Shown: in pieces, positions 1-64,000 of the stretch
Position numbering within the stretch: position 1 is the first letter of the stretch
How the letters are laid out: every line of letters starts with the position of its first letter
NCBI GenBank assembly: GCA_014656015.1
Contig: BNBP01000007.1
Coordinates: forward strand, 1-64,000
Reading direction: 5' to 3'
DNA: 64,000 nt
From: Streptomyces griseoaurantiacus
GTDB taxonomy: Bacteria; Actinomycetota; Actinomycetes; Streptomycetales; Streptomycetaceae
The notes under the pieces: generated by a model
Database searches by the model: none
Told to the model about the DNA's origin: nothing
The model's input: only the letters and a program-made list of their open reading frames with translations
Translations under genes and position numbers: made by a program

Positions 1-55
1 CGTCCCGCTTGAACTCCTCCGTGTACCGCCTGCTGCGGTTGCTCTTGCTTCCCAC
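1..55 (-). CDS. IS3-type transposase OrfA, N-terminal fragment (runs off window)
   Basis: On the minus strand a reading frame opens with GTG at 55 and runs off the left edge. The 18 visible residues include SRRYTEEFKRD, the typical beginning of the helix-turn-helix OrfA protein of IS3-family transposases. A stop lies just upstream in the same frame, so GTG is the earliest possible start; GAGGAAG about 10 bases upstream is a plausible ribosome site. OrfA binds the element's terminal repeats and is normally joined to the OrfB integrase by frameshifting, which cannot be seen here. Whether the element is intact is unknown. The family call is confident for such a short stretch; the exact group is not. 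Confidence 0.6.
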   Translation of the reverse strand, partial: MGSKSNRSRRYTEEFKRD

Positions 56-253
56 CTGGCACTACTTCCTCTGGAACCTCACGTCCCAGTTTCCAGGTGT
101 CCAGCATCGAGGGGAAGCTTCACATGGAGGCACTCTTCCATGTTGCGCCTCCCCAACGCTATGGAGATGTTGACCTCAGTACGGTCTTGTTCTCTGCCGA
201 CGGACGGTGTCCGAAATGACTCAGCGGAGTCCTGTCAGACCTGGTGCTGGCTC

Positions 254-532
254 TCACCAACCCACGTCTGCGCGGCTCACCGCCTGGTACGCAAAGCCGT
301 CCCACTCCTCCAGTAGGCGTGGGACGTCCGGCTGCAGGTGCGCGGCGCCACCGTGGGTCGGGCGATGACGGCGGTGGACGTCCATCGGCGGGTGGCGTCG
401 CTTGGCGTAGGCCGCGAGCGGATCTTCGGCGTTGATGTACGGGACGACACGCGAAGGTTGGTCCGGTGGTCCGGGTCGGCGGTGCTTGGCCATGGGCTTG
501 ATGGTGGCGGAGGCGGGGGCGATATAGACCAT
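254..532 (-). CDS. DUF6087-like small protein
   Basis: A 92-residue frame with a basic N-terminus (MAKHRRPGPPDQP), then EDPLAAYAKRRHPP, HRRHRP, GGAAHLQPDVPRLLEEWDGFAY. The pattern of an acidic-Pro-Leu start, a KRR motif, a His-rich middle and a final EWDGF matches the Streptomyces family I know as DUF6087, of unknown function. The start may be ATG 532 or ATG 493; neither has a clear ribosome site, and the frame stays open further upstream only because of base composition. It lies beside an IS3-type transposase in an otherwise non-coding stretch, so it could be a decaying accessory gene. Confidence 0.5.
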   Translation of the reverse strand: MVYIAPASATIKPMAKHRRPGPPDQPSRVVPYINAEDPLAAYAKRRHPPMDVHRRHRPTHGGAAHLQPDVPRLLEEWDGFAYQAVSRADVGW

Positions 533-940
533 GTTCCATGGGGCGTAGGGCGTTGGGGCCGCCCGGTGTGTGCAGGGTGGCGGTTGCGGGGTGGGCGTCA
601 AGAGCGCCCTTCGGGCGTCGGTTGTGCCGATTTCGCTGCGCTGCACTCCTGACGCTCGTTCACTGCCGGGAGCCGTATGGCCGAGCGACCCGAAGGCGGG
701 GCGGCGGGGTATACGGCGTCCGCCGTCGCGGGTGGCGCTGGTGCGTCGGGTTCTGTCCGGGGGCTGTGCGAGAGGTCGCTTGTGCAGGCCACTTGAGTGG
801 GGAAAACGCAACTTCGACAGGAGCTTTGGGGGCGGCTACCTTCGGCTCGCCGTTGGCCGTTGGCCGTGCGTGTGGTGGGTGTGGCGTAAAGGATCTCTTC
901 CTTTGCGCGCGCCAGACCTGCCCCAGCCAGGGAGGGATGT
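533..940. other. Intergenic stretch without a supported gene
   Basis: About 400 bases with only composition-driven open frames. A short hairpin (GCGCCCTTCGGGCG, near 603-617) and the promoter region of the downstream DUF3291 gene are the only structure I can point to. The open frames crossing it on both strands lack ribosome sites and recognisable protein patterns. Confidence 0.5.
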
Positions 941-1489
941 ATGCCCCAGTTCGCTCTGTACACCTTCGGCGTGCTCAAGGCGCCCCTTGCCGATTCCGGG
1001 GGGCTCACGCGGGAGTTCTACGAGGCGGGGGAGGCCGTGTATCGGGAGGTGCGGGGGGCTCCCGGGTATCTCGGGGATGCCGTGGCGGAGGATGCCGGGC
1101 GGGGCGGGTTGTTCGGGGCGGACTGGGGGGTGTGGGGGGAGTTCGTCGTGCCGGGGTGGTACGGCAAGGGGCGAACGGTGGAGACCACCGCGCTGGCCGC
1201 GACGCTCTCGCTCTGGACCGGTCCGGGGCCGGCCTTCGAGGCGGTCTACACCGGGGTGCACCGTGGGGCGCTCGGCAGGCGGTACGACTGGTTCGAGAGG
1301 ACGGGACATCCGGGCCACGTGTGCTGGTGGGTGCCGGAGAGGGCGATACCCGTCTGGCGGGACGGGGTCACGAGGCTGGAGCACCTGCACGAGCACGGTC
1401 CCGCGCCGCACGCCTTCACCTTCCGCGACTCCTTCGCCCCGGACGGTTCCGCAGTGGAGGGTGTGTCGACCTCGGGGCATCGCCGGTGA
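941..1489 (+). CDS. DUF3291 family protein
   Basis: A 182-residue protein starting MPQFALYTFGVLKAP at an ATG preceded by GGGAGGG. The opening (aa FALYTFG), the middle ADWGVWGEFVVPGWY and the HPGHVCWWVPE segment fit the DUF3291 family, a compact ferredoxin-like fold related to antibiotic-biosynthesis monooxygenase-type proteins and of unknown function. No signal peptide or membrane segment is visible, so it should be cytoplasmic. It stands alone, ahead of a LysE-type exporter on the same strand at a gap of about 170 bases. Function cannot be inferred from the context. Confidence 0.75.
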   Translation: MPQFALYTFGVLKAPLADSGGLTREFYEAGEAVYREVRGAPGYLGDAVAEDAGRGGLFGADWGVWGEFVVPGWYGKGRTVETTALAATLSLWTGPGPAFEAVYTGVHRGALGRRYDWFERTGHPGHVCWWVPERAIPVWRDGVTRLEHLHEHGPAPHAFTFRDSFAPDGSAVEGVSTSGHRR

Positions 1490-1660
1490 GGGTTCGGGGT
1501 GGCGCGGCTGCGAAATTCCGTTGCCGGGGCGGGGTGGCTCGCTGGAGTATCCGGGCATGACCTCGACTGGCGTTCGCCCGCTGCCCATGACCACCTCCGC
1601 CGTCGCGGGGCGCGGTCAGCAGCAGGGCCGTCCCCGGCGGAGGTCGATGCCGTCGCGCGC

Positions 1661-2293
1661 GTGAGCGCGGCCCTGGTCGCGGGGCTCCTCGCCGGTTATG
1701 GCATCGCCATGCCGGTGGGAGCGGTGGCGACCTGGCTGGTCGGGCTCACCGCGCGCACCTCCCCGCGGGTCGGCGTCTTCGCCGCGCTGGGGGTGGCGAC
1801 GGCCGACGGGCTCTACGCGCTGGTCTCGGTGGTGGGAGGCGCCTCGCTCGCGTCCCTGATCGCCCCGATCGCGACTCCCTTGCGCTGGGTTTCGGCCGCC
1901 GTGCTCCTCGTGCTGGCGTGCCGGGGCGCCGCCGCGGCCCTCGCCGGGTACCGCGAGGGGCTTACCGGGGGCGGAAGTCAGCGGGAACCGGCGACTTCCG
2001 GGCGGGCGTACGTCGGGTTCCTCGGGGTCACGCTCCTGAACCCGGTGACCGTCGTCTACTTCACGGCGCTGGTGCTCGCCGCGCCCGGCGGTGCCGTGTC
2101 GCGAGGGTGGGAGAAGGCCGGGTTCGTCCTCGCGGCCTTCGTGGCGTCCGCGAGCTGGCAGTTGCTGCTCGTCGGCGGGGGTGCGCTGCTGGGGCGGGCG
2201 CTCACCGGGCCGCGCGGCCGCCTGTGCACCGCCCTGGTCTCCAGCGCCGTCGTCCTGGGGCTGGCGGTCCGTTCGGTGCTTCCCGCGCCGTGA
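1661..2293 (+). CDS. LysE-family exporter
   Basis: A 210-residue integral membrane protein. The N-terminal segment VAGLLAGYGIAMPVGAVATWLVGLTAR is the typical LysE/RhtB opening, in which GxxxPGP is relaxed to GIAMPVG. The FLGVTLLNPVTVVYFTALVLA segment near residue 115 is the second conserved half, with the NP motif. About six hydrophobic segments can be counted. LysE proteins export amino acids or their analogues using the proton gradient. The frame is open upstream to 1499, but GTG 1661 gives a normal family N-terminus; its ribosome site (GGAGG near 1639) is rather far away, so the start is uncertain. Substrate unknown. Confidence 0.75.
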   Translation: MSAALVAGLLAGYGIAMPVGAVATWLVGLTARTSPRVGVFAALGVATADGLYALVSVVGGASLASLIAPIATPLRWVSAAVLLVLACRGAAAALAGYREGLTGGGSQREPATSGRAYVGFLGVTLLNPVTVVYFTALVLAAPGGAVSRGWEKAGFVLAAFVASASWQLLLVGGGALLGRALTGPRGRLCTALVSSAVVLGLAVRSVLPAP

Positions 2294-2408
2294 GGGTGAT
2301 CATGGCCGGTTGCGGTCCCTCGGTCTGCCGCCGCGCGGTTCCCCGAGCAATGATTGAACGGTCAACCACTAAAGGTCGGGGCGGCCGCCGACGAGCAGGG
2401 AGACCCGC

Positions 2409-2900
2409 ATGAGCATGCCTCTGGTGCGCAATCCGGGCGAGGGCACCACCTACACGTACTACGACACCGTGCAGGAACAGGTCGTGTCGCACACCGAGAC
2501 GGGTGGCGCCGTGACCGTGGCGCGGCTGGTGATGCGGCAGCAGGACGCGCCGCCCCTGCACAGCCACAGCCGGGAGGACGAGAGCTGGGTCGTCCTCGCC
2601 GGCCGGGTGCGGTTCTGGGTCGGCTCGACCTCGCTCGACGAGTGCGAGGTCCACGAGGCCGTGGAGGGGGCCTACGTCTTCGGGCCCCGGTTCGTGCCCC
2701 ACACCTTCCAGCCGATCACCGAGACGGCGCAGGTGCTGGTCATCAACAACCCCGGCGCCGTCGAGGAGTACTTCCGGTCCGTCGGTGCCGCCGACGGGCG
2801 CCGCGACGAGGACCACGTGGACATGCTGACCCGGTACGGGTTGACGCTGTTCGGCCCGCCGCCCGTGCCGAAGGGCGACCCCCGGCACCCGGAGCGGTGA
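2409..2900 (+). CDS. Cupin domain protein
   Basis: A 163-residue protein with a single cupin domain. The first metal-binding motif is HSHSREDESWVVLAGRVRFW (residues about 55-74), giving two His and one Glu, and the second is FVPHTFQPI with its His near residue 97. A GGGAG ribosome site lies before ATG 2409. Proteins of this size are small beta-barrel metal-binding enzymes or sensors of varied function (dioxygenases, isomerases), so the substrate is not predictable. It is preceded by 115 non-coding bases and followed by a convergent SEC-C protein gene. Confidence 0.8.
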   Translation: MSMPLVRNPGEGTTYTYYDTVQEQVVSHTETGGAVTVARLVMRQQDAPPLHSHSREDESWVVLAGRVRFWVGSTSLDECEVHEAVEGAYVFGPRFVPHTFQPITETAQVLVINNPGAVEEYFRSVGAADGRRDEDHVDMLTRYGLTLFGPPPVPKGDPRHPER

Positions 2901-2976
2901 CCGGCAATCGGTGACCGGTGCGCCAACTGGTGAGCGGCGATCGGTGACCGGCCGGCCCGCCGCCCGCCCGCTGCCG

Positions 2977-4023
2977 CTACGCCTCGCCCCCGTGGCACGT
3001 CTCGTACGGCGCGTCCGAGCCGCACCAGCAGGCCGTGCCGTGCTGCGGGGGCCACTGCCGCGCCCGGCCGCGCGCCGCCAGGGTCGTCGCGTACTGGGGG
3101 AGCAGGGCCGGGTCCGAGGGGGAGGACGCCTCGGAGGCGGCGAAGGCCTCGTAGGAGGGGACCGTGCCGGTGACGATGCCCAGGTTGGGGGTGCCGGAGG
3201 CGGCGAGTTCGCGCAGCGAGCGCTCCGTCGTCGCCAGGTGCTCCTCGTGCGAGGGGTACTCCGTCTCCAGCGTCGGGTAGGCCGCGAGGAGTTCGGTCAG
3301 TTCCTCCTTCGGCCAGTGCAGCACCGCCACCGGGAACGGGCGGGACAGCGCCTGGCGGAACGCGCCCAGCTCCGCGCGCAGCCGGGAGATCTCCGCCTGC
3401 AGCTCCGCCGGGTTGTCCGAGCCGAGGGACCAGACCCGCTTGGGGTCGTGCAACTCGTCGAGGGAGACGGGGAGGTTGTGCAGGGTGTCCGCCAGCAGGT
3501 CCCAGTCGTCGTGCGCCGCGCCCAGCATGCGGCGCACCCGGTGGCGGCCGAAGAGGAGGGCGTGCGTGGACTGCGGCGGCTGCGCCTCGCCCGCGATCAG
3601 CAGTGTGGCGCCCTCGCTGAACGTCTCCTGGGCCGCCTGAAGTTCGTCGTGCTGCTCCAGGGCCTCCGCGACGATCACCCAGGCGGCGGGGTCGCGCGGG
3701 CCGGCCGCGCGGACGCCGTCGATGATGGCGCGGGCCTCGGCCTCGTGGCCGTACTCCCACAGGTTCGACGCCTTCAGGGCGCGCACGAGGTGGGGGTTCT
3801 CCAGGGGGTGGGAGGAGGCGAGCAGGCGATCGTAGAGCGCGGTGGCGGCGGGGCGGTCGCCGGACAACTCCCGGTGGGCCGCGGCCTGCAGCAGCAGGGC
3901 CTCGGCGTCCTCGGGGTACAGGCCGGCGGTCCGCTCCAGGCGGGCCGCCTCCGTGGGGTGGTCGACGTTTTCGGCAGGCGTGTCGGGGCGCATGCGGAAC
4001 ACGGTACTGCCGGTCGCCGACAT
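2977..4023 (-). CDS. SEC-C motif protein with helical repeats
   Basis: A 348-residue cytoplasmic protein. Residues about 20-130 look like helical TPR-type repeats (EDAEALLLQAAAHRELSGD, EYGHEAEARAII). The last 20 residues carry the SEC-C zinc motif ACWCGSDAPYETCHG, in which three Cys and one His would bind zinc as at the C-terminus of SecA. The family occurs widely in actinobacteria and has no assigned reaction. No clear ribosome site precedes ATG 4023; ATG 3993 is an alternative start. It follows the MFS exporter gene on the same strand at 80 bases and may be read with it. Confidence 0.75.
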   Translation of the reverse strand: MSATGSTVFRMRPDTPAENVDHPTEAARLERTAGLYPEDAEALLLQAAAHRELSGDRPAATALYDRLLASSHPLENPHLVRALKASNLWEYGHEAEARAIIDGVRAAGPRDPAAWVIVAEALEQHDELQAAQETFSEGATLLIAGEAQPPQSTHALLFGRHRVRRMLGAAHDDWDLLADTLHNLPVSLDELHDPKRVWSLGSDNPAELQAEISRLRAELGAFRQALSRPFPVAVLHWPKEELTELLAAYPTLETEYPSHEEHLATTERSLRELAASGTPNLGIVTGTVPSYEAFAASEASSPSDPALLPQYATTLAARGRARQWPPQHGTACWCGSDAPYETCHGGEA

Positions 4024-4104
4024 TGGGAGAGGGGCGGTGGGGGTTCGTCCCCGCCGCCCCGGGGCCCTTTCGGGCTCGCGCCGGGCGGTCCACTGCCGGG
4101 CGGT

Positions 4105-5514
4105 CTACTTCAGCGCCGCCACCGTCACCGCGCCCGCGCCCGCCAGGGCGATCGAGACCAGCATCGCCACGTTCGCCCCGTGGGACAGCGAGCCGGAGGA
4201 GGTGACCAGGGCGATGGTCAGGGCGACGCCCGCGCAGGAACCTATGTAGCGGAAGGTCTGCTGGGCGCCGGAACCCATGGCCGCGCGCTCCGGGGGGACG
4301 GAGTCGACCGAGACCAGGGGGAGCGCGGCGTTGAGCAGGCCGCTGCCCACGCCGCTCACCACGAGGCCGGGCAGCAGACGGTGCCAGGAACCCGCGCCGA
4401 ACGCGCCCAGCATCGTCAGGACGCCGATCGCGTGCAGAAGGAAGCCGAGGGCGAGCTGGTGGCGGGCCGCGACCCGGCCCGCGAGCCGCTTCGCCTGGAG
4501 CGCCACCGCGAAGGACAGCCCGGACCAGAGCAGGACCAGCCACGCCGAGTCCAGCACCGACAGGCCCATGCCGCCCTGGAGCAGCGCGGGCAGGTAGCTG
4601 AACATGCCGATCACCGACAGGCCCGTGAACAGCCCGGCCGCCGACGAGCCGAGGAAGCGCGGCCGGCGCAGCAGCGACAGGTCGATCATCGGCTTGCGGG
4701 AGCGGTGTTCGATCAGCGCGAAGCCGGCGAGCAGTACGACGGTCGCGGCCAGCAGCAGCCACACCGGCGCGCGCAGCCAGCCTTCGCGGCCCAGGGTGAG
4801 CGCGGCGACAAGGGCGACCAGGGCGAGGCTGAAGACGGCGGCGCCGGCAAGGTCCGGGCGGCCGCCGCGCGGGGCCCGGGACTCGGTGAGGATGCGGGTG
4901 CCGAGGGCGGCGATCAGCAGCGCGACGGCGCCGAGGACGCCGTAGACGAGCCGCCAGCCGGGCAGCGCGCCGGCGAGCAGCGGGCCGAGCGCGATGCCGC
5001 CGCTGACGAACGCGCCCCACACGCCCGTCGCGTGCAGCCGTTCGCGCGCGGTCGGGAAGGCGTGCACGAGGAGGCCGAGGCTGCTGGCGAGGAGGGCGGC
5101 GCTGGCCGCGCCCTGGGCCACCCGGGCCAGCGTGAACAGCCAGGTGGAACCGGCGAGCGCGCCGAGCACGGTGGTGATACCGAGGGCCAGGGTGCCGGCC
5201 AGGAAGACCCGGCGGCGGCCGTAGTCGTCGGCCAGGCTGCCCGCGACCAGCAGCAGCGCGGCGAGGCCGAGCGGGGTGCCGTTGAGCAGCCACGCCTGTG
5301 CCGACAGGGGGGTGTGCAGGGCGGCGGCGGTGCCGGGCAGCGTCACCATCGGCACGGTGTAGGTCATCAGCGCGACGGCGGTGGCCGCGCTGGTCACGGC
5401 CAGCGTGGCGGCCGGACGCGGGGGCGCGGGAGCCGGGGGAGCCGAGGGGGTGTGACGGACGGCGGTGGGCGCCGATTCCACCGCGCCGGACGCGGAGTGG
5501 TCCAACTGTGGCAT
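4105..5514 (-). CDS. MFS multidrug-type transporter
   Basis: A 469-residue membrane transporter with about 12-14 hydrophobic segments. Motif A is GSLADDYGRRRVFLAG between helices 2 and 3, and GLGLLVHAF, GPLLAGALPGWRLVY (motif C-like) follow. This is the layout of the major facilitator drug exporters driven by protons. The start at ATG 5514 is chosen because AGGACAGG lies six bases upstream; the frame continues upstream without a ribosome site. It is divergent from an HxlR-type regulator with two palindromic operators between, the usual layout for a drug-responsive pump. Substrate unknown. Confidence 0.85.
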   Translation of the reverse strand: MPQLDHSASGAVESAPTAVRHTPSAPPAPAPPRPAATLAVTSAATAVALMTYTVPMVTLPGTAAALHTPLSAQAWLLNGTPLGLAALLLVAGSLADDYGRRRVFLAGTLALGITTVLGALAGSTWLFTLARVAQGAASAALLASSLGLLVHAFPTARERLHATGVWGAFVSGGIALGPLLAGALPGWRLVYGVLGAVALLIAALGTRILTESRAPRGGRPDLAGAAVFSLALVALVAALTLGREGWLRAPVWLLLAATVVLLAGFALIEHRSRKPMIDLSLLRRPRFLGSSAAGLFTGLSVIGMFSYLPALLQGGMGLSVLDSAWLVLLWSGLSFAVALQAKRLAGRVAARHQLALGFLLHAIGVLTMLGAFGAGSWHRLLPGLVVSGVGSGLLNAALPLVSVDSVPPERAAMGSGAQQTFRYIGSCAGVALTIALVTSSGSLSHGANVAMLVSIALAGAGAVTVAALK

Positions 5515-5574
5515 GACGACCTGTCCTTCGTTGCGAGGGTCGTGGGCTCGGCGCACTCACGCGGCGATGGGTGA

Positions 5575-5589
5575 GTTCGATGACCGAAC
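5575..5589. promoter_or_regulatory. Palindromic operator 1 between MFS and HxlR genes
   Basis: GTTCGATGACCGAAC has perfect 5-bp arms (GTTCG/CGAAC) around a 5-base spacer. A second copy of the same arms and spacing lies at 5619-5635. It is placed to cover the promoter of the MFS gene. Binding by the adjacent HxlR protein is inferred from position and from the shared GTTCG-N5-CGAAC pattern. Confidence 0.6.
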
Positions 5590-5618
5590 CTTCGATGTCC
5601 GCGACCCTAACACGGGTT

Positions 5619-5635
5619 GGTTCGTTCATCGAACC
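5619..5635. promoter_or_regulatory. Palindromic operator 2 upstream of HxlR gene
   Basis: GGTTCGTTCATCGAACC has perfect 6-bp arms around TTCAT and includes GTTCG-N5-CGAAC as in operator 1, 45 bases away centre to centre. TACAGT at 5654-5659 could be a -10 element giving a transcript that starts at or near the ATG at 5666 (leaderless). The palindrome would then overlap the -35 position, which fits autorepression. Confidence 0.6.
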
Positions 5636-5665
5636 AAGGAAGGGAAAAGTGGTTACAGTGGAGTC

Positions 5666-6217
5666 ATGGCACTGGGCAAGGACTACGCGACGCAGGACTG
5701 CTCCATCGCCGGGGCGCTCGAGGTCGTCGGCGAGCGGTGGACGCTGCTGCTCGTGCGCGACGCGTTCTACGGCGTGCGGCGGTACAACGACTTCCTCGTC
5801 CACCTCGGCATCCCGCGGGCCGTCCTCGCCACGCGACTGCAGACACTCACCGCCCACGGCATCCTCGAGAAGCGGCGCTACCAGCAGTCGCCGCCGCGCG
5901 AGGAGTACGTGCTCACCGAAGCCGGCCTCGCGCTGTGGCCCGTGGTGCGGTCGCTCGGCCTGTGGGGACGGCAGCACGTCACGCTGAGCCAGCGGCGGAT
6001 CATGCGGCACGCCGTGTGCGGCACCGACCAGGAGCTCGGCCCCTACGGCGAGTGCCCCGCCTGCGGGATCGTCGTCCCGGTCGGGGACGTCGTGATGCTC
6101 CCCGGACCCGGCCTGGACCCGAACCCCGACAATCCGGTCAGCCGCGCCCTGCTCGCCCCCCGGCGGCTCCTGGAACCCCTCATCACGGAGCCCGCGACGG
6201 CCGGCGATCGGGTATAA
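5666..6217 (+). CDS. HxlR-family transcriptional regulator
   Basis: A 183-residue protein whose residues about 10-105 form an HxlR-type winged helix: CSIAGALEVVGERWTLLLVRD, then a segment (RRYNDFLVHLGIPRAVLATRL) that acts as the recognition helix, and EKRRYQ...EYVLTEAGLAL as the wing. The C-terminal part contains CGTDQELGPYGECPACG, a Cys cluster that could bind zinc. It is divergent from an MFS exporter and likely controls it. ATG 5666 has only GGAG two bases away, which is too close, so a leaderless transcript is likely. The ligand is unknown. Confidence 0.85.
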   Translation: MALGKDYATQDCSIAGALEVVGERWTLLLVRDAFYGVRRYNDFLVHLGIPRAVLATRLQTLTAHGILEKRRYQQSPPREEYVLTEAGLALWPVVRSLGLWGRQHVTLSQRRIMRHAVCGTDQELGPYGECPACGIVVPVGDVVMLPGPGLDPNPDNPVSRALLAPRRLLEPLITEPATAGDRV

Positions 6218-6260
6218 CGGCAACCGGAACACGTGAGCGAACGGGAGAGGGAGGGGCCTC

Positions 6261-6578
6261 GTGGTGACTCGCACCCCGGCGCGTCCGCGGCCCTCCACCG
6301 TGCTGCTGTTCCTCGTGCTCCTCCAGATCGCCGTGCTCGACGCCGGCGGTCTGTCCGCCGGCATCGCTTTCGCCGCCACCGCCACCGCGGTCGGCGCCGC
6401 CCTCCTCGCCTGCGCGGTCCTCACCGCGCGCTGCGCGCCCGCCGTGCCGCCCACCCGGGTGCGCACCGCGCTGCGCGACCGCGCGCGCCGCACGGCGTTC
6501 CTGCCGCAACGGGACCCCGACGCCGCCGGGCGCACCCGGCCCCGGGCCCCCGGGCACGCCCTCCCGGCGACCGTGTAG
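6261..6578 (+). CDS. DUF6412 small membrane protein
   Basis: A 105-residue protein with two hydrophobic stretches (STVLLFLVLLQIAVLDAGGL and AFAATATAVGAALLACAVL, residues about 12-58) and an Arg/Pro-rich cytoplasmic-looking tail. I recognise the pattern as DUF6412, which in Streptomyces sits directly before a YidC-like gene, as here. The start is the first of two GTG codons (6261/6264) after GGGAGAGGGAGGGG. The tight pairing with the insertase gene 115 bases downstream suggests a role in membrane protein insertion or assembly, but that is inference. Confidence 0.65.
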   Translation: MVTRTPARPRPSTVLLFLVLLQIAVLDAGGLSAGIAFAATATAVGAALLACAVLTARCAPAVPPTRVRTALRDRARRTAFLPQRDPDAAGRTRPRAPGHALPATV

Positions 6579-6693
6579 GGAGTCCCGAGCCCGCCCCGGC
6601 ACCTGGTGCCCGGGTCCGCCGTGCCCCCACGCGGGTCGTCATGCCGACACGCACGTCACATCCGGCACGACGAGAGCCCCGGAGGGTTCCCCC

Positions 6694-7536
6694 ATGTCCG
6701 CGGTCACATCCCTGGCCCCTGCCGCATCCCCCGTCCCTGTCCCGTCCGGTTCCGGGTCCGCCGTCCTGGCGGGCCCCCTGTCCGGCCCCCTGTCCGTCGT
6801 CGCGGAGGTCGTCGAGAACTTCGCCGACCTGCTCCAGCCGCTGTTCCACGGGTCGGCCGCGGCCGCCGCCGTCGTCCTTTTCACCGCGCTCGTACGACTC
6901 CTCGTCCACCCGCTGTCCCGGGCCGCCGCACGCGGGCAGAAGGCCGGGGCCGCGCTGCGGCCGCGCATCGCCGAACTGCGCGAGCGGCACCGCGACGACC
7001 CGAGGAAGTTGCAGGAGGCGGTGCTCGAACTGCACGCCCGCGAACGGGTCTCACCGCTCGGCGGCTGCCTGCCCAGCCTGCTCCAGGCGCCCGCCTTCCT
7101 CCTCCTCTACCACCTGTTCTCCAGCTCCTCCCTCGGCGACGGCCCGAACGGACTGCTGCACCACCGGCTGCTGGCCGCCCCGCTCGGCGGACGCTGGGCC
7201 GACGCCCTCGGACACGGCGGGCCCTTCGGGGCGCAGGGACTCGTGTACCTCGCGCTGTTCGCCCTCGTCGGCGTGGTCGCCACGTTCAGCTGCCGACGCA
7301 CCAGGCGCGGCATGGCGGCGGCCGCGCCCGCCGGGGCCGGCCCCGGCGCCGGACCGGCGGCCGGCGCGCTCGGCGCGGTGACCCGGGTGACGCCCTTCCT
7401 GCCCTACTTCACCCTCGTCACCGTCGCCCTCGTCCCGCTGGCCGCCGCGCTGTACGTGGTGACCAGCGCGGCCTGGACGGCGGCGGAACGGGCGGTGCTG
7501 TACCGGGAGGCGTCGGGGGAGCCGTCCCGGGTCTGA
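6694..7536 (+). CDS. YidC/Oxa1-type membrane insertase (second copy type)
   Basis: A 280-residue integral membrane protein of the YidC/Oxa1/Alb3 family. After a Pro/Ser-rich N-terminus come VVLFTALVRLLVHPLSRAAARGQKA (residues 54-78, with the conserved Arg of the hydrophilic groove), the helical hairpin RPRIAELRERHRDDPRKLQ, and PLGGCLPSLLQAPAFLLLYHL with the usual Gly-Cys-Leu-Pro. The family inserts small membrane proteins with or without SecYEG. It lacks the rnpA/jag neighbours of the main yidC, so it is probably a second paralogue. GGAGGG stands 8 bases before the ATG. The gene follows a DUF6412 gene and is probably co-transcribed with it. Confidence 0.85.
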   Translation: MSAVTSLAPAASPVPVPSGSGSAVLAGPLSGPLSVVAEVVENFADLLQPLFHGSAAAAAVVLFTALVRLLVHPLSRAAARGQKAGAALRPRIAELRERHRDDPRKLQEAVLELHARERVSPLGGCLPSLLQAPAFLLLYHLFSSSSLGDGPNGLLHHRLLAAPLGGRWADALGHGGPFGAQGLVYLALFALVGVVATFSCRRTRRGMAAAAPAGAGPGAGPAAGALGAVTRVTPFLPYFTLVTVALVPLAAALYVVTSAAWTAAERAVLYREASGEPSRV

Positions 7537-7654
7537 GCGGACGAGGAGCGGGACGTCGGGTCGTGGGACGCGGCCCGGCGTGACCTGGGCGCCGAGCGTA
7601 TCGTTGTACCGCGCGACTGCCCGCGTTCCCGCGGGAGCGGGGAGGAGCGCCACA

Positions 7655-8269
7655 GTGACTGTTCTCGATGACAGGACTGCGATGGCCGAGCAGAGCGACG
7701 AGCGCACGCTGGACATGATGTTCGAGTGGCTCGAGCCGACCCCCGAGGGATACAAGGTCGAGATCGTCCGGGGGGCCGTCCACATGTCGCCGCAGCGGGA
7801 CAACCACTGGGACATCATCCTGGACATCGTCGAGCAGTTGCGGGCGCGGTATCCGCGGCAGCGCGTGAAGTCCGACGTCCGGATCGACTATCCCGGCCGT
7901 CTCAACGGCTTCGCCTCCGACGTCGTCGCCCTCAAGGACGGTGCGGTCAAGGACGGCAAGGGGCGCTGGCGCCACCAGGACGTCGAGTTCGTGGCAGAGG
8001 TCATCTCCAAGGACACGGCGGCCAATGACTACGGCCCCAAGCGGGAGACGTACGCGGTGGCCGGCGTGCCGGTGTACCTGATCGTCGATCCGTACACCGG
8101 CGAGTGGCACCTGCATACGCTGCCCAAGGACGGCGAGTACCGCGCGAGCCTGACCTCCGACTTCGGCGACCCGGTCGACCTGACCCGGACACCGGTCGGC
8201 ATCAAACTCACGACGGACGACTTCCTCCGCGAAGGCGGGGAGGGCGGGGAAGCCGCGCCTACAGCGTGA
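7655..8269 (+). CDS. Uma2-family (DUF820) restriction-like nuclease
   Basis: A 204-residue protein of the Uma2/DUF820 family, which has the PD-(D/E)XK nuclease fold. Visible core: RLNGFASDVVAL (Asp), VEFVAEVISKDTAANDYGPKR (Glu and following Lys) and ETYAVAGVPVYLIVDPYTG. Uma2 proteins are abundant in cyanobacteria and actinobacteria and their substrate is not established. GTG 7655 is chosen as start because GGAGG ends 9 bases before it; ATG 7682 is the alternative. Its last 11 bases overlap the end of the convergent oxidoreductase gene. Confidence 0.8.
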   Translation: MTVLDDRTAMAEQSDERTLDMMFEWLEPTPEGYKVEIVRGAVHMSPQRDNHWDIILDIVEQLRARYPRQRVKSDVRIDYPGRLNGFASDVVALKDGAVKDGKGRWRHQDVEFVAEVISKDTAANDYGPKRETYAVAGVPVYLIVDPYTGEWHLHTLPKDGEYRASLTSDFGDPVDLTRTPVGIKLTTDDFLREGGEGGEAAPTA

Positions 8270-9356
8270 CCGTGACGCCCTCGCGGGCCGAGCGGCGGGC
8301 GGCTTCGAGGACGTCCAGGGCGGCGGCGGCCTCCAGGGCGGTGACCGGGTTGTCGCCGGTACCGGTGAGGGCGGCGGCGACCGCCGCGTAGTAGGCCGGG
8401 TAGTCGCCCGGGAGCGTCGGTTCGGGACGGCCGCCGCCGGTCGCCGGGGACTCCCCGCTGCCGACGCGGCCCCACGCCTCCTCGGGTTCCGTGCCCCAGG
8501 GCTCGTCCGTCGCGCCGGGGCGGGCGCCCTCGCGCAGGGCCGCCTCCTGGGGGTCCAGGCCGTACTTGACGTAGCCGGCCTTCGAGCCGAGGACGCGGAA
8601 GCGGGGGCCGAGCTGCGGGGTGGTGGCGGAGACGTAGAGGTGGGAGCGGACGCCGCCGGTGTGCGTGAGCGCGATGAACGTGTCGTCGTCGGCCTGCGCG
8701 CCCTCGCGGCGGACGTCCGACTCGGCGTAGACCGTGGCGGCGGGGCCGAACAGCCGCAGGGCCTGGTCGACGACGTGGCTGCCGAGGTCGTAGAGCAGGC
8801 CGCCGATCTCCGCCGGGTCGCCGGACTCGCGCCAGCCGCCCTTGAGGCCGGGGCGCCAGCGTTCGAAGCGGGACTCGAAGCGGGTGATCTCGCCGAGGGT
8901 GCCCTCGGCGAGGAGCTTGGCAAGGGTGAGGAAGTCGTTGTCCCAGCGGCGGTTCTGGAAGACGGAGAGCAGCAGACCGCGCTCCTCCGCGAGCGCCGCC
9001 AGGGCGCGGGCCTCGGCGGCCGTGCCCGCGACCGGCTTGTCGACGACCACGGGGAGACCGGCGTTCAGGGCGGCGGTCGCCAGCGGGACGTGGGTGCGGT
9101 TGGGGGAGGCGATCACGACGAGATCGAGCTCCCCGGCGCGGGACCACAGCGCGTCGGGGGTGTCGGCGAAGCGCAGGGAGTCGCCGTGCTCGGCGCGGGC
9201 CTGCTCCCGGCGCTCGGGGTCGCGGGTGACCACCGTGTCCAGGACGAGGCCGGGGGTGGCGGCGACGAGGGGGGCGTGGAAGACGGAGCCGGCCAGGCCG
9301 TAGCCGATGAGGGCGGTGCGCAGGGGGCGCGGGGATGCGTCGGTCGTGCGGGTCAT
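8259..9356 (-). CDS. Gfo/Idh/MocA-family oxidoreductase
   Basis: A 365-residue NAD(P)-dependent oxidoreductase. The N-terminal Rossmann fold starts TALIGYGLAGSVFHAPL (residues 14-30), followed by DLVVIASPNRTHVPLATAAL and VVVDKPVAGTAAEA, where the Lys of the DKP motif is the family's conserved cofactor/substrate residue. The C-terminal half is the alpha/beta substrate domain. Members oxidise or reduce sugars, inositols and similar alcohols. Convergent with the Uma2 gene (11-base overlap) and divergent from the HAD gene. The substrate cannot be read from the context. Confidence 0.85.
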   Translation of the reverse strand: MTRTTDASPRPLRTALIGYGLAGSVFHAPLVAATPGLVLDTVVTRDPERREQARAEHGDSLRFADTPDALWSRAGELDLVVIASPNRTHVPLATAALNAGLPVVVDKPVAGTAAEARALAALAEERGLLLSVFQNRRWDNDFLTLAKLLAEGTLGEITRFESRFERWRPGLKGGWRESGDPAEIGGLLYDLGSHVVDQALRLFGPAATVYAESDVRREGAQADDDTFIALTHTGGVRSHLYVSATTPQLGPRFRVLGSKAGYVKYGLDPQEAALREGARPGATDEPWGTEPEEAWGRVGSGESPATGGGRPEPTLPGDYPAYYAAVAAALTGTGDNPVTALEAAAALDVLEAARRSAREGVTVTL

Positions 9357-9386
9357 GGGGTCACCTTGGCAGACGGGAACGCCGGA

Positions 9387-9434
9387 CCGGGGGCCCGGGG
9401 GTCCGGGGGTCCGGGGCGGGCCCCGGGCCCCCGG
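9387..9434. other. Perfect 14-bp GC hairpin in a divergent promoter region
   Basis: CCGGGGGCCCGGGG at 9387-9400 is the exact reverse complement of CCCCGGGCCCCCGG at 9421-9434, with 20 bases between. It lies between the starts of two divergent genes, so it is not placed as a terminator for either. It may act in the leader of the HAD gene. Confidence 0.6.
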
Positions 9435-9502
9435 GAGAACGCGATCGATACGCTGGGGGTACGTGGTCGGGGCGAGACGGCCGGAAAGCGGGAGATTCGG
9501 AC

Positions 9503-10282
9503 ATGGCAGAGCGCAAGCCCATCGAGTCGTGGCTCACCGACATGGACGGGGTGCTCATCCACGAGGGAGTGCCGATCCCCGGGGCCGACGCCTTCGTGAA
9601 GAAGCTGCGGGAGTCCGGGCGGCCCTTCCTCGTGCTCACCAACAACTCCATCTACACCCCCCGCGACCTGCACGCCCGCCTGCGGCGCATGGGGCTGGAC
9701 GTCCCGCTGGAGAACATCTGGACCTCCGCCCTGGCCACCGCCAAGTTCCTCGACGACCAGCGGCCGGGCGGCACGGCGTACGTCGTCGGCGAGGCGGGCC
9801 TGACCACCGCGCTGCACGACATCGGATACGTCCTCACCGACCACGAGCCCGACTACGTCGTCCTCGGCGAGACCCGCACGTACTCCTTCGAGGCCATGAC
9901 CAAGGCGGTCCGCCTCATCAACGACGGCGCCCGCTTCATCTGCACCAACCCCGACGAGACCGGCCCCTCCGCCGAGGGCCCGCTGCCCGCGACCGGAGCC
10001 GTGGCCGCGCTGATCACCAAGGCCACCGGGAAGAGCCCGTACTTCGCGGGCAAGCCCAACCCGCTCATGATGCGCACCGGGCTGAACGCCATCGGCGCGC
10101 ACTCCGAGTCCAGCGCCATGATCGGCGACCGGATGGACACCGACGTGCTCGCCGGCATCGAGGCCGGGATGCGGACGTTCCTGGTGCTCACCGGGCTGAC
10201 CCGGCCGCACCAGGTCGAGGACTACCCGTACCGGCCCTCGCAGATCGTCGACTCGATCGCGGACCTGGTCGACTGGATCTGA
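9503..10282 (+). CDS. HAD-IIA (NagD-like) sugar phosphatase
   Basis: A 259-residue haloacid-dehalogenase hydrolase. Motif I is WLTDMDGVLIHEG (nucleophile and acid Asp of DxD, residues 12-14), motif II is VLTNNSIYTPRDL, and motif III/IV is GDRMDTDVLAGIEAGMRTFLVLTG. The NagD/HAD-IIA cap lies between. Such enzymes dephosphorylate small sugar phosphates or nucleotides in the cytoplasm. ATG 9503 follows GGGAG at a normal distance; the frame is open further upstream without support. The gene ends directly before a tandem-repeat tract. Confidence 0.85.
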   Translation: MAERKPIESWLTDMDGVLIHEGVPIPGADAFVKKLRESGRPFLVLTNNSIYTPRDLHARLRRMGLDVPLENIWTSALATAKFLDDQRPGGTAYVVGEAGLTTALHDIGYVLTDHEPDYVVLGETRTYSFEAMTKAVRLINDGARFICTNPDETGPSAEGPLPATGAVAALITKATGKSPYFAGKPNPLMMRTGLNAIGAHSESSAMIGDRMDTDVLAGIEAGMRTFLVLTGLTRPHQVEDYPYRPSQIVDSIADLVDWI

Positions 10283-10285
10283 CGC

Positions 10286-10345
10286 GCGCCGGACCGTACG
10301 GACCGCGCCGGACCGTACGGACCGCGCCGGACCGTCCGGACCGTG
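10286..10345. repeat. Tandem repeat, 19-bp unit, three copies plus decayed copies
   Basis: GCGCCGGACCGTACGGACC occurs at 10286 and 10305, and with one change at 10324. Shorter related pieces (GGACCGTCCGGACCG) continue to about 10425. The tract begins four bases after the HAD stop codon. Confidence 0.85.
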
Positions 10346-10522
10346 ATGGACCGTCCGGACCGCGATGGTCCGCGTCAGACTGTCGGACCGCGCCGGACTG
10401 CCGGACCGTGACGGAGCGCGCCGGGCACTGCGGCCGGTGGTTCCGAGGCGGTAAACCTCGCCTCACTCGTTCGGCGTAGAGGTACCGGTCTCCGGATGCG
10501 GGGCGGGAGGCGGCGGGGGAAT

Positions 10523-10541
10523 CTCCAGGTGTGTCTGGAGG
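10523..10541 (+). promoter_or_regulatory. Hairpin covering the ribosome site of the sortase operon
   Basis: CTCCAG (10523-10528) pairs with CTGGAG (10535-10540) across a 6-base loop. The second arm contains the GGAGG ribosome site of the ATG at 10548, so folding would hide it. An upstream inverted repeat (GAGGCG/CGCCTC, near 10446-10465) adds more structure. Control of translation is inferred. Confidence 0.5.
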
Positions 10542-10547
10542 TTCACG

Positions 10548-10940
10548 ATGAGTTCGGTTTCGGTCGCTGTGCGTGCCGGGGTGCTGGTGGCCGGCACGGT
10601 CGCCCTCGTGGCGGGGCCGGTGGCCCCGGCCGCGTACGGTGCCGCGGTCGGCGGGGGCGCCCGTTCCCTCGCCCCCGCCGCCCGCCCCGCCGATCCTGCC
10701 GCCGGTGCCGCGGCTCCCGGTCCCGCGGCTCCCGGTTCCGCCCCCGCTCCGGCCTCGCCCGTCGCCCCCGTGCCCGCCGGTGGCGGCTACGCGGCGCACG
10801 TCGCCGACTCCCGGCCCGCGCCCCGGACCGGCGAGACCGGACCCACCGGCCGGCAGCTCCTGGCCGGACTGCTCCTCGCCGGGGTCGCCCTGGTCTCGGC
10901 GGTGCTGGCGGCGCGGGTCCGCCGGCCCGGCAGGGACTGA
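10548..10940 (+). CDS. Surface protein with sorting-signal layout, probable sortase substrate
   Basis: A 130-residue exported protein: signal peptide AGVLVAGTVALVAGPVAPAAYG (residues about 9-31), a long Pro/Ala linker, then RPAPRTGETGPTG at about 91-103, one hydrophobic segment (LLAGLLLAGVALVSAVLAA) and a basic tail RVRRPGRD. Motif, membrane span and positive tail in this order is the layout of a cell-wall sorting signal; the motif reads APRTG rather than LPxTG. A sortase gene begins six bases after its stop. A direct pairing of enzyme and substrate is therefore likely, though the protein could simply be a membrane-anchored stalk. There is no other domain, so a scaffold or signal role is possible. 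Confidence 0.6.
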   Translation: MSSVSVAVRAGVLVAGTVALVAGPVAPAAYGAAVGGGARSLAPAARPADPAAGAAAPGPAAPGSAPAPASPVAPVPAGGGYAAHVADSRPAPRTGETGPTGRQLLAGLLLAGVALVSAVLAARVRRPGRD

Positions 10941-10945
10941 GTGCC

Positions 10946-11614
10946 GTGCGCGCACGCTGTGGACGTTCCCCGGGCGCCGGGCGGGTCGTCACCGGGGTGA
11001 CCTGGGCGCTCGTGCTCCTCGGACTGTGGCTGTGGGGGCAGACCCTGACCGACCTCCGGCTCGGCGTGTCGGCGCCGACCACCGGTGACGTCGCCGCGGT
11101 CGGCCGGCCTGCCGACGTCCGCCTGCCGTCCCCCGCCCGCCCGCTGACCGGGGCGGCCCCCCGGCGGCTGGACATCCCCGCGCTGGACGTCACCGCCCCG
11201 GTCGTGCCGCGCGGGCTGGACGGGCAGGGGGCCATCGAGCCGCCGCCCTTCACCCGGCCCGGCGAGGTCGGCTGGTACGAGGACGGGGTGCGGCCCGGCG
11301 CCGTCGGGACCGCGCTGATCGTGGGCCACGTCGACACCGAGACGCGGCCGGCCGTCTTCTACCGGCTGAGCACCCTGCGGCCCGGGCAGCGGATCCGGGT
11401 CGTGCGGGAGGACGACCGGGTCGCCGAGTTCACCGTCGAGGGCGTCCAGGTGCTGGCCCGCGACCACTTCGACGCCCGCGCGGCGTACGGGCCGCGCAGG
11501 GCGGGCCGCGCCGAGCTGCGGCTGATCACCTGCGGCGGCACGTACGACGAGGCTAGCCGCACCTACACGGCCAACGTGGTGGTGTCGGCGTACCTCACGG
11601 GAATCGTCACCTGA
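10946..11614 (+). CDS. Class F sortase
   Basis: A 222-residue transpeptidase. One N-terminal membrane segment (VVTGVTWALVLLGLWLWG, residues 14-31) is followed by a sortase barrel: RLDIPALDVTAPVVPRG, GTALIVGHVDTE with the catalytic His, AVFYRLSTLRPG, and ELRLITCGGTYD with the catalytic Cys, then SRTYTANVVV with the Arg. GHVD, and LITCGG in place of the usual TLTTC, fit class F, the actinobacterial group. GTG 10946 is only six bases after the preceding stop, so the two genes are coupled. Class F enzymes are poorly known in Streptomyces, where class E enzymes anchor chaplins. Expected to act outside the membrane. Confidence 0.85.
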   Translation: MRARCGRSPGAGRVVTGVTWALVLLGLWLWGQTLTDLRLGVSAPTTGDVAAVGRPADVRLPSPARPLTGAAPRRLDIPALDVTAPVVPRGLDGQGAIEPPPFTRPGEVGWYEDGVRPGAVGTALIVGHVDTETRPAVFYRLSTLRPGQRIRVVREDDRVAEFTVEGVQVLARDHFDARAAYGPRRAGRAELRLITCGGTYDEASRTYTANVVVSAYLTGIVT

Positions 11615-11636
11615 GGAGCCCACCGGCCGACGGGAC

Positions 11637-11838
11637 ACCCCTCGGCCGGGACACCTTTCCACCGGGGCACCTCTCCTGCGGGACGCTTTCTCGGCCGGGG
11701 CGCCTTTCCACCGGGACGCCTTCTCGGCCGGAACACCCTCTCCGGCGGGGCGCCCTCTCGGCCGGGACACCCCCCTCGGCCGGGGCACCTCTCCGGCGGA
11801 CACCCCTTCGGCCGGGGCACCTCTCCGGCGGGGCGTCA
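11637..11838. repeat. Imperfect tandem repeat, about 18-bp period
   Basis: Roughly 200 bases built from variants of CTCGGCCGGGGCACC and CCACCGGGGCACC/TCTCCGGCGGGGC. The tract lies between the convergent sortase and HTH genes and reaches the stop codon of the latter. It follows the sortase stop by about 22 bases. Confidence 0.75.
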
Positions 11839-12810
11839 GCCGGCCGGGTGCTCGCGGTGGAGCGCCGTCTCGTCGCCGCCCGGGCCGGCCGCCGCACCGT
11901 CCACCTGGGCCCCGGTCCCGGTCCCGGCCCCGGTGCCGTGCCCGCCGACGGTCCCGCGGTCCGTCTGCTCCGCGTCCTGCGTCGCCGCCCACGTACCGAG
12001 CAGCCGCAGCGCCTGCGCCGAGGGCGAGCCCGGCTCCGCCGCGTAGGCGTACAGCCAGCGCTCCCCGTCCTGCAGCCGCATGGCCTCCACGTGCAGGACC
12101 AGCTCGCCCACGACGGGGTGCCGCAGCCGCTTGGTGCCCCGGCAGCGCACGTCCACCTCGTGCCCGGCCCACCAGCCGCGGAACTCCGCGCTCGCGACGG
12201 ACAGTTCGCCGACCAGGTGGTGCATCCTCGGATCGCGCGGATAACGGCCCGCGGCCTCCCGCAGCACCCCCACGCTCACCCGCGCGACCATCTCCCACTC
12301 GACGAGCAGCTCCCGCGCCGACGGGTCAAGGAACAGCCAGCGCAGATGGCTGGACGTCGCCGAGGGCATCGGTTCGAGCCCCACCAGCAGCGCCCGCCCC
12401 ATGCGGTTCATGGCGTGCACGTCCCCGAAGGAGTCGACGACCATCGCGGGCGTCGGCATGCCGTCCAGCACCAGCCGCATGCCCTCGTCCAGGGGCGGCA
12501 GCCGGGGCGCCTCCGGCGCGGGCGGGGCGACGGCCGACCGTACGAGATGGTGCAGGTGCAGCCGCTCGACCTCGGTCAGCCGCAGCGCCCGGGCCAGCGC
12601 GTCGAGCACCTGCTCGGAGGGCTGCAGCCGGCGGCGCCCCTGCTCCAGACGGGAGTAGTAGTCGACGCTCACCCCGGCCAGCATCGCGACCTCCTCGCGC
12701 CGCAGCCCCGGCACCCGGCGCCGCCCGCCCGTCTCGATGCCCACGTCCTCGGGCCGCACCCTTGCCCGCCGGGTACGCAGGAACTCCCGCAGCTCACCGT
12801 TGTTCGCCAT
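11836..12810 (-). CDS. XRE regulator with MmyB-like ligand domain
   Basis: A 324-residue regulator. Residues 1-85 hold an XRE helix-turn-helix: ELREFLRTRRARVRPEDVG, RRRVPGLRREEVAMLAGVSVDYYSRLEQGRR. The region from about 100 to 275 is the MmyB-like domain (GMPTPAMVVDSFGDVHAMNRMGRALL, YPRDPRMHHLVGELS, GTKRLRHPVVGELVLHVEAMRL), thought to bind a fatty acid or similar ligand. The last 45 residues are Gly/Thr-rich. It is divergent from an aldo-keto reductase gene with a palindrome in between, a very common Streptomyces pairing, so it probably controls that gene. Confidence 0.9.
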   Translation of the reverse strand: MANNGELREFLRTRRARVRPEDVGIETGGRRRVPGLRREEVAMLAGVSVDYYSRLEQGRRRLQPSEQVLDALARALRLTEVERLHLHHLVRSAVAPPAPEAPRLPPLDEGMRLVLDGMPTPAMVVDSFGDVHAMNRMGRALLVGLEPMPSATSSHLRWLFLDPSARELLVEWEMVARVSVGVLREAAGRYPRDPRMHHLVGELSVASAEFRGWWAGHEVDVRCRGTKRLRHPVVGELVLHVEAMRLQDGERWLYAYAAEPGSPSAQALRLLGTWAATQDAEQTDRGTVGGHGTGAGTGTGAQVDGAAAGPGGDETALHREHPAG

Positions 12811-12847
12811 GCCCCCACGGTACGGTCCGGGCGCGGCGGGAAGGGTG

Positions 12848-12860
12848 GGTCTGTCAGACC
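12848..12860. promoter_or_regulatory. Palindrome between XRE and aldo-keto reductase genes
   Basis: GGTCTGTCAGACC is a perfect 6+1+6 palindrome in the middle of the 102-base divergent promoter region. It is the natural operator candidate for the adjacent regulator. Confidence 0.55.
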
Positions 12861-12912
12861 GAGGTTGCGGCCGCCACTGGTCCCGGCGGCGACCGCGACC
12901 GAGGGTCGAGGC

Positions 12913-13887
12913 ATGAATAAGAGCAGCCAGAGCAGCGAGAGCAACCAGAGCAATCAGCGTGCACAGAGCAGGCAGAACGACCCGACCGGCCCGGTCGGCC
13001 CGATCAGTCAGACCTCCCCCCTCGGCGACCGCACCGTGCGGCGCATCGGCTTCGGTGCGATGCAGCTCGCGGGCCCCTGGGTCTTCGGCCCGCCCAAGGA
13101 CCCCGAGGCGGCCCGCGCCGTGCTGCGCCGCGCAGTCGAGCTCGGCGTCAACCACATCGACACCGCGCAGGTCTACGGACCCGACGTCGTCAACGAACTC
13201 CTCGCCGAGGTGCTGCGCCCCTACCCCGAGGACCTCGTCATCGCCACGAAGGTCGGCGGGGCCCGGGACGCGGAGGGCGGCTGGGTGAAGGCATCCCGCC
13301 CGGAGCAGCTCCGGTGGACCGTCGAGCAGGACCTGCGCACCCTGCGGGCCGAGCGGCTCGACCTGGTGAACCTGCGGCTCGGCGTCGGCGGTGGACCGGA
13401 GCCCGTGCCGCTCGCCGAACAGCTCGGCACCCTGACCGAGCTGCGCGAGGAGGGCAAGCTCGACCTCATCGGCCTCTCCACCGTCTCCACCGGCGACCTC
13501 GAGACCGCGCTCGCGATCACCCCGATCGCCGAGGTGCAGAACGCGTACGGCATCGCCAACCGCACCGACGAGGCCGTCCTCGACCTGTGCCGCGCGCACG
13601 GCATCGCCTTCGTGCCCTACTACCCGCTCGGTTCGGCGTTCACGGGCGGCCCGCAGGCGCTCGCCGCCGACCCGGCGGTCGCGGGGGTGGCCACCCGGCA
13701 CGGGGTCACGCCCTCGCAGGTCGCGCTCGCCTGGCTGCTCGCCCACTACGACCGCATGCTGCTCATCCCCGGCACCGGCTCGGTGGCCCACCTGGAGGAG
13801 AACCTCGCGGTCGACGGCATCCGGCTGGACGCCACGGACCTCGCGGAGCTGGAGGCGGTCACCCACGTGAGCGCCCCGGGCTTCTGA
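12913..13887 (+). CDS. Aldo-keto reductase
   Basis: A 324-residue NADPH-dependent reductase. The first 35 residues are a Ser/Gln/Asn-rich extension not typical of the family. The barrel follows: GFGAMQLAGPWVFG, ELGVNHIDTAQVYG with the catalytic Asp and Tyr, LVIATKVGG with the Lys, and NLRLGVGG where the catalytic His segment is expected. The His appears replaced in RLDLVNLRLG (usually xxxxxHxxD), as is common in this Streptomyces subgroup. C-terminal IPGTGSVAHLEENL binds the cofactor phosphate. ATG 12913 follows GAGGGTCGAGG. It is divergent from its probable regulator. Confidence 0.85.
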   Translation: MNKSSQSSESNQSNQRAQSRQNDPTGPVGPISQTSPLGDRTVRRIGFGAMQLAGPWVFGPPKDPEAARAVLRRAVELGVNHIDTAQVYGPDVVNELLAEVLRPYPEDLVIATKVGGARDAEGGWVKASRPEQLRWTVEQDLRTLRAERLDLVNLRLGVGGGPEPVPLAEQLGTLTELREEGKLDLIGLSTVSTGDLETALAITPIAEVQNAYGIANRTDEAVLDLCRAHGIAFVPYYPLGSAFTGGPQALAADPAVAGVATRHGVTPSQVALAWLLAHYDRMLLIPGTGSVAHLEENLAVDGIRLDATDLAELEAVTHVSAPGF

Positions 13888-13985
13888 CCCGGACGGCCCC
13901 CGCCTCGGACGGCCCTCGCCTCGGACGGCCTCCGCCTCGGACGGCCTCCGCCCCGGTGGGGCGCCGGCCCGGTGGGGCGCCGGCC
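13888..13985. repeat. Tandem repeats after the aldo-keto reductase stop
   Basis: A 16-bp unit CGCCTCGGACGGCCTC occurs at 13901, 13917 and 13933, preceded by a partial copy, then CCGGTGGGGCGCCGG occurs twice. The tract fills the space between two convergent genes. Confidence 0.8.
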
Positions 13986-13988
13986 CCT

Positions 13989-14582
13989 TCAGGCCGGCCG
14001 CTCCGCCCCGGCCCGCCAGGCCGCCTCGATCATCGTGAAGACCTCGTCCACCGCGGCCTCCGGATCCTCCGCCTCCCGCGCCAGCGACTGCGCGTCGACC
14101 ACGAACCACGCGAGCGCCCGGAGGGACGTCTCCGAGTGGGACAGGCCGGGATCGGCGAGGAGGGCCGCCGTCAGCGACCGGGCGTAACGCAGCTTCATCG
14201 CCTGCTCGTACGCGCGCAGGGCGGGCGAGTCGTCGATCATGCGCCACACGGGCGCGGCCCCGGCCCCGGTGCAGTGCCGCACCAGCGCGTGCACCTCGCG
14301 GCGCAGCGCCGGGAGCGCCGGCTCGCCGGGCGTGCGCTCGGTGACCGCCCGGGTGAGGCGCCGTTCGAAGTCCTCCTCCTGTTCGAAGACCAGCGCCTCC
14401 TTCGAGGCGAAGTGGGAGAAGAGCGTGGTCACGGCCACGTCGGCCTCGGCGGCCACGTCCCGGATTCCCACCGCGTCGTACCCGTGCTCCATGAAGAGGC
14501 GCAGCGCGGTGTCCGCGATCTTCTGGCGGGTCGCGGCCTTCTTGCGCTCCCGGCGTCCGGTCGGGGTCGGCACTGCGGTCAT
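13989..14582 (-). CDS. TetR-family regulator
   Basis: A 197-residue TetR-type repressor. Residues about 10-65 form the DNA-binding domain: RKKAATRQKIADTALRLFMEHGYDAVGIRDVAAEADVAVTTLFSHFASKEALV. The rest is a helical ligand and dimer domain (PALPALRREVHALVRH, TIEAAW-type C-terminus). It is divergent from a quinone-oxidoreductase-like gene, and the 87 bases between hold a strong palindrome, so it probably represses that gene and itself. The ligand is not predictable. Confidence 0.9.
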   Translation of the reverse strand: MTAVPTPTGRRERKKAATRQKIADTALRLFMEHGYDAVGIRDVAAEADVAVTTLFSHFASKEALVFEQEEDFERRLTRAVTERTPGEPALPALRREVHALVRHCTGAGAAPVWRMIDDSPALRAYEQAMKLRYARSLTAALLADPGLSHSETSLRALAWFVVDAQSLAREAEDPEAAVDEVFTMIEAAWRAGAERPA

Positions 14583-14608
14583 GACGAGATGCTATCAGCT
14601 ACGAAAGG

Positions 14609-14657
14609 CTAACCGTTCTGTCTCAACAACGGTTTCAAAACACTAACCGTTAGTGTT
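14609..14657. promoter_or_regulatory. TetR operator region with CTAACCGTT repeats
   Basis: AACACTAACCGTTAGTGTT (14639-14657) is a palindrome with perfect 8-bp arms. The core CTAACCGTT recurs at 14609-14617, and AACCGTT there is mirrored by AACGGTT at 14628-14634. The two sites would cover both divergent promoters. Binding by the neighbouring TetR protein is inferred from position. Confidence 0.65.
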
Positions 14658-14669
14658 AGCTTCGGCCGC

Positions 14670-15566
14670 ATGAGAAAAGTGAGCTTCAGTGAGTACGGCG
14701 GTCCGGAGGTCCTGCGGCTCGTGGACGCCGAGGAGCCCCACGCGGGGCCGGGGCGGATACGTGTCGCGGTGCGCGCGGCGGGGGTCAACCCCGTCGACTG
14801 GCGGATCAGGGAAGGGCAGTTCCGTGACCGGCGTCCGCTCGACCTGCCCGCCGGGACCGGGTTCGACGCCGCGGGCGTGGTGGACGAGGTCGGAGAGGGG
14901 CTCGAGGGCGAGGTGGCGGTGGGCGACCGCGTGTTCGGCCTCGGAACGGAGACGTACGCGGAGTTCGCGGTGCTCTCGCACTGGGCCCGCATGCCCGAGG
15001 GGCTGACGTTCGAGGAGGCCGCCGGGTACCCCTCCGTGACGGAGACCGCCCTGCGCATCCTCCGGCAGGTGGGCGTGCGGTCCGGGCAGACGCTGCTGGT
15101 CAGCGGCGCGGCCGGGGGAGTCGGGTCGGCCGTGGTGCAGATCGCCCGCGACCGGGGCGTCGCGGTGATCGGCACGGCCTCGGCCGCCAACCAGGAGTAT
15201 CTGCGAGGGCTGGGCGCCCTGGCGACGACGTACGGAGAGGGGTGGGTCGAGCGGGTGCGGCGGCTCGGCGAGGTCGACGCGGCGCTCGACCTGGCGGGCT
15301 CCGGCGTGCTGCGCGAACTCGTCGCCCTGACCGGGGACCCGGACAAGGTGATCACCATCTCCGACCTCGGGGCGGCGGAGGCGGGGGTGCGGTTCTCCGG
15401 CGAGGAGGAGAACCCGCGCCAGGCGCTGGCCGAGGCCGCCGACCTCGTCGCGCGGGGGCGGCTGCGCATCCCGGTCGAGAAGGTCTACACGCTCGACGAG
15501 GCGGCGGCCGCCCAGGCCGACAGCAGGGCCGGCCACACCCGCGGCCGCCGGGTCGTCCGCGTCTGA
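14670..15566 (+). CDS. NADP-dependent quinone oxidoreductase-like (MDR) enzyme
   Basis: A 298-residue medium-chain reductase without zinc ligands. N-terminal GROES-like part: KVSFSEYGGPEVLRLVD, RAAGVNPVDWRIREGQ, PAGTGFDAAGVVDEVGEG. Cofactor domain: TLLVSGAAGGVGSAVVQIARDRG (AAGGVG), then EKVYTLDEAAAAQ and the C-terminal GRRVVRV. These enzymes reduce quinones or enones with NADPH. It starts 87 bases from a divergent TetR gene with an operator between, so it is probably induced by an electrophile or phenolic compound. Confidence 0.85.
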   Translation: MRKVSFSEYGGPEVLRLVDAEEPHAGPGRIRVAVRAAGVNPVDWRIREGQFRDRRPLDLPAGTGFDAAGVVDEVGEGLEGEVAVGDRVFGLGTETYAEFAVLSHWARMPEGLTFEEAAGYPSVTETALRILRQVGVRSGQTLLVSGAAGGVGSAVVQIARDRGVAVIGTASAANQEYLRGLGALATTYGEGWVERVRRLGEVDAALDLAGSGVLRELVALTGDPDKVITISDLGAAEAGVRFSGEEENPRQALAEAADLVARGRLRIPVEKVYTLDEAAAAQADSRAGHTRGRRVVRV

Positions 15567-15686
15567 CCTGCCCGTTCGTCGGCCCGTCGGCCCCCGTTCC
15601 CGCCTTCCGGCCGGCCCGTCGGCCCGCCCGTCCGCGCCCCGGCGAGGGGCGCGGACGGGGCGCGGGCGCACCCCTGCGATTGCCAA

Positions 15687-15727
15687 GCGGAACAATGTTC
15701 CGTAACGTTAGTGGAACCAAGTTCCGC
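15687..15727. promoter_or_regulatory. Nested palindromes before the epimerase gene
   Basis: GGAACAATGTTCC (15689-15701, perfect 6+1+6) and GGAACCAAGTTCC (15713-15725) stand 24 bases apart centre to centre, with TAACGTTA (15703-15710) between. The outer ends GCGGAAC and GTTCCGC are also complementary. This looks like a paired dimer operator; no regulator gene is adjacent. Confidence 0.6.
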
Positions 15728-15750
15728 TTTGTTTCGCCCAAGGGGGCACC

Positions 15751-16695
15751 ATGATCCTCGTCACCGGAGGCCTCGGCTTCATCGGATCCCACACCGTGCG
15801 CGCGCTCCTCGATCTGGGCGAGGAATGCCTCCTCGTCCAGCGCAACGCACGCCCGCTGCCCTCCTTCCTCGACGGGAAGGGGGTGACCCTGGAGCAGGCC
15901 GACGTCACCGACCTCGACTCCCTGCTCGCCCTCGGGCGGCGGCACACCGTCACGGGCATCGTGCACCTCGCCGGCTCCTACCCCTGGCCCCCCATGCCCG
16001 AGGGGGCGGTCGCGGCCACCCGGCGCTCGCTCGACGGGCTGCTGAACATGGTGCAGGCGGCCGAGGAGTGGGGCGTGCGCCGGCTCGGGCTCGCCAGCAC
16101 CATCGGCGTCTACGGCGGCATCGACCACGGCCGCCCGCTGCGCGAGGACGCCCCGCTGACCATGACCGCGCCCGTCTCCATCCCCACCTTCAAGAAGGTC
16201 GGCGAACTGCTCAGCGGGTTCCTCGACGAGCACTCGGCCGTCGAACTCGTCAACTACCGGATCTCCGGGACCTGGGGACCGCTCGGCCACGCCGACCCCT
16301 TCTTCGCCGCGCCCGCCCTCGTCCACGCCGCCGCCCGGGGCACGGAGCCGGACCTGTCCGGGCTCATCGGGCCGGCCTTCGCCGGTGACGGGCTCGACCT
16401 GAACTACGTCAAGGACACCGGGCGCGCCCTCGCCCTGCTCCAGCTCGCCGACCGGCTGAACCACCGCACGTACAACGTGGGCGCGGGGCGGGCCACGACC
16501 AACGCCGAGGTCGCCGAGGCGCTCAAGAAGGCCGTCCCGGACGCCCGGATCGACCTCCCCGCCGGGGGCGGCGGGCCGCACATGGTCTTCGACATCGACC
16601 GGCTGCGGCAGGACACCGGCTACCGCCCCGAGTACGACACCGAGCGGGCCGCCGCCGACTACGTGGCCTGGCTGCGCGCCGGCAACGCGCGCTGA
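15751..16695 (+). CDS. NAD-dependent epimerase/dehydratase (extended SDR)
   Basis: A 314-residue protein with the extended SDR fold: ILVTGGLGFIGSHTVRALL (TGxxGxxG, residues 2-20), VTGIVHLAGSYP, LGLASTIGVYGG with Ser/Thr, and late PEYDTERAAADYVAWL as in sugar nucleotide epimerases. The expected active-site YxxxK is not found: the corresponding stretch reads SIPTFKKVGELL with no Tyr four residues before either Lys. It may use another residue or bind without catalysis. AAGGGGGC lies before ATG 15751. The promoter carries paired palindromes. A terminator shared with tRNA-Lys follows. Confidence 0.8.
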   Translation: MILVTGGLGFIGSHTVRALLDLGEECLLVQRNARPLPSFLDGKGVTLEQADVTDLDSLLALGRRHTVTGIVHLAGSYPWPPMPEGAVAATRRSLDGLLNMVQAAEEWGVRRLGLASTIGVYGGIDHGRPLREDAPLTMTAPVSIPTFKKVGELLSGFLDEHSAVELVNYRISGTWGPLGHADPFFAAPALVHAAARGTEPDLSGLIGPAFAGDGLDLNYVKDTGRALALLQLADRLNHRTYNVGAGRATTNAEVAEALKKAVPDARIDLPAGGGGPHMVFDIDRLRQDTGYRPEYDTERAAADYVAWLRAGNAR

Positions 16696-16764
16696 GGACG
16701 CCGGCCCGGCCGGGACGGCACCGACCGCGCCGGTCCACCCGCGGTCATGTGGCTCGCGGGCATA

Positions 16765-16800
16765 CGGAAAGGCCCCCCGCTCCCACGGGGGGCCTTTCCG
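16765..16800. terminator. Bidirectional terminator, epimerase / tRNA-Lys
   Basis: CGGAAAGGCCCCCCG at 16765 is perfectly complementary to CGGGGGGCCTTTCCG ending at 16800, with a 6-base loop. It lies between the convergent epimerase gene and tRNA-Lys, so it can end both transcripts. Confidence 0.8.
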
Positions 16801-16804
16801 GTCG

Positions 16805-16878
16805 TGCGCCGCCAGGGACTCGAACCCCGGACCCGCTGATTAAGAGTCAGCTGCTCTAACCAACTGAGCTAGCGGCGC
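16805..16878 (-). tRNA. tRNA-Lys (CUU), copy 1
   Basis: A complete 74-base cloverleaf on the minus strand: acceptor GCGCCGC/GCGGCGC, D arm with AGCTCAGTTGGTTAGAGC, anticodon loop CTGACTCTTAATCAG with CTT, T arm with GGTTCGAGTCC, discriminator A, no encoded CCA. Identical copies lie at 18621 and 29126. A strong terminator follows. Confidence 0.95.
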
Positions 16879-17144
16879 CTGCCGACCCGGGAAACTTTAC
16901 CGGACGCCGGAGGATGCTCCCGACCACGCGGGGGCCGGCCGGCGGACCGGGCGGGGAGGCCGGGGCGCGTACGCCGTTCGCCCGGTGGGCGTGCGGTTCC
17001 TCCGGAGCGCCGGAACACTTGCCGTCGTGCGGAGAGGGCACGCCGCGGCACCGGAACTCGTCCTTCCGGCGGCCGGGCGACCGCGCGGACGCGGACCGCA
17101 CCCCGTACGGCGCAACTTCCGGCGCGGAGGCTTGGAGGGCATCG

Positions 17145-18023
17145 ATGAGTACGACGACTTCCCGGACGGAGGGGTCACGGCACGGACGGGTCATCCACGG
17201 CGAGTCCACCCTGGAGATCCCCGTCCATCTGCTCTTCCGGGACGACCCCGGGGGCGCGGCCCCCGCCCCCGGGGCGCCCGAGGTGCGACTCCGGCCGGTG
17301 CCGACGATGCCGGCCGCGCCCTCGGCGCCCCCGGTCCCCGCGGCGGCTTCGGTGCCCTCGTCCGGCGGGGACGGGCCCGGGGGGAGGTCCGCCCGGATGC
17401 TGCCCGGTGCGCTCGGTGTGCTGGCGGGGGTCTGCGGGGCGACGGGGTGCCTGCTCACATCCTGGTGGGCCGGGGTGCTGCCGCCCCTCGCCGGGCCGGT
17501 CTGGCCCTCGGGGACGGGGCTCGGCCCCGTGCAGTGGGCGGCGTACGCGGGAGCGGGAGCGCTCGGCCTCGCCGGCTTCGTGGGGCTCGCGCGCGGGCGC
17601 GCGCGGCAGGCCGGGGAGCGGGGCCGGACCCGGGCACGGCCGCGGCACTGGCGCAGCGAACCGGTGCCGGTGTGCGACGCGAACGGGCTGGAGCTGTCCG
17701 TGACGGTCCTGGTGACCTGGCGGTTCCGGGAGACCGCGCGGGCGCTGCGCGGGGTGGGGAGGCACCGGCGGTACCTCGCGGAGTGCGTCGAGGCGGCGCT
17801 CGCGCGGCTGGTGCCGCAGGTCCCGGTGGGCGGTTCGGCCGCGCGGGCAGGGGTGACGCTGCGGGACGCCGGGGCGCTGGGGGACGCGCTGGCCAAGTGG
17901 GTGGCACAGGACGTGGAGGCGGTGGGTCTCGAGGTGTGCGCGGTGCGGGTGACGCGGGTCGCCTATGTCACGGAGGTCGCCGAGTGGCTGCGCGGGCGGC
18001 GGATGGCGGAGCTGGAGGGGTAG
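17145..18023 (+). CDS. SPFH/Band-7-like membrane protein, apparently shortened
   Basis: A 292-residue protein: RVIHGESTLEIPVHLLFRDD near the N-terminus, a Pro/Ala linker, two hydrophobic segments (GALGVLAGVCGATGCLLTSWW and VQWAAYAGAGALGLAGFVGLA, about 87-145), then HWRSEPVPVCDANGLELSVTVLVTWRF, the Band-7 core, and YLAECVEAALARLVPQ. In relatives I remember, a strand-rich piece (TLFGxYRGTVRRTG type) stands between the second membrane segment and HWRSEP; here RGRARQAGERGRTRARPR joins them directly, so the start of the SPFH fold seems missing. GGAGGG precedes ATG 17145. Divergent from tRNA-Lys. Confidence 0.7.
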   Translation: MSTTTSRTEGSRHGRVIHGESTLEIPVHLLFRDDPGGAAPAPGAPEVRLRPVPTMPAAPSAPPVPAAASVPSSGGDGPGGRSARMLPGALGVLAGVCGATGCLLTSWWAGVLPPLAGPVWPSGTGLGPVQWAAYAGAGALGLAGFVGLARGRARQAGERGRTRARPRHWRSEPVPVCDANGLELSVTVLVTWRFRETARALRGVGRHRRYLAECVEAALARLVPQVPVGGSAARAGVTLRDAGALGDALAKWVAQDVEAVGLEVCAVRVTRVAYVTEVAEWLRGRRMAELEG

Positions 18024-18143
18024 ACCCGGGGGAGCGGGCGGCGAACGGTATCCTGCGGCGGTTTCTGACGTGCTCCGGCCGAGGGCGTCGGCGGGGGACC
18101 GCCGGTGGCCGCCCGCCCGCCGGACCGATACGGGGGATCGTCC

Positions 18144-18569
18144 ATGGGCTTCCTGTTCCACTTTTTCATACCGTGCCTTCTGCTCTTCCTCGTCTACGCC
18201 GGCTGGCGCTCCGTCGTCCGGGTCCAGGAGCGGCGGGCGGCCTGGGCGAGCGGCCTGACGGCGCAGGGGCGGGTGGTGCGGGCCTGGGTGACCACGCGGA
18301 TCGTCAACAACGTCCCGCGGTACACGCACTGGCACGAGTACGACTTCACCACCGTCGACGACCGGGCGGTCCGCTTCAGTGAGTCCGGCGGCCCCAGGGA
18401 CCGGGCCGAGGGCGAGCGGGTCCTCGTCCACTACACGCGCGAGAACCCCGAACGGGCCACCGCCGGGGAGCCGACCCCGGGGCGGGACTCGGCGGTCCTG
18501 ACCTACGTCCTGATCATCCTGGGCGCCGGGTTCCTCGTCACCCTCTGGGCGGGCGTCACGTACTGGTGA
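18144..18569 (+). CDS. DUF3592 membrane protein
   Basis: A 141-residue protein with one N-terminal membrane helix (FLFHFFIPCLLLFLVYAGW), a central soluble part (AQGRVVRAWVTTRI, HWHEYDFTTVDDRAVRF, EGERVLVHYTRENPERA) and a C-terminal helix (AVLTYVLIILGAGFLVTLWAGV). This is the arrangement of DUF3592, where the central part is a small beta barrel; function unknown. ATG 18144 follows GGGGGA. The frame is open upstream but lacks a ribosome site. A terminator and tRNA-Lys lie downstream. Confidence 0.75.
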   Translation: MGFLFHFFIPCLLLFLVYAGWRSVVRVQERRAAWASGLTAQGRVVRAWVTTRIVNNVPRYTHWHEYDFTTVDDRAVRFSESGGPRDRAEGERVLVHYTRENPERATAGEPTPGRDSAVLTYVLIILGAGFLVTLWAGVTYW

Positions 18570-18581
18570 GGACAGGCGCGC

Positions 18582-18618
18582 GAAAGAGGCCCCCCGCGTC
18601 CGCGAGGGGCCTCTCTTC
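18582..18618. terminator. Bidirectional terminator, DUF3592 / tRNA-Lys
   Basis: An imperfect stem from GAAAGAGGCCCC to GGGGCCTCTCTTC in the 51 bases between the DUF3592 stop and tRNA-Lys copy 2. It is convergent for both and resembles the hairpins at 16765 and 29083. Confidence 0.75.
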
Positions 18619-18620
18619 GG

Positions 18621-18694
18621 TGCGCCGCCAGGGACTCGAACCCCGGACCCGCTGATTAAGAGTCAGCTGCTCTAACCAACTGAGCTAGCGGCGC
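18621..18694 (-). tRNA. tRNA-Lys (CUU), copy 2
   Basis: Base-for-base identical to the copies at 16805 and 29126, with anticodon CTT in loop TCTTAAT. It is on the minus strand, with a terminator-like hairpin directly downstream. Confidence 0.95.
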
Positions 18695-18791
18695 ATGACT
18701 CCCGCCTTCACGCTCTCGCGTTCCGGCGACGGAGAAAATAGTACCTGGTCCGCGGGGGTGCTGCCGACCACGGTCCGGCGGGCGGGGCCCC

Positions 18792-19550
18792 TCAGAGCGT
18801 CAGGGAGAGCAGGACCGGTGCCGCGCCCCGGTTCAGACGTTCCGCCGCCTGCCGCAGCCGGTGCGCCTGGCGGGCCGGGAGGGAGAGGGCCAGGCAGCCC
18901 ACGGCGGAGCCCGCCGTGATCGGCACCGCCGCGCAGACCGTGCCGACGGCGTACTCCTGGAGGTCGAGGACCGGGACCGTCGGCGGCTGGGCGGCGAGCC
19001 GGGACAGCAGTGCCCGCTCGCTGGTGATGGTCCGCGAGGTGAGCCGGGCCGGCCGGTGCCGGGAGAGGTGGTCGCGGCGGGCGCCCACGTCGAGCTGGCC
19101 GAGCAGGCTCTTGCCTATCGCGCTGGCGTGGGCGGCGGAGCGGAAGTCGACCCACTCGTGCACCGCCGGCGCGGCCGGGCTCTGCGCGCACTGGGTGAGA
19201 CTGACCTCGCCGTCGATGTAGCGGCTGACGTAGACCGCCGCGCCGACGGAGTCGCGCAGCCGGTCCAGGGTGTGCTGGAGCCGCTCGCGCACCGCCCGGT
19301 CACGGCCGTGCGCGGCGCCCAGACGGCAGAGGGCGGCCCCGGTGACATAAGCGCCGTCGGCCGTCCGGACGACATAGGTCTCCTCGCTGAGCATGCGCAG
19401 CAGCGCGCTCAGCCGGCCGGCGGTCAGGCCCGTGCGGCGGGCCAGCTCGGCGGCGGTGACCCCGGCGGGGCGCCGGGAGACGGACTCCAGGACACGCAGC
19501 GCGTCCTGGGCCGAACGGTACGGGGCGGTCGGTTCCTGGGTCAGCGCCAC
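18792..19550 (-). CDS. IclR-family regulator
   Basis: A 252-residue regulator. The N-terminal winged helix (YRSAQDALRVLESVSRRPAGVTAAELARRTGLTAGRLSALLRML, residues 10-54) is followed by an IclR effector domain: YVSRYIDGEVSLTQCAQS, FRSAAHASAIGKSLLGQL (the usual HATALGKALLA region), and a C-terminal LQEYAVGTVCAAVPI. GTG 19550 is preferred because GGGGAGA precedes it. It lies downstream of, and in the same direction as, the ectoine importer genes at a gap of about 260 bases, so control of that locus is possible but not shown. Confidence 0.85.
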   Translation of the reverse strand: MALTQEPTAPYRSAQDALRVLESVSRRPAGVTAAELARRTGLTAGRLSALLRMLSEETYVVRTADGAYVTGAALCRLGAAHGRDRAVRERLQHTLDRLRDSVGAAVYVSRYIDGEVSLTQCAQSPAAPAVHEWVDFRSAAHASAIGKSLLGQLDVGARRDHLSRHRPARLTSRTITSERALLSRLAAQPPTVPVLDLQEYAVGTVCAAVPITAGSAVGCLALSLPARQAHRLRQAAERLNRGAAPVLLSLTL

Positions 19551-19807
19551 GGTCTCCCCCTGCGCTTCGGGCCGTTCTCCGGGCGGTCGGCTGCCGTCCA
19601 CGATAGGGCCGAACGGGGGACCGGAGAGCGGCCGACGCCGAAGTTCGCGAGGGCGTACGGACGCCGGGCGGCCCCGTACGAGCCCCCCAGCAGCGACGTA
19701 TCACGGCGGCACATGCCGGGGGCACGGCCGCGGGGCGCCGACCTCGGGGTGCGCCGGGCCCCCGTCACCCGGCGGCGCCCCGATCAGCGGTTTCTCACCG
19801 TCCGCGG

Positions 19808-20632
19808 TCACAGCACCGCGCTGAGGAATTCCCTCGTGCGTGCGTGCTCCGGCTCGCCGAACATCTTGTCCGGCGAGCCCGACTCGATGACCCGACCGGA
19901 GTCGAACATCAGTACCTGGTCGGAGATGTCCCGCGCGAAGCCCATCTCGTGGGTCACGCAGAGCATCGTGATGTCCGTGGAACGCGCGATGTCCCGCAGC
20001 ACGTCCAGCACGCCCGCGACCAGCTCCGGGTCGAGCGCCGAGGTCACCTCGTCGAGGAGCAGCACCTGCGGCCGCATGGCCAGCGCCCGCGCGATCGCGA
20101 CCCGCTGCTGCTGGCCGCCGGACAGCCGGGTCGGGTAGGCGTCCGCCTTGTCGGAGAGGCCCACCAGCTCCAGCAGCTCCCGGGCCCGGGCCTCGGCCTC
20201 GTCCTTGGACATGCCGAGCACCGTCACCGGGGCCTCGGTGATGTTGCGCAGCACGCTCATGTTGGGGAACAGGTTGAAGTGCTGGAACACCATGCCGATG
20301 TTCTTGCGGACCTCGCGCACGTGCTTCTCGCGGGCCGGGACCAGCTTGCCGCCCCGTTCCTCGTGGGTGAGGTAGTCACCGTTGACCTTGATCGTGCCCT
20401 CGTCGGGCCGGGTCAGGGTCATCAGCAGGCGCAGGATCGTCGTCTTGCCGGAGCCGGACGGGCCGATCAGCGTCACGTGCCGGCCGGACTCGACGGAGAA
20501 GTCGAGCCGGTCCAGCACGGTGTTGTCGCCGAACCGCTTGGTGACCTTGTCGAAGCGGATCAGCTCGCCCCCGTCCACCGGCGGGTTGGCGTGGGCGTCG
20601 GGATCCTTCATCAGGGGAGTGTCAGCGGACAA
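19808..20632 (-). CDS. ehuA: Ectoine/hydroxyectoine ABC transporter ATPase
   Basis: A 274-residue polar amino-acid type ATPase. Walker A is GPSGSGKTT (residues about 57-65), the Q-loop is GMVFQHFNLFPNMSVLRNI, the signature is LSGGQQQRVAIARAL and Walker B is VLLLDEVTSALD, all intact. It powers import by the EhuC/EhuD permease. The start is TTG 20632, supported by GGAG seven bases upstream; ATG 20611 has no ribosome site. It overlaps ehuD by 11 bases and ends the four-gene operon. Naming rests on the operon and on the EhuB sequence pattern. Confidence 0.8.
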   Translation of the reverse strand: MSADTPLMKDPDAHANPPVDGGELIRFDKVTKRFGDNTVLDRLDFSVESGRHVTLIGPSGSGKTTILRLLMTLTRPDEGTIKVNGDYLTHEERGGKLVPAREKHVREVRKNIGMVFQHFNLFPNMSVLRNITEAPVTVLGMSKDEAEARARELLELVGLSDKADAYPTRLSGGQQQRVAIARALAMRPQVLLLDEVTSALDPELVAGVLDVLRDIARSTDITMLCVTHEMGFARDISDQVLMFDSGRVIESGSPDKMFGEPEHARTREFLSAVL

Positions 20633-21272
20633 GACGTCGCTCCAGGGCTCGCAGGAGGAGGGAGGCGGGGTAGGAGATCAGGATGAAGGCCACACCGATC
20701 ACCGTCAGCGGCTCGGTGAACTGGAAGTGCTCCTGGGAGAACAGCCGTGCCTGGCCCAGCATCTCCAGCACGGTGATCGCCATGAGCAGCGGCGTGTCCT
20801 TGAGCATCGAGATCACGTAGTTGCCGAGCGCCGGCACCACGCGGCGGATCGCCTGCGGCAGGATCACCGCGGTCCAGGTGCGGCGCAGCGGCAGGTTCAG
20901 CGCGGTGGCCGCCTCCCACTGCCCGACGGGGACGGCCTCGATGCCGGCCCGGTACACCTGCATCGTGTACGTCGAGTAGTGCAGACCGATCGCGAAGACA
21001 CCGGTGGTCAGCGCGGAGAAGGTGATGTTCCACTCGGGCAGTACGTAGAACAGGAAGAAGAGCTGCACCAGCAGCGGGGTGTTGCGGATGAACTCCGTGA
21101 CCACCCCGACCGGCCAGCGCACCCAGCGGGTCGGCGTGCGCATCAGCAGCGCCCACACCAGCCCGAGGGCGAAGGAGATCAGCGAACCGAGGGCGAGGGC
21201 CTGCAGGGTGACCAGCAGCCCGTCCCAGAAATGCGGCATGAAGTCGGCGACGGCGCCCCAGTCCCACTTCAC
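20622..21272 (-). CDS. ehuD: Ectoine/hydroxyectoine ABC transporter permease
   Basis: A 216-residue membrane permease of the HisM/GlnP type with about five helices. ALALGSLISFALGLVWALLMR and VVTEFIRNTPLLVQLFFLFYVLP mark the N-terminal half; the ATPase-coupling loop is GQWEAATALNLPLRRTWTAVILPQAIRRVVPALGN. GTG 21272 overlaps the ehuC stop as GTGA, with its GGAGGTGA ribosome site inside ehuC. Paired with EhuC as the membrane channel. Confidence 0.8.
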   Translation of the reverse strand: MKWDWGAVADFMPHFWDGLLVTLQALALGSLISFALGLVWALLMRTPTRWVRWPVGVVTEFIRNTPLLVQLFFLFYVLPEWNITFSALTTGVFAIGLHYSTYTMQVYRAGIEAVPVGQWEAATALNLPLRRTWTAVILPQAIRRVVPALGNYVISMLKDTPLLMAITVLEMLGQARLFSQEHFQFTEPLTVIGVAFILISYPASLLLRALERRLVR

Positions 21273-22024
21273 GAGTCACCTCCGACCCCGGCGCCCACGC
21301 CGGCGGTACCTGTAGTCGTCGACGCCGACAGGCCCGCGGTGTCGCGCTTGAGCGAGAACCGCGAGGGCCGCGTCGGACCCTGTCCGAGGCCGGCCTTCAG
21401 ATCGCGTTCCAGCCGGCGCATGCCGCGGGTGAGCAGGAAGGCGATCACGAAGTAGATCAGCAGGACGTACGTGAAGATCTCCGCGCTCTCCTGCAGCGCG
21501 AGCCGCACCAGGCTGGCGCTGAACGTCAGATCGCCCATGCCCATGACGGACACCAGCGCGGTGCCCTTGAGCAGCTCGATCAGCAGGTTGGAGAAGGGCG
21601 GAATCATCTCGGGCACGGCCTGCGGCAGCAGGATCTTGCGCATCCGCTGCCAGGGCGTGAAGTTCAGCGCCACACCGCCCTCGCGCTGCGCCGGGTCGAC
21701 GGCGCCCAGGGCGCCGCGCACGATCTCGGCGCCGTACGCCCCGTACGTCAGACCGAGCGCGAGCGTGCCCGCCCACAGGGGCACGAGCTGCCAGCCGAAC
21801 GCGGGCGGCAGCACGAAGAACACCCAGAAGATCATGATGAGCGCGGAGGTCCCGCGGAACACCTCGGTGTAGAAGCCCGCGAGGAAGCGGACGATCCACA
21901 GCCGGTGCGTGCGGGCGATGCCGACGACGAAGGAGACGCCGGTGGCGAGCAGCGCGCTGAGGAAGAGGAGCTGGACCGTGACCCAGACACCCTTCAGGAC
22001 GAGTTCCCACAGACCGGATGTCAT
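21269..22024 (-). CDS. ehuC: Ectoine/hydroxyectoine ABC transporter permease
   Basis: A 251-residue permease, partner of EhuD. FYTEVFRGTSALIMIFWVFFVLPP and the coupling loop DPAQREGGVALNFTPWQRMRKILLPQAVPEMIPPFSN are visible. About five to six helices are followed by a C-terminal soluble extension rich in Gly/Thr. The ATG overlaps the ehuB stop as ATGA, so translation is coupled. The two different permeases and one ATPase fit an ectoine importer of the polar amino-acid group. Confidence 0.8.
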   Translation of the reverse strand: MTSGLWELVLKGVWVTVQLLFLSALLATGVSFVVGIARTHRLWIVRFLAGFYTEVFRGTSALIMIFWVFFVLPPAFGWQLVPLWAGTLALGLTYGAYGAEIVRGALGAVDPAQREGGVALNFTPWQRMRKILLPQAVPEMIPPFSNLLIELLKGTALVSVMGMGDLTFSASLVRLALQESAEIFTYVLLIYFVIAFLLTRGMRRLERDLKAGLGQGPTRPSRFSLKRDTAGLSASTTTGTAGVGAGVGGDS

Positions 22025-22926
22025 TGGCCGCAGAGCTCCTTCGCCGTCATGTCGGTCACCTCGTCCTGCGTGAAGCCGAACGGCTTGATGATCCGGAGCA
22101 GTTCGCCGCTCTCGCGCAGCTTGCGCAGTTCCGCGTTGAAGGCGTCGCGCAGCTTCGTCTCGGTGGGCCGGAAGGCGAATCCGCCGCCGTCCACGTGCGG
22201 CTTGCCGTCGACGAGCGGCTTGAAGGCCTCGGTCGCCTCGGCCTTGCGGGACTTCAGCACCACCTGGCGCGCGGTGACCGCGGTCGCGGCGAACACGTCG
22301 GCCCGGCCGGCCTCCACGGCGTTCATCCCGGCGACCTGGTCCGGGACGATGAGGATGTCGCTCTCCTCGTAACCGGCCTCGACGGCGTAGGCGATCTCCG
22401 CGTAGCCGGTGCCGGTGGCGAACTTCGCCTTCTTCTTCACGACGTCCTGGTAGTTGTGCAGCCCCAGCGGGTTGCCCTTGCGGACGACGAAGGAGTCGAG
22501 CATCTGGTAGTCGGGATCGGAGAAGATGACCTGCTCGCAGCGGTCGGGGTTGATGTACATCCCCGCGGAGACGATGTCGAACTGCTGCGAGTTCAGTCCC
22601 GGGATCAGCGAGCCGAACTCCGTCGGCACGGCCTGGACGCGGTCGACACCGAGGCGCTTGAAGATGACTTTGGCGAGTTCCGGCGCCTCCCCGGTCAGGT
22701 CGCCGTTCTTGTCGATGTAGCCGAAGGGGATCTCACCGGCGATTCCCAGCCGGGCGACCCCCTGGGCTCTCAGCCGGTCCAGCAGATCGCCTCCGTCACT
22801 GGTCGAGGCCGTCGCTACCCGGCTGCAACCGGCGGCGACCGGCACGAGCAGCCCGGCGGCACCGGCGAGCAGCGCCCGACGACTGGGTCGAGGTATGTGT
22901 GCACCGTGCACGGGTGGTGAAGCCAT
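22021..22926 (-). CDS. ehuB: Ectoine/hydroxyectoine-binding lipoprotein
   Basis: A 301-residue substrate-binding protein. The N-terminus PSRRALLAGAAGLLVPVAAGC combines a twin-arginine-like signal with a lipobox Cys, so it should be anchored outside the membrane. The mature part has EIPFGYIDKNGDLTGEAPELAKVI, PTEFGSLIPGLNSQQFDIVSAGMYI and RCEQVIFSDPDYQML, which I associate with EhuB; the Phe, Tyr, Glu and Arg of the ectoine pocket lie in these stretches. ATG 22926 is used, with ATG 22959 and 22950 as alternatives; none has a good ribosome site. First gene of ehuBCDA. Confidence 0.75.
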   Translation of the reverse strand: MASPPVHGAHIPRPSRRALLAGAAGLLVPVAAGCSRVATASTSDGGDLLDRLRAQGVARLGIAGEIPFGYIDKNGDLTGEAPELAKVIFKRLGVDRVQAVPTEFGSLIPGLNSQQFDIVSAGMYINPDRCEQVIFSDPDYQMLDSFVVRKGNPLGLHNYQDVVKKKAKFATGTGYAEIAYAVEAGYEESDILIVPDQVAGMNAVEAGRADVFAATAVTARQVVLKSRKAEATEAFKPLVDGKPHVDGGGFAFRPTETKLRDAFNAELRKLRESGELLRIIKPFGFTQDEVTDMTAKELCGQ

Positions 22927-22964
22927 GGGCGCGCCGCTACCCAGGTCCATCCAAGTCATGCGTA

Positions 22965-22978
22965 CCAATTTTTTTTGG
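22965..22978. promoter_or_regulatory. CCAA-T8-GG palindrome in the ehuB/EutA-like promoter region
   Basis: CCAATTTTTTTTGG is an exceptional AT-rich tract for this genome, flanked by the CCAA/TTGG arms of an inverted repeat. It lies in the divergent region and might be a regulator site or promoter element. Confidence 0.35.
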
Positions 22979-23086
22979 CGCAGGCCGATCGCCCGGCACG
23001 GACGGCATCGGAAAACCCGGCGCCCGCCCCGGGTGCGCCCCACTCCGCGGGGTACTCGAAGAGCCCGAACGACAGAAGGGCTGGGC

Positions 23087-23818
23087 ATGACCGCACTCGG
23101 ACTCCTCTACCCGGGTCACTCCGCCGAGGACGACTACCCCCGCATCGAGCAGCTGCTGGGCAGCGACATCCGAGTCGACCTCGTGCACACGGAGATCGGC
23201 GAGGACACCCACCACGTGGACGCCCTCCGCGCGCTCGGTTCGCCCGAGCACCTCGCCGCCGGCATCGAACGCCTCCGCCTCTCCGGCGCCGAGGCCGTCG
23301 TCCTCGCCTCCACCAGCGCGAGCTTCGTCCACGGCTGGGAGGGCGCCCGCGACCAGGTCCGCGACCTCGCCCTCGCGGCGGGCATGCCCGCCTCCGCGAC
23401 CTCCTTCGCCTTCGTCCGCGCCGTCCAGGAGATCGGCGCGCAGCGCGTCGCCCTCGCGGCCACCTACCCCGAGGACGTGGCCGCGCTGTTCGCGGAGTTC
23501 CTGGGCGCGGCGGGCGTCGAGGTCGTCGCGGTACGGGGCGCGGGGGTGGAGACGGCGGCGGAGGCCGCCCGGTGGGGCGCGGAGGACGTACTGCGCCTGG
23601 CGCGCGAGAGCGACCACCCCCAGGCGCAGGCGGTCCTGCTGCCGAACACCGCACTGCACACGGCGGCGTGCGTGGAGGAGCTGGAGGCGGCCCTCGGCAA
23701 GCCGGTGCTCACGGCGAACCAGGTCACCGTGTGGGAGGGGCTGCGCCTGGCCGACCGCCGGGTGAACGCGCCCCGCCTCGGCGCTCTCTTCACACGGGAA
23801 CCGATCGTCCAGGCGTGA
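23087..23818 (+). CDS. EutA-like protein of the Asp/Glu racemase superfamily
   Basis: A 243-residue protein related to maleate isomerases, arylmalonate decarboxylases and the ectoine-use protein EutA. Pattern: GLLYPGHSAEDDYPRIEQLL at the start, AEAVVLASTSASFVHGWEG, GAQRVALAATYPEDVAALF and VLLPNTALHTAACVEELEAALGKPVLTANQVTVWEGLR. Where active relatives have CTS, this one has STS, and the second catalytic Cys position reads PNTAL, so the two-cysteine mechanism appears absent. AAGGG precedes ATG 23087. Divergent from ehuBCDA, which supports a link to ectoine use. Confidence 0.7.
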   Translation: MTALGLLYPGHSAEDDYPRIEQLLGSDIRVDLVHTEIGEDTHHVDALRALGSPEHLAAGIERLRLSGAEAVVLASTSASFVHGWEGARDQVRDLALAAGMPASATSFAFVRAVQEIGAQRVALAATYPEDVAALFAEFLGAAGVEVVAVRGAGVETAAEAARWGAEDVLRLARESDHPQAQAVLLPNTALHTAACVEELEAALGKPVLTANQVTVWEGLRLADRRVNAPRLGALFTREPIVQA

Positions 23819-24053
23819 GGCGGACCCACGCCGGGGCTCAGGAGCGCGGCGCGGGTGCGAAGAAGCGCGGACGGGCGCGAAGGGGTGTGAAGAGACACGA
23901 AGGGTGCGGGCCGGCGCGGGACGGGCCCGCCCGCACCTGTGCGCGGCGACGGCCCGCTCCTGTGCGCGGCGACGGAATAACCGGGGACCCCCTCCTGTTA
24001 CGCACACGGCCACAGCGTGAGAAAGCATGCGTACGAGCAGCAGGAGGTACCCG

Positions 24054-25163
<1,110 letters not shown>

Positions 25164-25224
25164 GCCGGGCGCGGCCGGGCGTCACGGGGTCGCGGCGGGT
25201 TCCGGCGGGCGACGCGCTCGGGCG

Positions 25225-27222
25225 TCAGCCGTTGCCCGCCGTCGCCGTCGCGGCCGTCAGCAGGTCCGAGATGCGGTCCGGGGACACCGGGCGGGAGTAG
25301 AGCCAGCCCTGCCCGGTGTCGCAGCCGATGGCGCGCAGCCGGGCCGCCTGCGCCGAGGTCTCCACGCACTCGGCGATCACCGTCAGACCGAGCCGGTGGG
25401 CGAGCTGCACCATCGCCTCCACGATCACCTCGTCGGCGGGACTGGCCGGTGCCCCCTCCGCCCCGGGCTCGGGCGCGGCGCCGCCCGCCGCAGGCGCCTC
25501 GTACTGGAAGCCGCGGACGAAGGAACCGTCCAGCTTCAGGACGTTGACCGGGAGCCGGCTGAGGTAGGCGAGGTTGGAGTAGCCGGTGCCGAAGTCGTCG
25601 ATGGCGATGCGCACGCCCATGTCGCTGAGGGCTTCGAGTGCCTGGAGCGGCCGGCCGGCCGAGCCCGTCAGCGCCGACTCGGTCAGTTCGAGCTGGAGCA
25701 GGTGCGGGGGCAGCCCGGTCTCGGCGAGCGTCCTGGCCACGTCGGCCACCAGGTCCGAGTCCCAGATCTGGCGCACCGCCACGTTGACGCTGACGAACAG
25801 CGGGGGAGCGTCCGGGTGGTCGAGCTGCCAGCGGCGGGCCTGCCGGCAGGCCGTGGTCAGCACCCAGCGGCCGAGCGGGACGATCGAACCGTCCTCCTCC
25901 GCCAGTGAGATGAACCGATTCGGCGCCAGCGCGCCGAACTGCGGGTGGTGCCAGCGCACCAGCGCCTCGACCCCGCGCACCCGGCCGTCCGTCATGCTGA
26001 CGAGCGGCTGGTACTCCAGCGCGAACTCGCCCTGCTCGATGCCCGGTCGCAGGGTGGAGGCGAGGGCCTGACGGGTCATCCGGTGCGCGTTGCGCTCCGG
26101 GTCGAACAGGGTCCAGCGGGCCCTGCCGTCGGCCTTCGCCCAGTACAGCGTCGTGTCGGCGTCCTGCATCAGGGCGGTGGCGGTGGTGCCGGCGACGCGT
26201 CGTTCGACGACGCCGATCGAGGCGGACACGGACACCCGGCGGTCCGCCAGTTCGAAGGGCGCGCGCAGGGCTTCCAGCGCCGACTCGGCGAGTTCGGCGA
26301 GCTGGTCGGTGCCGGTCGAGTCCTCCACGAGCAGCGCGAACTCGTCGCCGCCGAGCCGCGCGACGAGCGGTGCGCCGAGGGCGCGGTCCGCCGCGGGCCA
26401 TGTGCCGGCGTCGGTGCCGTCACCTCCGTGGTCGGCGCCGGACCGGCCGCGGCCGGCCTCCGCGGCGCAGCGGGTCAGACGTTCGGCCACCGCCGCGAGG
26501 AGGCGGTCGCCGAGGCGGTGGCCGAGGGTGTCGTTGACCGCCTTGAAGCCGTCGAGGTCCAGGTAGCACAGGCCGATCCGGCCGGTGCCTCCTGCGCCGT
26601 CGGCGCCCGCCGCCCCGGCGTCCTCCGCCTCCAGCGCGGCCGTCAGGCGTTCGAAGAACAGGGTGCGGTTGGGCAGCCGGGTCACCGGGTCGTGCATCTG
26701 CAAGTGCCGCAGCCGGGCCTGCAGTTCGCGGCGGGCGCTGATGTCCGTGACCGAGAGCAGGACCGCCTGCCGGGCGGGCGGCAGCGGGCTGACGGTCACC
26801 TGGACCCAGAGGGAGTGGCCGTCGGGGTGCTTGAGGCGGCGCGTGCACCGCAGCCGGGACCGGCGGCCGCGCAGTACCTCGCGGTAGGCGTGCCAGGTGC
26901 GGGGGTCGGAGGCGAGGTCGACCAGGTCCGCGGCGGCCCGGCCGGTGAGGCCGTCGTCGGCGGCAGCCTCGGTCGCACGCCCGGCTTCGGAGGCACGGTC
27001 GGCGTCGGGACCGGTGCCGCCCGCGCGTGCCTCGGAGGGGGTCCTGCCCAGCAGGGCCACCAGCGCCCTGTTGGCGGTGACCACGCGTCCCTCACGGTCG
27101 ACGACCGCCATCGCCAGCGGCGCCTCGGCGAACGCGGCGACGGGTCCGCCGCCGTCACTCTCCGTGACGCCGGCCCGGTCGGTGTCTGCCGAGGGTGCCG
27201 GTACTTCGGACGTTCCGCTCAC
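25225..27222 (-). CDS. PAS-GGDEF-EAL cyclic-di-GMP enzyme
   Basis: A 665-residue soluble signalling protein. A PAS domain (APLAMAVVDREGRVVTANRALVALLG, ending VLLSVTDISARRELQ) covers about 30-175. GGDEF follows with RLGGDEFALL intact and no RxxD inhibitory site just before it. The EAL domain has EALVRW, SVNVAVRQ, LELTESAL, IDDFGTGYSNL, LKLDGSFV and VIAECVE, that is, all metal and catalytic residues I can check. Both synthesis and breakdown of c-di-GMP are thus possible; in Streptomyces c-di-GMP controls BldD and development. GTG 27222 follows GGGAG. Confidence 0.9.
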   Translation of the reverse strand: MSGTSEVPAPSADTDRAGVTESDGGGPVAAFAEAPLAMAVVDREGRVVTANRALVALLGRTPSEARAGGTGPDADRASEAGRATEAAADDGLTGRAAADLVDLASDPRTWHAYREVLRGRRSRLRCTRRLKHPDGHSLWVQVTVSPLPPARQAVLLSVTDISARRELQARLRHLQMHDPVTRLPNRTLFFERLTAALEAEDAGAAGADGAGGTGRIGLCYLDLDGFKAVNDTLGHRLGDRLLAAVAERLTRCAAEAGRGRSGADHGGDGTDAGTWPAADRALGAPLVARLGGDEFALLVEDSTGTDQLAELAESALEALRAPFELADRRVSVSASIGVVERRVAGTTATALMQDADTTLYWAKADGRARWTLFDPERNAHRMTRQALASTLRPGIEQGEFALEYQPLVSMTDGRVRGVEALVRWHHPQFGALAPNRFISLAEEDGSIVPLGRWVLTTACRQARRWQLDHPDAPPLFVSVNVAVRQIWDSDLVADVARTLAETGLPPHLLQLELTESALTGSAGRPLQALEALSDMGVRIAIDDFGTGYSNLAYLSRLPVNVLKLDGSFVRGFQYEAPAAGGAAPEPGAEGAPASPADEVIVEAMVQLAHRLGLTVIAECVETSAQAARLRAIGCDTGQGWLYSRPVSPDRISDLLTAATATAGNG

Positions 27223-27610
27223 CGCTCGCTCCCGCAGTGCATTCGTTCATCGTACGGATCTCGCAGGAAAGTGTGCCGATCATAGAGGCTGTCCCCCCTC
27301 CCTTCCAGCCGCCGTCCGGTGTTCCCTGGGGCCCGCCGCGCCTGGGGGATCGTTTCTGCTCGTCGTTGGCCCGGTTCGTTCACATGCCGACCGCATGTGA
27401 CGTTCCGTGAGTGTTCGGTGCGTGGAAGCGCGCGCCGGGTGTGCGTGGGAAAGGGCGCCCGAACCGTCACCCCGCGCGCCGGGAGGGTGAGCGGGCGCAC
27501 GCCGAGGACACCGTGGCGGACCTCACCCGTCCGGTGCAGGCAAACAGGCAGAAATACGACTAATCATCACAGGCTGGGTGCGTCTTCCCCCCTCGCACCC
27601 GGAGGTCGCC
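27223..27610. other. Divergent promoter region, GGDEF-EAL / M6 protease
   Basis: About 390 bases without a supported gene. It is less GC-rich around 27230-27290 and 27540-27570 (ATACGACTAATCATCAC), where promoters are likely. No clear palindrome was found. Confidence 0.5.
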
Positions 27611-29050
27611 TTGCCGCGCCTGCTCCCCCTCGTGGGGCCCCTGAAGGGACTCGTCCGTGACGGCGCGCCCCGACTGCGCAGCACCGCGGCCGTCCTCACC
27701 TCGATGACCGCGCTCGCGGCGACCTCCCTGGTCACCGGACCCGCGCTCGCCGAGGCCGGCGCCGTTCCCTGCGCGCTGCGGCGCACCGAGGCGCACCACT
27801 CCGAGGGGCTCGACTCCTGGAACACCTCCTACCCCCGGCCCACCCGCCCCCTCGACGCGGTCATGGTGTTCCTCTCCTTCCCCGACGCGGGCCCCGAGAC
27901 GACCCCCGCCGAACTGGCCGAGGACTACTTCCCCGCCACCGACCGCTTCTTCGCCCGGGCCTCCTACGGCCGCTTCTCCCTGCGCACGCGCCCGCTGCGG
28001 CAGTGGATCCAGATGCCGCACCCCTCCACCGCCTACGCCATACAACGGGACTGGAGCCCCGGCCGCCGGGCCGCCTATCTGCGCGACGCGCTCTCCGCGG
28101 CGGATCGGCACGTGGACTTCTCGCGCTACGACATCGTCTACTTCGTGGCCGACCCCGACGCGCCCGGCGTCGACTCCGACGCCACGAAGGTGGTCAACCT
28201 CGACCGGCCGCTGCGTGCCGACGGCAAGGCCATCCGCCGGGTCGTCACCGTGTTCGAGCAGCACCCGCCGGACCGGCTGGTCCTCGCCCACGAGACGGGG
28301 CACGTCTTCGACCTGCCCGACCTCTACCACCGGCCGGTCGACGGCAAGGGCGACTGGGACACGTACGTCGGCGACTGGGACCTGATGGGCAGCCAGTTCG
28401 GTCTCGCGCCGGACCTCTTCGCCTGGCACAAGTGGAAGCTGGGCTGGCTCGACCCGCGCCAGGTGGTCTGCGTGAAGGGGGCGGGCAGCACCCGGCTGAG
28501 TCTGGAGCCGGTGGACACGGGACCGGCGCCGGGGGACGCGTCCGTGACCGGGGGTGCCGCCGTGGCGGCGGGCTCCGCGGCCTCCCCTGCCTCGCCGGCC
28601 TCCTCGGCCTCGCCGGCCTCCTCGGCCTCCCCTGCCTCCGGCGCGACCGGGGCCGCCGGGGCGCCCGCGACGGTGCCCGGGCTCGGGGTGCGGCCGCTCG
28701 CCGCGACGGGGGGCGGGACGAAGCTCGCCGTGGTGCGCACCGGCCGCGACCGCGTGCTGGCCATCGAGGCGCGCGATCCGGCGGGCAACGACGCCGCCTC
28801 CTGCACCCGGGGCATCCTCGTCTACCGGGTCCGCAACGGGGCCGAGTCGGGCGAGGGGCCCGTCCAGGTCGTCGACGCCCACCCGCACACGGAGGCCTGC
28901 CCGAACGAGTCGGTCTACCCGCCGCTCGCCGACGCCCCGATCGCCTCCGGGGAGACCTTCACGGTGCCGGGGGAGGGCGTGCGGATCACGGTGGAGGGCC
29001 GCACGGCCTCCGGGCAGTGGACGGTCGACGTCACGCCGGGCGTGGAGTGA
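27611..29050 (+). CDS. Secreted M6-type metalloprotease
   Basis: A 479-residue exported protease. The signal peptide STAAVLTSMTALAATSLVTGPALA ends near residue 48. The catalytic zinc motif is HETGHVFDLPDLY (His 227, Glu 228, His 231), followed by GDWDLMGSQF with the M6-type Met turn. Around 315-350 lies an Ala/Ser/Pro linker made by an 18-base DNA repeat, then a C-terminal beta-rich part. Start TTG 27611 is chosen because GGAGG ends five bases before it; GTG 27578 is an alternative without a clear ribosome site. M6 proteases (InhA type) degrade extracellular proteins. Stands alone. Confidence 0.85.
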   Translation: MPRLLPLVGPLKGLVRDGAPRLRSTAAVLTSMTALAATSLVTGPALAEAGAVPCALRRTEAHHSEGLDSWNTSYPRPTRPLDAVMVFLSFPDAGPETTPAELAEDYFPATDRFFARASYGRFSLRTRPLRQWIQMPHPSTAYAIQRDWSPGRRAAYLRDALSAADRHVDFSRYDIVYFVADPDAPGVDSDATKVVNLDRPLRADGKAIRRVVTVFEQHPPDRLVLAHETGHVFDLPDLYHRPVDGKGDWDTYVGDWDLMGSQFGLAPDLFAWHKWKLGWLDPRQVVCVKGAGSTRLSLEPVDTGPAPGDASVTGGAAVAAGSAASPASPASSASPASSASPASGATGAAGAPATVPGLGVRPLAATGGGTKLAVVRTGRDRVLAIEARDPAGNDAASCTRGILVYRVRNGAESGEGPVQVVDAHPHTEACPNESVYPPLADAPIASGETFTVPGEGVRITVEGRTASGQWTVDVTPGVE

Positions 29051-29082
29051 GTCGCCGCCCCGGCGAGGGGTGTGCGGGCATA

Positions 29083-29120
29083 CGAAAGAGGCCCCTCGCT
29101 GGGCGAGGAGCCTCTTTCCG
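29083..29120. terminator. Bidirectional terminator, M6 protease / tRNA-Lys
   Basis: CGAAAGAGGCCCCTCGC pairs with GCGAGGAGCCTCTTTCCG, with one mismatch, between the protease stop and the tRNA 3' end. Confidence 0.8.
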
Positions 29121-29125
29121 TCGTG

Positions 29126-29199
29126 TGCGCCGCCAGGGACTCGAACCCCGGACCCGCTGATTAAGAGTCAGCTGCTCTAACCAACTGAGCTAGCGGCGC
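29126..29199 (-). tRNA. tRNA-Lys (CUU), copy 3
   Basis: Identical to the copies at 16805 and 18621. Its first ten bases also code for the end and stop codon (TAG) of the upstream protein gene on the same strand. Confidence 0.95.
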
Positions 29200-29837
29200 C
29201 TGCTGACGTCGTAGACCTTAGCACCCTGATCGGCGGGAGGAAAAATCGAAATCCGCACCGCCGGGGAGGCCCCGGCACGGGCCGCCCGCACCGCCGCCCA
29301 CCGCACGGCCTCGGCCCCCGGGAGCCACGGGCGGAGGGTGTCCGGGGCGACCAGCCAGCGCGAGGCCGGCCGCCCGGCGCCCGGCACGGGACGAAGGGCG
29401 GGCACGGTCACGGCGTCGCCCCTGCCGTGGCAGAGCAGCGGCGGCACGGCGCCGTCGCCGCACTCCCCGGCCGTCTTCCCCGCCGTCCCGCCGACCGCCT
29501 CCAGGGCCTTCTCCTCGGCGAGGAGCCGGGGCAGGAGGCGGGCGGTCCCGGGGGCGGTGAACAGCAGCGTCCGCCCCCGGTGGACGGCGACCGGGCCGGA
29601 GCCCGGACCCTCCTCCCACAACCGGTCGAGCAGTCCGCGGCCGAAGACGGCGGGCACGTTCACGATGTCGAAGGCGGTGCCGCAGGGAAGGACGAGGGGC
29701 GCCTCGGGCCGCTCCCGCCAGAGCGCGAGCGTGCTGCGGGGGTACGGGTCGGCCGAGGCCAGCCAGGCGGCGCCCTCCGTGGTGACCCCCGCCACGTCGG
29801 ACCGGTCCGGGTACGGGTGGATGTTCATGGCGTCCAT
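29190..29837 (-). CDS. Degenerate primase/polymerase-like protein
   Basis: A 215-residue protein of a Streptomyces-conserved type that I recall being annotated as bifunctional DNA primase/polymerase N-terminal-like. Pattern: TTEGAAWLASADPYPRSTLALW, LVLPCGTAFDIVNVPAVFGRGLLDRL, PVAVHRGRTLLFTAPGTARLLP. In active prim-pol proteins the FDxxDxD region holds the metal-binding Asp pair; here it is FDIVNVP, so catalysis is unlikely. The stop codon lies inside the downstream tRNA-Lys gene. Start ATG 29837; ATG 29828 is also possible. Function unknown. Confidence 0.55.
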   Translation of the reverse strand: MDAMNIHPYPDRSDVAGVTTEGAAWLASADPYPRSTLALWRERPEAPLVLPCGTAFDIVNVPAVFGRGLLDRLWEEGPGSGPVAVHRGRTLLFTAPGTARLLPRLLAEEKALEAVGGTAGKTAGECGDGAVPPLLCHGRGDAVTVPALRPVPGAGRPASRWLVAPDTLRPWLPGAEAVRWAAVRAARAGASPAVRISIFPPADQGAKVYDVSRRR

Positions 29838-29993
29838 CTGTACCCCGCGTGACGCCCCCGATCCGCACAGTTGCCGAAATCGTGTGCGAGGCGGGCGGGC
29901 CGGGGGTACCGTGCGCCCGGCACCGGACCGGTCGTGGGCCCGCCCGCGAGCGGCGGGATCCGTACGGGGACGGCGCCGCGCCGTGTCCGTTCC

Positions 29994-30359
29994 TCAGCCC
30001 AGTTCGGACGGGCCCTTGGCCTCCACGCCCCGCATCAGGTTCTGGCCGAACTCCACCATCTTCTTGGCGTAGTCCTCCGTCCACTCCGCCCGCTCGGCGA
30101 TCGCCGCCGCTGTCAGCCGGTCGAACCGGCGCGGGTCCGCGAGCTGTGCCGCCGCGATCGCCTGGTACTCCAGCGCCCGGTCGGCTGCGGCGCGGAACGC
30201 CTGCGTCAGCTCGGTGGCCCGGGACAGCAGGGCGCGTGGATCGTCCATCGACTCCAGGTCGAAGAAGTGTTCGGGATCGGCCGTGGCCTCCGCGGGCTCG
30301 AAGAGCAGGGGCGCGGGGCGTAGCCGCGGTTCGTTCCGGCGCGGCGCGTGCTCCGCCAT
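29994..30359 (-). CDS. Conserved-looking 121-aa protein, unknown
   Basis: A 121-residue soluble protein starting MAEHAPRRNEPRL behind GAGGAGGAG. It contains DPEHFFDLESMDDPRALLSRATELTQAFRAAADRALEYQAIAAAQLADPRRFDRLTAAAIAERAEWTEDYAKKMVEFGQ, which should be mostly helical and could form a coiled-coil or bundle. I do not recognise the family. It follows the helicase gene on the same strand at about 155 bases and may belong to the same locus. Confidence 0.6.
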   Translation of the reverse strand: MAEHAPRRNEPRLRPAPLLFEPAEATADPEHFFDLESMDDPRALLSRATELTQAFRAAADRALEYQAIAAAQLADPRRFDRLTAAAIAERAEWTEDYAKKMVEFGQNLMRGVEAKGPSELG

Positions 30360-30513
30360 GACGTCTCCTCCTCGTACGTCCGATCCCCACCCGGTCGGGA
30401 GAGGGCCACCGTCCATTGTCTCGTGGGCGCGCAAGAGGGCGGGGACCGTCAGGGAGGACCCCGCCCACCCGAGGTTCAATGCGGGGACGGCGCCGGGTGT
30501 TCCCGTGCCCCGG

Positions 30514-31887
30514 TCATCGCGCGTCCCGTACGCGGTGGGCGGCGAGGTGGTCCCAGGTGGTCATCATGGCGTCCCAGCCGTCGGGGAACTTGACCGTGAC
30601 GCCGAGCTGGACCGGTTCCGTGGAGGGGTGGGCGTCGAGGAGGTCGGGGACGCCGGCGCGGCTGACCACGATGCAGGCGTGCCGGTGGCGGGAGGCGAGG
30701 ACGCACAGGCGGCCCGTCTCCAGGTGGAAGGCCGTCGCGTCGGGGCGGCCCGACAGCGGGTGCAGCACGACCGTCACGTCGAACTCGCGGCCCTGAAGAC
30801 GGTTCGCCGTGTCCACCGTGACGTCGGTGACCCCCAGCTCCGCGAGCGCCGCCCGCACGGCCGCCGCCTGGTCGCGGTGGGCGGTGCCGACCGCGATCCG
30901 GTCGGCGGTCAGCGGCACCGGCTGCGCCGCCCGCTCCGAGACCGAGGCCCCCTCGCGGTCGAGCAGCCGGCGGACGACCTTCGCGAGCGCCGCCACCGCC
31001 TCCGGGTCCGTGCGCGGGGTGTGCCGGGCCGGCAGCTCCAGCAGGCCCCAGCCCGCGTGCGCGGCCTCGTCGATCACCGCGTCCGGGCCCGAACCGTCGG
31101 AGGGCACGCCGAACGCGAGCCGCCGGTCGCCGGGGCCGGTGCCGCTGCGGAAGGGCGTGTACGGGTAGAACGCCTCCGAGACCAGCGGCGCCGCCGAGGC
31201 CGGCAGCCGCCAGGACACCGGGAGCCGGTGCTGCGGCAGCTCGGGGTTGTGCGCGAGCAGCGTGCTCACCGCCGAGGCCGAGGGGTCGTACGACAGTCCG
31301 GCCCACTGCTCCGCCCCGACGATCGCGAACGGGTCGAGCTGTCCCGGGTCGCCGACGAACAGGGCCCGCTCGAACAGTCCGGCCACGGCCAGCAGCGCGT
31401 CGGAGCGCATCTGGTACGCCTCGTCGACGATCGCGTGCCGCCACGGCTCCACGCCTTTGACGTGGGCCCACTTGGCGGCCGTGGACAGCACGATGTCCAT
31501 GCCCGCGAGGTCGCCCGCCTTCGCGGACTTGCGGACGCCGGGCAGCTCGTCGAGCGCCTTGTCGTAGGGGTCGGCGTCGTTGCTGTGCAGCCGGCCCACC
31601 GCCGCGTCCGGGTTCTTCTCGGCGAGCCGCACCACGAGGTCGTCGACCTGGGCGTTGGTCTGGGCGATGACCATGAGCGGGCGCCCGGCGGCGGCCAGTT
31701 CGAGGGCGGCGCGCACGACGAGCGTGGACTTCCCGGCGCCGGGCGGCGAGTCGACGACGACGCCGCGGTGGCCGCCGTGCAGCGTGTCGCGCAGGATCGC
31801 GTCGGTGGCCCGCGCGGCCTCGGCACCGGGGTCGAAGGCGGGGGCCGGGCCGCCGGCGGCGTCGGCCGTGTCGTGCACCGTCGTCAC
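30514..31887 (-). CDS. SF1 (Dna2/UPF1-like) helicase or AAA ATPase
   Basis: A 457-residue ATPase with the SF1 set in order: Walker A SPPGAGKST (47-55), motif Ia VIAQTNAQVDDLVVRL, motif II HAIVDEAYQM (DEAY at 155-158), motif III FVGDPGQLDPF (about 178-187), motif IV LPVSWRLPA, motif V TVDTANRLQGREFDVTVVL and motif VI LASRHRHACIVVSR. The short motif II and GDPGQL fit the Dna2/Upf1 group rather than UvrD. GTG 31887 overlaps the upstream stop (GTGA), with AGGAGG seven bases before it, so it is translated together with the 556-aa protein. Proposed to unwind nucleic acid for the nuclease encoded in the same unit. Confidence 0.8.
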   Translation of the reverse strand: MTTVHDTADAAGGPAPAFDPGAEAARATDAILRDTLHGGHRGVVVDSPPGAGKSTLVVRAALELAAAGRPLMVIAQTNAQVDDLVVRLAEKNPDAAVGRLHSNDADPYDKALDELPGVRKSAKAGDLAGMDIVLSTAAKWAHVKGVEPWRHAIVDEAYQMRSDALLAVAGLFERALFVGDPGQLDPFAIVGAEQWAGLSYDPSASAVSTLLAHNPELPQHRLPVSWRLPASAAPLVSEAFYPYTPFRSGTGPGDRRLAFGVPSDGSGPDAVIDEAAHAGWGLLELPARHTPRTDPEAVAALAKVVRRLLDREGASVSERAAQPVPLTADRIAVGTAHRDQAAAVRAALAELGVTDVTVDTANRLQGREFDVTVVLHPLSGRPDATAFHLETGRLCVLASRHRHACIVVSRAGVPDLLDAHPSTEPVQLGVTVKFPDGWDAMMTTWDHLAAHRVRDAR

Positions 31888-33554
31888 AGGACGTCCTCCT
31901 CGGTCACCGCGTCCGGTCGCTGCGCCGTCGTGGCCGCGGCCTCGCCCGGCGGGCCGCCGTGCGTCCACGGGGTGTCCTCCGGGTCGGGCAGCTTCGCCCC
32001 GCCGCGCTGCTCGTGCTCGAACAGGGTGAAGCAGATCCGGTCGCCCTTCTCGGGGACCGAGCCCTCCTCGGGCTCCCGCCCGCGGCCCATCTTGTCCAGG
32101 ACGCGCACGGTCACCAGCAGGCCCGCGCCGGCCCCGGTCCCGCCGTGGACGTCCTCCCCGTCCGCCCCGTTCTCGTGCGCGGCCCCCGTGTTCTCCTCCA
32201 CCGCCTCGACGAACTCGGCGGACTGCGGTCTGCCGCCCAGTGAGCGGTACACCTTGGCGCGCTCCCCGAGGTGCGGCCGGTCGTCCGTGCGGACGGTCAC
32301 CAGCGGGCGCGGGCTCGGCCGCCTGCTCTCGCTGTAGGCCCGCACCACCTCCACGACCTCGCCCGCGAAGGCCTCCCCGGCCAGCCGTCGCCCGGCCATG
32401 ACCAGCGGGTCGTCCAGCGCCTCCTGGGCGTCGAGCCGGGCCTGCTCGCGCTCGCGCGTGGCGAGCTTGTTGGCCGCGGTGACCGCGTCGTCCAGGCGCG
32501 GCTGCGGGGGCTCCCCGGCCAGGACGCGGTCGCGGTGGCCGGTGAACGACCAGCGGTCCCGGGTCCACCGGTCGGCGACGTGCGCGCCCTCCGGCAGCGC
32601 GCGCAGCAGGTCGAGGCCGTGCCACACCGCGTCCCAGGTGGGCCGCGTACGGCTCTCCACCAGGGCGCGGACGTCCCGCTCGGCGGCGGTGAGTTCGCCG
32701 AGCCGGTCGTCCGCCTCCAGGCCGTCCTCGGCGGCGGCCAGCCGGGTGCGGGCGCGGTCGTAGCGCTCGATGGCGGGGGCGAGCAGCCGGTTGTCGAAGG
32801 CGGGGTCGGTGGCCGGGCCGGCGGGCGGGTGCAGCAACTGCCCGTCGGCGCCCCGGGCCAGCTCCGCGCGCAGGGCCTCCTCGGCGCCGCGCGTGCCCTC
32901 CGGCGGGTCGATCCAGGCGAGCAGCGCGCCCAGGTGCTGGTCCTCCAGATTGCTCTGGCCCGTCGCCCAGTGCCGGGACAGGAGTTCGGTGAGGGCCTGC
33001 AGCAAGGAGGAGCCGGGGACGCGGGCCCGCTCCCCGAAGTGCGTGAGCCACCGGCCGAGCAGTGGCACGTGGGGCGGCGCGGGGTGCGGGGTCTCGGGGT
33101 CCTGCTCGGCGGTGCGGCGGAACCGCATGGAGCGGCCCAGCAGCCGTACGAACTCGATGCCCGCCCGGCTCGGCACCAGGAGCTGCGGCGCGTCCGCGCA
33201 CAGCTCGACCTCGACCTTGACCCGCTTGCCGGTCTCCGGGTCGGTCTCGGTGCGCTCGGCGGGCTCCACGTCGGCCGCGAAGGAGTCGATGTACGGCAGG
33301 ACGACGTCGGCCAGCTCGGTGAGGAAGGCGAAGCGCAGGTCGCGGTCGCGGGGCTGGGGCACGACGAGCAGCCGCGGCGCGTCCCGCTCGGTGCCGACGA
33401 GCGCCCCGAGCGGGGCACCGGCCTCACCGGCGGTGGTCAGCGGCACGAACACCAGCGGCCGCGCGGACACGTGCCGGTGCCGCACGGTCGCCACCACCTG
33501 GGCCCGCCCGCTCCGCACGGCCTCCAGCCGGGCCAGCGTGGACATCAGGGACAT
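31884..33554 (-). CDS. Unknown 556-aa protein between nuclease and helicase
   Basis: A 556-residue soluble protein starting MSLMSTLARLEAVRSGRAQ behind GGAGGT. The N-terminal 180 residues look beta/alpha (ARPLVFVPLTTAGEAGAPLGALVG, LRFAFLTELADVVLPYIDSF); the middle (about 230-400) is helical and charged, including many Arg/Glu pairs and RTRPTWDAVWHGLDLL; the C-terminus (ICFTLFEHEQRG) is mixed. No catalytic motif is apparent and I do not recognise the family. It is linked by a 4-base overlap to the helicase and by a 70-base gap to the nuclease, so it is probably an adaptor or DNA-binding part of the same machine. Confidence 0.65.
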   Translation of the reverse strand: MSLMSTLARLEAVRSGRAQVVATVRHRHVSARPLVFVPLTTAGEAGAPLGALVGTERDAPRLLVVPQPRDRDLRFAFLTELADVVLPYIDSFAADVEPAERTETDPETGKRVKVEVELCADAPQLLVPSRAGIEFVRLLGRSMRFRRTAEQDPETPHPAPPHVPLLGRWLTHFGERARVPGSSLLQALTELLSRHWATGQSNLEDQHLGALLAWIDPPEGTRGAEEALRAELARGADGQLLHPPAGPATDPAFDNRLLAPAIERYDRARTRLAAAEDGLEADDRLGELTAAERDVRALVESRTRPTWDAVWHGLDLLRALPEGAHVADRWTRDRWSFTGHRDRVLAGEPPQPRLDDAVTAANKLATREREQARLDAQEALDDPLVMAGRRLAGEAFAGEVVEVVRAYSESRRPSPRPLVTVRTDDRPHLGERAKVYRSLGGRPQSAEFVEAVEENTGAAHENGADGEDVHGGTGAGAGLLVTVRVLDKMGRGREPEEGSVPEKGDRICFTLFEHEQRGGAKLPDPEDTPWTHGGPPGEAAATTAQRPDAVTEEDVL

Positions 33555-33624
33555 GGGGGGACCTCCTGGGCGACCTCTTCCGCGACCTCCGCGACGACCT
33601 CGCGGGGGCCGCCGTGCGGGGCGG

Positions 33625-34842
33625 TCAGCATGCCGTTCCCCCCTGTCCCGCCGAGGCCGAGGCCAGCGCCTCCGCCCGCAGACCCGCCGCACGGCGCAGC
33701 GCGGCGACCGCCGGGTCCGCCGGGTCCCCCGCCTCGCCGTGCGCCGCCGCGAGCACCTCGTCGACCGTCGTGAGACCGCCCAGCTCCGCCCGGGCGGCCC
33801 GGCCCAGCGCGGTCACGGCGCCCGCCGCACGCGCGCGCTCCCGGCAGTGGAAGGCCAGCTCGCACGTGGACAGGCACTCCGGGGCGTACGTGGCCGGCAC
33901 CGACTCCACGGCGGCGGTCAGCCGCTCCGGCGGCAGGTCGAGGCCGAAGCAGGTGCCCTCGGGGAGCGCCTCGGCGATCTCCTCGATGCGGGTGAGCCGG
34001 GCGAGCTGCCGCCGGGTCACCGAGCGCTGCTTGCGCACGTCGACCGCGGAGGCCGTGGCCAGGTTGGAGAAGTCCTTGGGGCAGACGAGCAGGATCCGGT
34101 GCCGGACCGCGGGCGCGGGGTCCAGCCGCGCCGCGACCTCCTCCAGCGCGAGGACGTACACCGCGGACTGCCGGGCGGCGGCGCCCACCTTCGCCGGGTC
34201 GGCCGAGCCGTCCAGCATCGGGAAGGACTTGATCTCGACGACCGTCCAGGACCCGTCGGGGTGGACGACCACCGCGTCGGGCTCCAGGAACGCGGGGGAG
34301 CCGGCCACGTCGAGCGCGAGCATGGGGTGGTCGAGCAGTGTCCAGCCGCCCGCCTCGACGGCCTCCCGCAGCGCCAGCGCCGTCCGGGCCGTGCGCCCGG
34401 CCGGGCCCACCGCCGTCAGGTCCGGCACGGAGGAGGTCTCCGGGGGCGGGGCGGCCGGGTCCAGCTTCTCGTGCACCAGCCGGAGCAGTTCCGCGCCGCC
34501 GTCCGCCTTGACGCGCTTCTCGAAGGCGTTGCCCCGCGTGAGGGCGAACTGCGACTGCCCGAAGGAGGAGGGGGCGCCCAGCGCGTCCGCGAGCGCCGCC
34601 TTGTCCACCCCCGCGCCGTCGAGCAGTGCCCGCCGGTCGCAGCCGGGGTTGGCGGCCAGCGCGGCGAGCGCGCGGGCGTCCAGCGCCTTGGGCTGCGGCG
34701 GGGGCTCGCCCGGCACGGGGACGGCCGGGCCCCGCAGCTCAGCGAGCAGGTGCCGCAGCGCCGTCCCCCGCGTCCGCGGGGGCGGCACCCGGTTCGGCTC
34801 CCGGCCCGTGGCGGGTTTCGCGCTGTCGGGGAATTCGCTCAC
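33625..34842 (-). CDS. RecB/Cas4-like PD-(D/E)XK nuclease with four-Cys cluster
   Basis: A 405-residue protein. In order: a Cys (ANPGCDRR, about 68), GNAFEKRV (Glu about 108), EPDAVVV (Asp about 189), VVEIKSF (Glu 203, Lys 205), RQSAVYVLAL (Gln 225, Tyr 229), and ECLSTCELAFHC with Cys 323, 327 and 333. Asp, ExK and QxxxY form the RecB-type nuclease core; one Cys before and three after is how Cas4, AddB and Dna2 hold a 4Fe-4S cluster. The start is uncertain: GTG 34842 is used, GTG 34788 has a better ribosome site. Its 5' end overlaps the PAP2 gene. First of the three-gene unit. Confidence 0.75.
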   Translation of the reverse strand: MSEFPDSAKPATGREPNRVPPPRTRGTALRHLLAELRGPAVPVPGEPPPQPKALDARALAALAANPGCDRRALLDGAGVDKAALADALGAPSSFGQSQFALTRGNAFEKRVKADGGAELLRLVHEKLDPAAPPPETSSVPDLTAVGPAGRTARTALALREAVEAGGWTLLDHPMLALDVAGSPAFLEPDAVVVHPDGSWTVVEIKSFPMLDGSADPAKVGAAARQSAVYVLALEEVAARLDPAPAVRHRILLVCPKDFSNLATASAVDVRKQRSVTRRQLARLTRIEEIAEALPEGTCFGLDLPPERLTAAVESVPATYAPECLSTCELAFHCRERARAAGAVTALGRAARAELGGLTTVDEVLAAAHGEAGDPADPAVAALRRAAGLRAEALASASAGQGGTAC

Positions 34843-35752
34843 CCGCCGAAGTCTGGCATCCGCCACTGACAATCGGGGAACCGCCGCCGCGCACGGCCGC
34901 CACCACCGGGGCCAGCCGCGCCGCCGACGCCGTCCGCAGCACCACCGCGAGCCGCATCACCGGTCCGGCCAGCAGCAGACCGACACCCATCACCGCCGCC
35001 CCGGCGACCGCGTCGAGCAGATAGTGGTTCGCGGTGCCCATCACCACGATCGTGGTGAACAGCGGATAGACGACACCCGCGACCTTCATCAGCGGCGAGC
35101 GGCCGTGGCGCCACAGCATGACCCCGCACCACAGCGCCCAGCCCACGTGCAGGCTCGGCATCGCCGCGTACTGGTTCGTCATGCCGCCCATGCCGCGCGG
35201 CGCGCTCGCCTCCCCGCCCCACCAGCCGTAGGAGCTGTACTGCGCCATCGTGTCCACGAAGCCGTGGGCGGGGTGCAGCAGCCGGGGCGGGCAGGTCGGC
35301 AGCAGCGTGAAGCCGATCAGACCGAGGAACGTGGACGTCATCAGCCAGGTGCGGACCATGCGGTACTGCTCCGCGTGCGCGCGGAACATCCACACGAGGA
35401 TCGCGGGGGTGACGATGTAGTGCAGCGAGGCGTACCAGAAGTCGGCCGGGACGCCCAGCCAGGCATGGTCCGTGAACAGCCGGTTGAGCGGGTGCTCGGC
35501 GTTGATGTGGAGGAGCTTCTCGACGCGCAGGATCGCCAGCCCGTGGTCGACGGCACCGGACACGTCCCCGCGCACGATGAGCCGTCCCGCCGAGTACGCG
35601 GCGTACACCACGACGATCAGCGGCAGTTCCGTCCACCAACGGGCACGGGACCTCGAGGTCTTCGCCTCTTGCGGCCGGACCCGCGGGCGCTCCTCGCGCT
35701 CCGGCCCGGGCCGCGGACCCGCCTCGATGCCCGGCGATTCGGTCTGCGCCAT
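34739..35752 (-). CDS. PAP2-family membrane phosphatase
   Basis: A 337-residue membrane protein with about six helices after a charged N-terminus. Active-site motifs of the PAP2/inositolphosphotransferase type are NQYAAMPSLHVGWALW (with Ser-Leu-His) and MGTANHYLLDAVAG (with the His and Asp). Such enzymes dephosphorylate membrane lipids or transfer a phosphate head group. GGGAGGG precedes ATG 35752. The C-terminal 40 residues (GGCQTSAGERIPRQRE and on) are soluble and overlap the 5' part of the downstream nuclease gene by about 100 bases in another frame. Confidence 0.85.
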   Translation of the reverse strand: MAQTESPGIEAGPRPGPEREERPRVRPQEAKTSRSRARWWTELPLIVVVYAAYSAGRLIVRGDVSGAVDHGLAILRVEKLLHINAEHPLNRLFTDHAWLGVPADFWYASLHYIVTPAILVWMFRAHAEQYRMVRTWLMTSTFLGLIGFTLLPTCPPRLLHPAHGFVDTMAQYSSYGWWGGEASAPRGMGGMTNQYAAMPSLHVGWALWCGVMLWRHGRSPLMKVAGVVYPLFTTIVVMGTANHYLLDAVAGAAVMGVGLLLAGPVMRLAVVLRTASAARLAPVVAAVRGGGSPIVSGGCQTSAGERIPRQRETRHGPGAEPGAAPADAGDGAAAPAR

Positions 35753-36001
35753 CCGATCGCCCTCCCCCTTCTCGTCGCTGCGGGTGCCCGATGGCATGAC
35801 GGCCCACCTTACGGTGCCTGAACACGTCGCCGTGGGTGCCCCCGGCACTGCAAGACGCGGAGATCGCGTTCCGGGTTGCCCGTACGGGCCGCCCGGAGGC
35901 GGCCGGAGGCCCTTCGACAGGGTGCGCGATGATGGAAGAAGCCGCCTCTTCTTTTGTCTCGGAATCCCGCCCCGGATTCTTTGTCTCGGAAGGTCCCTCT
36001 C

Positions 36002-36598
36002 ATGGCACCGCGCATCCTGCTGGCCCGGCACGGACAGACGGAATGGTCCCTGCTCGGAAAGCACACGGGACGCACGGACGTACCGCTCCTCGAGGAGGGC
36101 CGGCAGGGGGCCAAACTCCTGGGCGAACGGCTGCACCGGGCGCCCCTGGACGGCCTGCCCGGGGCCCTGGTGCGCACGAGCCCGCTCCTGCGCGCGCGGG
36201 AGACGTGCGAACTGGCCGGCTTCGGCGACCGCGCCGAGCCCTGGGACGCGCTCCTGGAGTGGGACTACGGGGAGTACGAGGGCATGACGCCGGACGAGAT
36301 CCAGGAAGCGCGGCCGGGCTGGCTGCTCTGGCGCGAGGGCGCCCCCCGGGGCGAGACGGCGGCGGAGGTCACCGCGCGGGCCGACGAGGTCGTCTCCTGG
36401 GCGCGGGAGCAGGAGCGGGACGTCCTGCTGTTCGCCCACGGGCACGTGCTGCGCGCGATCGGGGCGCGGTGGCTGGGGCTGCCGCTGTCGTTCGGGGCGC
36501 GCGTGCGGCTGAGCCCCGCCTCGCTGTGCGTCCTGGGCTGGGCGTACGGGGAGGCCGCGATCGAGTCGTGGAACGACGTCGGGCACCTCGCGGGGTGA
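36002..36598 (+). CDS. Histidine phosphatase family protein
   Basis: A 198-residue enzyme of the phosphoglycerate-mutase-like group. The phosphohistidine motif [22 protein letters not shown] lies at residues 5-26 (RHG), [20 protein letters not shown] follows, Glu in [10 protein letters not shown] is the proton donor, and [10 protein letters not shown] contains the second His. The size fits broad-specificity phosphatases. GGAAGG lies before ATG 36002. Divergent from the PAP2 gene, with about 250 bases between. Confidence 0.9.
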
Positions 36599-36632
36599 GG
36601 ACGGCCTCCCGGCGGCCCGGGCGCGACCCGGC

Positions 36633-38042
36633 TCAGCGTGCCGGGCGGGGCAGGGAGGCGTGGCGGTCGAGGAACGCCGCGACCTGCGCCGTCCTGCGGT
36701 GGGGGAGCAGCAGCCGCCTCGTCGTGGACAGCATGGTGTGCACGCGGGCGGACCGGACCTCGTCCAGCAGGTCGAGCACCCGGTGGCCCGCCGCCGCGGC
36801 CTCCTCGGGGCGGCCGTCGCGGGCCAGGTCGTCCGCCAGCTCCGCCGTGTAGAGGACGGTGTTCCGGGCGAAGTGCGGGTCCTGCAGCCGCGCCGCACGG
36901 CGCGCGTGCCGGGCCGCCCGCGCCCAGTCGCCCAGCACCGACCAGCACTGCGCCTCCAGGCCCTCCAGTTCGGCCTCGCCGTAGAAGGACATCCACTCGG
37001 GGTCCGCGGCCGCCGGACCGTGGGCGAACAGCGAGCGGGCCCGGGCCAGCGCCCGTTCGCAGGCCGCGCGGTCGCCGAGTCCGGCCCGGCCGCCCGCCTC
37101 GCGCAGCGCCAGCAGCGACAGCAGCCGGGGCGAACCCAGCGGCCCGGCCGCCCGCAGGCCCGCCTGGGCCGCCCGCAGCGCCTCGTGGGGCCGGCCCGCG
37201 TCCCGGGCCAGGAACGAGGTGTTGCAGAAGGCGTGTGCCTCCAGGGCCGGGTCCCCGGCCGTCCGGGCCGTCGCGAGGGCCTCCGCGTAGTGCGAGCGCG
37301 CGTCGTCGAGGCGGCCCGAGTCGTGTGCCAGCCAGCCCACCGAGAGGGCCAGTTCGCCCGCCGCCGCGTACAGCCGGCCGGCCGCCGAGGGGTGCGCGGC
37401 GCCGGAGTCGAGCAGGGCGTACGCGGTCTGCAGCGGGGCGGCGGCGTACCGGTACAGGCCGTCGGCGCCGTGCCGGTCGTCGAGCAGCCGGATCCGCCGC
37501 ACGGCCTCCTCCAGCAGGTCCGCCTCGGCGGTGCCCGCGCGGCGGCTCGGGCGTCCGGCGGCGGCCGCGGCGTCGGGGCCGAGGGCCGTCTGGGCGGCCA
37601 GGGCCGTCAAGGGTGTCAAGGGTGTCAAGGAGACTGCCGCCACGGTGGCGGTGCCGCCGGTCATGAATGCGCGACGCCGCACGTCGCTCTCCTCGTGGTC
37701 CGTTCCAAGGTGCTGTCGGTGCGGGGGATTCTCCCCGGCCGGGCGCGGGGAGCGGCCGCGCACGGACGAGCGGGGGGCGAATCCCAGGTCGGTCAGCTCC
37801 CGGCCGGGGAACATGTGCAGGAACACCCGTTCGTAGGCGTAGTTGGGGCAGCGGATCTCCCCCGCCTCCACCCGGCCGATGTACCGGGCGTCGCAGCTCA
37901 CACGCTCGCCGATCTCCCGGGCAGCCCGCCGCACCGCCGCCGCGAACTCGCCCGGCGAGCGCTGCCCGCGCAGCTCCCGGAAGGCCAGGTTCGGCCTCGC
38001 GGGCAGGGGGGACTGGGACGAGGTCACCGCTGACGACGCCAT
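36633..38042 (-). CDS. XRE-type regulator with TPR-like repeats
   Basis: A 469-residue regulator. Residues about 20-95 form a helix-turn-helix: LAFRELRGQRSPGEFAAAVRRAAREIGERVSCDARYIGRVEAGEIRCPNYAYERVFLHMF. Near 120-150 stands RRRAFMTGGTATVAAVSLTPL, a hydrophobic stretch behind three Arg that resembles a twin-arginine signal but is internal. From 170 on come tetratricopeptide-like helices (LYAAAGELALSVGWLAHDSGRLDDARSHYAEAL and similar). This is a large Streptomyces group including NsdA-type regulators of development and antibiotic production. An inverted-repeat pair precedes it. Confidence 0.8.
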   Translation of the reverse strand: MASSAVTSSQSPLPARPNLAFRELRGQRSPGEFAAAVRRAAREIGERVSCDARYIGRVEAGEIRCPNYAYERVFLHMFPGRELTDLGFAPRSSVRGRSPRPAGENPPHRQHLGTDHEESDVRRRAFMTGGTATVAAVSLTPLTPLTALAAQTALGPDAAAAAGRPSRRAGTAEADLLEEAVRRIRLLDDRHGADGLYRYAAAPLQTAYALLDSGAAHPSAAGRLYAAAGELALSVGWLAHDSGRLDDARSHYAEALATARTAGDPALEAHAFCNTSFLARDAGRPHEALRAAQAGLRAAGPLGSPRLLSLLALREAGGRAGLGDRAACERALARARSLFAHGPAAADPEWMSFYGEAELEGLEAQCWSVLGDWARAARHARRAARLQDPHFARNTVLYTAELADDLARDGRPEEAAAAGHRVLDLLDEVRSARVHTMLSTTRRLLLPHRRTAQVAAFLDRHASLPRPAR

Positions 38043-38134
38043 GGCCGGGCCCTCTCTCGCACTCCGTCGACCCCACCGGGTCGATCCGTCCGACGGTGCA
38101 TGAACGTACCCGTCCGTCAGATGCCGTGATGCGA

Positions 38135-38165
38135 GGTTTGGCTACAAACCGGATATCTCATCCGG
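38135..38165. promoter_or_regulatory. Two adjoining inverted repeats upstream of the XRE gene
   Basis: GGTTTG-GCTA-CAAACC (38135-38150) runs into CCGGAT-ATCTC-ATCCGG (38149-38165), sharing two bases. They lie in the divergent promoter region of the regulator and the 160-aa gene. Their alternatives as hairpins exclude each other at the shared CC. Confidence 0.5.
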
Positions 38166-38293
38166 GATCTGCCATGAACTGCCATCCTCGGGAAGGTGTG
38201 TGCGCCGTAGCCGTCGGCGGGCTCGTGCGTTGTACCCCGTGGACCGGGAGCCGCCGGAACTCCCGACCACTCAGCCGTCAGGAGGGGTACGCC

Positions 38294-38776
38294 GTGTGGG
38301 AGACCGGGATGACGAGGATCGATCCCCGAAGGTCGCGTGGAGCACATGGAGCCCATGGAGCCCATGGGGCGCAGGGGGCGCAGGGGGCTCACGGGGTGCA
38401 CGGCGCACGCGGGGCGCTGTCGTCGCCCGGCCTTCCCGACGTGGTGACCGTGCCCGCCCGGCAGGGACTCGAGGCCGTGGACATCCTGCGCCGCGGCACG
38501 GGGGACCGGGTCGGACCCGTCCTGCACGACGACGACTGCGACACCCTCGGCTTCCTGGTGCCGGCCGGGACGGCGGACGCCTGGGACGTGCCGGGCAGCA
38601 CCTGTACCCAGACCGACGGTTCGGCGACGGCACCGGCCGCCCCCGAGCCGGCCGGCGAGGGCGGCGGCTGGCTGCTGCCGCCCGGCGGCGCCGAGCCGGC
38701 CACGGACCCCGCGGTGCTGCGGGACGCGCTCGGCGAGGCCGCGCGACTGCTCCGGGCGGCGGACAGCTGCAGGTGA
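38294..38776 (+). CDS. Unknown Streptomyces protein with His-Gly-Ala repeat
   Basis: A 160-residue protein. GTG 38294 is chosen because GGAGG ends 8 bases before it; ATG 38309 is the alternative. The conserved part PDVVTVPARQGLEAVDILRRG...GPVLHDDDCDTLGFLVPAGTADAWDVPGS and the end GGWLLPPGG...EPAVLR-type are what I recall from Streptomyces proteins of unknown function. Residues about 13-38 are a low-complexity GAH/GAQ repeat made by a 9-base DNA repeat, probably variable between strains. The next gene encodes a spermidine-synthase-like protein. Confidence 0.65.
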   Translation: MWETGMTRIDPRRSRGAHGAHGAHGAQGAQGAHGVHGARGALSSPGLPDVVTVPARQGLEAVDILRRGTGDRVGPVLHDDDCDTLGFLVPAGTADAWDVPGSTCTQTDGSATAPAAPEPAGEGGGWLLPPGGAEPATDPAVLRDALGEAARLLRAADSCR

Positions 38777-38850
38777 GCCCGGGGACCGGGCCCCGCCGGT
38801 GAGGCCGTGGTCCCGCCCGGGGCCGCAGGCGCCCGGCCGATAATGGGCGG

Positions 38851-39795
38851 ATGGCGAGGAGCGCGAGGGCGGCGAAGACCCCGAAGGCCGGCAGGGCCCC
38901 GAAGGCCGGCAGGGCCGTGACGGACGAGGGGGCGGCGAGTGGCCGGGGCGGCGGCCGACGGGCGGCCGCCGAGGTCGAGGAGACCGTCGACGGCGGACTG
39001 GCCCGGCTGACGCCCGACCGCGACCGCCCCCACTCCTGGAGCCTGTTCCTCGACGGCGCCCCGCAGTCGCACGTCGACCTGGACGACCCCACACGTCTCG
39101 CCTTCGACTACCAGCGCCGCCTCGGCCATGTGATCGACCTCGCCGCCCCGCCCGGCCGGCCGCTGCGGATCGCGCACCTCGGCGGCGGGGCCTTCACCCT
39201 CGCCCGGTACACCGCCGCCACCCGCCCCCGCTCCACCCAGCTAGTCGTCGAGCGCGACGGCGCCCTCGTGCGGTTCGTCCGCGAGACGCTGCCGCTCGAC
39301 CCGCGCGCGCGGATCCGCGTCCGCACCCTCGACGCCCGCGAGGGCCTCGCCAAGCTGCCGGAGGACTGGGCCGACCTCGTCCTCGCCGACGTGTTCGACG
39401 GGGCCCGCACACCGGCCCACCTCACCTCGGTGGAGTTCCTCGCCGACGCCCGCCGGGTGGTGCGCCCCGGCGGGCTGTACGCGGCGAACCTGACGGACGG
39501 TCCGCCGCTGGCCCATCTGCGCGGACAGATCGCCACGGCGGCGGAGGTCTTCCCGGAACTGGCGCTGGTCGCCGAACCGGCCGTGCTGCGCGGCCGGCGC
39601 TTCGGCAACGCGATACTCCTCGCCTCCGACGCGCCGCTGCCCCTCGCCGAACTCACCCGGCGCGCGGCCTCGGACCCGCACTCCGCCCGGGTCGAACACG
39701 GCGGGGCGCTGGCCGACTTCACCGGCGGCGCCCGCCCGGTCACCGACACCGACGCGGTGGCGTCGCCGGCGCCGCCGCCCTCGGTGTTCGACTGA
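38851..39795 (+). CDS. Spermidine-synthase-like protein
   Basis: A 314-residue protein with a class I methyltransferase-type fold: LRIAHLGGGAFTLARYTAATRPRSTQLVVERDGALVRFVRETL (motif I and the acidic end of strand 2), DAREGLAKLPEDWADLVLADVFDGARTPAHLTSVEFLADARRVVRPGGLY. This matches polyamine synthase-like proteins of actinobacteria, although the polyamine-binding Asp pair of true enzymes is not certain. The N-terminal 40 residues are a Lys/Ala/Gly repeat (KAGRAPKAGRA), likely disordered. No other polyamine gene is near. Confidence 0.75.
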   Translation: MARSARAAKTPKAGRAPKAGRAVTDEGAASGRGGGRRAAAEVEETVDGGLARLTPDRDRPHSWSLFLDGAPQSHVDLDDPTRLAFDYQRRLGHVIDLAAPPGRPLRIAHLGGGAFTLARYTAATRPRSTQLVVERDGALVRFVRETLPLDPRARIRVRTLDAREGLAKLPEDWADLVLADVFDGARTPAHLTSVEFLADARRVVRPGGLYAANLTDGPPLAHLRGQIATAAEVFPELALVAEPAVLRGRRFGNAILLASDAPLPLAELTRRAASDPHSARVEHGGALADFTGGARPVTDTDAVASPAPPPSVFD

Positions 39796-39843
39796 GCGGG
39801 GCCGTGCCGTCGTGCGCCGTGCCGTACCTCGTGCGCGGACGGC

Positions 39844-40425
39844 TCAGTAGGTGCCGATGTCCACGTGCGGCGGCCCGTCGTGCCAGGTGCAGAACACCGA
39901 CACCTTGTCCGCGCCCGAGGTGAACTCCACGCGGATCCACGACTCCGTCTTCCACACCTGCATCGACCAGCCGGCCCCCGGCGTCGCGGACACCAGCGTC
40001 GCGGAGGTGTCGCCGATGTCGAACACCACCCGGCCGCCGTCGGTGTCGTAGCCCTTGACCTCCCCGGAGGAGGCCGGAGGAGAACCCTTCGACGAGTGCG
40101 CGGAGGAGCCCGAGGAGTTCCCGGAGTCCCCCGAGGACGAGGAGGGCGGGGAGGAGGCGGCCCCCGGGGTGCCGGACGGCGCGGGCGCCTTCGACGTCCG
40201 GGACGGGGACGGACTGTGCGCCGGCTTCGGCGGGCGGCTGGTCGGCCGGGCCAGCGCCCTGGCCTCCTGCGTCGAGCCTGCCGCCGTGATGGGCAGGGCG
40301 CGCGGCGGGTCGTAGGCGGTTCCCGCCATGACCGTGTGGACACCCCACCACGACAGGGTGACCGCCGCGCCGGTGGCGAGCGACCACGCCGATACGTGAA
40401 CGAGTCCTCTGTACATCGCTGTCAT
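39844..40425 (-). CDS. Secreted or membrane-anchored protein with Ser/Pro linker
   Basis: A 193-residue protein: a hydrophobic N-terminal segment (LVHVSAWSLATGAAVTLSWWGVHTVMAG, residues 8-35), a long Pro/Ser/Thr linker (about 55-120) and a C-terminal small domain (GRVVFDIGDTSATLVSATPGAGWSMQVWKTESWIRVEF, ending HDGPPHVDIGTY) of beta character. I do not recognise a named family. GAGG precedes ATG 40425. It is divergent from a two-component system, so it could be a target or extracellular sensor partner of it. Confidence 0.65.
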   Translation of the reverse strand: MTAMYRGLVHVSAWSLATGAAVTLSWWGVHTVMAGTAYDPPRALPITAAGSTQEARALARPTSRPPKPAHSPSPSRTSKAPAPSGTPGAASSPPSSSSGDSGNSSGSSAHSSKGSPPASSGEVKGYDTDGGRVVFDIGDTSATLVSATPGAGWSMQVWKTESWIRVEFTSGADKVSVFCTWHDGPPHVDIGTY

Positions 40426-40546
40426 ACTGCCTCACCCGCCCCACGCGCGTCCCGCCAGTCGCACACAGTCTCGAATGTCCTTTGTGCGTCGTGGAGTTGT
40501 CCACAGGCTCCGGAGCCACCCGCGCGCATGGCGTACGGTGCGGCGC

Positions 40547-41251
40547 ATGGCAAGTGTGCTCGTGGTCGAGGACGACCAGTTCGTACGCTCCGCGCTCATC
40601 CGGCATCTGACCGAGGCCACGCACCTCGTGCGCAGTGTCGGCACCGCGCTCGAGGCACTGCGCGAGGTCGCCCACTTCTCGTTCGACGTCGTGATACTCG
40701 ATCTCGGACTGCCCGATCTGGACGGCTCCGAGGCGCTGAAGATGCTGCGCGGCATCACCGACGTACCGGTGATCGTGGCCACCGCGCGGGACGACGAGAC
40801 GGAGATCGTCCGGCTGCTCAACGCGGGCGCCGACGACTACCTGACCAAGCCGTTCTCCGTGGAGCACCTCTCCGCCCGGATGGCCGCCGTGCTGCGCCGG
40901 GCCCGCTCCGGCGCGGGCGGGGCCCCGGCCTCCGCGGTGATCCGCGTCGGCGGCCTCGCCATCGACCCGCTGCGCCGCCAGGCCGAACTCGACGGCACGC
41001 CCCTGGACCTGACCCGCCGCGAGTTCGACCTGCTCGCCTTCCTCGCCGGCCGCCCCGGAGTGGTCGTCCCCCGCAGGGAACTGCTCGCCGAGGTGTGGCA
41101 GCAGTCCTACGGCGACGACCAGACCATCGACGTCCACCTCTCCTGGCTGCGGCGCAAGCTGGGGGAGACGGCGGCCAGGCCCCGCTATCTGCACACCCTG
41201 CGTGGCGTCGGCGTGAAGCTGGAGCCGCCGGGAGCGGAGCCGCTGTCATGA
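40547..41251 (+). CDS. OmpR-type response regulator
   Basis: A 234-residue response regulator. The receiver domain (1-120) has the acidic pair ED at 8-9, phosphorylated Asp 52 in VVILDLGLPDLDG and Lys 101 in LTKPF. The C-terminal winged helix shows PLDLTRREFDLLAFLAGRPGVVVPRRELLAEVW and DQTIDVHLSWLRRKLGE. ATG 40547 gives the standard N-terminus; the frame is open upstream. Its stop overlaps the kinase start as ATGA. It is divergent from a secreted protein gene. Confidence 0.9.
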   Translation: MASVLVVEDDQFVRSALIRHLTEATHLVRSVGTALEALREVAHFSFDVVILDLGLPDLDGSEALKMLRGITDVPVIVATARDDETEIVRLLNAGADDYLTKPFSVEHLSARMAAVLRRARSGAGGAPASAVIRVGGLAIDPLRRQAELDGTPLDLTRREFDLLAFLAGRPGVVVPRRELLAEVWQQSYGDDQTIDVHLSWLRRKLGETAARPRYLHTLRGVGVKLEPPGAEPLS

Positions 41252-42678
41252 GGTGGGCACTGGTCAAGGTGTGCGTGGCGGTGACCACCATGGTCGTGGT
41301 CGCCTTCGCGGTGCCGCTCGGCCTCGTCATCAAGGAGATGGCACGCGACCGCGCCTTCTCCAACGCTGAGCGCGAGGCGGCGGCTGTGGCGCCCGCGCTG
41401 TCCATCACCACCGAGCGGGAACAGCTCGAACGCGTCGTCGCCTCGGCCGGCTCCGACGACGAGGGCATCGCGGTGCACATCCCGGCGGCCGCGGGCACCG
41501 ACAGCGAAGGCAGGGTCCTCAGCGACGGCGAGGGCGCCACGAAGGCCCTCGACCTCGGCCGGCGGCGTGCCGCCGAGAAGGACATCGAGGCCACCCGCAA
41601 GCTGGGCCGGGCCTCCACCAGCGAGGTGCCGGGCGGGTTCACCCTGCTCCAGCCCGTCGCCATCGGCTCCGGGGCCATCGCCGTGGTCGAGGTGTACGTG
41701 CCGGAGGCCGAGGTCAGCAATGGCGTCGGCACGGCCTGGGCGGTGCTCGCCGCCGTCGGCGCCGCGCTCGTCGTCGGCTCGGTCGCCGTCGCCGACCGGC
41801 TCGGCGTGCGCATGGTGCAGCCCGCGCAGCGCCTCGTCGAGGGCGCGCACGAACTGGGGGAGGGGCAACTGGGTGCCCGGGTGCCCGAGGAGGGGCCGAC
41901 CGAACTGCGGCTCGCGGCGGTCGCGTTCAACTCCATGGCCGACCAGGTCGTCCAACTGCTCGCCAACGAACGGGAACTGGCCGCCGATCTCTCGCACCGG
42001 CTGCGCACCCCGCTGACCGTGCTGCGGCTCAACGCCGCCTCGCTCGGCGAGGGCCCGGCGGCCGACCAGACCCGGGCCGCCGTCGCCCAGCTCGAACGCG
42101 AGGTCGACACCATCATCCGCACCGCCCGGGAGGCCAAGCCGCAGACGACCGCCCCGAGCCCCGGGGCCGGGTGCGACGCGGCCGAAGTGGTACGTGAACG
42201 CATGGAGTTCTGGTCCGCGCTGGCCGAGGACGAGGGACGCAAGGTGCGCACGGCCGGCATCGACCGCCCGGTGCGCATACCCGTGGCCCGTGCCGATCTG
42301 GCCGCCGCGCTCGACGCCCTGCTCGGCAACGTCTTCCGGCACACCCCGGAGGGGACCGCCTTCGCGGTCGACGTGCACCACGCCGAGGACGCCGTCATCG
42401 TGCTGGTCTCCGACGCGGGGCCCGGCATCAAGGACCCCGGTGCCGCGATGGCCCGGGGGCGCGGCTCGGGCAACGACGGGTCGACGGGGCTCGGGCTGGA
42501 CATCGTGCGGCGGCTGGCCGAGTCGACCGGCGGCGACGTGCGGATCGGGTCCTCCGTCCTCGGCGGCACGGAGGTCCGCATCTGGATACAGCTCGACGGC
42601 CGCGGCACCGAGCCGAAGGGCCGCCGCGGTCACCGGGGGAGGGTGCGCGGCCGCAAGCGGGTGGCCGCGGCGAGGTAG
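41248..42678 (+). CDS. Membrane sensor histidine kinase
   Basis: A 476-residue kinase. TM1 is near 8-30 (VCVAVTTMVVVAFAVPLGLVI), an extracytoplasmic sensor of about 130 residues follows, and TM2 is near 160-185 (TAWAVLAAVGAALVVGSVAVA). Next come a HAMP linker, the H-box LAADLSHRLRTPLTVLRLN, N-box GNVFRHTPEG and G-boxes SDAGPGI and GSTGLGLDIVRRLA. The basic C-terminal tail is unusual. It is translationally coupled to the response regulator gene. The signal is unknown. Confidence 0.9.
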   Translation: MRWALVKVCVAVTTMVVVAFAVPLGLVIKEMARDRAFSNAEREAAAVAPALSITTEREQLERVVASAGSDDEGIAVHIPAAAGTDSEGRVLSDGEGATKALDLGRRRAAEKDIEATRKLGRASTSEVPGGFTLLQPVAIGSGAIAVVEVYVPEAEVSNGVGTAWAVLAAVGAALVVGSVAVADRLGVRMVQPAQRLVEGAHELGEGQLGARVPEEGPTELRLAAVAFNSMADQVVQLLANERELAADLSHRLRTPLTVLRLNAASLGEGPAADQTRAAVAQLEREVDTIIRTAREAKPQTTAPSPGAGCDAAEVVRERMEFWSALAEDEGRKVRTAGIDRPVRIPVARADLAAALDALLGNVFRHTPEGTAFAVDVHHAEDAVIVLVSDAGPGIKDPGAAMARGRGSGNDGSTGLGLDIVRRLAESTGGDVRIGSSVLGGTEVRIWIQLDGRGTEPKGRRGHRGRVRGRKRVAAAR

Positions 42679-42999
42679 GGGCGACGCTCCGCGGGGGTGT
42701 GACGGGGCCGCCCGCGCCCGTGCGGCTCGGCCGTGTGGCGCGGGTGGCGGGGGCAACCGGGAGGGTGCCGTTCCCGTCCCCCAACGGGGAACGCGCGGAC
42801 GCGCGCCGCCCGTCGGACACCGGCCCGGGCGGGCGCGTCGCCCCCGGATTGGTCTCTACCTTTAACCCCCGCCCATCCCTTCCTTAAGCGCACCCTAAGA
42901 ACCGTGACCCCGGCCCGGATTGGGCCGATGCGCCCGAATCCCGCCCGCTAGCTTGTCGCCGCACCCCACACTTCCGTGAGCAGTGAAAGCAGGCACCAG
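42679..42999 (+). promoter_or_regulatory. Chitinase promoter region with DasR-like site
   Basis: The 320 bases before the chitinase gene hold TTGGTCTCTACCTT at 42849-42862. It matches the DasR element (core TGGTCTAGACCA) and the repeat known from Streptomyces chitinase promoters in 9 of 12 core positions. DasR is the N-acetylglucosamine-responsive GntR repressor. Only one full copy was found. Control by DasR is inferred. Confidence 0.55.
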
Positions 43000-44475
43000 A
43001 TGAGCGTGACGCACCGGCGCAGGGTCAGCGGCAGGAACAAGGTGATCGGTGGCGTCGTCGCCGCGGCCGTGGCGGGCGGCGGCGCCTTCGCGCTCACCGG
43101 AACCGCCCACGCGGCCGGCGTCGGTGCCGTCTACACCAAGTCCAGCACGTGGGAGACCGGTTACACCGCCCAGTACGTCGTCACCAACGACAGCGGTGCC
43201 AAGGAGGACGACTGGACGCTGGAGTTCGACCTGCCCGCGGGGGCGAGAATCAGCTCGCTGTGGAACGCCACCTCGAAGGTCAGCGGACAGCACGTCACCG
43301 TGACGGCCCCCTCCTGGGACAAGGACGGGCTCGCCGCGAACGAGTCCGTCACCGTCGGCTTCGTCGTGAACGGCAAGGGCGACCCCACCGGCTGCCGCAT
43401 CGACGGCGCGAGCTGCTCCGCGGACGAGGGCAGCACCCCCGAGCCGAGCGGGCGTCCCTCCGAGACCGCCACCTCGAAGCCGAGCGCCGAGCCCAGCAAG
43501 AGCGCCACGCCCTCGCAGAGCACCCCGCCGAAGCCGAGCTCCAGCCCCTCGACCCCGCCGGACACCGGCAACGGCAGCGCGGGCGGCGCCGGCTTCTCCC
43601 CCTACGTCGACACCTCGCTCTACCCCGCCTTCGACCTGCTCGCCGCCTCCGAGGCCGCCGGCGTCAAGGACTTCAACCTGGCCTTCGTCACCGACGGCGG
43701 CGGCTGCACCCCCAAGTGGGGCGGCGTCAGCGATCTGGGCAGCGACGCGGTCGCCGCGCAGATCGGCAAGCTGCGGGACAAGGGCGGTGACGTCCGCGTC
43801 TCCTTCGGCGGCGCCTCCGGTTCCGAACTCGGCACCACCTGCAGCTCCGCCGACGCACTGGCGGCGGCCTACGGCAAGGTCGTGGACACGTACAAGCTGA
43901 CCAAGGTCGACTTCGACATCGAGGGCGGCGCGCTGCCGAACGCGGCGGCCAACACCCGGCGTGCCCAGGCCATCGCCAAGCTCCAGCAGGCCCACTCCGG
44001 CCTGGACGTCTCCTTCACCCTGCCCGTCATGCCGGAGGGGCTGACCCAGGACGGCGTCAACCTGCTGTCCAACGCCAAGTCCAACGGCGTGAAGATCTCC
44101 GCCGTCAACATCATGGCGATGGACTACGGGGCCTCGTACGACGGCGACATGGGCGAGTACGCCGTCCAGGCGGCCACCGCGACCCAGGCGCAGATCAAGG
44201 GCGTGCTCGGACTCTCGGACGGCGCGGCGTGGAAGGCGGTCGCGGTCACCCCGATGATCGGCGTCAACGACGTGTCCTCGGAGGTCTTCAAGGTCGACGA
44301 CGCCAAGCAGCTCGTGGACTTCGCGAAGTCCAAGGGGCTCGCGTGGCTGTCGATGTGGTCCGCGACGCGCGACAAGAGCTGTGCGGGCGGGCCGAAGAAC
44401 ACGGCGGACGCCACGTGCAGCTCGATCACGCAGGGGGCGTTCGACTTCTCCAAGGCGTTCGCGGCCTACAAGTAG
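43000..44475 (+). CDS. Secreted GH18 chitinase with CBM2-like domain
   Basis: A 491-residue exported enzyme. The signal peptide ends near AHA (residue 38). Residues 41-139 form a CBM2-type binding domain (VGAVYTKSSTWETGYTAQYVVTNDSG, SSLWNATSKV, with terminal Cys pairs). A Ser/Pro/Thr/Lys linker spans 140-195. The GH18 barrel begins GFSPYVDTSLYPAFDLL, with VDFDIEGG at 303-310 (Glu 308 is the acid) and IMAMDYGAS. It cuts chitin in the medium, releasing chito-oligomers. ATG 43000 gives a normal signal peptide. A DasR-like site and a terminator flank the gene. Confidence 0.9.
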   Translation: MSVTHRRRVSGRNKVIGGVVAAAVAGGGAFALTGTAHAAGVGAVYTKSSTWETGYTAQYVVTNDSGAKEDDWTLEFDLPAGARISSLWNATSKVSGQHVTVTAPSWDKDGLAANESVTVGFVVNGKGDPTGCRIDGASCSADEGSTPEPSGRPSETATSKPSAEPSKSATPSQSTPPKPSSSPSTPPDTGNGSAGGAGFSPYVDTSLYPAFDLLAASEAAGVKDFNLAFVTDGGGCTPKWGGVSDLGSDAVAAQIGKLRDKGGDVRVSFGGASGSELGTTCSSADALAAAYGKVVDTYKLTKVDFDIEGGALPNAAANTRRAQAIAKLQQAHSGLDVSFTLPVMPEGLTQDGVNLLSNAKSNGVKISAVNIMAMDYGASYDGDMGEYAVQAATATQAQIKGVLGLSDGAAWKAVAVTPMIGVNDVSSEVFKVDDAKQLVDFAKSKGLAWLSMWSATRDKSCAGGPKNTADATCSSITQGAFDFSKAFAAYK

Positions 44476-44599
44476 CCAAGGCAGCCAAGGGAGCCAAGGT
44501 AGCCAAGGTAGCCAAGGCAGCCAAGGCAGCCAAGGCAGCCAAGGCAGCCAAGGCAGCCAAGGCAGCCAAGGCAGCCAAGGCAGCCAAGGCAGCCGAGGC
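44474..44599. repeat. Tandem repeat AGCCAAGGC, 14 copies
   Basis: A 9-base unit, AGCCAAGGC, repeats 14 times with few changes (GGG, GGT and one AGCCGAGGC). The first unit contains the last two bases of the chitinase stop codon TAG. The tract lies between the stop and the terminator hairpin, so it is in the transcribed 3' end. Confidence 0.9.
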
Positions 44600-44621
44600 A
44601 GCCAGAGAGAGCCGAGGGAAA

Positions 44622-44654
44622 GGAGCTGCCCGGCGCCCTCCGCCGGGCAGCTCC
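44622..44654 (+). terminator. Chitinase terminator hairpin
   Basis: GGAGCTGCCCGGCG at 44622-44635 and CGCCGGGCAGCTCC at 44641-44654 form a perfect 14-bp stem with a 5-base loop, after the repeat tract. Confidence 0.85.
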
Positions 44655-44722
44655 CGCTCAGCGCGGGGCGCGGTCCGCTTCCCCACAAAGCCCCCACCAG
44701 GACCGCGCCCCGTCCCCTCTGA

Positions 44723-44812
44723 CCGGCCCGGCCGGCGTCCGCTTACGCCGGCCGGGCCGGGACTTGCGACCGTGCCCGCGCCGGGCGGGGCGGGTAGTGG
44801 CGCGGGCACGGT
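44723..44812. terminator. Two further hairpins before the GH1 gene end
   Basis: CCGGCCCGGCCGGCGT/ACGCCGGCCGGGCCGG (44723-44760, perfect 16 bp) and ACCGTGCCCGCGCC/GGCGCGGGCACGGT (44769-44812, perfect 14 bp) lie between the convergent chitinase and GH1 genes. The second is closest to the GH1 stop and can end that minus-strand transcript. Confidence 0.8.
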
Positions 44813-44830
44813 GGTCTGTGGAGCCGGCCC

Positions 44831-46248
<1,418 letters not shown>

Positions 46249-46249
<1 letters not shown>

Positions 46250-46303
46250 GGAATCGCTCCCACGGGTCGGTTGCGCCGCCCATTATGCATGGGAGCGCTC
46301 CCA
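46249..46303. promoter_or_regulatory. Two CebR-type boxes before the GH1 gene
   Basis: TGGGAGCGCTCCCA at 46290-46303 is the perfect CebR palindrome. TGGAATCGCTCCCA at 46249-46262, read on the minus strand as TGGGAGCGATTCCA, differs at two positions and abuts the start codon. Together they allow repression by cooperative or roadblock binding. Confidence 0.8.
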
Positions 46304-46383
46304 CGAAAAACCCCCGGGAGTCCCGAACCCCTCAGCGCCGCAACAAACCGCCTCACGACGAAGCCCCCGAACCCACCCCTCAG

Positions 46384-46683
46384 GGGCCCGGGGAACTGCG
46401 TCTTCACAAGACCCCCGGCCCACCGAACAAGACGCGGGGAACTGCGCGCCCGACCCACGAACCCGCACCCGCCCACGTACGCGAACCCCCCACCCCCCGT
46501 AGGCGAGGTCACCCCCACCCCCGAAGGCGGGGCACTCCCACCAGACCCCCGCCCCCGAAGGCCGAGCCCCCCACCGAACCCCCACCCCCGCACGGCGAGC
46601 AGCACGCCACCGTCCCCCACCGCCCCGGCCGGAGGCCTACCGCCGGAGGCCGGAAGCCCCCTACGTCGGCGAGGGGACCCCCC
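46384..46683. repeat. Streptomyces intergenic repeat element, C-rich strand
   Basis: This stretch contains two copies of CGGGGAACTGCG (46389 and 46435), the core of a dispersed repeat known in many Streptomyces intergenic regions. The rest is strongly C-rich on the plus strand and lacks coding character. It contains C-runs that could form a G-quadruplex on the minus (sense) strand at about 46541-46595. It separates the LacI gene from the GH1 gene. Confidence 0.65.
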
Positions 46684-47727
46684 TCACGCCGACTCCCGTA
46701 CGACCAGCTCCGTCGGCAGGACGACCCCCCGATGCCCCGCCCCCCGCTGCTCGATCTCGTCGAGCAGCAACCGCGCCATCGTCCGCCCCATCTCCTCCAG
46801 CGGCTGCCGCACACTCGTGAGCGGCGGGTCGATGTGCCGCGCCACGATGGAGTCGTCGAAGCCGATCACCGCCACGTCGTCCGGCACCCGCCGCCCCGAG
46901 GCCCGCAGTTCCAGCACGGCTCCTGAGGCCGTCACGTCCGAGGCGGCGAACACCGCGTCCACCTCCGGGCGCCGCCGCAGCAGTTCCCGCATGGCCCAGC
47001 GGCCGCCGTCCTCCGTGAAGTCGCCCTGGACGATCAGGTCGTCCTGGACTTCGAGCCCCGCCTTCTCCAGTGCCTCCCGGTACCCCTCGAGCCGGGCCTG
47101 CGCCACATCCATGTCCAGCGGCCCGGTGATCGTGCCGATGGTCCGGCGGCCGCCGGCCAGCAGGTGTTCGACCGCGCTGCGGGCCCCGCCCCCGTTGTCC
47201 GCGCGGACGTGCCCCAGCGGTTCGCCGTCGCCGCGCCGGCCCGCCAGCACGGTCGGCACGGCCAGTTCCTCGAGCCGGTCGGGCAGCGTGTCGTCGCTGT
47301 GCACCGCCATCATCAGCACGCCGTCCACACGCTGCGCGGACAGGTACGTGGCGAGGCGCGCGTACTCCTTCTCGTCGCGGACCAGCACCAGCAGCAACTG
47401 CATGCCCGCACCGGCGAGTCCGGCGGACACCCCGCGGATGATCCCGGAGAAGTAGGGCTCGGAGAAGAGCCGGTTCTGCGCCTCGGGGACGACCAGCGCC
47501 ACCGAGTCGGTGCGCTGGGTGACCAGGGAACGGGCGGCGCGGTTGGGGATGTAGCCGAGTTCGTCGATGGCCCGCTGGACGGCGGCCCGGGAGCGGTCGC
47601 TCACCTTGGGGGAGCCGTTGATCACCCGGGAGACGGTGCCGCGCCCGACACCGGCGAGCGCGGCCACGGCGTTGAGGGTGGGGCGCCGGACGTCCGCGTT
47701 CCTGGCCGGCGGGTCGGCAGGTCTCAT
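46684..47727 (-). CDS. cebR: LacI-family regulator, probably CebR
   Basis: A 347-residue repressor. The LacI DNA-binding domain is TLNAVAALAGVGRGTVSRVINGSPKVSDRSRAAVQRAIDELGYIPNRAARSL (residues 16-67), and the sugar-binding domain follows (SVALVVPEAQNRLFSEPYFSGIIRG, VDAVFAASDVTASGAVLELR, VAVIGFDDSIVARHIDPPLTSVRQPLEEMGR). Its divergent position next to cebE is that of CebR, the cellobiose/cellotriose-responsive repressor that binds TGGGAGCGCTCCCA. A paralogue lies at 53796, so the assignment of the name to this copy is by position. GTG/ATG start at 47727. Confidence 0.75.
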   Translation of the reverse strand: MRPADPPARNADVRRPTLNAVAALAGVGRGTVSRVINGSPKVSDRSRAAVQRAIDELGYIPNRAARSLVTQRTDSVALVVPEAQNRLFSEPYFSGIIRGVSAGLAGAGMQLLLVLVRDEKEYARLATYLSAQRVDGVLMMAVHSDDTLPDRLEELAVPTVLAGRRGDGEPLGHVRADNGGGARSAVEHLLAGGRRTIGTITGPLDMDVAQARLEGYREALEKAGLEVQDDLIVQGDFTEDGGRWAMRELLRRRPEVDAVFAASDVTASGAVLELRASGRRVPDDVAVIGFDDSIVARHIDPPLTSVRQPLEEMGRTMARLLLDEIEQRGAGHRGVVLPTELVVRESA

Positions 47728-47888
47728 CGTTCACCTCTCGGCGATCAGTGGGGGGCGGGCCTCATTCTGACCCAGAAATTTCCCAAACCGCCTCCGTGGA
47801 CCGTACCCGGCTCATCGGGGGCTCCGCGAAGACGTCGTTGACCTGCGGGAATCCGGGGTGTGACGGCAGTGTGTCGGGCTGGTTACAC

Positions 47889-47914
47889 GTGACGTCACGA
47901 CACGTAAACGTGAC
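47889..47914. promoter_or_regulatory. Palindromes in the cebR/cebE region
   Basis: GTGACGTCAC (47889-47898) is a perfect palindrome. It overlaps GTCACG-N9-CGTGAC (47894-47914). They lie near the cebR side of the divergent region and might serve a second regulator. Confidence 0.4.
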
Positions 47915-47953
47915 GCCTACAACACGCTTGCGCAACGACGCCGTTTTCAAGTC

Positions 47954-48010
47954 TTGACACTGGGGCTCGCAGGAACGAGTCTTCCGGCATGCCGCGTGGG
48001 AGCGGTCCCA
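47954..48010 (+). promoter_or_regulatory. cebE promoter and CebR operator
   Basis: TTGACA at 47954-47959 is a good -35 box, and GAGTCT 17 bases later is a weak -10. TGGGAGCGGTCCCA (47997-48010), one base off the perfect CebR box, lies just downstream of the likely start site. The leader to the cebE start is then about 230 bases. Confidence 0.7.
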
Positions 48011-48222
48011 CGGGTCCTCGGGGGGTTACTCCCGTGTGGACCAGAACACCGAAGGCCCTTCCCTCCACCTCGCAACACCCACTGTTGACCAGCATCTTTT
48101 CACCACACACCTCGTGTTGTGAACTGGCCGCTGCTCGAACCGAGAGGGCAGGTCCGGACTGCCGGTTCCCCGGCAGCCCGATTCCTGAGGTCCCGTTCCC
48201 CACTGGAACAAGGAGTAGTGGA

Positions 48223-49539
48223 ATGCGCATCACCCGTACCGGCGGCGGTCGAGGCCGCAGAGCAGCGGCCGTGACCACCACGGTCCTCACGGCCTCGGCG
48301 CTGCTGCTGACCGGCTGCAGCAGCGACGACTCGGACAGCTCGGACTCCAACGGGAACATCACCCTCAAGCTCGCGGACTTCGGGCAGTTCGGCTACAAGG
48401 AAGCCAAGCTGTTCGACGAGTACCACAAGCTGCACCCGAACATCACGGTGAAGGAAGAGACCTCCACCAAGGAGGAGGACTACTACCCGAAGCTGCTTCA
48501 GCAGCTGAACGCGGGCAGTGGTCTGGGTGATGTCACCGGCATCGAGGTCGGCCGCACCAAGGAGGTCGTCACCACTCAGGCGGACAAGTTCGTCGACCTG
48601 AGCAAGACGATCAACGTCGCGGACTGGGTGGACTGGAAGGAAAAGCAGGTCACCACCGACGACGGCAAGGTGATCGGCGCCGGCACGGACATCGGCCCGA
48701 TGTCGCTCTGCTACCGCCGTGACCTGTTCGAGAAGGCGGGTCTGCCGACCGACCGCGAGGACGTCACGAAGGCCGTCGCCGGCGGCTGGGAGGACTACAT
48801 CAAGCTCGGCGAGAAGTTCAAGAAGAAGGCTCCCGACAAGACCTACTTCATGGACTCCGCGAGCGCGATGTACAACGCGGTCGTCTCCTCCTCCCCGGAG
48901 CAGTACTACAGCTCCGACGGCAAGCCGATCTACAAGGACAGCGCTTCCGTCAAGAAGGGCTGGGACCTGGCCGTCGAGGCCACGGACAAGGGCCTCTCGC
49001 AGGGTCTCGCCCAGTTCGACGACCCGTGGACCGCCGCGCTCCGCAAGGGCTCCATCGCGACCGTGGCCTGCCCGGCGTGGATGGCCGGCCAGATCTCCGT
49101 CAACTCCGGTGACGACTTCAAGGGCAAGTGGGACATCGCCCGTGCGCCCGGCGACGCCGCCGCCAACTGGGGCGGTTCCTTCCTCGCGGTGCCGAAGGCC
49201 GGCAAGCACGTGAAGGAGGCGCAGGAGCTCGTCAAGTGGCTGACCGCGCCCGAGCAGCAGGCGAAGGTCTTCAAGGCCATCGGTGTCTTCCCGTCGAACA
49301 CGAAGGCCTACGACCTTCCCGACGTGAAGAACGCCAAGCTCCCGTACTTCAACAACGCCCCGATCGGTGAGATCTACGCGGAAGAGGCCAAGGTCATCCC
49401 CGCGGCGGTGCTCGGCCCGAAGGACGGCGTGATCAAGGACACGATCTCCCGCCAGATCAACAACATGGCGCAGCGTGGCACCAAGCCCGACAAGGCCTGG
49501 AGCGACGCGGTCGACACCATCGACAAGGCGATCGGCTGA
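48223..49539 (+). CDS. cebE: Cellobiose/cellotriose-binding lipoprotein
   Basis: A 438-residue sugar-binding lipoprotein. The signal ends LLLTGC (lipobox, Cys about residue 28), followed by an acidic Ser/Asp linker and NITLKLADFGQFGYKEAKLF. It has the usual two-lobe family pattern, with WEDYIKLGEKFKKKAPDKTYFMD and WDIARAPGDAAANWGGSFLAVPKAG. CebE binds cellobiose and cellotriose and passes them to CebF/CebG. AAGGAG lies eight bases before ATG 48223. A CebR box precedes it; a long gap with hairpins follows before cebF. Confidence 0.9.
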   Translation: MRITRTGGGRGRRAAAVTTTVLTASALLLTGCSSDDSDSSDSNGNITLKLADFGQFGYKEAKLFDEYHKLHPNITVKEETSTKEEDYYPKLLQQLNAGSGLGDVTGIEVGRTKEVVTTQADKFVDLSKTINVADWVDWKEKQVTTDDGKVIGAGTDIGPMSLCYRRDLFEKAGLPTDREDVTKAVAGGWEDYIKLGEKFKKKAPDKTYFMDSASAMYNAVVSSSPEQYYSSDGKPIYKDSASVKKGWDLAVEATDKGLSQGLAQFDDPWTAALRKGSIATVACPAWMAGQISVNSGDDFKGKWDIARAPGDAAANWGGSFLAVPKAGKHVKEAQELVKWLTAPEQQAKVFKAIGVFPSNTKAYDLPDVKNAKLPYFNNAPIGEIYAEEAKVIPAAVLGPKDGVIKDTISRQINNMAQRGTKPDKAWSDAVDTIDKAIG

Positions 49540-49992
49540 ACCCCGGCGGTGCGGGTGGTCCCCAGGGGCTGCCCGCACCGCACCGGCGGCTTCGGCCGCC
49601 GACGGCATCCGCGTCACCGGGCCGGCGTTCACCCGCCGGCCGGGTGCGCGCCCCGGTGACGGGGCGCACCGGGTTCGTGCCCGGACGCCACCGGGTGCCG
49701 GCTCGTCGTACCGGACCGGCACGGGGGAACGGTGCCGGTACGACGGGAAGGCCCCCGGTGGTCGGGCCGGATCCGCCGAGCGGAGCCGGGACCGATGCCC
49801 GATCCGGTCCCGTCCGCCGGATCCGGTCCCTCAGCGGAACCCCAGGGTTCCGCACACACGTACGTCAGGCCGCGGCGCGGGCGGCTCGCTACCGTACCGA
49901 ACAGCGCAGGGAGCGGCGGGATGGGCGCCCGGCCCGTGCACGCGCCCCCCGCCCCCTACCCGGCCGCAACCTCCCAGGGAAGGACTCCCTCC
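49540..49992 (+). other. cebE-cebF intergenic region with hairpin
   Basis: About 450 bases without a gene. An inverted repeat CGTCGTACCGG/CCGGTACGACG (about 49704-49744) forms a strong stem with an inner bulge. Such structures after a binding-protein gene often protect its mRNA, raising its level over the permease genes. Confidence 0.6.
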
Positions 49993-50991
49993 GTGGCAAC
50001 GACAACCCCCACACAGGGTGCCTACAGCCCGCCGCCCGGCGGCTCCGGCACCGCGTCGAAGGAACGCAGCGCGTGGCGCTCCCGCCTGTGGCGCTTCGAC
50101 GACAAGGCGTCGCCGTACGCCTACATCGCGCCCTTCTTCCTCATCTTCGGCGCCTTCGGTCTGTACCCGCTCCTCTACACCGGCTGGATAGCACTGCACC
50201 GGGTGGAGATGACGAGCCTCGACCAGTCCGAGTGGGTCGGCTTCGAGAACTTCACGAGGATCCTCCAGGACTCCGAGTTCTGGACGGCCGTCTCCAACAC
50301 GTTCGTCATCGGCGTCATCTCGACCGTCCCGCAGCTCCTGGTCGCGCTGGGCCTCGCCCATCTGCTCAACTACAAGCTGCGCGCCAGCACGTTCTGGCGG
50401 ACGCTCATCCTGACCCCGTACGCCACCTCGGTCGCCACCGCCGCCCTCGTGTTCGCCCTGGTCTTCCGGGCCGACGGCGGCATGCTCAACTGGGTGCTGC
50501 ACTTCTTCGGTGCCCCGAGCGACACCGACTGGGGCAACGGGCACTGGACGTCCAAGATCGCCATCTCGATCATCGTGATCTGGCGCTGGACCGGCTACAA
50601 CGCCCTCATCTACCTGGCCGCCATGCAGGCCGTGCCGACGGACCTCTACGAGGCCGCCTCGATCGACGGAGCCACGCGCTGGCAGCAGTTCCGCAAGGTG
50701 ACCATCCCCTCGCTGCGGCCCACGATCCTGTTCACCATCGTCATCTCGACGATCGGCTCGATGCAGCTCTTCGGTGAGCCGCTGCTCCTGCAGGGCGGCA
50801 CCCTCGGCGCCGTCGGCGGCAGCGACCACCAGTACGAGACGCTGAGCATCTACCTCTACAACTACGGCTGGAAGCTCGGACACCTCGGTCCGGCCGCGGC
50901 CGTGGCCTGGGCCATGCTCGTCCTGCTGCTGCTGATCGCCCTGATCAACTGGATCATCAGCCGGTTCGTGCGCAAGAGCGCCGCGGTCTGA
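49993..50991 (+). CDS. cebF: Cellobiose ABC transporter permease
   Basis: A 332-residue permease of the MalF type, with about six helices: SPYAYIAPFFLIFGAFGLYPLLYTGW, then ISTVPQLLVALGLAHLL, and the coupling loop YEAASIDGATRWQQFRKVTIPSLRPTILF (EAA motif). GTG 49993 is preferred because AGGGAAGGA precedes it; the frame is open further upstream without support. It pairs with CebG. No ATPase gene is present; in Streptomyces the shared MsiK serves this role. Confidence 0.9.
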   Translation: MATTTPTQGAYSPPPGGSGTASKERSAWRSRLWRFDDKASPYAYIAPFFLIFGAFGLYPLLYTGWIALHRVEMTSLDQSEWVGFENFTRILQDSEFWTAVSNTFVIGVISTVPQLLVALGLAHLLNYKLRASTFWRTLILTPYATSVATAALVFALVFRADGGMLNWVLHFFGAPSDTDWGNGHWTSKIAISIIVIWRWTGYNALIYLAAMQAVPTDLYEAASIDGATRWQQFRKVTIPSLRPTILFTIVISTIGSMQLFGEPLLLQGGTLGAVGGSDHQYETLSIYLYNYGWKLGHLGPAAAVAWAMLVLLLLIALINWIISRFVRKSAAV

Positions 50992-51005
50992 CGGGAGCGA
51001 AATCG

Positions 51006-51929
51006 ATGACCACGACAAGTCCCACCAAGACCGCCGTGCCGGGGCCCGCCCCGGCGCCGCTGCCCGCCGAGCCGGGCAAGGGCCGCAACCGCTTCAAGAT
51101 CGGCGCCGGCCAGCAGCTCAAGGGCGGCCCGCTGACGTACGTCTTCCTGATCATCGTCGGCCTGGGTTCCGTCTTCCCGCTGTACTGGACGCTGGTCGCC
51201 GCCTCGCACGACCAGCAGCGGGTCCTCGACACCCCGCCGCCGTTCATCCCGGGCGGCAGGCTGTTCAGCAACCTGCAGACGGCCTGGGAGCAGGCCAACC
51301 TCGGCAAGGCGATCGTCAACACCGCGATCGTGGCCGGCTGCATCACCGCCGCCACCCTGTTCTTCTGCACCCTGGCCGGCTACGCCTTCGCCAAGATGCG
51401 CTTCCGCGGCCGCAACGTGCTGATGACCGCGGTCATCGCCACCCTGACGGTCCCGCCGCAGCTCAGCGTCGTGCCGCTGTTCATGATGATGTCGGACATC
51501 GGCTGGAACGGTCAGCTGGAGTCGGTCATCTTCCCGACCCTGGTCGGCGCCTTCGGCGTGTTCTTCATGCGGCAGTACCTGATCGAGGCGCTGCCCTACG
51601 AGCTCATCGAGGCGGCCAAGGTCGACGGCGCGAGCAACATCCGCATCGTCTGGAACGTGGTCCTGCCCGCCGCCCGGCCCGCGATGATGGTGCTCGGCAT
51701 GCTGACCTTCGTCCAGGCCTGGAACGACTTCTTCTGGCCCTTCCTCGCGCTGAACCAGGAGAACCCCACCATCCAGGTGGCGCTCGGCCTGCTCAGCGCC
51801 TCGTACACGCCGGACCAGAGCATCGTCATGGCGGGCGCGCTGATCAGCACGCTCCCGCTGCTGCTCGTGTTCATCGTCTTCGGCAAGCAGATCGTCGGCG
51901 GCATCATGGCGGGCGCGGTCAAGGGCTGA
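51006..51929 (+). CDS. cebG: Cellobiose ABC transporter permease
   Basis: A 307-residue MalG-type permease: [44 protein letters not shown], and [52 protein letters not shown] (EAA loop). It follows cebF by 14 bases with GGGAGCG as ribosome site. A hairpin (51940-51970) follows before the GH1 gene. Confidence 0.9.
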
Positions 51930-51939
51930 CGTCCATCCG

Positions 51940-51970
51940 GGTACGGCCCGTCCCGCACACGGGCCGTACC
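51940..51970 (+). terminator. Hairpin after cebG
   Basis: GGTACGGCCCGT (51940-51951) pairs perfectly with ACGGGCCGTACC (51959-51970). It probably reduces read-through into bglC, which has its own CebR box. Confidence 0.75.
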
Positions 51971-52124
51971 GGCGGGGGAGGCGGCACCGCCCGCCTCCCC
52001 GAGTCACCCGCCGCCCGCGGGGTCCGCTCCGCACCGAAACCCCGCCCCGCCGGGCCCGCACCCGGGCCTCTCCTGCCTTCCCCCCCCACCGCCGGACCAC
52101 CGTCCGGACCGCCTCACGCCACTT

Positions 52125-52138
52125 TGGGAGCGTTCTCA
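52125..52138 (+). promoter_or_regulatory. CebR-type box before bglC
   Basis: TGGGAGCGTTCTCA matches the CebR palindrome TGGGAGCGCTCCCA except at two positions. It stands two bases before the ATG at 52141, covering the ribosome site region, as for the first GH1 gene. Confidence 0.75.
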
Positions 52139-52140
52139 CC

Positions 52141-53604
52141 ATGACCGCCGTACGACCCGAGACCACTGCCCGGCCGGTAACGGACACCTCTCTCTCCTTC
52201 CCGACCGACTTCGTCTGGGGTGCCGCCACCGCCGCCTACCAGGTGGAGGGCGCCGCCGCCGAGGACGGTCGCACCCCTTCGATCTGGGACACCTTCAGCC
52301 ACACCCCCGGCAAGGTGCGCAACGGTGACACCGGCGACATCGCCGCCGACCACTACCACCGGTACCGCGACGACGTGGCGCTGATGAAGGACCTCGGCCT
52401 GAAGGCGTACCGCTTCTCGGTCTCCTGGTCCCGGGTCCAGCCCACCGGCCGCGGCCCCGCCGTCGAGCGCGGCCTGGACTTCTACCGCCGTCTCACCGAC
52501 GAGCTGCTCGAGGCGGGCATCACCCCGGTCGCCACCCTCTACCACTGGGACCTGCCCCAGGAGCTGGAGGACGCGGGCGGCTGGCCGCAGCGCGACACCG
52601 CCTACCGCTTCGCCGACTACGCCGAGATCATGGCCCGCGCCCTCGGCGACCGCGTCGGCGTGTGGACCACCCTCAACGAGCCCTGGTGCTCGGCCTTCCT
52701 CGGCTACGGATCCGGTGTGCACGCCCCGGGCCGCACCGACCCGGCCGCCACCCTGCGCGCCGCCCACCACCTGAACCTGGCCCACGGCAAGGCGGTCGGG
52801 GTGCTGCGCGACCTCCTGCCGTCGACCGCGCAGACCTCCATCACCCTCAACCTGCACCAGGTCCGCCCGCTGACCGACAGCCCCGAGGACGCCGAGGCGG
52901 CCCGCCGCATCGACGCCGTCGGCAACCGCGTCTTCACCGGCCCGATCCTGGACGGCGCCTACCCCCAGGACCTGATCGCCGACACCTCCCACCTGGTGGA
53001 CTGGAACGAGCTGGTCCAGGACGGCGACCTGGCGGAGATCTCCCGCCCGATCGACGTCCTCGGCGTCAACTACTACTCGCCGACCGTGGTCTCGCACCCG
53101 GTCGACGGTGCCGGCACCACGAAGAACGACGGTCACGGCGCCAGCGCCCACTCCCCGTGGACGGGCTCCGACCACGTCGCCTTCCACCTCGCCAACGACA
53201 ACCTCACGGCGATGAACTGGGCCATCGACGCCAGCGGCCTGCACACCCTGCTGACCGACCTGGCCAAGTCGCACCCCGAACTGCCGCTGATGGTCACCGA
53301 GAACGGTGCCGCCTTCGACGACTACATCTCGCCCGAGGGCAAGGTCAACGACCCGCAGCGGGTGGCCTACCTCCACGCCCACCTGGACGCCGTCCGCCGG
53401 GCCGTCGCCGACGGCGCCGACGTGCGGGGCTACTTCCTGTGGTCGCTGCTTGACAACTTCGAGTGGTCCTACGGCTACTCCAAGCGCTTCGGCGCCGTCT
53501 ACGTCGACTACTCCACCCAGCGCCGCATCCCCAAGGACAGCGCCCACTGGTACGCGGGCGTGATCCGCGAGAACGCGCTGCCGGCCACCGGCTCGCAGGG
53601 CTGA
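52141..53604 (+). CDS. bglC: GH1 beta-glucosidase
   Basis: A 487-residue cytoplasmic GH1 enzyme: [39 protein letters not shown] at the N-terminus, acid/base Glu in [21 protein letters not shown] and nucleophile Glu in [15 protein letters not shown]. It splits the imported cellobiose into glucose. In the ceb clusters I know, bglC follows cebG, which fits. The paralogue at 44831 is very similar throughout, so one of the two is likely a duplicate with some change of specificity. Confidence 0.9.
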
Positions 53605-53615
53605 TCCACACCGCC

Positions 53616-53660
53616 CGGGAGGGGCGCGGCCGGACACCGGCCGCGCCCCTCCCGTCTTTT
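53616..53660 (+). terminator. Rho-independent terminator of bglC
   Basis: CGGGAGGGGCGCGGCCGG (53616-53633) pairs with CCGGCCGCGCCCCTCCCG (53637-53654), followed by TCTTTT. This is a classic strong terminator. Confidence 0.9.
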
Positions 53661-53795
53661 GTGCCGCCGGAGAGGGCACGGAGTCCGTCCGACGAGGGAC
53701 GATGGTCCTCGGCGGAAGACGACGGGCCCGTACGCCGTGCCGTCCCGGGCTGTTACATTCCTGGCCTGAAAGCGGCAAAACAGGAGGCGGCGACT

Positions 53796-54851
53796 ATGGC
53801 GGTCAACGGTGGGCGGAGCCGGGGCGGTCGACGGCCCACCCTGGAGGAGGTCGCCGCCCGGGCCGGTGTGGGCCGCGGCACGGTCTCCCGGGTGATCAAC
53901 GGGTCCCCCCGGGTCAGCGCCGCCACCCGCGCCGCCGTCGAGGCGGCCGTCGCCGAGCTGGGCTTCGTCCCCAACACCGCCGCCCGCGCACTCGCCGCCA
54001 ACCGCACCGACGCCATCGCGCTGGTCGTCCCCGAGCCCGAGACCCGGTTCTTCGCCGAGCCGTACTTCTCCGACATGCTGCGGGGTGTGGGCGCCGAACT
54101 GTCCGACACGGAGATGCAGTTGCTGCTCATCTTCGCGGGCGGGGACCGTGAGCGCCGCCGGCTCGCCCAGTACCTGGCCGCGCACCGGGTGGACGGGGTG
54201 CTGCTGGTCTCCGTGCACGCCGACGATCCGCTGCCCGACCTGATCGCCCAGCTCGAGATCCCCGCCGTGATCAGCGGCCCGCGCTCCGGCGCGGAGACGC
54301 TCGCCTCGGTCGACTCGGACAACTACGCGGGCGCCCGCTCGGCCGTGGAGCACCTCCTGGCGGGCGGCCGCCGCACGATCGCCCACATCACCGGACTGCT
54401 CGCCGTCTACGGCGCCCAGCGGCGTCTGGACGGTTACCGGGAGGCCCTGCGGGACGCGGGACTCCCCGTCCACGAACACCTCGTGGAGCCGGGCGACTTC
54501 ACCGAGGAGGGCGGCCGCCGGGCGATGACGCGGCTGCTGGAGCGCACCCCGCACCTCGACGCGGTCTTCGCCGGCTCCGACGTCATGGCCGCCGGTGCCC
54601 GCCAGGTACTGCGCGAGGCGGGCCGCCGCATACCCGAGGACGTCGCCCTGATCGGCTACGACGACTCCGCGATCGCCCGCCACATGGATCCGCCGCTGAC
54701 CAGCGTCCGCCAGCCGATCGAGGAGATGGGCCGGGCGATGATCGACCTCCTGCTGCACGAGATCGCCGCCCACCGCCTCCCGGGCGCAGTCCCCGCGGAA
54801 CGCCGCCACGAGGTCCTGCCGACGGAACTGGTCGTCCGGGCGTCGTCGTAG
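53796..54851 (+). CDS. LacI-family regulator, CebR paralogue
   Basis: A 351-residue repressor very similar to the copy at 46684: RPTLEEVAARAGVGRGTVSRVINGSPRVSAATRAAVEAAVAELGFVPNTAARALAANRTDAIALVVPEPETRFFAEPYFSDMLRG. The recognition helix GVGRGTVSRVINGS is the same in both, so both may bind the CebR box. The sugar-binding region differs (VSVHADDPLPDLIAQLEIPAVISGPRSGAETLASVDSDN). AGGAGG lies eight bases before ATG 53796. It follows bglC after a strong terminator and has no CebR box of its own. Confidence 0.85.
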   Translation: MAVNGGRSRGGRRPTLEEVAARAGVGRGTVSRVINGSPRVSAATRAAVEAAVAELGFVPNTAARALAANRTDAIALVVPEPETRFFAEPYFSDMLRGVGAELSDTEMQLLLIFAGGDRERRRLAQYLAAHRVDGVLLVSVHADDPLPDLIAQLEIPAVISGPRSGAETLASVDSDNYAGARSAVEHLLAGGRRTIAHITGLLAVYGAQRRLDGYREALRDAGLPVHEHLVEPGDFTEEGGRRAMTRLLERTPHLDAVFAGSDVMAAGARQVLREAGRRIPEDVALIGYDDSAIARHMDPPLTSVRQPIEEMGRAMIDLLLHEIAAHRLPGAVPAERRHEVLPTELVVRASS

Positions 54852-54914
54852 AGGGCACCGGGGCGGTACGCGGGGAACCCCGGCGGTTCCCGCCGGGGGA
54901 GGGAACGGGGTATG

Positions 54915-54957
54915 CGAAAGGCCGGTCACCCAGCGCTTCGGGTGACCGGCCTTTTCG
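54915..54957. terminator. Bidirectional terminator, LacI / tRNA-His
   Basis: CGAAAGGCCGGTCACCC pairs with GGGTGACCGGCCTTTTCG around an 8-base loop, between the convergent LacI gene and tRNA-His. Confidence 0.85.
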
Positions 54958-54963
54958 AGAAAG

Positions 54964-55037
54964 GGTGAGTGACGGGACTCGAACCCGCGACATCCTGGAC
55001 CACAACCAGGTGCTCTACCATCTGAGCTACACCCACC
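54964..55037 (-). tRNA. tRNA-His (GUG)
   Basis: A complete cloverleaf on the minus strand: acceptor GTGGGTG/CACTCAC, the extra G at -1 facing a C discriminator as in all bacterial tRNA-His, anticodon loop TTGTGGT with GTG, and T arm GGTTCGAGTCC. No CCA is encoded. Confidence 0.95.
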
Positions 55038-55163
55038 ATGACCGACGGTTTCCCTGGTGTTCCACCGACCGGCCGAGAAAAAGTGTACAGGGTCCGCGGG
55101 GGTGCTCGCGCACGCCTTTTCGCGGGGGGTGTCCGGGGCCACCGCGGGGGCCGGACGCCCAGG

Positions 55164-55766
55164 TCAGTGGCCGGTGACCACGTGCTTCGCGGCGATGGTG
55201 CGGGCCGTGTCGGAATCCGGTCCGGGCTGCGGTACGAAGATCGCCTCCCGGTAGTAGCGCAGCTCCGCGATGGATTCCCGGATGTCCGCCAGCGCCCGGT
55301 GGTTGCCGTTCTTCTCGGGGCTGTTGAAGTAGGCCCGCGGGTACCAGCGCCGGGCCAGCTCCTTGACCGAACTGACGTCCACGATGCGGTAGTGGAGGTA
55401 TTCCTCCAGCGAGGGCATGTCCCGGGCGAGGAAACCCCGGTCGGTGCCGACGGAGTTGCCGCACAGGGGGGCCTTGCGGGGCTCCTTGACGTGTTCGCGG
55501 ACGTAGGCGAGCACCCGCTCCTCGGCGTCGGCCATCGTCGTGCCGGACGCCAGTTCGGACAGCAGGCCGGAGGAGGTGTGCATCTCGCGCACCACCTCGG
55601 GCATCGTCTCCAGCGCCTCGTCCGGCGGCCGGATGACGATGTCCACCCCCTCGCCCAGCACGTTCAGCTCGGAGTCGGTGACCAGCGCGGCCACCTCGAT
55701 GAGCGCGTCGGAGGACAGCGAGAGACCGGTCATCTCGCAGTCGATCCACACCATGCGATCGTTCAT
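55164..55766 (-). CDS. orn: Oligoribonuclease
   Basis: A 200-residue DEDDh 3'-to-5' exonuclease. Motif I is [11 protein letters not shown] (Asp 9, Glu 11), motif II is [17 protein letters not shown] (Asp), and motif III is [11 protein letters not shown] (His, Asp). It degrades RNA oligomers of 2-5 bases, including pGpG from c-di-GMP breakdown, and links to the GGDEF/EAL protein in this window. AAGGTAAGG stands before ATG 55766. It follows adpA on the same strand, an arrangement seen in Streptomyces. Confidence 0.95.
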
Positions 55767-55908
55767 GAGCCTTACCTTATGACCCCGCGGCGGCACGGCG
55801 GACCGCCCGTGCACGAGGGACGTGCGCACGGCACGCGCGGGCGGGGCGGGGCGGACCGTGCCGGACCGGGTCCGTACGGCCTGCCCCGCCCCGCCCGGGG
55901 AGCGCCTC

Positions 55909-57192
55909 CTACGGTGCGCCCCGCGAGCCCGGTACGCCCGCGCGTCCGCTGCCCGCGTAGTACATCTCCTGCGCGTGCCGGCCGGCTCCCGGCCCGTGGC
56001 CGTGCTCGGGCGCCGGGGCCGAGACGGAGGCCGCCGCGCCCAGGGCGTTCGCCGCCGCGGCACGCCGCGACTGCATCGGCAGCTGCGGAGGCTGATCCGG
56101 TGCCATCGACTGCGGACCGCCGGGGCCCGCGACCGGACTCGGGACGCCCTCGGCCTCGGCCGGACGCTCACCCTGCGGCCGGCGCGCCCGGTAGGCCGCC
56201 CGGTACGCGGCCGGGGACGAGCCGAGCTGCCGCCGGAAGTGCCCGCGCAGCGCCACCGGCGAGCGGAAGCCGCAGCGGCCCGCGACCTCGTCGACCGAGT
56301 AGTCGGAGGTCTCCAGCAGCCGCTGTGCCTGCAGCACCCGCTGCGTGATCAGCCACTGCAGCGGCGCGCTGCCCGTGAGCGAACGGAACCGGCGGTCGAA
56401 CGTGCGCCGGCTCATGTACGCGCGGGCGGCCAGCGTCTCCACGTCGAACTGCTCGTGGAGGTGCTCCAGGGCCCAGGCGACGACCTCGGCGAGCGGGTCG
56501 GCGCCGATCTCCTCCGGTAAAGAGCGGTCCAGGTAGCGCTCCTGCCCGCCGCTGCGGCGCGGTGGCACCACCAGCCGGCGGGCCAGCGCGCCGGCCGCCT
56601 CGTTGCCGTGGTCGGAGCGCACGATGTGCAGGCACAGGTCGATGCCGGCGGCCGTGCCCGCGCTGGTCAGGACGTCGCCGTCGTCCACGAAGAGCTCGCG
56701 GGGATCGACGTGCACCGACGGGTAGCGCTTGGCCAGCGTCGGCGCGTACATCCAGTGCGTGGTGGCCGGGCGGCCGTCCAGCAGGCCGGCCGCGGCCAGC
56801 ACGAAGGCGCCGGTGCACAGTCCGACGATCCGCGCGCCTTCCTCGTGCGCCCGGCGCAGTGCGTCGAGCGCCTCCTCCGGCGGCGGAGAAGTGATCGAAC
56901 GCCAGGCCGGTACGACGACCGTGCCGGCCCGTGATATCGCCTCCAGCCCATGTGGTGCGGTGAGTTCGAGGCCCCCCGTGGTCCGCAGCGGGCCCTCCTC
57001 GCCACCGCACACCAGCAGGCGGTAGCGCGGCACGCCGGCGTCCTGGCGGTCGATCCCGAACACCGACAGCGGTATGGAACTCTCGAAGATGGGGCCGCCG
57101 CTGAACAGCAGCACAGCGACGATCTCCTTGCGGCGGCGTCCGGAGAGTTTCCGGACCGCGGCTTCCGGCGCGGCAGTGGAGTCGTGGCTCAT
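55909..57192 (-). CDS. adpA: AdpA, AraC-family developmental master regulator
   Basis: A 427-residue regulator. Residues about 25-200 form a ThiJ/PfpI-like domain ([56 protein letters not shown]). From 245 to 345 lies the double AraC helix-turn-helix: [67 protein letters not shown]. The Leu codon at residue 225, in the hinge, is TTA (56518-56520), which places translation under bldA tRNA-Leu. AdpA controls many genes for development and antibiotics. The C-terminal 80 residues are Pro/Ala-rich. orn follows. Confidence 0.95.
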
Positions 57193-57579
57193 ACTGCTAA
57201 GCCCCCCTCGGTGGTCGCGGCGCCCTCCATGCTTCGGGTCTGTCGCTCCAACACGTTTCCCCTCGGTCCAGCACGAGTCCCCCGCCGTAAGACAGTCATG
57301 ATCGAATCTACTGCTTCGGGTGGTGCCGGCGTGACCGGTTCACCATCCGGCGAATTGTCGACATGGCAACTTGGCGTAAAGCATTCGATCACGAAGCGTT
57401 GCACTCGTGGGCCGTGCAGGGAAGTGCGCCTCGTCCCGGTGGCCGGTCCCCATAGGGTGCGCGTGCCTCCCCAGACCCTTTCGGTGCAGGTCGAACGGGC
57501 TGTGGGGGGGTCTGTGAGGGGTGTGTGCGCATGGCCGGGAAGTTGGCCGAAAACATGCGGGCGCGTGCGCGGAAACCGG
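57193..57579 (-). promoter_or_regulatory. adpA upstream region
   Basis: The 390 bases upstream of adpA hold no gene. They contain less GC-rich stretches (TGGCGTAAAG near 57369-57382, and CTTCGTGATCGAATGC), which fit promoter and regulator sites. Exact AdpA or BldD sites are not assigned because only partial matches are seen. Confidence 0.5.
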
Positions 57580-58062
57580 TCAGTCGACCGGCGTATTTCG
57601 GCGGTTCCGGCGACCGCCCCTGTGCGCCCCCGGGGACGCTCCGGCGTGAGCCGGTCGGCGGGTGCGCGCGTGGGCGGCCTGTCGCCCCGCCGGGCCGGTC
57701 CGGGGCCCGAGGGATCCGCGGGGTTCCTCGGACGCGTGCGCGGGACGGGGCCGGTGGGCCCGCAGTGCCTCCAGGGCCGCCTGTGCGGCGTGCCGCTCGG
57801 AGCGGCGCAGCAGGGCGCGGCAGGCGGCGGTGACGGCCGCGAGCCCCAGGGCGGCGCCGGTGGCGCCGGCCAGCGAGGTGCCGTACCAGACGAGGACGAG
57901 GGGGACCAGGACGCAACTGAAGGCGGCCCAGCGGACGAGATCGCCGACGGTGTCCTGAGGGGGGCCGGCCGCGGGGGAGCGGGGCCGGGTGCGGGCGCGC
58001 GGGCGGCGGCCGTGGGACGGGCGGGGTGCGGGCAACAAGGGCTCCCTGGGGCGATGGCTCAC
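57580..58062 (-). CDS. Unknown membrane-linked protein next to adpA
   Basis: A 160-residue protein: a basic N-terminus (VSHRPREPLLPAPRPSHGRRPRARTRPRSP), two hydrophobic segments (VGDLVRWAAFSCVLVPLVLVWYG, and GATGAALGLAAVTAACRALL, about 45-88), then an Arg/His/Ala tail (SERHAAQAALEALRAHRPRP). I recall this pattern beside adpA in other Streptomyces; function unknown. Start GTG 58062 has no ribosome site; a later start is possible. The conserved part is QDTVGDLVRWAAFSC. Confidence 0.6.
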   Translation of the reverse strand: MSHRPREPLLPAPRPSHGRRPRARTRPRSPAAGPPQDTVGDLVRWAAFSCVLVPLVLVWYGTSLAGATGAALGLAAVTAACRALLRRSERHAAQAALEALRAHRPRPAHASEEPRGSLGPRTGPAGRQAAHARTRRPAHAGASPGAHRGGRRNRRNTPVD

Positions 58063-58418
58063 GGGGTTCAACGCGGGGCGGCGGCAAGTGGTCACTGCGA
58101 TGATCGGGTTCCGTTTCCGGTGGAGGCGTCCGAAACGCGCTCGATGTCCGGGAAGGTGCTGTGGAGCCGGTGTGAAGCGCTCGTGGTGACGCCTGTAAGG
58201 GGCAGGGACCGTTGCGCCGGGGGCGGTGGCTCGTGCATGCTCCGGGGAACCCCGCGCGGCCAGTGCGGGAGCCGGGCCCGTTCCCTGGGCCGGGAAGGCG
58301 TGCCGCCGTACTCTTTGGGGTATGGGCCGGGGAAGATGTTTCCCGGACAGCTCCGCCGTGCACCGTCGTCTTCCCGCACACCGCCGTCCCCGACGAGGAT
58401 CACAACGCCGAGACACTC

Positions 58419-58946
58419 ATGGCCGGTCACGAATTCTTCGAACCCGCGGACCGCAAGCGGTCGGTCGCCGAGCCCGCCTCGGTCGACCCCTTGGCGTCGG
58501 ACGAGAGCCGCACGCCCTGCGACCCCGCGTTCCAGCACGGGGTGGTCGTCGGCTTCGACGGCTCCACCTCCAGTGAGCGCGCCCTCTCCTACGCGATCGG
58601 CATGGCCCAGCGCATCCGCTCGGGCCTGATCATCGTCCACGTCGCCAACCGGCTGCCCACCACGGTGTGGGCGGGCTGCGAGCCGCCGGTCTTCGTCGAC
58701 GTCCCCGACCACCGCACCGAGGTGCTGGGCCTCGAACTGGCCTGCGCGGACTACCTGGCCGAGGTGCCCTGGATCCTCGTCGAGCGCGGGGGCGACATCT
58801 GCCACGAACTCGAGGAGGTCGGGCAGGAGTACGCGGCGGACGCGATCGTCGTCGGCTCCACGCACGGCCTCGTGGGCCGGCTGTTCGGCTCGGTCGCGGG
58901 CCGTCTGGCCAAGCGTGCCCGGCGCCCGGTGGTCGTCATTCCCTGA
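58419..58946 (+). CDS. Universal stress protein
   Basis: A 175-residue USP-type protein. After a 40-residue extension it has GVVVGFDGSTSSERALSYAIGMAQ, then VHVANRLP, and the ATP-binding signature GSTHGLVGRLFGSVAGRLAKRARRPVVVIP (G-2x-G-9x-G-S). USPs bind ATP or AMP and are induced by stress. ATG 58419 follows a weak GAG-type site. It is divergent from the 160-aa gene. The function in this strain is unknown. Confidence 0.85.
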   Translation: MAGHEFFEPADRKRSVAEPASVDPLASDESRTPCDPAFQHGVVVGFDGSTSSERALSYAIGMAQRIRSGLIIVHVANRLPTTVWAGCEPPVFVDVPDHRTEVLGLELACADYLAEVPWILVERGGDICHELEEVGQEYAADAIVVGSTHGLVGRLFGSVAGRLAKRARRPVVVIP

Positions 58947-59076
58947 GCGGGGCCGGGCCCGCGAGGACACCTCTGACGCGTGGTGAAGTTACTCGCACGT
59001 AGAGGTGTTTGTGCGCATGTGAAGGGCATATACCGGGCACGCACGACTTCACAAGCGCGCATGAAGGGAGCCCGTC

Positions 59077-59646
59077 GTGGACAATGACGTCTCCGCGGGA
59101 AGCAGCACGACCACCGTCGCCGGCCGACTCGCCCTGGGGATCACCCTGTTGGCCTTCGGCCTCGGCCACACCGATGTGATCGACGGCGTCACGGCGGCCA
59201 ACGCCGTCACACTCGCCCACTATGTGGGAGGGGTCGCCCTCTTCCTCGTCGGCCTGCTGGCCTTCCGCGAGCACGACACCGGCAACGGCACCGCCTTCGC
59301 GGCGCTCGGCGCCCTGTGGTTCACCTGGGCCGTCTCGGCCGGAAACCAGGTCTCCGACAACGCGGCCGGACTGTTCCTGCTGCTCTTCGCCCTCGTGACC
59401 CTGACCCTGACCCTCGGCGCGGCCGGCGACGCGCTCGGCCAGGGCACCTACGGTCTGTTCTTCGTCTCCCTGGTGCTGCTCGCGATATCCGTCCTCGCCG
59501 GCAGCGACGCCCTCGGCAAGGTCGGCGGCTGGTTCGCCGTGGCGGCCGGCGCGGTCGCCTGGTACGCGGCGACGGCGGTGCTCGCGCACTGGCCGACGGA
59601 CGTGCGGCGAGGGGTGGCCGGCCGTCGTGTGACGGCGACGGGCTGA
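59077..59646 (+). CDS. GPR1/FUN34/YaaH acetate-uptake family protein
   Basis: A 189-residue membrane protein with six helices: ALGITLLAFGLGHTDVID, NAVTLAHYVGGVALFLVGLLAF, GTAFAALGALWFTWAVS, AAGLFLLLFALVTLTLTLGAAG, TYGLFFVSLVLLAISVLAG and VGGWFAVAAGAVAWYAATAVL. It fits the YaaH/SatP family, which carries acetate or succinate. The conserved NPAPLGL motif near the N-terminus is not seen, which is unusual. GTG 59077 follows AAGGGAG. Confidence 0.75.
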   Translation: MDNDVSAGSSTTTVAGRLALGITLLAFGLGHTDVIDGVTAANAVTLAHYVGGVALFLVGLLAFREHDTGNGTAFAALGALWFTWAVSAGNQVSDNAAGLFLLLFALVTLTLTLGAAGDALGQGTYGLFFVSLVLLAISVLAGSDALGKVGGWFAVAAGAVAWYAATAVLAHWPTDVRRGVAGRRVTATG

Positions 59647-59750
59647 CCGCCGCCCGGTCCCGGGCCGGGGCGGTTCCCGGGACCGCCGAGGACGGGGCCC
59701 GCGCGGCGGTCGCGCCGTGCGGGCCCCGTCCCCGAGGGCAGGGCCCGGGG

Positions 59751-60452
59751 TCAGGCCCCGGTGGGCAGCGCCTCGTGCACGAAGAGGAGCGTGCAGCCGG
59801 TCCTGCTGAAGGTCTGGTGCTCCACGGGGAAGGGATAGTCGACGAAGTCGCCCGCGGCCCGGCGCGCGGTGTGCCGGCTCCCGTCGGGCAGGACCCATTC
59901 GTCGTCGGCCTCGCCGTCGAGGAAGAGGAACCGGTGCGCCGTGCGGTGCGGATGCCGGGGTGCGAAGGATCCCGGCTCGAAGTGGGCCAGTCCCAGGACC
60001 CGTTCGTCGAAGTTCTCGTCCGGCACCACGTCGAGGAGGAGCCGGGACCACTGCCCAGGCCCCGTCGACTGCCACCCCCGCGGACCGAACACGTCCTCGG
60101 CGGGCGCCCCCAGCCGGCTGCCGGACAGCACGAGGGCGAGCGCGCCCTCGGCGCTGGTCACGTCCGCCCCGCCGGCCGGGGGCAGTGCGGCGTAGGCGCC
60201 CTTGCGCCGGAGCCGGGGCTCCTCCCCGTCGGCCTCCGGGAACGAGAGGGCGCCGTCCAGCACGAGTATCCGGTCCTCCGCGGAACCGGCGAGCCGCGAG
60301 GCGCCGCCCGCGGGCAGCCGCAGCAGCGCGAAGGAGTCACCGCTCCCGGCGGAACCGAGCAGTTCCTTCGTCCAGGCCGGCTCCGTGCCGTCCCCCGTGC
60401 CGGGGGCCGGCATCCAGCCCCCGGGTCCAAAGGCCCCTGTGTGACTCGTCAT
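59751..60452 (-). CDS. Cupin (ChrR-like) protein
   Basis: A 233-residue protein with two cupin-like halves. The second has the clear metal motif HPHRTAHRFLFLDGEADDEWVLPDG. The first (ASRLAGSAEDRILVLDGALSF) lacks His and may have lost the metal. GGGAG lies seven bases before ATG 60452. The family serves as metal enzymes or sensors; the substrate is unknown. Convergent with the acetate-transport gene, upstream of glmS. Confidence 0.75.
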   Translation of the reverse strand: MTSHTGAFGPGGWMPAPGTGDGTEPAWTKELLGSAGSGDSFALLRLPAGGASRLAGSAEDRILVLDGALSFPEADGEEPRLRRKGAYAALPPAGGADVTSAEGALALVLSGSRLGAPAEDVFGPRGWQSTGPGQWSRLLLDVVPDENFDERVLGLAHFEPGSFAPRHPHRTAHRFLFLDGEADDEWVLPDGSRHTARRAAGDFVDYPFPVEHQTFSRTGCTLLFVHEALPTGA

Positions 60453-60565
60453 CGCCACGCTCCCTCGCGTCCTCGTCCAGCCGGCCCCCACGGACGTGGA
60501 GGCCGGTCCCCCCGCGGTGAGCACCACGGTAAGCGATCAAGGACGAGGAAAAGTGGGCGCGTCGT

Positions 60566-62383
60566 CTACTCCACGGTCACCGACTTCGCCAGGTTGCGCG
60601 GCTTGTCGATGTCCCGGCCCAGCGCCAACGCGGTGTGGTAGGCGAGGAGTTGCAGCGGGATGCCCATCAGGATCGGGTCCAGTTCGTCCTCGTTCTTCGG
60701 CACGAGGAGCGTCTGGTCGGCCTTCGGCTGCTCCTGGTGCGCCACGGCGAGGATCCTGCCGCTGCGGGCCTTGATCTCCTCCAGCGCCGCCCGGTTCTTC
60801 TCGAGCAGGTCGTCGTCCGGCACGATCGCCACGGTGGGCAGCGCCGGCTCGATCAGCGCCAGCGGCCCGTGCTTCAGCTCGGAGGCCGGGTACGCCTCCG
60901 CGTGGATGTAGGAGACTTCCTTGAGCTTCAGCGAGGCCTCGCGGGCCACCGGGTAGCCCCGGACGCGGCCGATGAAGAGCATCGAGCGGGCCTCGGCGTA
61001 ACTCTCGGCCAGCCGCTTGATCTCCTCCTCCTGCTTCATGATCTCGTTGATCTGCCCCGGCAGCCGCCGCAGTCCCTCGATGATCCGCCTGCCGTCGCGC
61101 ACCGAGAGGTCCCGGGTACGGCCCAGGTGCAGCGCGAGCAGCGCGAAGGCCACGGTGGTGTTGGTGAAGCACTTCGTGGACACCACGCACACCTCGGGCC
61201 CGGCGTGCACGTAGATGCCGCCGTCGGCCTCGCGGGCGATGGCCGAGCCCACGACGTTGACCACGCCGAGCACCCGCGCGCCCTTGCGCTTCAGCTCCTG
61301 CACGGCCGCCAGCACGTCGTAGGTCTCACCGGACTGGGAGACGGCCACGTAGAGCGTGTCCGGGTCCACGACCGCGTTGCGGTAGCGGAACTCGGAGGCC
61401 GGCTCGGCGTCGGCGGGGATGCGGGCCAGCTCCTCGATCATCTGGGCGCCGATCATGCCGGCGTGGTACGAGGTGCCGCAGCCCAGGATCTTCACCCGGC
61501 GCACCGCGCGCGCCTCGCGGGCGCCGAGGTTGAGGCCGCCCAGGTGCACGGTGGAGAACCGGTCGTCGATGCGGCCGCGCAGCACGCGGTCGACCGCCTC
61601 GGCCTGCTCGTGGATCTCCTTGTGCATGTAGGTGTCGTGGCCGCCCATGTCGTAGGACTCGGCCTCCCACTCCACCGTGGTCGGCTCGGCCGTGGTGCGG
61701 GTGCCCTCGGTGGTGTAGGTGCGGAAGTCGTCCGCCTTGAGGGTGGCCATCTCGCCGTCGTCCAGCGTGACTATCTGACGGGTGTGGGTGACGAGCGCGG
61801 CCACGTCGGAGGCGACGAACATCTCCTTCTCGCCGATGCCGAGCACGACCGGGGAGCCGTTACGGGCGACCACGATGCGGTCGGGGAAGTCGGCGTGCAT
61901 GACGGCGATGCCGTAGGTGCCCTCGACGAGGCGCAGCGCCTCGCGCACCTTGTCCTCCAGCTCCGCCGCCTCGGAGCGGGCGACGAGGTGGGTGAGGACC
62001 TCGGTGTCGGTCTCGGAGAGGAACTCGACGCCGTCCGCCTCGAGCTTCTTCCGCAGGTCGGCGGCGTTGTCGATGATGCCGTTGTGGACGACGGCGACCT
62101 TGCTGTCGGCCGACAGGTGCGGGTGGGCGTTCTCGTCGGAGGGGGCGCCGTGGGTGGCCCAGCGGGTGTGGGCGATACCGACGGTGCCCTTGAAGCGCGC
62201 GGGGACCTTGGCCTCCAGGTCACGCACCCGGCCCTTGGCCTTGACCATCTTCAGGCCGCTGGCCTTGGGGCTGGTGACGACGATGCCCGCCGAGTCGTAG
62301 CCCCGGTACTCCAGGCGCTGCAGCCCTTCCAGGAGCAGGGGCGCCACGTCGCGCCTGCCGATGTATCCGACGATTCCGCACAT
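60566..62383 (-). CDS. glmS: Glutamine-fructose-6-phosphate aminotransferase
   Basis: A 605-residue enzyme making glucosamine-6-phosphate. The glutaminase domain starts MCGIVGYIGRRDVAPLLLEGLQRLEYRGYDSAG with catalytic Cys 2. Two SIS domains follow: ILGCGTSYHAGMIGAQMIEELARIPADAEPASEFRYRNAVVDPDTLYVAVSQSGETYD and MLFIGRVRGYPVAREASLKLKEVSYIHAEAYPASELKHGPLALIE. It ends DKPRNLAKSVTVE as usual. AAGG lies six bases before ATG 62383. It feeds cell-wall amino-sugar synthesis. Confidence 0.95.
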   Translation of the reverse strand: MCGIVGYIGRRDVAPLLLEGLQRLEYRGYDSAGIVVTSPKASGLKMVKAKGRVRDLEAKVPARFKGTVGIAHTRWATHGAPSDENAHPHLSADSKVAVVHNGIIDNAADLRKKLEADGVEFLSETDTEVLTHLVARSEAAELEDKVREALRLVEGTYGIAVMHADFPDRIVVARNGSPVVLGIGEKEMFVASDVAALVTHTRQIVTLDDGEMATLKADDFRTYTTEGTRTTAEPTTVEWEAESYDMGGHDTYMHKEIHEQAEAVDRVLRGRIDDRFSTVHLGGLNLGAREARAVRRVKILGCGTSYHAGMIGAQMIEELARIPADAEPASEFRYRNAVVDPDTLYVAVSQSGETYDVLAAVQELKRKGARVLGVVNVVGSAIAREADGGIYVHAGPEVCVVSTKCFTNTTVAFALLALHLGRTRDLSVRDGRRIIEGLRRLPGQINEIMKQEEEIKRLAESYAEARSMLFIGRVRGYPVAREASLKLKEVSYIHAEAYPASELKHGPLALIEPALPTVAIVPDDDLLEKNRAALEEIKARSGRILAVAHQEQPKADQTLLVPKNEDELDPILMGIPLQLLAYHTALALGRDIDKPRNLAKSVTVE

Positions 62384-62457
62384 ATGTGGCCTTGTGTCCC
62401 TTGCTGTCGGTCGGTTCGGTTGCCGTGTGCTCGTGTGCTCGTGCGCCGCCGGGCCGG

Positions 62458-62715
62458 TCAGCCGTAGACGATGCGGCGCAGCTGGCGCAGTGTGAGGTCC
62501 GGCGGTGACACCGCGCGGTACTTCAGGTCCGCCTCTATCCGCTCGAAGATGGACGCGTTGACCAGCCCCTGCGCCTGGAGTTCGCGGTGCCGGCGGCGGA
62601 CGTACATCTCGGTCGTCTCGTCGAAGTAGGCGAGCACGTCCTGGACCACGCGCAGCGCCTCGCCCCGGCTCAGGGGCGTGGACCGCGTCAGATGGTCGAC
62701 AAGTTCCTCGTGCAC
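62458..62715 (-). CDS. Small conserved protein before glmS
   Basis: An 85-residue helical protein, VHEELVDHLTRSTPLSRGEALRVVQDVLAYFDETTEMYVRRRHRELQAQGLVNASIF, then ERIEADLKYRAVSPPDLTLRQLRRIVYG. I recall this as conserved in Streptomyces beside glmS, with no known role. GTG 62715 is chosen because AGGA stands eight bases before it; a TTG at 62751 is an alternative. Co-transcription with glmS is likely (74-base gap). Confidence 0.65.
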   Translation of the reverse strand: MHEELVDHLTRSTPLSRGEALRVVQDVLAYFDETTEMYVRRRHRELQAQGLVNASIFERIEADLKYRAVSPPDLTLRQLRRIVYG

Positions 62716-62859
62716 CCGGTAGATCCTGGGGTAAGCCCGGGAGATCCGCAAGAATCCTGCCCGATTTCGGGCAGAGTGCCGCCCTCTTTACGTCGGTACT
62801 GGTATGGCACCGACAATGGGGCGGCAGTGCTGGGTCGGTGGAGAGGTGTGTGACGCCAG

Positions 62860-63819
62860 GTGGGTACGCCCCGTGCGGTCGGGATGGGTGGGATGGGTGG
62901 GATGGGCGAGAGGGGTGAGAGGGCCGGGCAGGGCGTGAGCGGGGAGAGCGCCGAGGTGCGCCGCTTCTGGGGCGGCCTCGGGCTGCCCGGGCTGATCGAC
63001 GTGCACACCCACTTCATGCCCGAGCGCGTCCTGCGCAAGGTCTGGGACTACTTCGACGCCAACGGCCCGCTGGTCGGCGGCCGGGCCTGGCCGATCACCT
63101 ACCGCGCCGAGGAGGCCGAACGCACCGCCCGCCTGCGGGAGTTCGGCGTACGGGCCTTCACCTCGATGCTCTACCCGCACAAACCGGGCATGGCCGAGTG
63201 GCTGAACGGCTGGGCGGCCGAGTTCGCCCGCCGCACCCCCGACTGCCTGCACACCGCCACCTTCCACCCCGAACCCGGCGTCGAGACCTACGTCCGCGAG
63301 GCGGTCGAGGCGGGTGCCCGGGTGTTCAAGGCCCATGTGCAGGTCGGGGCGTACGATCCCGCCGACCCACGGCTGACGCCGGTGTGGGGGCTGCTCGCGG
63401 AGGCCGGGGTACCGGTGGTGGTCCACTGCGGCTCCGGGCCCGCGCCCGGCAAGCACACCGGACCCGAACCCGTGGCCCGGGTGCTCGCCCGGCACCCGCG
63501 GCTGCGGCTGGTCGTCGCGCATCTGGGGATGCCCGAGTACGAGGAGTTCCTCGGCCTGGCCGAGCGGTATCCGCAGGTGCGGCTCGACACCACGATGGCG
63601 TTCACCGACTTCACCGAGGACTTCATGCCGTTCCCGGCGCGGGCCCTGCCCCGCCTCGCGGACCTCGGCGACCGGATACTGCTCGGCACCGACTTCCCCA
63701 ACATCCCCTATCCCTATCTGCACCAGCTCCAGGCCCTGGAGCGCCTGGGCCTCGGACCCGACTGGCTGCGCGCGGTGTGCCACGACAACGCGGCCCGGCT
63801 CTTCGGCCTCCCCGGCTGA
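62860..63819 (+). CDS. Amidohydrolase-2 family metal hydrolase
   Basis: A protein of up to 319 residues. GLIDVHTHFMPERVLRKVWDYFDANGPLVGG opens the barrel with the metal motif HTH. VRAFTSMLYPHKPGMAEWLN, VFKAHVQVGAYDPADPRL (Lys), VPVVVHCGSGP (His), LRLVVAHLGMPEYEEFL (His) and RILLGTDFPNIPYPYL (Asp) complete the metal site. It may act as a decarboxylase or hydrolase. The start is uncertain: GTG 62860 or GTG 62935, with a GGGATGGGTG repeat between. Confidence 0.8.
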   Translation: MGTPRAVGMGGMGGMGERGERAGQGVSGESAEVRRFWGGLGLPGLIDVHTHFMPERVLRKVWDYFDANGPLVGGRAWPITYRAEEAERTARLREFGVRAFTSMLYPHKPGMAEWLNGWAAEFARRTPDCLHTATFHPEPGVETYVREAVEAGARVFKAHVQVGAYDPADPRLTPVWGLLAEAGVPVVVHCGSGPAPGKHTGPEPVARVLARHPRLRLVVAHLGMPEYEEFLGLAERYPQVRLDTTMAFTDFTEDFMPFPARALPRLADLGDRILLGTDFPNIPYPYLHQLQALERLGLGPDWLRAVCHDNAARLFGLPG

Positions 63820-63853
63820 GGCGCCCGCCCGGAACCGCGTCCCGGACCCGCCC

Positions 63854-63909
63854 GGAACCGCGACCGCGACCGCGACCCGGGGACCGTCCCGGGAAGCGGT
63901 CGCGGTTCC
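63854..63909. terminator. Bidirectional terminator hairpin
   Basis: GGAACCGCGACCGC (63854-63867) and GCGGTCGCGGTTCC (63896-63909) form a perfect 14-bp stem between the convergent amidohydrolase gene and the next gene. Confidence 0.8.
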
Positions 63910-63912
63910 GGC

Positions 63913-64000
63913 TCAGCGGCCGGCGAGCGGGTTGGCGAGCGTGCCCACCAGTTGCAGGGCCGCCGAAGGGTCCGAGAGGTCCACCATCTGACGGTTGTCG
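63913..64000 (-). CDS. 3' end of a gene running off the right edge
   Basis: The minus strand reads DNRQMVDLSDPSAALQLVG and TLANPLAGR before a TGA at 63913-63915. Codon use is normal and it ends next to a convergent terminator, so it is a real C-terminus. The 28 residues are not enough to name it. Confidence 0.7.
   Translation of the reverse strand, partial: DNRQMVDLSDPSAALQLVGTLANPLAGR

Follow-up and report, generated by a model that had tools for sequence, protein, structure and literature searches.

A three-gene helicase-nuclease unit of actinomycetes that parallels the domain order of Dna2 and carries a putative DNA-damage promoter in Streptomyces

Three neighboring genes in a 64-kb stretch of Streptomyces griseoaurantiacus DNA (the window) probably encode one helicase-nuclease machine for broken DNA that is regulated by DNA damage in this genus and has accessory copies in defense. 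The best reading of the window copy, based on its sequence and on structure models, is a helicase-nuclease for DNA ends that would be a functional analog of Dna2 with Mre11-Rad50. No published account of the trio was found in literature searches, which missed many subscription papers.

Results

Organization of the trio

The three genes lie on the minus strand in the order nuclease, middle gene, and helicase, and they form one unit (Table 1). The nuclease and middle genes are separated by a 70-base gap, and the middle and helicase genes share the 4-base overlap GTGA. The GC content at the third codon position is 0.97–0.98 throughout the trio, the value of real genes in this DNA. Coordinates and strand were reconfirmed, and the original prediction of three genes in one unit with this spacing stands. 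The trio consists of separate genes in every locus read, and none has the single polypeptide of Dna2. A scan of 297 genomes across the phylum also revealed no fusion of the middle protein to the helicase or the nuclease. Of three congeneric loci that were inspected, two have the small gene at the same position downstream of the helicase gene, and a Pfam search gave no match for its product. The Prim-Pol domain protein encoded next is a possible functional partner of the trio. It matches PF09250 with E = 2e-6, above the cut-off, and its place is kept in two of the three congeneric loci.

Table 1. Features of the unit and its surroundings in the 64-kb window
Feature	Position	Strand	Description
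RecA-NDp (PafBC-type) DNA-damage promoter, predicted	34850..34872	-	TTGTCAGTG-N8-CAGACT
Nuclease gene	34842-33625	-	GTG start, 405 aa; predicted Cas4/RecB/Dna2-type PD-(D/E)XK
Middle gene	33554-31884	-	556 aa; no family
Helicase gene	31887-30514	-	457 aa; predicted SF1, Upf1/Dna2 branch
Small downstream gene	29994..30479	-	161 aa, start uncertain; possible extension of unit
Prim-Pol (primase/polymerase) domain gene	29190..29837	-	215 aa; second gene downstream of helicase

The nuclease

The nuclease has four cysteines (C68...C323-x3-C327-x5-C333) in the pattern of iron-sulfur nucleases of the AddB/Cas4/Dna2 type, together with the residues D189, E203-x-K205, Q225, and Y229. C323, C327, and C333 are invariant in 132 homologs, and C68 is found in 128 of them, the remaining four rows being truncated or masked. 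E203 is retained in 121/132 and K205 in 124/132 homologs. The AF2 model was built from 48 sequences (pLDDT 89.5), and a Foldseek search of the PDB matched it to the Argonaute-associated Cas4 protein ACE1 (E = 4e-4) and further to RecE, MGME1, Exo5, AdnA, Cas4, and Dna2. These E-values are modest, but the list of matches is consistent and the LEPD, VEIKS, and Q-x3-Y motifs fit, so the sequence and the model support an iron-sulfur PD-(D/E)XK nuclease of the Cas4/RecB/Dna2 fold. The original prediction of a RecB/Cas4-type nuclease with iron-sulfur cysteines, which had been staked on conservation of the Cys and ExK residues, is borne out on both counts. The protein has no convincing family in Pfam, NCBIfam, PADLOC, or PHROG, and a profile search against PDB chain sequences returned nothing meaningful, its top matches being designed repeat proteins aligned over just 32 residues.

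The helicase

The helicase contains the Pfam domains AAA_11/AAA_30/AAA_12, and a profile search against the PDB ranked SMUBP-2 (1e-11), DNA2 (9e-9), and then UPF1 first. The sequence supports assignment to the Upf1-like SF1B helicases of the Upf1/Dna2 branch, in agreement with the Dna2/UPF1 type first proposed. The helicase motifs are invariant in homologs, and the Walker A motif is located at residues 47–54. With only ~46 residues ahead of Walker A, the gene lacks the barrel and stalk found before the motor in this branch (PMC4716839). In PADLOC, the helicase gives weak cross-matches to MkoA/MkoC only. None of the three proteins has a UvrD or PDDEXK_1 match in Pfam, and the trio is not a UvrD-nuclease fusion of the AddAB/AdnAB type.

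The middle protein

The middle protein had been described as lacking a recognized domain, and no match was found for it in Pfam, NCBIfam, PADLOC, or PHROG; these profile searches did not place it in a named family of unrelated function. A profile search against PDB chain sequences gave nothing meaningful. The AF2 model (pLDDT 90.1) has a mixed alpha/beta N-terminal region, long helices at residues 251–391, and a strand-rich C-terminal barrel at residues 395–510, and the tail sequence TPWTHGGPP is near-invariant. Gene order, the piece missing from the helicase, and this secondary structure all agree with a three-way split of Dna2. The model and the analogy make it plausible that the middle protein supplies the barrel and stalk of Dna2. 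Foldseek searches of the PDB and viral libraries returned generic barrel or chance matches only, and a Dna2/Upf1 barrel was not among the matches listed, so we put this identity forward as a proposal. No homologs were found in viral contigs or phage records, and the phylum scan located the protein in Actinomycetes only.

Distribution and co-occurrence

The original prediction held that the unit may be widespread in Streptomyces, and the middle protein was found in 142 of the 150 genomes of the genus (140/147 among good genomes). In a second family, it is present in 37 of 81 genomes. Among 80 genomes of a Nocardia-type genus, the nuclease and the helicase occur in the same set of 33 and the middle protein in 32; in the single exception, the nuclease and helicase pieces are both at contig ends, i.e., broken. 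The helicase is present wherever the middle protein is present. These data show that the trio genes occur together or not at all. This strict co-occurrence rules out the middle protein as an unrelated bystander. The nuclease adjoins the middle gene in 80/80 named loci checked, and the helicase is directly adjacent in about 66 of these 80; in 4, a single gene intervenes. A Micromonospora clade always has the helicase too, but ~37 kb away, and we therefore rejected the idea that some genomes truly lack it. The adjacency of the trio is more than chance, and the comparison of gene neighborhoods does not bear out the concern that the genes are rarely adjacent in other genomes. The main copy has a stable housekeeping synteny in Streptomyces, and Actinomadura, Nonomuraea, and Streptosporangium each keep a stable synteny around the unit as well.

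A predicted DNA-damage promoter

A RecA-NDp-type promoter ends 7 nt upstream of the GTG codon that opens the nuclease gene, so the nuclease mRNA is probably leaderless. Compared with TTGTCRGTG-N8-TANNNT, its -35-type element is exact and its -10 element has one mismatch, and it is the only match with ≤1 mismatch in the window. The promoter is conserved in 16/16 congeneric main loci (15 with one mismatch and 1 with two) and was found in 0/81 other loci, which confines it to the main copies of Streptomyces. PafBC activates DNA-damage genes through the RecA-NDp motif in mycobacteria (PMC6789036), and a Streptomyces gene with this motif is UV-inducible (PMC5087735). A search for the M. smegmatis motif in S. 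venezuelae was negative in a 2022 study, which left the PafBC response in Streptomyces open (PMC9380542). Across the S. griseoaurantiacus genome, the motif has 56 sites compared to 0 for a reversed control pattern. About half of the 50 sites read (L174–L223) are 4–10 nt before a start codon. These close sites include those of recA, uvrA, uvrB, ligA, rarA, pcrA, dinB, and dnaX, whereas the site of ung is at 39 nt. The recA and uvrB genes carry the identical motif and spacing seen at the nuclease gene. The genome therefore appears to have a RecA-NDp/PafBC-type motif regulon, and we infer from the promoter sequence that the window copy belongs to it and is induced by DNA damage. LexA control was rejected, as no GAAC-N4-GTTC element (≤1 mismatch) exists upstream of the nuclease start.

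Two further observations concern these sites. A PAP2 phosphatase open reading frame (34739-35797 in the window) overlaps both the promoter and the nuclease start; in locus L148 (L019), the PAP2 gene is missing at that place and the promoter is still conserved. The motif also occurs upstream of a DUF2397 (Wadjet II JetA-type) gene (L213, contig 66, about 26610), which suggests a defense operon under DNA-damage control.

A fourth gene and SbcCD

In 57 of 82 loci, the nuclease gene is preceded by an unnamed gene of ~260 aa, and the two often overlap by 4 bases. Streptomyces genomes with the main copy alone lack this gene, so it is not universal. SbcCD (Mre11-Rad50) adjoins copies of the unit in three arrangements; the window copy lacks this neighbor. 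It is divergent upstream in Streptomyces and the Nocardia-type genus (L154–L158, L160, L161, and L167; L159 is truncated). In Amycolatopsis/Kibdelosporangium it follows the unit, and Micromonospora sp. CB01531 carries an SbcCD of a different subfamily (about 30% identical) next to its copy. In the divergent class, SbcD is a dedicated second version, about 33% identical to the housekeeping SbcD. On a quick tree with some long branches, the SbcCD label changes 4 times, and at least 2 of these changes are forced.

Some copies are located near the ends of contigs or plasmid records. The SbcCD-linked copy L154 (G567 contig 1, bases 3-10 kb) is <10 kb from the end of a single 8.3-Mb contig, and the Streptomyces plasmid records NZ_CP108489.1 and NZ_CP027023.1 have the middle protein 4-13 kb from an end.

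Accessory copies and loss of the active site

The genome contains a second copy of the unit (L037, contig 41, 44000-62636) that includes the fourth gene. This unit is divergent from pPIWI-RE Z/DinG and PDDEXK genes, with a Type III restriction system and a UvrD-nuclease downstream. Accessory loci were selected as second copies and their defense neighbors are described locus by locus; apart from those of L037, these neighbors include Hma, Wadjet I and II, Type I restriction, GmrSD, AIPR, and RhuM genes. In Micromonospora (L056, L076, and L058), GmrSD-/RhuM-type genes are inserted between the middle and helicase genes. The nuclease and the middle protein have no meaningful PADLOC match and fall in no known anti-phage model. 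The best reading of these neighborhoods is that accessory copies were recruited into defense islands. The original prediction offered repair or action against phage; the promoter favors repair for the window copy, and a defense setting applies to the accessory copies. It did not mention the promoter, the fourth gene, SbcCD, the paralog, or the nuclease-dead copies.

The L037 nuclease has a degenerate active site (E203L and K205R). K205 is replaced by R in 7/7 pPIWI-linked rows, and E203 by L in all but one; two of the seven rows are one locus fetched twice. In a second degenerate clade of seven loci (L065, L070, L092, L099, L109, L113, and L115; Planotetraspora, Microtetraspora, Sinosporangium, Spongiactinospora, and Acrocarpospora), D189 or E203 is lost and all iron-sulfur cysteines are kept. 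Both clades retain the helicase motifs along with the cysteines. The degeneracy of the active site in two clades shows that cutting is not always essential.

Discussion

The three proteins would work as one complex on broken DNA. The helicase motor would travel on single-stranded DNA, with the 5'-3' polarity expected for the Upf1/Dna2 branch. The middle protein would link the motor to the nuclease, possibly as the barrel and stalk of Dna2, and the iron-sulfur nuclease would hold the threaded strand and cut it. In Streptomyces, DNA damage would fire the operon through the RecA-NDp/PafBC-type promoter, and the unit would probably act after SbcCD opens a blocked end. Elsewhere, the unit comes with the small fourth protein and its own SbcCD, and the pPIWI-RE-linked version has kept the motor and the iron-sulfur domain and lost cutting. 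AdnAB-like genes are present elsewhere in this genome, so the trio may have a backup role or a role on special substrates. A fuller version of this reading can be offered only tentatively: an undescribed actinomycete end-processing machine, in effect Dna2 in three genes with a fourth subunit, SbcCD as its partner, and PafBC-type firing in one genus, which was repeatedly captured by defense and has a nuclease-dead form serving pPIWI-RE.

The retention of cysteines and helicase motifs by both clades without catalytic residues would also fit a processor of forks, R-loops, or transcription-replication conflicts, not an end resector, in which the helicase is essential and the nuclease optional. Upf1-branch helicases often work on RNA or RNA:DNA (PMC4716839), pPIWI-RE is a proposed R-loop actor (PMC3702460), a Prim-Pol gene is nearby, and dnaX is also in the regulon. 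However, the recurrent partner SbcCD is an end and hairpin nuclease, the catalytic site is kept in most copies, and the window copy shares its motif with excision and recombination genes. We consider this explanation unlikely. Quite unlikely is a role mainly in defense against phages or plasmids, with the window copy serving as an immunity module fixed in the chromosome that detects invading or cleaved DNA through its damage promoter: this idea draws on the restriction, pPIWI-RE, GmrSD, RhuM, Hma, and Wadjet neighbors of accessory copies, the defense genes inserted in Micromonospora, and the patchy occurrence outside Streptomyces (32/80 and 37/81 genomes), but the main copy is near-universal in its genus, has stable housekeeping synteny there, as does the unit in three other genera, and shares the recA/uvrA/uvrB regulon, and neither the nuclease nor the middle protein has a PADLOC model.

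The end-processing reading finds its closest parallel in Dna2, where a beta-barrel on a two-helix stalk is located between nuclease and helicase (PMC4716839). Both systems pair an iron-sulfur PD-(D/E)XK nuclease with an Upf1-like SF1B helicase in the identical order, with the middle protein in the place of the barrel-stalk. The original contrast between the fused parts of Dna2 and the separate genes seen here is correct, and the gene order matches the Dna2 domain order. Dna2 works with Mre11-Rad50, and SbcCD is a recurrent neighbor of the trio. In contrast to Dna2, the trio is spread over three genes, its nuclease is outside any Pfam family, the middle protein is longer by about 250 residues at its N-terminus, and no N-terminal OB fold was recognized; the proposed match of the middle protein to the barrel/stalk was not confirmed by the fold search.

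AddAB, AdnAB, and RecBCD are bacterial helicase-nucleases for DNA ends. AdnA is among the fold matches of the nuclease, and AddB and Dna2 have an iron-sulfur nuclease in common. In those enzymes, the motors are of the UvrD type (SF1A) and joined to nuclease domains, whereas the motor of the trio is Upf1-type and separate. In the archaeal Mre11-Rad50-HerA-NurA set, a nuclease and an ATPase that are distinct proteins act with Mre11-Rad50 in end resection (PMC4351679, PMC5715905). The trio likewise has these two activities on different proteins. The hexameric FtsK-like translocase HerA and the RNase-H-like nuclease NurA are not homologous to any protein of the trio. ACE1 and Cas4 are the closest solved folds of the nuclease, and ACE1, a Cas4-like iron-sulfur nuclease beside an Argonaute-type system, parallels the pPIWI-RE-linked copies. 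Compared to ACE1 and Cas4, the trio nuclease has ~130 extra residues, and in the main copy it is tied to the middle protein and the helicase, not to Argonaute or Cas1. Accessory units, including the second copy in this genome, are divergent beside the helicase and nuclease genes of the three-gene pPIWI-RE system, but the unit is a separate operon and most copies have no pPIWI-RE neighbor. The 2013 description of pPIWI-RE does not mention Dna2 or Cas4 (PMC3702460).

The linear chromosomes of Streptomyces are unstable, and the genus depends on the repair of double-strand breaks, yet a near-universal, putatively damage-regulated helicase-nuclease in it appears to be undescribed. If the assignment is correct, the unit would be a bacterial counterpart of the eukaryotic Mre11-Rad50/Dna2 and archaeal Mre11-Rad50/HerA-NurA sets, and a core repair unit would be linked to defense islands. 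The unit would also offer a direct test of a possible PafBC-run DNA-damage response in Streptomyces.
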